From a virus: a stretch of DNA of 27,416 bases. A model generated the notes under the pieces. It was not told the origin of the DNA. It worked only from the letters and a program-made list of their open reading frames with translations, and ran no database searches. Where the stretch lies: positions 1 to 27,416 of the IMG/VR virus record IMGVR_UViG_3300027974_000137; one strand, given 5' to 3'. The stretch's first letter is position 1; every line of letters starts with the position of its first letter. The position numbers were made by a program, and so were the translations under genes. Shown here in pieces: positions 1 to 27,416 of this stretch.

Positions 1-959
1 TTTTCGCACCATTTCGAGATCCACCAGTGGTGAAACGCACGAATTGTAAATCCTCCTACCGGATTGATTGCTCCTGTCTCTAGGTTGACCGAGTACAGCG
101 ACCCTGGGAGTTGCCAAGCCAAAAGGCTAGCCGTTGCTGCTGCTGCGTTGTTGCTTGCCGAATTAGCCTGTATGTGGTCGCCAAAGTGGGCGTGCCAGCC
201 ATTAACCCTGATTCGGATTCCTCGTTGACCGTCGATCACCAGAAGGGTATCCGATCCCGCAGCAAATTTCGTCTTGCCGTTTCCGTCGAGGAGCGACCCA
301 AGGTTGCCCCAGTTCTCAACGGTTGGCGTTTTTCCGGTCAATCTAGCGGAACATTTCCCAGAGTACTCAAACTTCATCGTGTGATAAATATTGTTAGTTT
401 GGTACTGTGCATGCGGTCCATAAAGATGGCTCATGCGAATAGGCCCAGGATATCTGGTTATGGAACCCAGCGATGGGTTTTCAGGATTTACGCCTCTCCC
501 AGTAAAATTATGCCCGCCAAACTCCGCTAGCCCAAGGAATAGATGCTCCAGTCCGTAATACTTCAGATCAGGTGAAAATTCTGGGTCAGCGTACCATGGG
601 TCATCCTTCGGCTTGTTTGCCCACCATTTCGTGAAGTTGTACCATTTGTTTCGGCCTTGAAAATAATTGTCTTCGCCGTTTGGGGTTGAATTCACTTCAA
701 CATTTGACGTGCTTGAGGACGCTTGAAAATACCACCCAGAATACCCTCGGACCTGATAAGTCTTACCGTCATCCCCTTGCATAATAGCGACTCGCCACGC
801 CTGAATATTTTTTAAGTCATCCTTGTCTGGAACTGAGGGATTGATGAAGTAATTTCCCTGCTCGTCCTGCTGGTCAAGATAAACGAACTCCATCGTCCCA
901 CCAAACCCAAATATGCTGACAGGCCAGCCCGGATCTTGCGGGAGTTTGCACCCTCTAGG
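1..959 (-). CDS. Partial tail-tip/baseplate-region protein, runs off left edge
   Basis: An open frame without any stop runs from 959 down to base 1. The first ATG in it is at 893 and gives about 297 residues before the edge. The protein is rich in W, Y, G and N and has internal stretches such as GRNKWYNFTKWW and AFHHWWISKW. I do not recognise a family. It lies downstream of the tape measure gene, where tail-tip or baseplate proteins are usual. The frame stays open upstream of the ATG right back to the T10 tract at 960-969, and the residues there (PRGCKLPQDPGWP and on) look coding. Codon-level continuity therefore suggests it is the C-terminal part of the gene at 955-1413, separated by a +1 shift. 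If it starts independently at 893, only a weak GGTGGG sits before the ATG. The reading is sure; the function is unknown. Confidence 0.75.
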
Positions 960-1413
960 AAAAAAAAAATAAAACCCCGGTGTGAGGATCTCGGGTTACT
1001 GGGTAAACCGTACTGACGTATTTTACAGAGGAATTTCCTAAAGTCCCCTCTGCGGTTATCGGTATCCTCTGCGTGGGATCAAAATTGTAGACCGGATCAA
1101 AAGAGAAATGCCCACTTCGAGAGGACGTCTTTCTCCAACTGCCAGCCCCTTGGTCAAACTGCACTTCTGTCCATGAGTACCTGTAAATCACCCTGCCGGA
1201 TGCAAAACTCTGGTCAACCTGTTCAGCGTGTTCTTCGTCAATCGAGACCCAGAATGATTCAACGCCAGACACATCTGGCTGTACCGATCCGAATGTCGAT
1301 CCGCTTTTGACGTATGAGCCAGGGCCGTAATAGCCTGTAGTATTTGTGCTTGCCGAGTTCCGGTTCAGCTTGGAGGCCGAAAGTGGTTCGCCAGCCCTGA
1401 ATCGATCAGTCAT
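955..1413 (-). CDS. Tail protein downstream of tape measure (possibly N-terminal part of a longer gene)
   Basis: A 152-residue product begins MTDRFRAGEPLSASKLN, a style of N-terminus (basic/aromatic, then GEPLSASKLN) that I associate with phage minor tail and baseplate proteins. The body is hydrophilic and β-prone with no transmembrane segment. It starts just after the tape measure stop (TAA then AC then ATG) with a GGGG-type ribosome site inside the tape measure end. The end is odd: the last codons are GTT TTA TTT TTT TTT TCC TAG, so the stop follows directly on ten T residues. With nine T the frame would continue into the next open frame for about 320 more residues. The current C-terminus LFFFS may therefore be an artefact or the unslipped product of a slippage site. 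Family assignment is inference from position. Confidence 0.7.
   Translation of the reverse strand: MTDRFRAGEPLSASKLNRNSASTNTTGYYGPGSYVKSGSTFGSVQPDVSGVESFWVSIDEEHAEQVDQSFASGRVIYRYSWTEVQFDQGAGSWRKTSSRSGHFSFDPVYNFDPTQRIPITAEGTLGNSSVKYVSTVYPVTRDPHTGVLFFFS
960..969 (-). other. T10 homopolymer at a gene junction: slippage site or sequencing indel
   Basis: On the coding (minus) strand ten consecutive T precede CCTAG. Frame 0 ends at TAG within two codons. A +1 shift (or loss of one T) gives TTT CCT AGA GGG and enters the long frame that continues to base 1. Runs of nine or more T or A are established sites of RNA polymerase slippage and also the commonest place for indel errors in assemblies. The sequence alone cannot separate the two. 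Confidence 0.6.
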
Positions 1414-1415
1414 GT

Positions 1416-4286
1416 TTATGCCCCTAGATAAGCAACCTTGCCGCCACTGAGCAGCGAGTTTACGCTTGCGGTTTCGGTAAGTTTTTGGAGGTATGTCGCC
1501 ATCTCAGCCGTGTTTGCAGCAGTCTCTTCAGCAGCGTTAAGCCCTCTATCAGAACCAGCGATCTCATCTCGGAATGCGGCAGGAGAGAAATAGCTCGAGA
1601 GTCGGCCTTTTTCAGCCATCGGTGGAAGAGGTTGAAACTTGGCTTCGCGGTCTGTAGACATGATGAGTTTTTCAAGCAGTTTGCTTCCTGCTCCTGAGTC
1701 AGGAACGTTAGGCAATACCGTGTCAAGGGATTCCATAAGAACTCCCATATGCCCAGCTATCCGTCTCATCGACCCGGCGACTTCGGCTACCGATCCAAAT
1801 GATAACCCCCCGAGCTTTTCCCCAAAGACCTCTACGTTGGCTTGATCTTCGGTAAATCCTTTGGTCTTCATAAAATCGTTGCGTTGGGCGATCATTGAGT
1901 TCGCCTTTGCCGCCCTTTGCCGATTTATCTCAACTTCTTTTGCCATCGATTCTCTGACTTCCGCGCTTCCAAACTGATCTTTAGACCCTGTCAGAAAACC
2001 CGATAGCGGGGCTTTTTCTCTTGCTCGAAATTCCTTAAGACTGTACTGGAATATCCCCTCCTCGGCTTTTGCTGCGTTAAATTTATCGCGTGCATCACCT
2101 TCTGGGTCGCGTCCTGTTATCCAGTCCATTTTCTTCGCAACACCGATCAACGCATCACGAAAACTACCGAGCGGCGATAACATGAGTGCGAAAGACTCTA
2201 CGACCGTTGCCAAAGCTGAAATAAACTGAGACGAAACAAATATTAGGTCTTTCGCTATACCCATAATGCTTTTCGCTACCGACGTAAGCCACTCGCCAAT
2301 AATGGAGCGTGAATCATACAGGTAAAGCCCAAAAGCATAAGCATAGTCGCCAGCACGCGAGATAGCGTATACGAATGATCTTAAGGCAGAACCAAACCCA
2401 CCTCCAGACCCCCCAGCACGCATATCTTCAATCGACGCTTTAGCACCGTCCGCAAACCCCTTGAGCTTGTCGTATACGGTAGTCAACAGAGTGTTGCTGA
2501 CAATCAACAAGCCCTTGGCAAATGGCTCAACAACCCGCCCCAACTGCACAAACATACCCTCGAACAGACCGAGAATCTTACGCTGCTGGTTGGCAAATTC
2601 GTACTGCGTCTTCTCCAAGTCACCCGTGAACGGCATCGTTTGACGCTTGAATTCTGACAGGAATGACATCGTCCGGCCTTCAAACATCGTCCCTGGCTTA
2701 CCGCGAGAAGTATCGTTCTTTGAGATTTGATCCAGCATAGGAGCAGAGACTGTCACGCCCATCCGTCTACCTGGCGTATACCTTCCAGCGATCATTGACT
2801 GAATCATCTTGCCCATATCATCGGTTGAAAGGTTTAGGACTGATCCTGCCTCTGCGACCTGTTTAAAAATGTCCACGGCGGCCTGGGCTGACTGGTCACT
2901 GGAAAGCGATGTTGTTTGGCGAACTTGTCCTGCGATACGTGTCATGAGCCTGAGCGAATCTGTTGCCGAAATCCCGTATCTGGACTGGTAGTCCATCGAA
3001 GTGTCGATTAGTTTGCCGGAACCTTTACCCACATAAACCTTTGCGGCGTTCTCTAATTCTGTCAGGGTGGATGCGGCTTGTACGGCCCGGGAAAGGATTC
3101 CGCTGACACCAAGGGTCAGATTCGTCACAAAGTTGATAATCCCGCCCACGGCTTTGGAAAGCGAGTCCACGAAGAAGGTTAGCGACTTGGATGCAATGTC
3201 TAAGCCTGTCATCAAGCCTTGGCCGAGCATGGAAACAAATGGGCCGATCACAGGGATTGCACTACCTAAGGATGTGGCAAACGAAAGACCGATCTGGGTA
3301 AAGCCTGTCAAGGCGCGAACGGAATCTGTGCCAGCGGATGTGATACCCTTAAAGAGACCTTCGATGCCACGACCAGCCGAGTAAACACCGTTATTTAAAA
3401 TGTTGGCGGCATCGCCCAGAGCAAACGGATTACGTTCCGAGCCTGGGAAGGGACGCTGAAAGACTCTAAATCGGCTCATCAAGGGCATCTGACCGGGATT
3501 CCCGAAACGGGAGACCATGAGCGGATTGCCCGAACCACCGTTAAGTAAGCCCTTGGCTGATTGGAAGTCAAAGAGATTCTTAATTCCGAGCTTACGTCTC
3601 CATGCACTTGTTGCAAGATTGCCGATGGTATTGCTGGGCGATGAATCTGCCATCAACCTGTTGCGAGACCTTCTATTTATCTCCTCTTGGCGTGCTGCGG
3701 CTCTTTCACTGGCTTTTGCTGCCTTTTCTGCTGCTTTAGCGTCACGATCCTTGGCTCTGGCGATAGATGCGTCATATCTCTTCTGGGCTATACCTTGGTC
3801 GATTGGGCCAACAAACAATGCCGATCCTTCCTTGCCTTTCAACCTAGCGTCTTCCTTGCCCTTTGCTACCATCCTTCTGTATGAGTCATTTGCTGAGTTC
3901 TCACGCTGCTTGGCGATGAAATCGGCTTCTCTTTTCTGAAACCTAACGAATGAGCGACGGTATTTTGTCATCGCATTGAGATCGCTATCCTCGTTGCCTC
4001 CTCCACCTCCACCTGGACTTCCAGATCCACCACCAGAGAGAACCTTGACGACTCCGATATTCTTCAAGCCTTTGAGGGCTGTGGCGAGACCATCGGCACG
4101 GATTCTGGCGACTGCGAGTTTACCGTTTAGGGCATCCAGAGAGGAAAATAGCTTTGATCCGCTGAAGTTAAGCTGGAACATCGAATCAATCTTGGCGTTG
4201 GCTTTCGCCGCTACCCTGTTGATCGTGGAGAGAGCTTTTGTCAGTTCGCCGAAGTCTGATCCCGTGATATTGACAGAGTTGGACAT
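1416..4286 (-). CDS. Tape measure protein
   Basis: At 956 residues this is the longest gene in the window, lying in the tail region after the chaperone pair. The N-terminus (1-80) is amphipathic helix, residues 84-97 are a Gly/Ser/Pro linker, 105-210 are highly charged Ala/Lys/Arg/Glu helix, 307-400 are strongly hydrophobic with many Gly (SAIPVIGPF, GGIINFVTNL), and a second hydrophobic belt lies around 640-720. This mix of coiled helix and membrane-inserting segments is typical of siphovirus tape measure proteins, which set tail length and are ejected during DNA entry. At the usual 1.5 Å per residue it predicts a tail near 140 nm (inference). The start has a GAGGG site seven bases before the ATG. 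I see no lytic transglycosylase or peptidase motif. Confidence 0.85.
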   Translation of the reverse strand: MSNSVNITGSDFGELTKALSTINRVAAKANAKIDSMFQLNFSGSKLFSSLDALNGKLAVARIRADGLATALKGLKNIGVVKVLSGGGSGSPGGGGGGNEDSDLNAMTKYRRSFVRFQKREADFIAKQRENSANDSYRRMVAKGKEDARLKGKEGSALFVGPIDQGIAQKRYDASIARAKDRDAKAAEKAAKASERAAARQEEINRRSRNRLMADSSPSNTIGNLATSAWRRKLGIKNLFDFQSAKGLLNGGSGNPLMVSRFGNPGQMPLMSRFRVFQRPFPGSERNPFALGDAANILNNGVYSAGRGIEGLFKGITSAGTDSVRALTGFTQIGLSFATSLGSAIPVIGPFVSMLGQGLMTGLDIASKSLTFFVDSLSKAVGGIINFVTNLTLGVSGILSRAVQAASTLTELENAAKVYVGKGSGKLIDTSMDYQSRYGISATDSLRLMTRIAGQVRQTTSLSSDQSAQAAVDIFKQVAEAGSVLNLSTDDMGKMIQSMIAGRYTPGRRMGVTVSAPMLDQISKNDTSRGKPGTMFEGRTMSFLSEFKRQTMPFTGDLEKTQYEFANQQRKILGLFEGMFVQLGRVVEPFAKGLLIVSNTLLTTVYDKLKGFADGAKASIEDMRAGGSGGGFGSALRSFVYAISRAGDYAYAFGLYLYDSRSIIGEWLTSVAKSIMGIAKDLIFVSSQFISALATVVESFALMLSPLGSFRDALIGVAKKMDWITGRDPEGDARDKFNAAKAEEGIFQYSLKEFRAREKAPLSGFLTGSKDQFGSAEVRESMAKEVEINRQRAAKANSMIAQRNDFMKTKGFTEDQANVEVFGEKLGGLSFGSVAEVAGSMRRIAGHMGVLMESLDTVLPNVPDSGAGSKLLEKLIMSTDREAKFQPLPPMAEKGRLSSYFSPAAFRDEIAGSDRGLNAAEETAANTAEMATYLQKLTETASVNSLLSGGKVAYLGA

Positions 4287-4289
4287 GGA

Positions 4290-5930
4290 TCAGCCCTCTA
4301 TGGTTATTTCTGGGTCGAAGAAGACTTTGTCGCCAACCGTTCCGTAGTAAAGAAGGTTCTTGAATTCCTTGTACGGGTAAGGGTATACGGCTTGAAAATC
4401 GTCTGCTCCTGCCATCTTTACTCGGAAAACACGTCTGCCTCCGGCGGCTGGAAGCATTTGCACTACGTAGCCAGTATTAAATGATGGAGTGCTAGTATCC
4501 GCAGGGACTTCGTTTACATTGAATGCAACTGTGACTGGAGCGGTCTTTCTGCTGTACCACTTGGCTACCGAGTCTGGTATTGGCTGATAATCGCCCGTAT
4601 ATCTCGTCTGGTTCCATTCCATGTTAGGGTTGACGATAAATTCGTGCGAAATTTCGTAGCCAATCTTCCCCGTAATCGGACTTGTAGATTCAGTGATCTC
4701 TGCGGAATTGTATAATACTCTGCCCCTAGAATACCCCAAAAAAGACTTCTTATTGACACATCCGATGTACAGACCTTCAGGCGTAAATAGCGGGCCAACT
4801 TCTCCAGCAAATCCTGTTTTGCTATTTAAGTCTAACTGCTTAGGATTGCCAATAGGACCGGCGTTCAACAAGTCTTTGAGGCTAACCCACGGGTACGACA
4901 CCTTGAAAGTGATCTGAGGTTCTCTGACAGGAAATCCTGTTGATATTGGCTGAATCCATTCCGGCTTACCCATGTAATCCACAGGTGCATTCAGATTCAT
5001 GTTTCCTGGGTCAGACTGGTCTCCACCTGGAGTTCCTTTAGGAATTACGATCACGTTAGGATCTATGAGGGTAAATTCCGGTTGCCCATCAAGCCTGGTG
5101 GGAACAACTCCCATTGGTACATTCTTGAGCGACTCCATTCGTAACGAAGGCTGTATGTCGATTTTTGCGTAACGAATTCCATATCTATTCTGATACGGAT
5201 CAGGTTGCCAAGTGATATTGATTTGCCAGAACTGAGAGCGGATGCGTGGAAACGGTTGCTGATAGTTCTTCAAGAAGTCTGTTTCTATTCCACCTGTGGT
5301 CGTCATGCGTAATTGCTGCTGAACCATTCGGGTGAACTCTAGAACATCGGCATTGTCCTTATCCCATCGAGTTGCATCCCCAGTGTTGGACATTACTCCA
5401 AGCGAAGTCCGAGTCCCCGTGTCCGATACAATCTTGGATTCCGACTGCGAGTCGAGTAGATCCGTTCTCGGTATAAGCTCAATATCCGTAATGACTAGAT
5501 TTCTGTATTGGTTTTTTCCGTGACTGCGGAGTATCATCGCTTCGGCTAGATCCGTGTCCCAGAACTTATTGTAGTAAGAGTATCTCTCGCGATTCCAACT
5601 TAGCATTTGCCTGAGGACAACGGGTAGGTACGCTACAAAAGCTTTCTCGGTAGGACGACCATCTTCGCTATCTGCTTCAACCTTGCATTTCCAAGGAGCA
5701 ACCCATGACTGCTGACAACTCGTCAATCCGTTTTTGCCGTAACCTACACGCCAACCAGACATATCAGGGAACCAGTATCGAGTGTGCGATTGAATGATGC
5801 CTGGGTCGAGCCACGAAATATCTACATCGCTTGGTTCGTCTGGAATTTTATCGATTTGATTGTACGGGATTCCAGCTACAGTAGTCGGGGTCGGAGGATT
5901 GATTTTCCAAAAAGGGGTTGGGTCAGCCAT
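4290..5930 (-). CDS. Large unknown tail-region protein between chaperones and tape measure
   Basis: The product has 546 residues, begins MADPTPFWKINPPTPTT, and is soluble, aromatic- and proline-rich with many short β-type stretches and no transmembrane segment or signal peptide. I do not recognise a domain. It overlaps the end of the chaperone downstream frame (ATG inside AATGGCTGA) and has a GGAG ribosome site eight bases upstream. The tape measure follows after a gap of only a few bases, so it is firmly embedded in the tail operon. In lambda-like and most siphovirus maps the chaperone pair directly precedes the tape measure, so a 1.6 kb gene here is unusual. It could be a second tail-tube or decoration protein, or a tail-tip component moved upstream. 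The coding call is sure; the role is open. Confidence 0.8.
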   Translation of the reverse strand: MADPTPFWKINPPTPTTVAGIPYNQIDKIPDEPSDVDISWLDPGIIQSHTRYWFPDMSGWRVGYGKNGLTSCQQSWVAPWKCKVEADSEDGRPTEKAFVAYLPVVLRQMLSWNRERYSYYNKFWDTDLAEAMILRSHGKNQYRNLVITDIELIPRTDLLDSQSESKIVSDTGTRTSLGVMSNTGDATRWDKDNADVLEFTRMVQQQLRMTTTGGIETDFLKNYQQPFPRIRSQFWQINITWQPDPYQNRYGIRYAKIDIQPSLRMESLKNVPMGVVPTRLDGQPEFTLIDPNVIVIPKGTPGGDQSDPGNMNLNAPVDYMGKPEWIQPISTGFPVREPQITFKVSYPWVSLKDLLNAGPIGNPKQLDLNSKTGFAGEVGPLFTPEGLYIGCVNKKSFLGYSRGRVLYNSAEITESTSPITGKIGYEISHEFIVNPNMEWNQTRYTGDYQPIPDSVAKWYSRKTAPVTVAFNVNEVPADTSTPSFNTGYVVQMLPAAGGRRVFRVKMAGADDFQAVYPYPYKEFKNLLYYGTVGDKVFFDPEITIEG

Positions 5931-6120
5931 TTACAATTCTCCGGTATAGATCTGGATCAACTTCGCCTGGCGGGATCGTGTTTTCGGCCATGAGAGCAGC
6001 GATCTGTAAAGGAGTTAAATCAAGAACCTCATGGAAGGACATATGCCCATCGACCACGAGATTCTTGATCAACTTCTGATAATTCATTCCTGAATCACCT
6101 TTGTGCGAACCGCTGCTCAT
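5923..6120 (-). CDS. Tail assembly chaperone, downstream (T-like) frame
   Basis: This short frame of 65 codons from an ATG overlaps the stop of the preceding gene (ATGA at 6120-6117). It lies in the -1 frame relative to that gene, downstream of a C CCA AAA heptamer, exactly the arrangement of lambda G and GT. The frameshifted product would join residue 147 of the upstream protein to Ser-Gly and then this segment, about 214 residues in all. The sequence (LTPLQIAALMAENTIPPGEV) is helical and polar, consistent with the T domain that binds tail tube subunits in lambda. No strong ribosome site is visible at 6120, so translation may be mainly by frameshift. Function rests on position and the heptamer, not on sequence similarity. 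Confidence 0.7.
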   Translation of the reverse strand: MSSGSHKGDSGMNYQKLIKNLVVDGHMSFHEVLDLTPLQIAALMAENTIPPGEVDPDLYRRIVNG

Positions 6121-6566
6121 TCCGCTTTTGGGTCGTTGTCTGGATCTTCCCCAGAGACTGCAATGGCGGCAATCCGCATGAATTCTGCGTAGGAGAGTTC
6201 CCCGTAGAGATCCTCAATCGTGGAATCAGAAACACCCTCGTTGCGACCGATTGCGGCTTTCAGGAGTGCCTTCTGGCCTTCGTCCGAGTTGACCAGTAAT
6301 TGCAATCCTTCTGGGGATGCAACCGGAGTCGGGTAAAAGAGGTCAGCTTTCAGGGCTTCCTTCATCACATCTCCCGCAACTTGCTTATCCATTCCGATGA
6401 CCAGTTTCTTGGCCTTTTCCGATGGGAACGGTTGCAGTTTGCGGATGATTGCCTGAAGAACGCCCTGATCGCGGAGCGTAAGCTGACGAACCTTGAAGGT
6501 TGCTCCAGCCATCTTGACTTCGATTCCAGAGTTAGCCAGCTTGTCGATATAGAATGCTTCTGACAT
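6117..6566 (-). CDS. Tail assembly chaperone (gpG-like)
   Basis: I place the start at the ATG at 6566 (149 residues), since AAAGGTGG lies nine bases before it. The longer GTG start at 6578 would overlap that ribosome site. The product begins MSEAFYIDKLANSG and contains a compact acidic/helical region ending in DPDNDPKAE. It follows the tail tube gene and precedes the overlapping short frame, as tail chaperones do. The slippery sequence at 6126-6132 lies seven bases before its stop codon. In lambda the G and GT products chaperone the tape measure protein and recruit tube subunits; the same role is inferred here. Confidence 0.75.
   Translation of the reverse strand: MSEAFYIDKLANSGIEVKMAGATFKVRQLTLRDQGVLQAIIRKLQPFPSEKAKKLVIGMDKQVAGDVMKEALKADLFYPTPVASPEGLQLLVNSDEGQKALLKAAIGRNEGVSDSTIEDLYGELSYAEFMRIAAIAVSGEDPDNDPKAE
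6126..6132 (-). promoter_or_regulatory. Programmed -1 ribosomal frameshift heptamer C CCA AAA
   Basis: In the zero frame the codons are GAC CCA AAA GCG GAA TGA, so the heptamer CCCAAAA sits in the X XXY YYZ register needed for a tandem -1 slip. After slipping, reading continues AGC GGA ATG AGC into the downstream frame without a stop. XXX is CCC and YYY is AAA with Z as A, a permitted type in bacteria. I could not identify a convincing downstream hairpin or pseudoknot by eye. Confidence 0.8.
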
Positions 6567-6593
6567 GGTAGATCCCACCTTTCAAGTGGATGA

Positions 6594-7202
6594 TTAAGCA
6601 GTTGGGTTAGGGTTGAACCCACCGACAGCAACATAGCCCTGAACCGTTTGTTTCCCAGAAAGCTCAACACTCATAGAAACCTTGACTGCGTCATCTGGGC
6701 TGATCGTTACAGATCCTGTCTTGAAAAAACCGTTTGGAACTTCTTTTGAGTTTTGGATATCGGGGACAAGTGCAAACGGGGTTTCTGGATCTTGGACTGT
6801 TGCTCCGGCAAAGTTATTTTCGTCTGGGTTCTGTAGGGAATAGACGAAAGCAACGCATGGCTCACCAAGGTACTGCATAATGTCGTATTTATTTCTGGCG
6901 ACAGTTGGATCAAGCGTCATGCCAGGACCAGGAGTCTGGTTGATCGACGATGCGATGTACCCAGTAAAGTTAAGGGTCCCTGACTTCAGACCAGGAAGTT
7001 TAACCTTCCATCCGTTTTGACAATTGGAGTTGATTTCGATTGTATCTGTGTCAAGAGAAAGACTTCCCTCGGAAATACAAATCGCAAATCCTATGTCGTA
7101 AGTGTTTGCGGCAGATGCTGTGCCGTGAAAGTACAACTCTATGAAACTGTTACGCCCGAGAGCGTACTTATCGGTAGGTGTAGGTCTTGGCGTGATTGCC
7201 AT
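6594..7202 (-). CDS. Major tail (tube) protein
   Basis: This 202-residue protein begins MAITPRPTPTDKYALGRNS. It has a β-rich body with the stretch TIEINSNCQNGWKVKLPG followed by a hydrophobic strand, recalling the tail tube families of lambda gpV and TP901-1 type, in which a short Asn/Gly-rich turn precedes a conserved strand. The C-terminus is Gly/Pro/Asn rich (GGFNPNPTA). It sits between the tail-terminator candidate and the chaperone genes, the standard place for the tube protein. The length is normal for the family. A GGAG site lies just before the ATG. The role is the repeated hexameric ring of the tail tube. Confidence 0.75.
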   Translation of the reverse strand: MAITPRPTPTDKYALGRNSFIELYFHGTASAANTYDIGFAICISEGSLSLDTDTIEINSNCQNGWKVKLPGLKSGTLNFTGYIASSINQTPGPGMTLDPTVARNKYDIMQYLGEPCVAFVYSLQNPDENNFAGATVQDPETPFALVPDIQNSKEVPNGFFKTGSVTISPDDAVKVSMSVELSGKQTVQGYVAVGGFNPNPTA

Positions 7203-7223
7203 GGGAGTCTCCTGTGTGGGATA

Positions 7224-7592
7224 TTAGTGTCTGACTCGGAATTCCAAAGTCGCTGTCCATATGCGGTTGCCTGTGAGATTAGGCTGTTCGCTGTACGAGG
7301 TGGCTCGATTGAGCAATGTCATGTCAGCAACCCCGTCAAATTTCTTGCGGTCATAAGTCTGGATCGCTATTGAAGCCAGTGACTCGCAATCGGCCAATGT
7401 GGTGTGAGCCACGCTCAGTTGCAAAAGAGACTCCGTCCAGAGAATCGCGTTTCCGCTGAGTGTCACCTGGTTGCTTTGCACCACGTTTAGTGCGGCATAA
7501 GGTGGGAACAAGCCTTCAGGAATAGCCCCGACATACATCGGAGCTACTGAATAAGCTGTCCAGCGGTTGACGATCTGGGCAAATGGAATCAT
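7224..7592 (-). CDS. Tail terminator / tail completion protein candidate
   Basis: The product is 122 residues, starts MIPFAQIVNRWTAYS and ends in a β-strand-like IWTATLEFRVRH. Proteins of this size that end with an aromatic-alternating strand and lie immediately upstream of the tube gene are typically tail terminators, which cap the tube and dock it to the head. I see no motif that proves the family, so the call rests mainly on position between the neck genes and the tube gene. The ATG overlaps the end of the preceding gene, giving translational coupling. Confidence 0.5.
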   Translation of the reverse strand: MIPFAQIVNRWTAYSVAPMYVGAIPEGLFPPYAALNVVQSNQVTLSGNAILWTESLLQLSVAHTTLADCESLASIAIQTYDRKKFDGVADMTLLNRATSYSEQPNLTGNRIWTATLEFRVRH

Positions 7593-8095
7593 CGTTGGTA
7601 AGCGATTGTCACAACGGCATCGGCTGTGGAGTTAGCTGTGGCACACGTCAAAGTGAAGTTGGCTGCGGTGACAGCGATTCCATCCAGAGGTGCGCCGACT
7701 TGTGCATATCCGTAGGCCGGAACCTTAATGATGTCGCCCGTAGCACCTGTCAGGTTGTCAAAGACGAAATTGACTGGCACATTGGAATTGTTCTTGACGC
7801 TGACAGAGTTGATCTTGGAGATTGTGCCAGTGTTACAAAACAAGTCCGGGAATGAACTGAGCGATACGGTAGTTGTCGCATTGGCCGCGATGCCCGTATA
7901 AGTCTTCTTGAACATCCGATCCGCATACATGTAGGTGAGTTCTGTCGCTGTAGGCGAGGCGGGAACCCCTGTGGACGGACGTGTTACGGATGAGAGCGAA
8001 TTGCTTTGGGTGACCGTGGATGTGCTGTTCACGTCCGAATCGGTCAAGGTCATGCTGGTGGATGCGCTGATTACGCCGGAAGCTGTGATAGCCAT
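7589..8095 (-). CDS. β-rich structural protein of the neck/tail region, unknown
   Basis: I place the start at the ATG at 8095 (MAITASGVIS, 168 residues), which has an AGGGGGA site seven bases upstream. An alternative ATG at 8155 adds 20 Thr/Gly-rich residues and also has a G-rich site, so both are possible. The first third is very rich in Ser, Thr and Val (low complexity). The rest is strand-forming with the patches VPVNFVFDNLTG and AYGYAQVGAPLDG, reminiscent of virion decoration or fibre-like proteins. There is no transmembrane segment. It lies between the gp10-like gene and the tail terminator candidate, a position where most phages have no gene of this type. It is probably a virion protein. 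Confidence 0.6.
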   Translation of the reverse strand: MAITASGVISASTSMTLTDSDVNSTSTVTQSNSLSSVTRPSTGVPASPTATELTYMYADRMFKKTYTGIAANATTTVSLSSFPDLFCNTGTISKINSVSVKNNSNVPVNFVFDNLTGATGDIIKVPAYGYAQVGAPLDGIAVTAANFTLTCATANSTADAVVTIAYQR

Positions 8096-8170
8096 GGAGG
8101 TTCCCCCTGTAGTAGTACCGTTATTACCAGTGTCAGTGCCGATTGAGGTTGGCATTTACGAAACCCACCC

Positions 8171-9022
8171 CTAGAGACGATTTTTGTTGTCAGAAATGTA
8201 CGGAACACGAAGACCGCGATTGTAAGTGACCTTGAGGGTCGCTTTATCTGCGAGCGATTTAAAGGCAGCTGGAAGTTTGTCTCTAAGGTAGGCCTTGTAA
8301 ACTCCCTCCAGTTCCTTTGCGATTCCCGGCCAAGCCAGTCGTGAGAGGTAAGGTCTGGGTGGATTCCACTTTGGACCATCTCGCTTCTCGCTTTTAGGGA
8401 CAGACTGCCGTTTTATTTTCTTCCCTTGAGCCTCAGACTTGGGACGTTTGTCGCCAAACCCATCGTTACCCTTGGACCACCAGCCTGATTCAAGGAAATA
8501 GCTGTAATACTCAAGGCGACTGCGTTCTGATTCATCAACAGCCCGAGGATTCACCTGAATGATTCGCGTTCCAATGGAAGGTGGCTTTCTGGCGGGATAA
8601 GGCGTAATCATCGATTTGTCGCTGAAGCCTTCTCTTTGGATCTTCTCTCGCCATGCATAATCTGCTGGCTTCTTAGAGGCAAATCGCATTTCATCACTGG
8701 CAGAATTGCTGGCTGGTCCTGGGAATTGACGTGATTCTACGCCCCTTCGCCAGTGGATTGAATCTTGTAGTGTTCCAGTCCTTCTCGCAGGGGCTTCACC
8801 TGGAAGGGATGAAGGTGGGTACTTTAGGCTCAACGACCTTTTCACCCGCTTCACAGCGTGTTCTGCGACTGCATCCAAGGCAGCGGAATTGATCTTGTGA
8901 ACATCATTGTTCGCTGAGATCCACTGCTTCGAGGCCTTTTGAGGCATGCTCTGGCTGGAACCGGACGTTACGCCGCTCTTTGCGATCTGATTAATCAGTT
9001 TCATTGCGGAGTTAATATCCAT
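8171..9022 (-). CDS. HK97 gp10-like head-tail/neck protein
   Basis: The best start is the ATG at 9022, overlapping the previous stop as TGATG with GGAG upstream, giving 283 residues. Near the middle is YPPSSLPGEAPARRTGTLQDSI, broken here by no gaps, which matches the HK97-gp10 signature of a Pro-Gly-Glu-Pro segment followed by RTG-x-L-x-x-SI. The C-terminus repeats a Trp-Pro-Gly helix and ends in basic residues. The family lies at the head-tail interface or acts in tail assembly. At 283 residues it is about twice the usual gp10 length because of a lysine-rich insertion (PKSEAQGKKIKRQSVPKSEK region). Order after the head-closure gene fits. Confidence 0.7.
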   Translation of the reverse strand: MDINSAMKLINQIAKSGVTSGSSQSMPQKASKQWISANNDVHKINSAALDAVAEHAVKRVKRSLSLKYPPSSLPGEAPARRTGTLQDSIHWRRGVESRQFPGPASNSASDEMRFASKKPADYAWREKIQREGFSDKSMITPYPARKPPSIGTRIIQVNPRAVDESERSRLEYYSYFLESGWWSKGNDGFGDKRPKSEAQGKKIKRQSVPKSEKRDGPKWNPPRPYLSRLAWPGIAKELEGVYKAYLRDKLPAAFKSLADKATLKVTYNRGLRVPYISDNKNRL

Positions 9023-9345
9023 CAGGATGTCTCCACTACGCATTCAGCGGTTGTGTGATGGCTCAAAGAATTCCAGTCATTACATCTTACCACGTTATAA
9101 ACATATGTTCCAACCTTTATCTGATTGCGTGCCGTAAGGTTACGCGAGCCTTTGAGCAGGATGTTATGCGTTGCAGCAGAACCGTCCTTGGCATCTTCAC
9201 GGTCAACACCACCGGACCTAGGCTGCACAAGGCATTTGACTGTCAGAACGGGTATCCAAGATTGATACACGCCGCCCTGAACGTCCTTAAGAGATCGCAG
9301 TTCGCTGATCACGGCTGTCTGGTTGAGGAAGTCGTCAAATGCCAT
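9022..9345 (-). CDS. Head closure / head-tail joining protein
   Basis: This protein of 107 residues begins MAFDDFLNQTAVISELRSLKD and contains GVYQSWIPVLTVKCLVQP followed by a strand-loop-strand region (ILLKGSRNLTARNQIKVGTYVYNV). That is the layout of the Phage_H_T_join / SPP1 gp16-like head-closure family, in which a small β-barrel has a segment describing a nominal value and ends in a β-strand. It overlaps the connector gene by eleven bases and the next gene by TGATG, so the three neck genes are translationally coupled. Length is typical for the family. Confidence 0.7.
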   Translation of the reverse strand: MAFDDFLNQTAVISELRSLKDVQGGVYQSWIPVLTVKCLVQPRSGGVDREDAKDGSAATHNILLKGSRNLTARNQIKVGTYVYNVVRCNDWNSLSHHTTAECVVETS

Positions 9346-10006
9346 TGACTGAATACCTCACGTAAGGCGACAGCAAGTGGGCGACTGGGTTTCGTGCTGA
9401 AAGGAATGCGTCAAAGCTGGACCGTGTGTACGAGTAATCGCCGATTCGCTCTGACTGTAAGGCATTGTCGTACTTTGCGGCGGCATACATGCTGTTGACG
9501 AGCTGGGCAATTGCGAGTTTTACAGGTTCTGGGCAAGAGCTAAAACCACCCGTGTAATCGACTGTGTAAAAATATTGCAAACTGTACGGGTTATCTTGCT
9601 TGATGAATGACTTAAATCTGTTTATATATGGATTGACGAATGTAAGCACGCCTGTAGACGGCTCCAGAACGTATTCGAGATTGATGTCCAGCTTTGTTTC
9701 GGTCAGGTTTGTTTCGCTGGAGTTATAGCTGTCCACATAGCCGCAGGAATCGCCCTTGACAGGGTCTGACTGCTGGTAGATTGCGACTCGGGAAACACTT
9801 GCAACTGGTGTTCTACGGAGGTAGATACGCTGGCTTTGATTGATAACATAACGCTCGGTGATTGTGTCGGATAGGAAAATTCGGTTGCAGAACTTCTCTA
9901 CTGATCTTGACGCAGCGTCGATATAGACCTGTACAGTAGCCGATGGAGCATCCGCTAGGGCAGGAATATATGTCAGGCATTCGTTTAGAGTCAGCAGAAT
10001 ATCCAC
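9335..10006 (-). CDS. Head-tail connector (gp6-like)
   Basis: A GTG start at 10006 has AAGGAG five bases upstream and gives 223 residues. The N-terminus MDILLTLNECLTYIP, followed by a helix ending AASRSVEKFCNR, is the classic opening of the HK97 gp6 / SPP1 gp15 adaptor family, whose members form a ring beneath the portal. A central insertion with Ser/Thr/Asn-rich strands makes the protein longer than the usual 100-190 residues. The C-terminal helix (LAIAQLVNSMYAAAKYDN) also fits. It begins the neck gene group and is separated from the upstream capsid block by a hairpin in the 70-base gap. Confidence 0.75.
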   Translation of the reverse strand: MDILLTLNECLTYIPALADAPSATVQVYIDAASRSVEKFCNRIFLSDTITERYVINQSQRIYLRRTPVASVSRVAIYQQSDPVKGDSCGYVDSYNSSETNLTETKLDINLEYVLEPSTGVLTFVNPYINRFKSFIKQDNPYSLQYFYTVDYTGGFSSCPEPVKLAIAQLVNSMYAAAKYDNALQSERIGDYSYTRSSFDAFLSARNPVAHLLSPYVRYSVNGI

Positions 10007-10034
10007 AAGGTCTCCTTAAGCTCTCGAACCCAAA

Positions 10035-10056
10035 GGGACGACCCGAAGGTCGCCCC
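10035..10056 (-). terminator. GC-rich hairpin with UUCG tetraloop after the capsid block
   Basis: On the minus-strand transcript a nine-pair stem (arms GGGGCGACC and GGTCGTCCC, with one G-U pair) closes on a C(UUCG)G loop, an exceptionally stable RNA tetraloop. It lies in the only sizeable gap between the capsid/decoration genes and the connector gene. No U-tract follows, so it is not a classic intrinsic terminator. An RNA-stability or partial attenuation element that keeps capsid mRNA abundant is more likely. Confidence 0.45.
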
Positions 10057-10076
10057 AGAGGGCCGAAAGGTGGGAA

Positions 10077-10583
10077 TCAGTTGGTTCCCTTGGTCTCGAT
10101 GGCGACATCAGGTTGCGGAACCGGAGTCAGATTGGCGTTATGCAGCAATGCAACACCGTAAGTGGCTGTCCCAGTTGTCGCTACAACACGCATGTAAGGC
10201 TTGCTTACAAAAGCGGTTACGTTTGACGTTTGGACAGCAGTGTCCTTGCCTGGGTGATTCACGCTGATCGCCAGGAACTGGTTTGTCGCAGCTGTCGTAG
10301 CAGATGCAGAGATTGCAGCACCAGGAACAGCAGGAACGGCAGTGATCGGTACGCCAAATGTGGTTGATACCTGATAACCGACCGTAAGGTCAGTCCACGT
10401 AGAACCATCGGCTGATTCCTGAACCTTGATTGCCGAGGATGCAGCTAGAGCGAAGTTGACCAGAAAGGTCACCCCACCAAAGAGTCCGTTGGCACTGTTT
10501 ACCTGAACAGACGAGCTGTTTCCCGAGGTAAACACAAGGTTCTTGACTTGAACACTACTTAAGAGCTGATTATGACGTGACAT
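10077..10583 (-). CDS. Probable capsid decoration or head protein
   Basis: The 168-residue product begins MSRHNQLLSSVQVKNLVFTSG and is Ala/Val/Thr rich and β-strand prone. It contains KVQESADGSTWTDL, a short motif common in phage β-sandwich head proteins, and CALLH-free hydrophobic strands near the end (PYMRVVATTGTATYGVALL). It directly follows the major capsid gene with an AGGAGA site before the ATG, the usual place of decoration (cement) proteins. No family is certain. Other options are a head fibre or minor capsid protein. The gene is followed by the UUCG hairpin. Confidence 0.55.
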   Translation of the reverse strand: MSRHNQLLSSVQVKNLVFTSGNSSSVQVNSANGLFGGVTFLVNFALAASSAIKVQESADGSTWTDLTVGYQVSTTFGVPITAVPAVPGAAISASATTAATNQFLAISVNHPGKDTAVQTSNVTAFVSKPYMRVVATTGTATYGVALLHNANLTPVPQPDVAIETKGTN

Positions 10584-10606
10584 ATGGTTCTCCTCTTGTG
10601 CTTATA

Positions 10607-11947
10607 TCAAGATACCTTGATGAATTTGCCGTATTGTTCTTGGATCGTGTCTGCACCCCAACGCAAACGGAAGAGGTAAACACGGCGATTGTTCACGGCT
10701 TCGATTTCATTTAAAACCCGTACGGATAAGCCCATACGAATCGGCATGAACACGCCTTGAAGCGATCCGAAGAACGCAACTGCGTTACCACTTGTACCTT
10801 GAAGAGGAGCGAACTGGCAGTAGCTGATTGGGAACCCGTCAATTGAGTCAGGAATCGGCTGGACGATGCCAGGGAAGTTCTGACCGCTCTGGAACAGGTA
10901 CTGACCGTTGGACGCTTTGAACAGGCTCACAGTCTTCGCTGTTTGCTGGTGCATGACGAAGCTGAAGTTTGGTTGGGCGTACTGTGGCAGGATGCTGAAT
11001 CGCATTGCCTTGACCGTATCGGCGTCCAGCGTCGAGCTAGAACCAGATGCAGTCACGAAGCCGAATTTACCTGCCTCGCCACCCGAACTGCTGGAAATCG
11101 AGTTCCAGATACCCCGAGGTTGGCCTACACCCGTACCGTAAGCAAGGTGCTTCTCGTAGTGGAGATCCAGCCAGGTTTGCAGTTCCTGATTGAAGTAGGA
11201 TTCCAGGTTGAATCCTGAGTCTTCCAGGAGTGTGTTGGACATCGAAATCCGGCCCATGTATTCATGAACTGGGATCGAGACTTCTCCAAAGGTTGGCTCA
11301 AGGGAAGCACTTGGTGTTCCGGCTTCGCCTGTCCACATACCCTGAATCGGGCTGGTGTAGACATCGTCGCGGAAAGTGGTACGCAGCATGACAACACGGT
11401 TGCTGTTGGTGGTGATCTGACGAACACGACCTCGCAGGGTTGTTGGGGCTGGCTTACGCTGAATGACTTCATTGAGCATATCGGGTGGCACAAAATAGCC
11501 AGCACCTTCGTCGATGCCTTCGACCAGCGTTTTAAATGTCCGAGCGTAGTTGTTTTTGAGCTTGTCTTCACCGAAGTGGAGGAAAGCCTTGAAAGCTCGG
11601 GCATATTCTGGAGTCGAGATCGACTTGTTCTGCTTCTCTGTCAAAATGCCCAGACCATCGTCTTGGACTTCGCCTGAATCCGAGATCGTTGTGAACCCGG
11701 CAGAGCGTGTTGAGCCACTGTAAGGCGTACCAATAGACTTGTTTGTCAGGTCGCGGTAAGCGTCCAGATTGACAGAGTCGAGCGAGTCGGCTTCGTCGAT
11801 TTTGGCTTTGAGGGTAGGAAGCACATCCTGAAGGATGGCTTTGTAGCGAGCTGTCTGGTCGTCGTTGCGATCTTCGTTCAACCGAAGTGCTTCAGCCTCA
11901 GCAAAGGCACTTTTGAACTCAGCACGCAATTTTGGCGATGCTGCCAT
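10607..11947 (-). CDS. Major capsid protein, HK97 fold
   Basis: The product has 446 residues. Residues 1-70 are charged helix, 71-110 are a Gly/Ser/Thr-rich link, and from about 110 the HK97-type body begins, with the signature GAGYFVPPDMLNEVIQ, then the extended loop region TFRDDVYTSPIQGMWTGEAG, ISMSNTLLEDSGFNL for the spine helix, and LAYGTGVGQPRGI. The helical N-terminus acts as a built-in scaffold (delta domain) that the protease removes, and no separate scaffold gene is present. AAGGAG seven bases before the ATG overlaps the protease stop, giving tight coupling. Length is slightly above HK97 gp5 (385). Confidence 0.92.
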   Translation of the reverse strand: MAASPKLRAEFKSAFAEAEALRLNEDRNDDQTARYKAILQDVLPTLKAKIDEADSLDSVNLDAYRDLTNKSIGTPYSGSTRSAGFTTISDSGEVQDDGLGILTEKQNKSISTPEYARAFKAFLHFGEDKLKNNYARTFKTLVEGIDEGAGYFVPPDMLNEVIQRKPAPTTLRGRVRQITTNSNRVVMLRTTFRDDVYTSPIQGMWTGEAGTPSASLEPTFGEVSIPVHEYMGRISMSNTLLEDSGFNLESYFNQELQTWLDLHYEKHLAYGTGVGQPRGIWNSISSSSGGEAGKFGFVTASGSSSTLDADTVKAMRFSILPQYAQPNFSFVMHQQTAKTVSLFKASNGQYLFQSGQNFPGIVQPIPDSIDGFPISYCQFAPLQGTSGNAVAFFGSLQGVFMPIRMGLSVRVLNEIEAVNNRRVYLFRLRWGADTIQEQYGKFIKVS

Positions 11948-11951
11948 GGGA

Positions 11952-12710
11952 TTACTCCTTGATGTAGGCGCGAAACGCTTCGAGAAGGTCGTTTAATGGG
12001 TCTTCAACTGCAACTTTTGCCTGGGCCGGAGCTTCGGCTTCTTCTTCTTCCGATTCGGATTTGATTCCGGCATCGACAAGCAGAGTTTCAAGCATTTCAT
12101 GGGCGGCTTCGATCTGGGCGCACACTTGGGCCAGGAGGTCTGCCGTTGTTTGTGAGATCTTTCGCCCAGCTTTGAAGGACGAGATGGCTGTCTGTTCGTT
12201 TGCACCGAGTGCAACTGGTGAGATTTCCAGAAGTTTGGCTCGTTTGATCAGGCGTGAACCGCTCTCGGATCGCATCAACTCTTCTTCGGATGGGCTGTAT
12301 CCAGCCTTCTTCCAGTAGTCGAGCGTTTCCTTCTTCGTCATTCGCTTGATTTGCAAGGGGATAATACCCACCGACAATTCCTTCACAACGCCTGACGTGA
12401 TGAGCTTACGATCTTCCTGAGCCTTGACCGTATCCACCAGAATCGCCTCAAGGAACAGCCCTTTGGCATCCTCAAAGAGTTCGACTGGCTTGCCGATAGG
12501 ATTCGCATGGTCGTGATTCACGCCACCGATAAACCCCTTGGACATAAACCTTTGGATATCAGCCTTGTAAGCACCTGGAGCGATAATGTCGTTATGATAA
12601 TCAAGAAAATGGAATGTCGAAGCGTATCCAGCGAACCCGCCAGAGTCGGAATTATCAACTCTCGGTGCTGGAGCCAGCTTGTAAACCAGACTTAGTTCCG
12701 GTTCAGACAC
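11952..12710 (-). CDS. Prohead protease (HK97-type, peptidase U35/S78)
   Basis: A GTG start at 12710 has GAGGA seven bases upstream and gives 252 residues. The catalytic His is in NHDHANPIG (H66), and the nucleophile Ser is in ELSVGI (S113), in line with the His-Ser layout of HK97 gp4. After the protease domain (to about 185) comes a helical, Glu-rich tail (SEEEEAEAPAQAK region) ending AFRAYIKE, which may act in assembly before being cut away. The enzyme processes the capsid delta domain and itself during prohead maturation. The capsid gene follows five bases after its stop, the usual neighbour. The portal, normally just upstream, is about 10 kb away. Confidence 0.9.
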   Translation of the reverse strand: MSEPELSLVYKLAPAPRVDNSDSGGFAGYASTFHFLDYHNDIIAPGAYKADIQRFMSKGFIGGVNHDHANPIGKPVELFEDAKGLFLEAILVDTVKAQEDRKLITSGVVKELSVGIIPLQIKRMTKKETLDYWKKAGYSPSEEELMRSESGSRLIKRAKLLEISPVALGANEQTAISSFKAGRKISQTTADLLAQVCAQIEAAHEMLETLLVDAGIKSESEEEEAEAPAQAKVAVEDPLNDLLEAFRAYIKE

Positions 12711-12778
12711 GATATTTTCCTCGCAATAGATTGATACTCACATATATATATTAACAGATAAACAATTGTTGATGCAAA
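12711..12778 (-). promoter_or_regulatory. AT-rich gap upstream of the head genes, possible promoter
   Basis: This 68-base gap is conspicuously A/T rich. It contains a perfect 10-bp palindrome AACAATTGTT (12761-12770), an ATATATATAT run, and on the minus strand TTGCAT followed 18 bases later by TAATAT, a possible though imperfect sigma-70 pair. It precedes the protease and capsid genes, where extra transcription would be useful. The palindrome could be a repressor or regulator site. No proof of function. Confidence 0.3.
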
Positions 12779-13099
12779 CTAAATCTTTTCCGGTTCTGCC
12801 GTGTAGTCTCCTGCACGAAACACGCTGACTGTCTTCAGGTATTTGTCATGGGTCTGATCGGCCAAGAGGAGCTTTAGTTGCTGCCGGAGTTCGTCCATGA
12901 CCAGGTCGTCTTCGCTGCTCAACTGCATTTGAGATGCATGTAGCCAGACACCAAGAAGCGATTGCAATCGGGAGTGATGCAGGACACAGGCTTGAAAGCC
13001 TTCGTTATCCTGAACGTCAATCTGCTCGAAATCGACCAAGAGCGAGTCAATCGAGGATTTCTTTGTGACTTCATCGTCGTCGTCTGGTTCTTGAGGCAT
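12779..13099 (-). CDS. Small acidic protein of unknown function
   Basis: The 106-residue product begins MPQEPDDDDEVTKKSS, is acidic at the N-terminus and then predicted helical (ASQMQLSSEDDLVMDELRQQLKLLLADQ). It has no transmembrane segment or recognised motif. A modest AGGGA site lies ten bases before the ATG. It lies between the papain-like peptidase gene and the head genes, before the AT-rich gap. A scaffold-like helper is possible given its helical, acidic nature, but I have no sequence evidence for that. Confidence 0.6.
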   Translation of the reverse strand: MPQEPDDDDEVTKKSSIDSLLVDFEQIDVQDNEGFQACVLHHSRLQSLLGVWLHASQMQLSSEDDLVMDELRQQLKLLLADQTHDKYLKTVSVFRAGDYTAEPEKI

Positions 13100-13184
13100 G
13101 TCTGATGGTCCCTATTGCCAGAGCGATTGTGTTGAAGATTAAGTACAGATGGAAATACAGCAGGAACAGAGTCCAGGCTACCAA
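13071..13184 (-). CDS. Candidate 37-residue hydrophobic peptide (TTG start)
   Basis: This is an uninterrupted frame from TTG at 13184, overlapping the peptidase stop (TTGGTAG), to TGA at 13071. It encodes a single membrane-length hydrophobic helix (WTLFLLYFHLYLIFNTIALAIG) followed by an Arg-rich tail (RTRRRR), a typical positive-inside layout. It fills the otherwise unexplained 79-base gap and overlaps the start of the next gene. The TTG start and the absence of a strong ribosome site make it uncertain. Confidence 0.3.
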   Translation of the reverse strand: MVAWTLFLLYFHLYLIFNTIALAIGTIRHASRTRRRR

Positions 13185-14086
13185 TTGAGTTTCGCCCAAG
13201 GGATTTCTTTACGTTGCCAGCCAGCCAGATTACTCAAGGCCCAGGAATCGCCTTCTTTAAGCATGCTTTCCGCAGTTTTCTTGCGGATCTTGAAGCTACC
13301 AGCTGGCATCCATTCGGGTTTCGGGCCTGAGATCCAGTCGTTGCCCCATGAGTTCAGGATCACTGCGGACTCGTCCGAGAGGTCAATCCCAATGATGATC
13401 ATCTGGTGCGACCATGAGCCTTTAGGGGCTGAGAATCCGTTAGCGTCTCGCTTGTAGCTGAAACCCTGATCGGAAGCGACTGTGACTGGATAGCCGGAAG
13501 TGATTGCACTGACCAGTTCATCCCACGTGTCAACCTTGGCGTAAGACTTGATGGGGTGGAGCTTTGCCGTAGGTTCGAGATCGTCGGGAACACCCTTCCT
13601 TGCATAGCCTGAACAGCAGAGTGCAGCAGAGTATTCTGTAAGATCTACGGATGCATATTTCTTACGTGGGAGGCATCCATATTTCTGTAAATACTGGGCC
13701 GCCCAGGCTCCTACCGAGCCTTCTCCAGAGAGTCGCCCACCACCGATTTCAACACGACTTCCCCAGTAGATCGTCATGCAGTCAAGGTGACCGGGATTCT
13801 CGCTTCCGTTATCCGTAACATCCTGGGCTACGAGGATCTCTGCTGCCATTCCAGCACCGTTGGCAACGCATGAGCCGCAGGAACCTTGGTTGTAGATCCA
13901 TTTATCCTTGCCCCAGACCATGTCCATGTACTTTGTCAGTATGACAGGGCCAGTCGGAGCGGAACCCATGAGGTGGGGAGCCGTTGCGGAAAAGCCTTGA
14001 ATTCCGTTTTCGGAGACGATTCGGGCGACTTCCTGGGGATCTTTATGCCAGCCGAAACCGAAGTTGAGAGCGTCGTAGGGGGTCAT
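13178..14086 (-). CDS. Papain-like cysteine peptidase (C1 family)
   Basis: The 302-residue product carries the C1A catalytic set in order: oxyanion Gln67 and nucleophile Cys73 in YNQGSCGSCVANG, His227 in GSWSHQMIIIGID, and Asn245 in LNSWGNDW. The spacing and the flanking NSWG motif match papain-type enzymes. There is no signal peptide or pro-domain, and only about 60 residues precede the active site, so it would be active and cytoplasmic, or in the virion. The ATG overlaps the previous stop as ATGA, so it is co-translated with the secreted-type protein upstream. Papain-like peptidases are rare in tailed phages. Possible roles are processing of a virion protein or attack on a host protein; a cell-wall role is less likely because bacterial wall enzymes use other Cys families (CHAP, NlpC/P60). 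Confidence 0.9.
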   Translation of the reverse strand: MTPYDALNFGFGWHKDPQEVARIVSENGIQGFSATAPHLMGSAPTGPVILTKYMDMVWGKDKWIYNQGSCGSCVANGAGMAAEILVAQDVTDNGSENPGHLDCMTIYWGSRVEIGGGRLSGEGSVGAWAAQYLQKYGCLPRKKYASVDLTEYSAALCCSGYARKGVPDDLEPTAKLHPIKSYAKVDTWDELVSAITSGYPVTVASDQGFSYKRDANGFSAPKGSWSHQMIIIGIDLSDESAVILNSWGNDWISGPKPEWMPAGSFKIRKKTAESMLKEGDSWALSNLAGWQRKEIPWAKLNW

Positions 14087-14583
14087 TTGCTCAACTCCTC
14101 ACAGGCCTTTTTGATTTCAGCTAATGCTGCCAGCAATTCTTCGCGTGTCTTGTATCCCTTGCTTGCAAGCAGATCGCCAAGACCCACGCCAGCCCAATAA
14201 GTCCGAATCCCATTGTCGTCAGCACTCTTTGCCAATAATCCGATGATCTGAGCCATGTCCAGGCCCAACGCTCCAGCCTGTGCTTCAGTGATCTGTATCG
14301 ATTTGTCGAGGGCTAATGCCCCTTGCTTGCGTTTTGCCTTGTCAGGCACAGTAATGGTCACTATGGACCAGAACTCGTTTGCAAGGCCTGTCAGGTGCGG
14401 TGGAACGGGCTTCTTCTCAGGGTCAGTTTCCTGCCCGTCATAAGCCTTGACTGTTCCAGATTGTGTCCCGACAACGTATGTCCTACCGCGATCCACAAAA
14501 ACAATGGAAACTTCCGTTACCGGAGGCACATTGAAAGAGGGGATCGAGGTCTGCCCAAGTAGCATCAGTGCGGCAAAAAGCAT
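14083..14583 (-). CDS. Probable exported protein, unknown
   Basis: I prefer the ATG at 14583 (166 residues), since the upstream GTG at 14595 lies inside the GGAGGGG ribosome site. The N-terminus MLFAALMLLGQTSIPS is a short hydrophobic export-type signal with no lipobox cysteine. The mature part has a β-type half (SIVFVDRGRTYVVG) and a charged helical end (EELLAALAEIKKACEELSK). No family is recognised. It is coupled to the papain-like peptidase by ATGA, suggesting a shared task. Confidence 0.6.
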   Translation of the reverse strand: MLFAALMLLGQTSIPSFNVPPVTEVSIVFVDRGRTYVVGTQSGTVKAYDGQETDPEKKPVPPHLTGLANEFWSIVTITVPDKAKRKQGALALDKSIQITEAQAGALGLDMAQIIGLLAKSADDNGIRTYWAGVGLGDLLASKGYKTREELLAALAEIKKACEELSK

Positions 14584-14585
14584 AG

Positions 14586-14723
14586 TCAATCCCACCCCTC
14601 CGGCTTATCCTGGTGTTCCCACTTCTCATACCAGTCGTCATCCATAGACCAGTAGAGACACAAGGACAAGCCGATAAGAATTCCTAAAATGATGTATCCG
14701 AAAGTGGCTAACACCCGTATCAC
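14586..14723 (-). CDS. Small single-pass membrane protein (45 residues)
   Basis: This GTG-started frame begins at 14723, overlapping the stop of the upstream gene as GTGA, and ends at TGA just before the next gene (TGA-CT-ATG). The product is one membrane helix (ATFGYIILGILIGLSLCLYW) followed by an acidic, Trp-rich tail (DDDWYEKWEHQDKPEGWD). It exactly fills the gap between the flanking genes, and the overlap pattern matches the rest of the operon, so I believe it is real. A lysis or membrane accessory role is possible. Confidence 0.55.
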   Translation of the reverse strand: MIRVLATFGYIILGILIGLSLCLYWSMDDDWYEKWEHQDKPEGWD

Positions 14724-14902
14724 AGGCCAGCTGTCGCTGCGGCTACTGCTTTGGAAATAGCGTCTTCACGCTGCTCCATTGCGGCTTTAACCGTTTCCTC
14801 GTTGAGGCTTACGACTTCTCCTCTGGCAAGTTGCTGGAGTAGTTCCTTGATCACTTCCACGATCAGTGGAGTCATCAGGCGTATGATGAGTTGGGTAAAC
14901 AT
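14720..14902 (-). CDS. Small amphipathic/hydrophobic protein
   Basis: The ATG at 14902 overlaps the previous stop as TAATG and gives 60 residues; an ATG three codons earlier (14911) lies too close to the GGGG site. The N-terminal half is an aliphatic helix (FTQLIIRLMTPLIVEVIKELLQQL). The second half is charged, then Ala-rich (EDAISKAVAAATAGL). It could be a peripheral membrane protein or pinholin-like. It has no recognised family. It is coupled on both sides (TAATG and GTGA). Confidence 0.55.
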   Translation of the reverse strand: MFTQLIIRLMTPLIVEVIKELLQQLARGEVVSLNEETVKAAMEQREDAISKAVAAATAGL

Positions 14903-15141
14903 TATTTGCATGCCCCGTTGGGACAGATGTAAATGTATTTCATTTGCGTTGCCGCTGGCTTGCGATTAAAAAGGAATAGCCTTGGGCGACGCCCCCCATT
15001 GCCTGGGCGAGGTGGCAGAGTGATCAGCGGCGACACAGTTTTTTCGACCGTAGTTGTTGTCGTGACCGTTTGAACTGGATTGCAGTTGCCTTTAGGGCAT
15101 TCTGGCTGTGCTGCGTACAAGAAAATGGCTTCGATAAACAT
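14902..15141 (-). CDS. Small protein with two CPxGxC motifs
   Basis: The 79-residue product starts with a short hydrophobic N-terminus (MFIEAIFLYAAQ) that could be an export signal, then CPKGNC (15-20), a Thr-rich linker, a Pro/Gly/Arg stretch, and CPNGAC (73-78) at the extreme C-terminus. The paired Cys-Pro-x-Gly-x-Cys motifs at both ends suggest a disulfide loop or metal site in an exported protein. AAAGGTGAG seven bases before the ATG is a good ribosome site. I do not recognise the family. Confidence 0.6.
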   Translation of the reverse strand: MFIEAIFLYAAQPECPKGNCNPVQTVTTTTTVEKTVSPLITLPPRPGNGGRRPRLFLFNRKPAATQMKYIYICPNGACK

Positions 15142-15227
15142 GATTGCTCACCTTTCAAGTGATTGGTATAGATGGAACCGTTTGACCAACCGGCACTTAG
15201 ATCACCTTACCCTTCTGGGGACAGAGG

Positions 15228-15563
15228 TTATTTCAGGTCGATTGTCTCTTCTTTGTCAGTCGAAGATGATTTGGATGTCTGGGAGGAGTTGGATTGCCGC
15301 TTCTCTTTGAAGCTCTTCACTAAGCCCGCACTTGCATAGATGACAGCCGCAACGCTGTACAGCAACTCTGCCCAGCTCAGATCGACATTCACCAGATTGG
15401 CCCCCACCCAGTTTGTTGTGACAGCAATTGGGCCGATCACCCATCCCACATTGGGGTTTAGGAGGTCGAGCGAGGGGTCGGGTGTTTGCATCGCTAAGAT
15501 CCGTTTGGGGTCTTGGGGTGCGGTGCGGTCGTATGCTGACACGGTGGCGACGGAAGACGACAT
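15228..15563 (-). CDS. Single-pass membrane protein, unknown
   Basis: The 111-residue product has a polar N-terminus, a weak hydrophobic stretch at 38-53 and a membrane helix at about 65-84 (AELLYSVAAVIYASAGLV), followed by a basic then Ser/Thr-rich acidic cytoplasmic-type tail (FKEKRQSNSSQ and on). AAGAGG lies nine bases before the ATG. It sits just downstream of a promoter-like sequence (15588-15617). It could belong to a lysis module, but I cannot name it. Confidence 0.55.
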   Translation of the reverse strand: MSSSVATVSAYDRTAPQDPKRILAMQTPDPSLDLLNPNVGWVIGPIAVTTNWVGANLVNVDLSWAELLYSVAAVIYASAGLVKSFKEKRQSNSSQTSKSSSTDKEETIDLK

Positions 15564-15587
15564 TTCTAGGCCTCTTCATATAAGCAT

Positions 15588-15617
15588 ATTATAACCTGTC
15601 ACTGACCCTCTTGTAAA
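15588..15617 (-). promoter_or_regulatory. Putative sigma-70 promoter in the membrane-protein block
   Basis: On the minus strand TTTACA (15617-15612) is followed after 18 bases by a perfect TATAAT (15593-15588); TTACAA with a 17-base spacer is the alternative reading. It lies across the end of the holin-like gene and the 35-base gap before the 111-residue membrane protein. It would start transcription about 20 bases before that ATG and run into the small membrane proteins, the peptidase and perhaps the head genes. Confidence 0.5.
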
Positions 15618-15859
15618 TACTTCATCCCGACTTGATGAGCCTTAATCAATGCCGCCAAAGCGGATGCGACTGAAATTACGATTGCTGCCGCCGGTCCTAC
15701 ATAAATCCTGCCGAGGTTCTCGAGTATGACAGTCAGAATGGTCAAAATCAAAGCTGAAACCGAGCCTGTTCCGAACGCCTTTAGTAGCGTTGATTTAAGC
15801 TCTTCGACGTTGATGTAGCCTTGGATACTTGGCAGATTCTTCAGTTCGTCTTCGCTCAT
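15599..15859 (-). CDS. Holin-like two-helix membrane protein
   Basis: The 86-residue product has a polar N-terminus and two hydrophobic helices (about 32-50, SVSALILTILTVILENLG, and 53-72, VGPAAAIVISVASALAAL), separated by a short turn and followed by a small charged tail. That is the size and layout of class II holins, which form inner-membrane holes at lysis. No conserved holin family motif is recognised. AGGGGGA five bases before the ATG overlaps the end of the nuclease gene. A role as holin is inferred from topology and the company of other small membrane proteins. Confidence 0.55.
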   Translation of the reverse strand: MSEDELKNLPSIQGYINVEELKSTLLKAFGTGSVSALILTILTVILENLGRIYVGPAAAIVISVASALAALIKAHQVGMKYLQEGQ

Positions 15860-15860
15860 A

Positions 15861-16217
15861 TCAATCCCCCTGTTTCACGTTGAATCCAGACTTGATCATA
15901 TGTTCTGACACGGATTCGATGCCCGTTTGGCTCAATACATACACATCAGCCAGGTAACGAGCAAATGTCTGCTGGAAGTCCTGAGTGGTCGTGATGACCA
16001 GCTGTTTGCCAGCCAGAAGCATTTCCAGTTCAGCTTTGGCCCTGATGCCATCTGCGGCGTGAGCTTTATGCATTTCTGGGGCGTTATAGCCCTTGAATCT
16101 CACGTGTTGGGTTGTGGCAACGTCAAAGCCGAGGTCGATTAGCAGAACAGCTGTATCACCGTCGATGATGCGTTCTAAGCGTGCTGCGTAAGTGTAGTTG
16201 ACGACTGGCTCTGGCAT
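15861..16217 (-). CDS. Thermonuclease-like (SNase family) nuclease
   Basis: At 118 residues this is close to the minimal SNase domain. Key motifs in order are RIIDGDT (Asp19, Asp21), VRFKGYNAPE with Arg40 and Glu48 as counterparts of the staphylococcal nuclease Arg35 and Glu43, and FARYLADV with Arg87. The usual Asp between Arg and Pro-Glu is Asn45, a notable change at a calcium ligand position. There is no signal peptide, so it would act inside the cell unless released by lysis. It is coupled to neighbours (TAATG at the start). A likely role is degrading host DNA or RNA, or processing nucleic acid after lysis. Confidence 0.85.
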   Translation of the reverse strand: MPEPVVNYTYAARLERIIDGDTAVLLIDLGFDVATTQHVRFKGYNAPEMHKAHAADGIRAKAELEMLLAGKQLVITTTQDFQQTFARYLADVYVLSQTGIESVSEHMIKSGFNVKQGD

Positions 16218-16462
16218 TAGATTGGCCTCGATTTGGGTGGCACTGGGATGACTGACGGATTCCAGGTGTAATTTGGGTCGTCCAGATAGTTTTGAAACAC
16301 TGGAGCAGGGGCATTGACGAGCTGGGTGATTAGTTGGGCGTGCCGCTTGGAGTCCAAGTTATATCGCTCGATTGCATTTTGCCGTGCAGCTCGTTTCGCC
16401 ATTTCTTCAAGAGTTGGCTTTTGTCTGCCTATCATCCAGTCAAGAAACTCTCTGCCTGTCAT
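16217..16462 (-). CDS. Small basic protein, unknown
   Basis: The 81-residue product begins MTGREFLDWMIGRQKPTLEEMAKRAARQ and is a polar, helical N-terminal half followed by an Asn/Pro-rich C-terminus (NYTWNPSVIPVPPKSRPI). It has no transmembrane segment and no recognised domain. The ATG overlaps the preceding stop (ATGA), with AGGA eight bases upstream, and its own stop overlaps the nuclease start. The tight coupling supports a real gene. Confidence 0.6.
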   Translation of the reverse strand: MTGREFLDWMIGRQKPTLEEMAKRAARQNAIERYNLDSKRHAQLITQLVNAPAPVFQNYLDDPNYTWNPSVIPVPPKSRPI

Positions 16463-16668
16463 TTGCCGAGTCCTTTAGGAACGGTGAAACAATGGCCTAA
16501 AACGACTCCAATCCCCAAAGCAAAGCCTAAACTGTGCTGATTGACTTTCCAAATCGCCTCAGACCATGTCACGCCGCCAGACTGCCACTTGATCAGATCA
16601 ACAATCAGCAGCACGATTGCAACTGTGATGAGAAAGACAAAATTCTTGGCAGCAGTGCTGAATGTCAT
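16459..16668 (-). CDS. Small two-helix membrane protein (holin-like)
   Basis: The 69-residue product has two membrane helices at about 10-28 (FVFLITVAIVLLIVDLI) and 46-62 (SLGFALGIGVVLGHCF), joined by a Trp/Ser/Glu loop and followed by a short basic tail. With the 86-residue protein it is the second holin-sized candidate in the block, which may represent a holin/antiholin pair. It starts by TGATG overlap with the fibre-accessory gene. Confidence 0.55.
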   Translation of the reverse strand: MTFSTAAKNFVFLITVAIVLLIVDLIKWQSGGVTWSEAIWKVNQHSLGFALGIGVVLGHCFTVPKGLGK

Positions 16669-17234
16669 CAGATTGGCCCGTTAGCTGTTCCGTTGCCGTT
16701 GTTGACAGGCCAGAGCGGTGGCAGGGATGCGAAGAACTCGCCCACTGTTGGAACTGCCTGAGTACCCGCCTGAACAGCCTGAACCATGTTGTAAAACAAG
16801 CTCCAGATTGAGTCACGATAAGCCAATGCTGCTTCGCCCTCGGCCTTATAGGTCGTTATGTTGCTCAGTGTCCAGCTTGTGGCTGACAGGATGGAATCGT
16901 ATTGCTTTACGGACACCGCTTGATCGAGAAATGAGCCGATTCCGTAGCCGATTTCGGTGAGTCGCTGAATGATATACGCTTGCTGTTCCTCTGGAGTCAG
17001 ATCAACGACAATATAGATATCGGTCACGGTAAAGCCGTTGACTGCAAAATGCTGCTCAAGTCGCTGTGTGGCAGGGTTGTACGCTGGCATGGGCGATGCG
17101 ATGTATGGATAATAGCCGTATGTGGCTAAGGATGCATCGTCCAAGGCGTTGAAATTGCTGACAGTCGTGAATGACTGTGGCAACCACTGTGGGCCGGAGA
17201 TTTGACCGTTTGGACTGACTTGGCAATACTGCAT
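16668..17234 (-). CDS. Tail fibre accessory protein (assembly/chaperone-like)
   Basis: I choose the ATG at 17234 (188 residues), which overlaps the upstream stop as TAATG; an ATG four codons earlier is also possible. The middle reads AYNPATQRLEQHFAVNGFTVTDIYIVVDLTPEEQQ, the layout found in phage proteins that follow fibre genes (a statement of converted value, then a helical C-terminus, DUF4376/XkdW-like). The C-terminal half is helical (LSNITTYKAEGEAALAYRDSIWSLFYNMVQAV). It follows the LamG-type fibre gene, so a role in fibre assembly is inferred. Confidence 0.5.
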   Translation of the reverse strand: MQYCQVSPNGQISGPQWLPQSFTTVSNFNALDDASLATYGYYPYIASPMPAYNPATQRLEQHFAVNGFTVTDIYIVVDLTPEEQQAYIIQRLTEIGYGIGSFLDQAVSVKQYDSILSATSWTLSNITTYKAEGEAALAYRDSIWSLFYNMVQAVQAGTQAVPTVGEFFASLPPLWPVNNGNGTANGPI

Positions 17235-19330
17235 TACAGATTCCATTTCGACTTGATATAGTTGACGACATATGTCCTATCCGAGTCGCTTAATGCGGTC
17301 GGATAAACGATGAATTCAGAGATGCTGCCCTCGAGGGCGTAGGATGCAGTTGCGTAATACCCGATTCGGTCGGGCGAAAACGATGTTGTTCCAACGTTAT
17401 TAGAAGTTCCACTAGTGCCGGACGAGTACGCAGTAACGGTTGAACCATCGTATTTAAACGTGGAATAGTCCCACTGCGTTCCATTTGTTCTTGTGCTGTT
17501 TGCCTGCTGTGTGCCGCCGCCGTTCATTTCGATTCGACTCACAGTGGAGGCAAAAAGATAGTTTGAAGTGCCGCTGCTTTTGCCGACTAGAACTGATCCG
17601 TTGGTTGTATCTGTGTTTTTGTAAACGACAAAGATCGTGAAGTTGGTGAAGGTGTTTGTAAAACCAAGCCACTGGCTACCATTAAACGCAACAGCCCCCA
17701 ACCCATTCTGCCCGCTCGCAGGAGGATTCCATGTTGGCCTGTTGCCTGATGTTGCCTGAATTGCGTGCCTGTTATTGCCCGATAGATCGTTCCACTGGTA
17801 AATGCTTTGCCCTGAAGTTGTCACTGGTGTTGTTCCAGCGTCCGTAAACAGCGTGTTTTGCTGCGATGCGTCCAGCCAGAGGGCAGCACCTGTGACGGGC
17901 AGGGTTGTATTTGGGTTGTAAATGTCTGGTAATGCCGCAGCGGGTGGCGTGAATGCTGAGGTATAACGAGCGTATTTGGTGATGCGGAGATCGTCGATGT
18001 AGCCTTGAAAATCAACTAACCCAGAGGTGTAATTGTTGGCAAAACGTCCAACTCTAGCTCCGGTCGGCGTGAAAGTGCGAGACGCAAAGGTCGTAGTTGA
18101 TCCAACTTGAACTCCATTGATAAACAATTTTGCAGCATTTGAAGATACGCTTGCGGCAACATGATACCATGTGTTTACAGATATTGACCCACCCGTAATA
18201 GCTGCAATAGCCGAGCCAGATCCGTCTGCTGGCCGAGTCTCAAAAGTAATAGTTGAGCCGTTTCTAACAACGTAGATTCCACCAAAGTAAGACACCGTTG
18301 CTGAAGTCAGGGTGAAGATCGGAGCGTAGCCAGTAACCGAATCAGGTCGCATCCAAAATTCTACAGTGTAATCCGTAGTCAGGTTGAAAGGTTCTCCGTA
18401 GGGTATATCAAGATAATCACCCGACCCATCAAAATATCCGCTTGCCCCACCGTATTTGCTCTGAGTTGTGCTGATCTTGGCATTTCCTGCCGCAGTCACT
18501 GCCAGTGCATTTGGCCCACTATCCACAAAGTTTGTTGATGTATCTGCCCCATCCATGTGCAACAGGAGCGATGTGTAATTGTAGTAAGGGTCGGCCACCG
18601 TGGAGGATGCGGTTGTTGGCAATGCTGCTGTAGGAGGTGTGAAATTGGATACGTAGCGAGCAAATCGGGAAATCCTGAGGTCGTCTATGTAGCCGTTTAA
18701 TGGAAAGTCGTTGCTATCTTTCTCTGCACCAATCTTCAGCGGCTTGCTGTTATTGTACAGCGTTGAACTAAATGTTGCTGTTGTACCAGCGATGCCGTTT
18801 AAATATGGAGTAAATGTGCTGCCATTCCGAACTAGGGCAAAATGATACCATGTTCCGGTAGCAGCGGCAGTAGCAGAAAACAGTACGTTGCTGGGTCCGT
18901 TCCAAGTATTCGCGGCTGTGCTTAAGTAGAATGCAAACTGCGAGCTACTGTTAAGAACGATTACCCATCCGCCAAAAGTGTTTCCCGTGCCAAATGGAGT
19001 GATAATGGTCGGCTTTCCAGAGACTGAGTTAAAATACACCCATCCCTCGATTGTGAAATCGCCAGACGTAAGGTCAAGTGCAGCGGAATATGGGATTTGG
19101 ACAGCATCCCCGCTACCATCAAAATAAGCACTCGCTCCACCGTACTTGCTCAGGGTCGTGCTAATTTGAGCGTTACCAACCGCAGTCACCGTCAGTGCAT
19201 TTAAACTAGAATCCGTAAACGTGGTCGATCCGTTTGTTCCATCCATACTGAGCATCAGCGAAACGGCACTGTAGTAAGGGTCGCCTGTTGTCGAATACTT
19301 CTTAGCGTTCCGAATGATATTTGCAATCAT
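17234..19330 (-). CDS. Three-domain LamG/concanavalin-like receptor-binding protein
   Basis: The 698-residue product has three β-jellyroll lectin-like domains. Domain 1 (about 17-238) and domain 2 (about 247-468) are clear duplicates with an exact 230-residue offset: SKYGGAS-YFDGSGD at 61-75 and 291-305, WYH at 161 and 388, and LNGYIDDLRI/FQGYIDDLRI at 211 and 441. Domain 3 (about 478-698) is a different LamG-type domain beginning GAALWLDAS and including WNDLSGNNRHA. Such domains bind sugars. It has no signal peptide or enzyme motif. It is the last of the fibre-like series and overlaps the next gene at TAATG, so a host-surface recognition role is likely. Confidence 0.8.
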   Translation of the reverse strand: MIANIIRNAKKYSTTGDPYYSAVSLMLSMDGTNGSTTFTDSSLNALTVTAVGNAQISTTLSKYGGASAYFDGSGDAVQIPYSAALDLTSGDFTIEGWVYFNSVSGKPTIITPFGTGNTFGGWVIVLNSSSQFAFYLSTAANTWNGPSNVLFSATAAATGTWYHFALVRNGSTFTPYLNGIAGTTATFSSTLYNNSKPLKIGAEKDSNDFPLNGYIDDLRISRFARYVSNFTPPTAALPTTASSTVADPYYNYTSLLLHMDGADTSTNFVDSGPNALAVTAAGNAKISTTQSKYGGASGYFDGSGDYLDIPYGEPFNLTTDYTVEFWMRPDSVTGYAPIFTLTSATVSYFGGIYVVRNGSTITFETRPADGSGSAIAAITGGSISVNTWYHVAASVSSNAAKLFINGVQVGSTTTFASRTFTPTGARVGRFANNYTSGLVDFQGYIDDLRITKYARYTSAFTPPAAALPDIYNPNTTLPVTGAALWLDASQQNTLFTDAGTTPVTTSGQSIYQWNDLSGNNRHAIQATSGNRPTWNPPASGQNGLGAVAFNGSQWLGFTNTFTNFTIFVVYKNTDTTNGSVLVGKSSGTSNYLFASTVSRIEMNGGGTQQANSTRTNGTQWDYSTFKYDGSTVTAYSSGTSGTSNNVGTTSFSPDRIGYYATASYALEGSISEFIVYPTALSDSDRTYVVNYIKSKWNL

Positions 19331-20223
19331 CAGAAGTTTTGACCTCCTGTAAAACCCTGCCAGCTTGTCCCGCCATCGTTAGAATAAAATGCAAACACAT
19401 CCTTCTTGCCCGATGTCGATGTCAGCGTTGGTGCAGTCCCGCCAGACCATTTGATGGCCGCTCCCCAAGTCACTGCCCTCGCTGTCCCGTCTGCCGTAAA
19501 TTCCAGCGTAAAACTTGCTGCGGAGCTTGCTGGCGTGTTGCTGATGGTCAGAGTTGTGATGGCGGCATTAAGCGAAACGGCGAAGAAGTTGCTACCAGAT
19601 AGATCCAGAGTAAGCGTGCCAGCAGAAATCGTGGGTGCTGTACTGGTCTCTCTGTATGCCTGTAACTTTGGTTGAGTGATCAGGTTGCCACCGAGGTTTT
19701 GCGTGCCTGTGAAAGTGTTTGTGGTGAGCTTAACATCAGAGATCAGGAATCCGTTTGCATCCAGACCAACACCCGTCCCAATCCTAACGCCCCCTAAAAC
19801 AGATACCGATGCTGCTGGAAGAGTATAAGAATAGCTTGAACTGATTACCCCGCTTGAGATTGTGATGGACGTGCCATCAACCTTGACTCCACCCAAAACC
19901 GCTGTGGTTGCAGTAGGCAGAGTATAAGAAGATGCGGAAGAACTGATAACACCGCTGGCAATCGTAATTGTTGTTCCATCGACTTTAACCCCGCCCAGAA
20001 CCGATGTTGTTGCTGTAGGAAGGCTGTATGCTGCTGGTGCGCCTGACAGATCGCCGTAAGCTGTGACTGCTGCGTAAGCGAGCGATGTCCAGGCTGTTCC
20101 TGCGGCATTTCCAATTTTGAATTTACCCGTATCAGTCTCGTAGCCCAGTTCGCCCGACGAAAGCGTAGGGTTGGCCGATGTCCAAGCAGAAGCAGTGTCG
20201 CGCCTGAGTTGTATCTTGCTCAT
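19330..20223 (-). CDS. Fibre protein with Mtd-like N-terminus and repeated β-units
   Basis: The 297-residue product begins MSKIQLRRDTASAWTSANP and continues LSSGELGYETDTGKFKIGN, the phage fibre N-terminal motif named after the major tropism determinant N-domain. Residues 66-163 hold three repeats of about 33 residues built on YTLPTATT-VLGGVKVDGT-ITI-SGVISS. The C-terminal part is a strand-rich domain (FTLEFTADGTARAVTWG and on) common in virion fibres, ending FTGGQNF. It overlaps both neighbours by ATGA/TGATG. The role is virion surface fibre or adsorption. Confidence 0.8.
   Translation of the reverse strand: MSKIQLRRDTASAWTSANPTLSSGELGYETDTGKFKIGNAAGTAWTSLAYAAVTAYGDLSGAPAAYSLPTATTSVLGGVKVDGTTITIASGVISSSASSYTLPTATTAVLGGVKVDGTSITISSGVISSSYSYTLPAASVSVLGGVRIGTGVGLDANGFLISDVKLTTNTFTGTQNLGGNLITQPKLQAYRETSTAPTISAGTLTLDLSGSNFFAVSLNAAITTLTISNTPASSAASFTLEFTADGTARAVTWGAAIKWSGGTAPTLTSTSGKKDVFAFYSNDGGTSWQGFTGGQNF
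19735..20028 (-). repeat. Three in-frame ~33-codon repeats in the fibre gene
   Basis: Units cover residues 66-99, 100-132 and 133-163 of the 297-residue fibre protein; the first two are nearly identical and the third has diverged (VLGGVRIGTGVGLDANG). VLGGV repeats of this kind form the shaft in trimeric phage fibres. Copy number of such repeats often varies between related phages. Confidence 0.75.
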
Positions 20224-21257
20224 CCTGTTGCAGTGCCTCCGTCAAACGTGTTGCTGCTGGTAGATGCCGACCCGCCATCAAAGATTCCACCGCTACTGCC
20301 AATCCCGGCATAACGTGCGTCTGCATAGGATCTAGTTAAAATCGAGTAGTCTGTCATATTTGGGGTGCGAAGCGATGTCCGATTGGCGTTTTGAAATACC
20401 AGTTCTGCCGATTCACCCAGACTCAAGGTAGTCTTGTAATCATATGCGTGGTCGAACGCCAAATCTGGATCGGCGATGGCCCAATCGTTGGTTGCAGTCA
20501 AATAAATCTGGCCGGGCCGACCAATATATGTGCCGTTGTAAAATCGCGTGACTTGCACAACTGGATAAAGGTCAAATTCTGTTACCTTACCACCAGAAAC
20601 TCTATCCGCAGAACTACTTGGATTATAACTTCCAGTTGTCCCTACCGCATATCGAGCGTGAATACCTGCACTGATTGCATGAGGATCGTATGTTTGCGTA
20701 ATTCCGCTAGGCCGAGCCGTGGCATTTAAATCAAATGTTGCCGTGGTAAGTGTGTTGGCATTGACTTTAGTAGAGGACTCAAGATACACCTCTCCATACT
20801 GACCAAGCAGTAAACGTCCCGTCTTTGAGGTGTTCGCAGTGCCTGTATCGTTGGCATTAAATCCGATAGACTTGTACTGCAAAATTGTTGAGCCAGACGA
20901 CGAATATAAGCTACCGTCAAATATGGTTTTAGTAACCGTACCCGATGTATTGCTTGTCAATAACCCACGGGAATAGCCCTGAATGGGGCCACTTGCAGCA
21001 GTAATTGAACTGTATTTTGGGAACTGCGATAATGTCCCTGCGGTCGTCTGCGTTTCTTTCCATACTTGAATGTAATTGGCATCCGCAGAAGTAGCCAAGA
21101 GCAACCCGTCTGTCAGCCCAACGACTGTGCCATCATCTTTTTTCGTAAACGCTTTGCCATCAGCGGTATTTACAGCCAATTCACCCGCCGACAAACTGCC
21201 AGCAGATGGGATTGCACCTGATGTTGAGGATCGCTTTAGCTGGATGGTTTGAGCCAT
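20220..21257 (-). CDS. Fibre protein 2 (shared fibre N-terminal motif)
   Basis: The 345-residue product opens MAQTIQLKRSSTSGAIPSAG and then LSAGELAVNTADGKAFTKKDDG, the same N-terminal β-motif as its two neighbours, here attached to a different, long β-rich body. The body has Gly/Ser/Thr/Asn and few charges (TGSYNPSSSADRVSGGK region). It ends with a short repeated tail, IFDGGSASTSSNTFDGGTATG, whose GGAGG codons also serve as ribosome site for the next gene. The ATG overlaps the previous stop as TGATG. Role inferred: virion fibre or adsorption protein. Confidence 0.75.
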   Translation of the reverse strand: MAQTIQLKRSSTSGAIPSAGSLSAGELAVNTADGKAFTKKDDGTVVGLTDGLLLATSADANYIQVWKETQTTAGTLSQFPKYSSITAASGPIQGYSRGLLTSNTSGTVTKTIFDGSLYSSSGSTILQYKSIGFNANDTGTANTSKTGRLLLGQYGEVYLESSTKVNANTLTTATFDLNATARPSGITQTYDPHAISAGIHARYAVGTTGSYNPSSSADRVSGGKVTEFDLYPVVQVTRFYNGTYIGRPGQIYLTATNDWAIADPDLAFDHAYDYKTTLSLGESAELVFQNANRTSLRTPNMTDYSILTRSYADARYAGIGSSGGIFDGGSASTSSNTFDGGTATG

Positions 21258-22177
21258 CAGAACGTACCCCCATCAATTGTCGTTGATGTGCCTAGGATAT
21301 CCGTCCCAATCACCAAGCCTAGATTTGTACGAGCCGACGATGCCGTTGTAGCACCAGTGCCACCATAAGCCACGCCAACCGCTGTTCCTTGCCAAGTACC
21401 AGTTGCAATTGTGCCAACCGAAGTCAGGCTCGATCCCGTGATACCACTGCCCAGCGTGCTAGAGGTCAGCACCGAAACACCATTAATGCGGTATTCTTTA
21501 CCTGTTGCAATCGAGACATGCTCAGACAGCGTCCAAGCACCTGTGGCCGAAAACCAGTTGATCGTCTTATCCGTTGCACCTTTAAGGGTGATACCACCAC
21601 CATCCGCTGTTGTGTCCGTAGGCGTTGCAACTGCACCCAGTTCGATATTTTTGTCGTCCACGTTCATGGTCGTGGAATTGATCGTAACCGTTGTGCCGTT
21701 GACCGTCAGGTTGCCCGTGATCGTCGTATCACCAGAAACAGCCAGCGTGCCTGTCACCGATGGATTTGTGTTCGTCAAAGGCGTATAGGTCAGTGCTGTT
21801 GTCACATCCGACGATGTCAGCGTCACATTACCTGTGCGAGTGTTGAACGTGTTGACCACGTTGGTCAGATTGCTGAGTTTGCTGGTCACAAACGCTGTGG
21901 TTGCAACTTTGGTCGAGTTGTCCGATCCAGTCTGCGTCACGGCAATCAAATTGCCTGAGAACGTCTTGTCACCAGTGACCGTTTGCGTCGAACTCAGGGT
22001 TAAAAATGCCCCAGGCCCAGCAATAGCCAATATCGACGAGGCTGATCCTGCCGTGTCGCCAAAGCCGTAGTAAAGGGTATTATCAACTTCGTTCATCGCA
22101 AGCTCGGCGTTGAGCAAGCCTGATGGCGCACCTGTTGCACCGGATGTTCTTCTTTTGATGCGGATTGGATTTGCCAT
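21257..22177 (-). CDS. Fibre protein 1 (shared fibre N-terminal motif)
   Basis: The 306-residue product begins MANPIRIKRRTSGATGAPSGLLNAELAMNEVDNTLYYGFG, a variant of the fibre N-terminal motif. Then follows a very Thr/Val/Ser-rich shaft with NLTNVVNTFNTRTGNVTLTSSDVTTAL and SGDTTITGNLTVNGTTV, pseudo-repeats seen in phage fibre and tail-spike shafts. It ends TIDGGTF, where GGGGGT lies eight bases before the next ATG and may serve as ribosome site. The first of the three paralogous fibre proteins. Confidence 0.8.
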   Translation of the reverse strand: MANPIRIKRRTSGATGAPSGLLNAELAMNEVDNTLYYGFGDTAGSASSILAIAGPGAFLTLSSTQTVTGDKTFSGNLIAVTQTGSDNSTKVATTAFVTSKLSNLTNVVNTFNTRTGNVTLTSSDVTTALTYTPLTNTNPSVTGTLAVSGDTTITGNLTVNGTTVTINSTTMNVDDKNIELGAVATPTDTTADGGGITLKGATDKTINWFSATGAWTLSEHVSIATGKEYRINGVSVLTSSTLGSGITGSSLTSVGTIATGTWQGTAVGVAYGGTGATTASSARTNLGLVIGTDILGTSTTIDGGTF

Positions 22178-22506
22178 CAGAAATTTCCTCCGTCAGTGAC
22201 AACTGACTGCTTGAGATTGGCCCATTTGCTGATTGATTGGTTGTAGCTGAGTAGATCGCCTTGCGTGAGGCTGGATAGCTGGACATCGCCAAGGGTTGCC
22301 AAGTTTGAGCCTGCTGCCCCGGTTTGCCCCGGCTGCCCTTGTGGGCCTGTCGCCCCTGTATCGCCCTTTGCACCCTTTTCGGCAACGCATACCGAAACTC
22401 GATACGTATCCTGAACAGAGGCTTGCACTCCCACCTGATTTGCAGGAGAGACAACAACATTCACAGGAGGTTCGAGCCGAACCCTGACTTGGATTGGATC
22501 AGCCAC
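22177..22506 (-). CDS. Small collagen-like virion protein
   Basis: The 109-residue product starts MADPIQVRVRLEPPVNVVVSPANQ and contains about eight consecutive Gly-X-Y triplets (GAKGDTGATGPQGQPGQTG and on), then a region SNLATLGDVQLSSLTQGDLLSYNQSISKW and ends VVTDGGNF. Short collagen-like rods linked to a GDLLSYN-type segment occur in phage fibres, where they give trimerisation. It overlaps the next gene as TGATG, with GGAGG inside its own last codons. Confidence 0.75.
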   Translation of the reverse strand: MADPIQVRVRLEPPVNVVVSPANQVGVQASVQDTYRVSVCVAEKGAKGDTGATGPQGQPGQTGAAGSNLATLGDVQLSSLTQGDLLSYNQSISKWANLKQSVVTDGGNF

Positions 22507-22834
22507 GGGGGATCACCAGGAAATTGCCAGCGAGACGGGTTTTCGTGATATCACCATCCGTGAACGTCATCCACCACTTGTAACTTCCTGCTCCAGCCGC
22601 AGTTGTCTGGCTATCTGACCATGTGACCGTAACCTTCCCTGTGGTGGAGTTGGCTGAGGTCGTTGCGTTGTAGGTCAGGTTGGAGGTCTTAAACGCTGCC
22701 GCAAATGTCATGTTGGCTATGCTGATCGTGCTGGAGCAGTCTGTTGCGGGAGCAACCGTGACCACCATCTGCACATCGTCTCCGGCGACTGCCGAAATAT
22801 TGAGCGGTGCGGGGAGTTGGATGAAATCTGCCAT
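22499..22834 (-). CDS. Small Ig-like/baseplate-type protein after the portal gene
   Basis: The start is the ATG at 22834 (111 residues): GAGGAGG lies nine bases upstream inside the portal end, and the portal stop is one base before. The product, MADFIQLPAPLNISAVAGDDVQMVVTV, is an all-β domain with a strand order recalling the phage BppU-type N-domain or Ig-like fold: hydrophobic strands alternating with polar turns, then TWSDSQTTAAGAGSYKWWMTFTDGD. Proteins like this modify virion surfaces or cap fibres. No catalytic motif. Confidence 0.65.
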   Translation of the reverse strand: MADFIQLPAPLNISAVAGDDVQMVVTVAPATDCSSTISIANMTFAAAFKTSNLTYNATTSANSTTGKVTVTWSDSQTTAAGAGSYKWWMTFTDGDITKTRLAGNFLVIPRG

Positions 22835-22835
22835 C

Positions 22836-24338
22836 TTAGGAGACCTCCTCGATGTCTGTCCAACCCTCACGTGATTCGTATTCTTCCAGTTCTGCCAGCA
22901 AGCTCACATAAGACTGGACCAAAGCCTTGTTTACCCCTGATCGGCTGGGGCTAAGAGAATCGCTGTTGCGTTCGCCCTCGATCTTGGACCGTTCGCCTGT
23001 GCTGGCAGGAACCTTTACCGACCCGATGTTATCGCCTTCAGAAACCGTTGTTTTAGCTGGATCAGCCTGAGGTAGAATCTCGTTGCGAATCTCATCCCTA
23101 GCGATACCAAGCGAGTCAGCGTCCGGTGAATCAGATTTGCCGTAGCCAACGATATCGCGAGACTCATTAATAGTGATAACTCCACCACCAAGCAGACGTA
23201 TCGCACGATTGGCAGCAATCTGTTCACGGTCATCAAGCTCCTCAACTGGCGAATAATCAAATGTGAACTTGATCCGACCGGACCTTACGTCATCAGGATC
23301 TTCAAAGTCGATCAGCAACTGATGCGTCATTTCGTCCGCAAAGACCTTCTGGAGCGGGATCAACCCGTGGACGTATGCTGCCCTGATGGCATCTGCGTAG
23401 GTTCCGTATGCACCTGTGTTGTCCGTATTCAGCCCCAGGACCGAAGTGTTTAGCCCCATTGCCGCAAGGACCGTAGCCTGTGCTGACTTGGGAATCTCTA
23501 CCAAACCGATCTCTTCCGGCGTGAACCCCATCTTGTGCAGTTCGTAAGCACCCGTCAAAACTGTAGGGTCTCCACGCTGATCACCTGTGAGGGCATCCTT
23601 GAGCCGAGATTTGATCGCCTTGGCGTCGTCCTCTGAGACCGTGAAATCACCCTTGGGGGTCGCGATAAGCCCAGGGACAGCAAAATTGCGAAGCAGAGAG
23701 GCCGTGTAGGTGGATGCCTCGTTTAAAACTGCGATCTCACGCACATGGGCGAGCAGAGGACTCCAGCCGACCCGATCCTGATCCATGTCGATATAACGCC
23801 GGATATGAATCACCCTGTCCGCAGGAACGTCCAGCATTTTCCCATTGATGTTGTATCGCCAGGCGTCGAGGTAGGTGCTACCGTCCGTTGGATAGAGCGG
23901 AGAGACTTTGTCAGCCCTCCAGATCTTCAACTCCACTGGCTCGCCCAGGCGATTTTTGATCTTCTCGATCCAGACATTGCCGTAACAGCTTGCGTCCCTG
24001 ACATATGCACCGACGAACGCTGCTTCACCCACGTAAGGGTGGGGACGGCGTAACAATGTCAACGCAGGGTGATTATGGATCGGATCTTCGATCCCTTCGT
24101 CATCCACTCGCACCACTTGTAGATTTGGGACGGACCAGTTTCTGGCAAGCCAGTCGATACCGGAAGCTACCGTGGAGTTCTTCCATAAACCCTGGATAAG
24201 CATTTCCGTGTAATCGTACGTTGTTCCTGGCAACCAAACGCTATAAGGGCGATATCCACCACCCATCCCACCCCATCCGGAGTAGGGCGTTTTGCCGCGA
24301 AACAGCGATTTGAACGATCCGTATAATCCCATACTCAT
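22836..24338 (-). CDS. Portal protein (HK97 family)
   Basis: I take the ATG at 24338 (500 residues, MSMGLYGSFKSLF); an ATG eight codons upstream (24362) is equally open but no ribosome site supports either, and a leaderless start at 24332 is possible. Portal features in order are a Gly/Tyr-rich start, the N-terminal helix-strand part (STVASGIDWLARNWSVPNLQVVR), LLRRPHPYVG, the clip-side segment YGNVWIEKIKNRLGEPVELKIW, the wing/stem core (VGWSPLLAHVREIAVLNEASTYTASLLRN), and the crown-side GLIPLQKVFADEMTHQLL. The C-terminus is polar and disordered, then helical. The portal forms the dodecameric ring through which DNA is packaged and ejected. A terminase gene is not upstream; an endonuclease gene is. 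Confidence 0.9.
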   Translation of the reverse strand: MSMGLYGSFKSLFRGKTPYSGWGGMGGGYRPYSVWLPGTTYDYTEMLIQGLWKNSTVASGIDWLARNWSVPNLQVVRVDDEGIEDPIHNHPALTLLRRPHPYVGEAAFVGAYVRDASCYGNVWIEKIKNRLGEPVELKIWRADKVSPLYPTDGSTYLDAWRYNINGKMLDVPADRVIHIRRYIDMDQDRVGWSPLLAHVREIAVLNEASTYTASLLRNFAVPGLIATPKGDFTVSEDDAKAIKSRLKDALTGDQRGDPTVLTGAYELHKMGFTPEEIGLVEIPKSAQATVLAAMGLNTSVLGLNTDNTGAYGTYADAIRAAYVHGLIPLQKVFADEMTHQLLIDFEDPDDVRSGRIKFTFDYSPVEELDDREQIAANRAIRLLGGGVITINESRDIVGYGKSDSPDADSLGIARDEIRNEILPQADPAKTTVSEGDNIGSVKVPASTGERSKIEGERNSDSLSPSRSGVNKALVQSYVSLLAELEEYESREGWTDIEEVS

Positions 24339-24367
24339 ATCATAACATAAGCAAACAAGCATAACAA
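24339..24367 (-). promoter_or_regulatory. Possible promoter at the portal start
   Basis: On the minus strand TTGTTA (24367-24362) is followed, after exactly 17 bases, by TATGAT (24344-24339). Transcription would begin near 24332, where an ATG (MGLYG) begins, so the portal message would be leaderless or nearly so. This fits the lack of any ribosome site there but could be coincidence in an AT-rich patch. Confidence 0.3.
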
Positions 24368-24386
24368 GATGGGAGTGAGGGAGGGG

Positions 24387-25217
24387 CTACTGATCGCTAA
24401 TATTCGACCAATTCTTCCCTTTAGCGATATTTAGTATGTGAGATCTGCTTGATCGCGGAAGACCAAATTTCCTTGCTATTCTGACGCAGTCTACTCCGTT
24501 CCCCCAGAGCCTCCTTATCTCTTGTATGTCGTTCTTTGTGAATTGGTTGCATCTCCTGTTTTGCGATTGCTCCTGCCGTGTCGCCCACCGACAATTTTCA
24601 GGCGTGTAATGCCCGTTTACGTCAATACGATCTATGGTCAGTTCGCTGGAATACCCGCTTTGCAAAGCCCAGTCGCGAAAACATTCGTACTTCTGCCATT
24701 GCTCACATACAGTAATTCCGCGATCACCATAGTGCTTGGATGTGTGTCGACCCGGTCTACACCTTTGCCTCATGCCAGACCATGTGGTGTAAAGTCTCTC
24801 GCCTGATCTGCCGTCTCCTGGTCGCCCACGATTTAGACATCCACATGACTTTTTAAAACCATGCCGCACGTTTCCTGGCGTTGATTCAAACTCTGTGCCG
24901 CAGTAGCCGCATTCATACAGGTTCTTCTTGCCGCCGCCGGGAGTCTGCGATGTGAATACCTTGATCAGCTTTGGAGCGTCTTGCGTGTTCTCGATCAGGT
25001 CAGGCTTTGGGGGTCGGCCCAGTCTGCAACTTGACACTTTGCGTTTCGTTGTAGGTTTCGGGCCACGCTTAAGGCATCCGCATGACTTGGTGATTCCGTG
25101 CCTGATGTTTCCAGGCGTACATTCAAATTCTGACCCGCAAAACCCACATTGATACAGGTTGATCTTAATGCCCGACGAGTAGGATCTTACGGCTTCTCTG
25201 ACAAGAATCGGTTCCAT
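24387..25217 (-). CDS. Free-standing HNH-type homing endonuclease with duplicated zinc ribbons
   Basis: The start is the ATG at 25217 (276 residues), with AAAGGAGG four bases upstream; an earlier ATG at 25256 has no site. Residues 23-48 and 102-127 are duplicate zinc-ribbon-like motifs (YxCGxCGxEF then SCGCL, with cysteine pairs C24/C27, C46/C48 and C103/C106, C125/C127). The nuclease part (143-225) starts YTTWSGMRQRC, then HYGDRGITVCEQW, and LTIDRIDVNGHYTPENCRWAT ending in NRR, the pattern of phage HNH homing endonucleases. Residues 227-270 form a likely helix-turn-helix DNA reader. It stands alone before the portal gene, so it is a probable intergenic mobile gene. No intron is visible around it. 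Confidence 0.8.
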   Translation of the reverse strand: MEPILVREAVRSYSSGIKINLYQCGFCGSEFECTPGNIRHGITKSCGCLKRGPKPTTKRKVSSCRLGRPPKPDLIENTQDAPKLIKVFTSQTPGGGKKNLYECGYCGTEFESTPGNVRHGFKKSCGCLNRGRPGDGRSGERLYTTWSGMRQRCRPGRHTSKHYGDRGITVCEQWQKYECFRDWALQSGYSSELTIDRIDVNGHYTPENCRWATRQEQSQNRRCNQFTKNDIQEIRRLWGNGVDCVRIARKFGLPRSSRSHILNIAKGKNWSNISDQ

Positions 25218-25235
25218 GAGACCTCCTTTGGATAA

Positions 25236-25410
25236 ACCCCATTTTATCATGTACACGCAAAAAAAGTCTTTTTTATTTTAAAAAATTCTGAGGGTTGTCT
25301 TTAGTACGTGCATTGCCGACACGCCTGGGGCGGCGGCTCGGAAAAAACCGCGGAATTGTGTCACATAAACCAAGTGTCTCAGTCAAAAAAATGTGGTCGA
25401 TTGTCCTGGG
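25236..25410. other. Gap upstream of the endonuclease gene
   Basis: No gene is seen here on either strand. It contains an AT stretch (25258-25290, runs of A7, T6 and A6) that could loosen the helix, and a GC-rich patch (25320-25345). On the minus strand TAAAAT lies about 30 bases before the endonuclease start as a possible -10, but the -35 partner is poor. The 30 bases just before the array (25382-25410) weakly resemble a decayed repeat unit (GTCAAA then TTGTCCTGGG). Confidence 0.4.
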
Positions 25411-25594
25411 GTCAAACAAGTAGGCCCTGTCCACTGGACAGGGCTCGCAGCTTCATCGTCAAACAAGTAGGCCCTGTCCACTGGACAGGGCTCGCAGCTT
25501 CATCGTCAAACAAGTAGGCCCTGTCCACTGGACAGGGCTCGCAGCTTCATCGTCAAACAAGTAGGCCCTGTCCACTGGACAGGGCTCGCAGCTT
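25411..25594. repeat. Four tandem 47-bp repeats each containing a 21-bp palindrome
   Basis: Units start at 25411, 25458, 25505 and 25552 (the last lacks its final four bases). Each contains arms GCCCTGTCCA and TGGACAGGGC around one C, a perfect 10-1-10 inverted repeat, and a constant 26-base joiner containing TCAAACAAG. All copies are identical, so this is a recent tandem amplification or a functional array. It lies between the small hydrophobic peptide gene and the endonuclease/portal block. Candidate roles: protein-binding array (iteron, operator, partition or packaging site) or a run of mRNA hairpins. The hairpins lack U-tracts, so they are weak as terminators. Confidence 0.9.
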
Positions 25595-25685
25595 ATTTAC
25601 GTCTAGGCTGATTAATCCACCATACCACAATCATAACCACTAGATCACAAGCGATTATGAGCAATTCAGCGATTATGATAATCAT
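25593..25685 (-). CDS. Candidate 30-residue hydrophobic micropeptide
   Basis: The ATG overlaps the preceding stop as TGATG (25687-25683) and the frame runs to TAA at 25593, two bases inside the repeat array. The peptide is almost all aliphatic (MIIIIAELLIIACDLVVMIVVWW) and ends in a basic tail (QPRRK), a classic single-pass small membrane protein. It would be translated by coupling to the Gp88-like gene. Its small size means chance is possible, but the start overlap and clear membrane pattern argue for a real gene. Confidence 0.45.
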   Translation of the reverse strand: MIIIIAELLIIACDLVVMIVVWWINQPRRK

Positions 25686-26545
25686 CAATGCACCTTGTAT
25701 CCTACATGCCCTGGAATCCAGCATGATCGGCAATTATGGGCATTACAGGTATGATCGGCAGTAGTTGTTGCGGGGCATGCCTGGCAATTATCTGGTAGAA
25801 TTGAAAGCTCAGAAAATACCATCGTCGAATTATCAACCCTAGAAAGCGCGTCGATCATAGGAGTGGAATATCTGATAATCAGGTTTGATGGAATCGAATC
25901 GACTTGTTTGACTATGCCAGCTTCACGGGTTGGTAGCCAAAACGATACCTCTGGACAATTCCTGGCAATGTTGATGATTGAATTCAGCATACCCAAAGAT
26001 TGTAAATCGCCCGAATCGAACCAGCGAAAATATTTTGCGTCGATTCCCTTGGATGGATTTTGGACTTTCCAGTTGAGAAAAGAAGACAAAACATATTCAA
26101 AGGCCATTGCGGAACATTTGTAAGTATAGAATCTACGCAACATTGCGACTCTTACAGGCTTCATGACGTAGTATCCTGATAAGGCATAACACCTGTTACA
26201 GGTGGACCCTTGAAGCTTGTGAAGCTTTGAACCAGTCCTGCAAAATTCAGCCGGAATGGACCATCCAAAACAAGGCATTTTACTAGGCTTGGATAATCCA
26301 CCAACAAACTGATAAAGAAGGTCATCCCATTGCGTTTGATTACAAGCCTGGTTGCAAGCTTTGATTATCTTTGGTTGCGTGAACGGATCGGACCAAAACC
26401 CATCTTTCATTGCCCCGTGAAAAGAAACGTCCAGATCTGCTAAGAGATTATCTTTATACGAATAAAACGTCGATGATGGGTCGATCGTCCCCCGATAGGG
26501 GTTTACAGGTGATGCGAATTTTGTCTTGGTTGTCTTGGTTTTCAT
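25685..26545 (-). CDS. Gp88-family cysteine-rich phage protein
   Basis: The 286-residue product matches the layout of the phage Gp88 family: STCNRCYALSGYYV near 114-127 (Cys116 and Cys119 followed by YALSG), a run of basic helix, then FRWFDSGDLQSLGMLNSIINIARNCPEVSFWLPT at 173-206 (the SGD motif), and a C-terminal Cys cluster (Cys254, 257, 267, 272, 275; CQACPAT and CRSCW). The role of the family is unknown; the cysteine arrangement suggests a metal or iron-sulfur site. AGGA eight bases before the ATG. Similar genes occur in mycobacteriophages and in many environmental phages. It is not related in sequence to the packaging machinery. Confidence 0.75.
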   Translation of the reverse strand: MKTKTTKTKFASPVNPYRGTIDPSSTFYSYKDNLLADLDVSFHGAMKDGFWSDPFTQPKIIKACNQACNQTQWDDLLYQFVGGLSKPSKMPCFGWSIPAEFCRTGSKLHKLQGSTCNRCYALSGYYVMKPVRVAMLRRFYTYKCSAMAFEYVLSSFLNWKVQNPSKGIDAKYFRWFDSGDLQSLGMLNSIINIARNCPEVSFWLPTREAGIVKQVDSIPSNLIIRYSTPMIDALSRVDNSTMVFSELSILPDNCQACPATTTADHTCNAHNCRSCWIPGHVGYKVH

Positions 26546-26583
26546 GATCGGTGTCCTATTCTGAATTGTGGGAATTGTGGGAA

Positions 26584-26850
26584 TTATTCCGAATCATCAT
26601 CGTCAGTAGGGAATTCAACGTAAGTCTCAATAGCGTCCTGAACAAAGTCAAACGCTATATTCTCTTGTTCAATTCTTGTTTCCGACCACATTGGACCGGG
26701 TTTAAAATCGCTGGTGGATAGCAGTCGATACAATTCTGAAAACTGTCCGGTATGATTCAGAGAACAAAATGCATGAATCGCTTCATAACATTCTTCATAG
26801 TCGAAGTCGTGCATCCTTGTCATGTGATCTGCAATATCGTCAATCGTCAT
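26584..26850 (-). CDS. Small acidic protein, unknown
   Basis: The 88-residue product (MTIDDIADHMTRMHDFDYEEC) is acidic and helical, ending in EFPTDDDDSE. It has GAGGG seven bases before the ATG, a good site. No domain recognised. It precedes the Gp88-family gene by about 40 bases and is probably in one transcript with it. It could be a small DNA-mimic or host-takeover protein, but that is speculation from charge alone. Confidence 0.6.
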   Translation of the reverse strand: MTIDDIADHMTRMHDFDYEECYEAIHAFCSLNHTGQFSELYRLLSTSDFKPGPMWSETRIEQENIAFDFVQDAIETYVEFPTDDDDSE

Positions 26851-26971
26851 TTTCGAACCCTCTTATTTGTTGCCAGTTTTTGCGGGAACAATTCCCGCTA
26901 AATGGATTATCGTCAGGTCCACCTATATTTTCAAGCGATTTTGACAAGATCGGCCTAGATCGTAAGTTCAT
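26840..26971 (-). CDS. Weak candidate small ORF overlapping the acidic gene
   Basis: A frame from ATG at 26971 (43 residues, MNLRSRPILSKSLENIGG and on, ending in RGFENDD) overlaps the start of the acidic gene by eleven bases. A longer version from 27046 adds a Pro/Gly/Arg-rich low-complexity start made from the GGCTGGCTGG repeats, which I consider unlikely to be coding. No clear ribosome site. It may be spurious. Confidence 0.25.
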   Translation of the reverse strand: MNLRSRPILSKSLENIGGPDDNPFSGNCSRKNWQQIRGFENDD

Positions 26972-27046
26972 GCCTGGCTGGCCTTTGGGGCGATTTCTGG
27001 GGGCTGGCTGGCCCCTGGAAGGGGCTGGCTGGGCGAGCGTGTGCAT

Positions 27047-27416
27047 GGGCGTGTTTAGGTAAGTGTCAGTGTATCAGTGTATCTGTAAGTGTCAGTGTAT
27101 CCCTGTGTCAGTGTATGACCTCTTGCCTACTTAGCAGGGGTGCGTGTTAGTGTAAGTGTCAGTGTGTGAGTATGTTACGATTCCTGGCGTGGCAGAATGG
27201 CAGAGAAGTGGCAGAAAATGTCAACGACATGGGCGAATATTAAACAAATTGCGAGGGATCAGAAGTCAATAACATTGTGAAATAAAGAACGAAGTGGGGC
27301 TGGAGGTTGCTGGCAGGGTGATGGGCGGGAGCTTGGGGCGAGGGTGCTGGGCTGGCTCGATTAGGCTTAATTAAGCGTGATCAGGCTTTTTTAAGGAAAG
27401 TGGCAGTGTGTGCAAT
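27047..27416. other. Repeat-rich non-coding region at the right edge
   Basis: No credible gene is visible in this 370-base stretch. It holds three exact copies of a 14-base motif GTAAGTGTCAGTGT (27059, 27085, 27152) plus a partial copy at 27105, three TGGCAGA boxes (27190, 27198, 27209) with further TGGCAG at 27311 and 27401, and a perfect 12-bp palindrome GCTTAATTAAGC (27365-27376). On the minus strand TTGACT (27269-27264) is followed 19 bases later by TTTAAT (27244-27239), a possible weak promoter for the leftward genes. Such iteron-like clusters occur at replication origins and control regions; which it is cannot be told here. Confidence 0.5.
27059..27165. repeat. Iteron-like direct repeats GTAAGTGTCAGTGT
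   Basis: Three perfect copies begin at 27059, 27085 and 27152, with the core GTGTCAGTGT also at 27105. The spacings are 26 and 67 bases, not strictly regular. The repeats are G/T-rich on the plus strand and simple in composition, so partial low-complexity expansion is possible. Confidence 0.65.

Follow-up and report, generated by a model that had tools for sequence, protein, structure and literature searches.

Positions 25411-25594 of a 27,416-base virus contig (IMG/VR record IMGVR_UViG_3300027974_000137; the whole contig is called the window) hold a tandem array of hairpins that we read, at a probability of about 0.64, as a series of intrinsic (Rho-independent) terminators, a common role taking an unusual form. 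This reading builds on five observed features: the anatomy of the array; its position; a strand-specific tail; paired changes in the stems; and the single canonical terminators that replace the array in some relatives. From these we infer termination, its efficiency, the two promoters that the model requires, and the cause of the fast sequence turnover.

The array and its surroundings

Tandem Repeats Finder reports a period of 47, 3.9 copies (the fourth incomplete, with 43 of 47 bases) and 100% identity. Each unit includes one 21-bp palindrome (10-1-10), GCCCTGTCCACTGGACAGGGC, at 25424, 25471, 25518 and 25565. Repeat detection and palindrome search thus bear out the preliminary description, which noted a regular 47-bp pitch, units without mismatches and a perfect palindrome in each. 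The window has no other palindrome with perfect arms of at least 9 and a loop of at most 6. No further copy of GCCCTGTCCACTGGACAGGGC with up to 3 mismatches occurs in the window (shuffled sequence gives 0), and k-mers of the unit are found elsewhere in window-clade genomes at nothing above chance.

The array is best read on the minus strand, because the flanking genes sit there. On this sense strand the unit runs CTGCGA-GCCCTGTCC-AGT-GGACAGGGC-CTACTTGTTTGA-joiner, and the order of elements is promoter, small ORF, GP88 gene, micropeptide, array, conserved block, HNH gene and portal gene:

26906..26934, minus strand: predicted σ70-like promoter, TTGAAA-17-GATAAT, present also upstream of the relatives' GP88 genes
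25685..26545, minus strand: GP88-family gene (PF17338, E 3.7e-22), in the same transcription unit as the micropeptide
25593..25685, minus strand: 30-aa membrane-type micropeptide, MIIIIAELLIIACDLVVMIVVWWINQPRRK; its start overlaps the GP88 stop, and its own stop lies directly before the array
25411..25594, minus strand: 3.9 identical 47-bp units in tandem, from repeat detection, in a slot shared by relatives
25565..25585, minus strand: hairpin 1, met first by the transcript, 7 nt past the micropeptide stop codon, with tail CTACTTGTTT
25518..25538, minus strand: hairpin 2, from palindrome search, terminator scan and tail scoring
25471..25491, minus strand: hairpin 3, from the same three analyses
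25424..25444, minus strand: hairpin 4, likewise
25279..25399, minus strand: conserved non-coding block, GACACTTGGT..CGCGNTTTTTTC..CGTGTCGGC, after the array, once per contig
24387..25256, minus strand: free-standing HNH endonuclease gene, missing from several relatives
22836..24362, minus strand: portal gene, which opens the structural operon that follows the array

The spot had been described as non-coding, which holds for nearly all of the array; the exception is 25593-25594, part of the stop codon of the 30-aa ORF. This micropeptide has no Pfam match. Its homologues are kept in relatives (MRFFIVLILIFCVIDFYCPKLD in contig G004) while GP88 and the array change. The HNH gene is absent from L012, L018, L022, L024 and L025, among other contigs that keep the array. 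The conserved block might, at a guess, be a late promoter or leader of the portal operon; in L063 and L130, its GGACACTTGGT element has the opposite orientation.

Two further features lie around the predicted GP88 promoter. Just past it, at 26882-26898, is a small hairpin, GCGGGAATTGTTCCCGC, whose counterpart in L005 is GCGGAGAATGTCTCCGC; the letters differ in relatives and the pairing is kept. Degenerate 8-9-bp repeats of the CAGTGACAC type occupy 27051-27116, and similar repeats lie upstream of GP88 in L005, L012, L018 and L022.

Stems of the array types are GC-rich, with similar energies between -15.5 and -18.9 kcal/mol. Compared with shuffled sequence, the RNA of the array has a much more favourable fold (z -8.5). 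In the minimum-energy fold of the whole array, neighbouring units pair together rather than forming four separate hairpins; during transcription, local hairpins would form before this inter-unit pairing.

Kept pairing and replaced letters among relatives

A search with the portal protein yielded 20 loci from viral contigs, mostly with 97-99% identical protein, and alignment added more distant relatives (61-69%). Arrays occupy the same slot in at least 18 other contigs, and hairpins stand in tandem in every close-clade contig that spans it. The array is therefore not an isolated oddity of assembly. BLASTN of the region against isolated phages gave no match, nor did the portal search in bacterial genomes.

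The palindrome types comprise GCCCTGTCCAGTGGACAGGGC (pitch 47 or 46), GACCTGCTCAGCTGAGCAGGTC (50), GACCTGCCCGCTGGGGCAGGTC (48), AGCCAGACCCACCGGTCTGGCT (47) and, both at a pitch of 49, CACCGGCCGATCAGGCCGGTG and CACCAGCCGATCCGGCTGGTG. The more distant L126 carries AGGCCCGCTCTGGCGGGCCT at a pitch of 42-43, with ten units seen. Pitch among relatives is thus 42-43, 46, 47, 48, 49 or 50 bp, and the proposal that successive palindromes lie on opposite helix faces, drawn from the 47-bp spacing, does not survive this spread. A repeat-encoded peptide was also discarded, since most pitches (46, 47, 49, 50) are not multiples of 3. A pattern scan for the micropeptide revealed no new array types. The T4/T5 palindrome was matched in three other viral contigs (L142-L144), with neither T tail nor tandem copies.

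Copy number differs between contigs with like flanks (five in L005, four in L010; five in L012, six in L013), although absolute numbers are uncertain because about half of the array contigs break off within the repeats. Two unit types are mixed in the hybrid arrays of L012 and L013, and loop centres are inverted in single copies. Pitch and copy number vary independently of each other and of the GP88 allele. The three GP88 alleles, A, B and C, belong to PF17338; array type T1 lies beside allele A (window, L025) and allele C (L005, L010), and type T4 beside allele C (L022) and allele B (L013). An array that binds GP88 was rejected on the ground that allele and array type swap independently. A slot devoid of a GP88 gene was not observed in any close relative. 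Strongly divergent GP88 alleles adjoin near-identical portal genes in the window, L013, L022, L024 and G004. At one contig end, L014 (1-101) bears an inverted portal-gene fragment (residues 30-62), perhaps from chimeric assembly.

Relatives with a near-identical portal gene display eight different stem sequences. Identity between relatives is 53-77% for the array unit, 78-91% for the 75-base block after the array and 85-97% for the portal gene, and palindromes differ strongly even where portal DNA identity is about 94-97%. Pairing alone is kept. For the eight loop-adjacent stem pairs of 11 hairpin types, all 88 of 88 positions are paired (arm shuffles: mean 51, maximum 73), and among the six close-clade types each stem difference between types is two-sided. 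The preliminary description had proposed to test for varying copy number around a conserved palindrome, and would have counted a palindrome lost when the rest diverges as a refutation: copy number does vary, the letters of the palindrome are not conserved, and the hairpin structure is. These paired changes show that the hairpin is kept; by themselves they would not establish selection on RNA, because hairpin-templated correction could keep the arms complementary.

Termination and its alternatives

Set near the end of a transcription unit, the array has the GC-rich hairpins of intrinsic terminators, and the first lies 7 nt past the micropeptide stop codon (6-9 nt in the close clade, from sequences read directly). 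In the window unit, the 10 bases past the hairpin contain 6 T on the gene strand versus 3 on the other, the first tail base being C. The other close-clade array types and L126 contain 3-7 T in these bases versus 2-5 on the opposite strand. T makes up 41 of 70 tail bases versus 24 of 113 in the rest of the joiners; these counts are descriptive, since the types share ancestry. Together with the kept pairing and the shared slot, the strand-specific tail sustains the RNA hairpins that had been listed earlier as one candidate.

Relatives offer a comparison. A lone textbook terminator, AAGGCCTACCGATATCGGTAGGTCTT followed by TTTTTTTG, comes after the micropeptide homologue of L129, and the matching intergenic region of L127 holds a canonical one. 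Moreover, unrelated bacteria of the genome_contigs collection carry the 21-bp palindrome at nine sites. About seven of these look terminator-like, judged by eye, being A-rich before or T-rich after the palindrome (for example, GGAAAA-palindrome-TTTTTTG and AAG-palindrome-CTTTTTG). In a terminator scan of a 20-kb stretch, the four array hairpins rank top.

This suggests a model in which leftward RNA from the predicted promoter (about 26906-26934) would cross the GP88 gene, the micropeptide and then four hairpins in series, each GC-rich and followed by a U-rich stretch, CUACUUGUUU. A single hairpin would probably release only part of the polymerases; four in series would shield the portal and structural operon from upstream transcription. 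Transcription of the shielded operon would have to begin separately, perhaps within the conserved block at 25279-25399. The units would have arisen by duplication, their identity upheld by recombination or slippage. The array, itself swapped by recombination, would then close a moron-like unit (promoter, GP88, micropeptide) ahead of the portal operon.

Several results count against terminators. By a d'Aubenton-Carafa-type score coded for this analysis, the window units fall below the usual cut-off (D -20) and other close-clade arrays range from -21 to +13, whereas single-copy terminators of relatives score +45 and +17. Array type T6 has a poor tail, and the whole terminator scan gives 22 sites versus 18.9 in shuffled sequence, no excess. 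On the supporting side, T tails just as short follow further intergenic hairpins in these phages, including the one past the capsid genes, and the short T runs may reflect the RNA polymerase of the host. One single terminator is likely at 10035-10056 (minus strand), after the capsid genes: hairpin GGGGCGACCTTCGGGTCGTCCC followed by TTTGGG.

G004 poses a separate difficulty. Its micropeptide is followed by a canonical terminator, ACCTACCGGTACCGGTAGGT plus TTTTTT, and past it lie three or more further palindromes; of the three that are visible, two lack a T tail on the gene strand, and one kind has one. Because G004 keeps these extra hairpins beyond a canonical terminator, they are not simply "the terminator", and a second role beside termination is possible. 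The ends of the L063/G004 contig share 119 identical bases inside the array, so G004 is probably a circular, complete genome of 46,451 bases; its many unit k-mer matches are array sequence at both contig ends. Also in G004, GACAGGCCTG occurs 5 times versus about 0.2 expected.

The G004 hairpins bear on the first alternative, a structured 3' untranslated region or small RNA (for exonuclease protection, processing or as a decoy for a host RNA-binding protein) in which termination is incidental. Their persistence past the canonical terminator fits such an RNA, as do pairing that outlasts sequence change and the fold of the array relative to shuffles (z -8.5). A sequence-specific decoy, however, should keep its loops or stems, and close relatives change both; the T-rich tails and the replacement by single terminators suit termination better. 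We consider this alternative unlikely.

A neutral or selfish palindrome cluster would be homogenised by slippage or recombination, with hairpin-templated correction preserving the arms in the absence of selection. Such a cluster would account for concerted evolution, the hybrid arrays of L012 and L013, the copy-number differences between close contigs, the inverted loop centres in single copies and the G004 units, which are mostly tailless. It accounts poorly for the retention of slot, strand-specific T tails and stop-codon distance together, and for GC-rich stems of like energy across array types, and is quite unlikely.

It is improbable, too, that the array is, beyond a stop signal, a cis element on which selection favours change, with all its hairpins renewed together. 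This proposal draws on the G004 hairpins kept past an already sufficient terminator. The flanks hardly change, and the identity of the sequence would itself matter, for example in limiting recombination or RNA pairing with rival phages.

A protein-bound DNA array (replication origin, packaging start, partition site or silencing operator) was among the candidates of the preliminary description and is very unlikely. The pitch is regular within most genomes; the palindromes are the strongest perfect ones of the window, and of G004 apart from its terminator; the conserved block with AT-rich sequence comes next; and in 5 of 6 genomes gene-strand GC skew is negative over the kilobase that precedes the array and positive past it. 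Against these points, neither palindrome sequence nor pitch is conserved in close relatives, array-like k-mers are absent elsewhere in window-clade genomes, a symmetric DNA site gives the tail asymmetry no role, and the large terminase subunit gene lies about 7-10 kb away. Iterons or parS-like sites were dropped on the same lack of a conserved binding sequence among relatives.

Type III toxin-antitoxin systems have tandem RNA repeats of about 35-48 nt, but an RNA antitoxin or a CRISPR-like or solitary repeat array is highly improbable here: no endoribonuclease or other toxin-like gene was found beside the repeats, where the neighbours are GP88, micropeptide, HNH and portal; many relatives keep the array and lack the HNH gene; unique spacers are absent, all units being identical; and no Rfam family reached threshold, with chance-level matches only.

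Comparison with known systems

The terminator reading places the array among intrinsic and tandem terminators, with which it shares a GC-rich hairpin, a position a few bases past the last stop codon, and relatives that bear a canonical terminator in the same slot; its tail is T-rich on the coding strand, as theirs are, but weak. It differs in having 3-10 identical units in exact tandem, and a stem sequence that turns over between close relatives. Tandem terminators are known; identical units with concerted, very fast turnover are most likely an unusual form of them.

Originally, morons were whole transcription units that had been added to phage genomes (PMC6316719). The region may resemble them in its predicted σ70-like promoter, GP88 gene and terminator-like end, in its place just before the portal operon, and in the swapping of GP88 alleles; unlike them, it has a conserved micropeptide as second gene and ends in a hairpin array rather than one terminator.

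REP/BIME elements are also clusters of palindromes outside genes, with effects that include some at the RNA level, but they keep a conserved sequence and are spread across the genome, whereas the array has variable letters and one slot per genome; with four copies at one place, it was not assigned to them. ToxI and its kin share tandem structured RNA repeats of similar length, but the array lacks a toxin gene and its stems are not conserved.

The literature searched, which covers only a minority of subscription papers, describes no natural array of identical terminators evolving in concert in a phage, and novelty is therefore provisional. If the terminator reading is right, a phage can make a strong block out of weak stops, and the array would be a natural case of a hairpin structure preserved while almost all stem letters are free to vary. 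Short-read phage contigs break at such arrays, so that genome circularity can be hidden, as in G004.

Other repeats also occur in these genomes. Tandem 12-bp CCCAGCCACCTG repeats lie past the canonical terminator in L127 (2760-2815) and in L132 (2165-2300), and CCAGCCAG is over-represented in the window (10 versus about 0.8 expected) as well as in G001 and G002.
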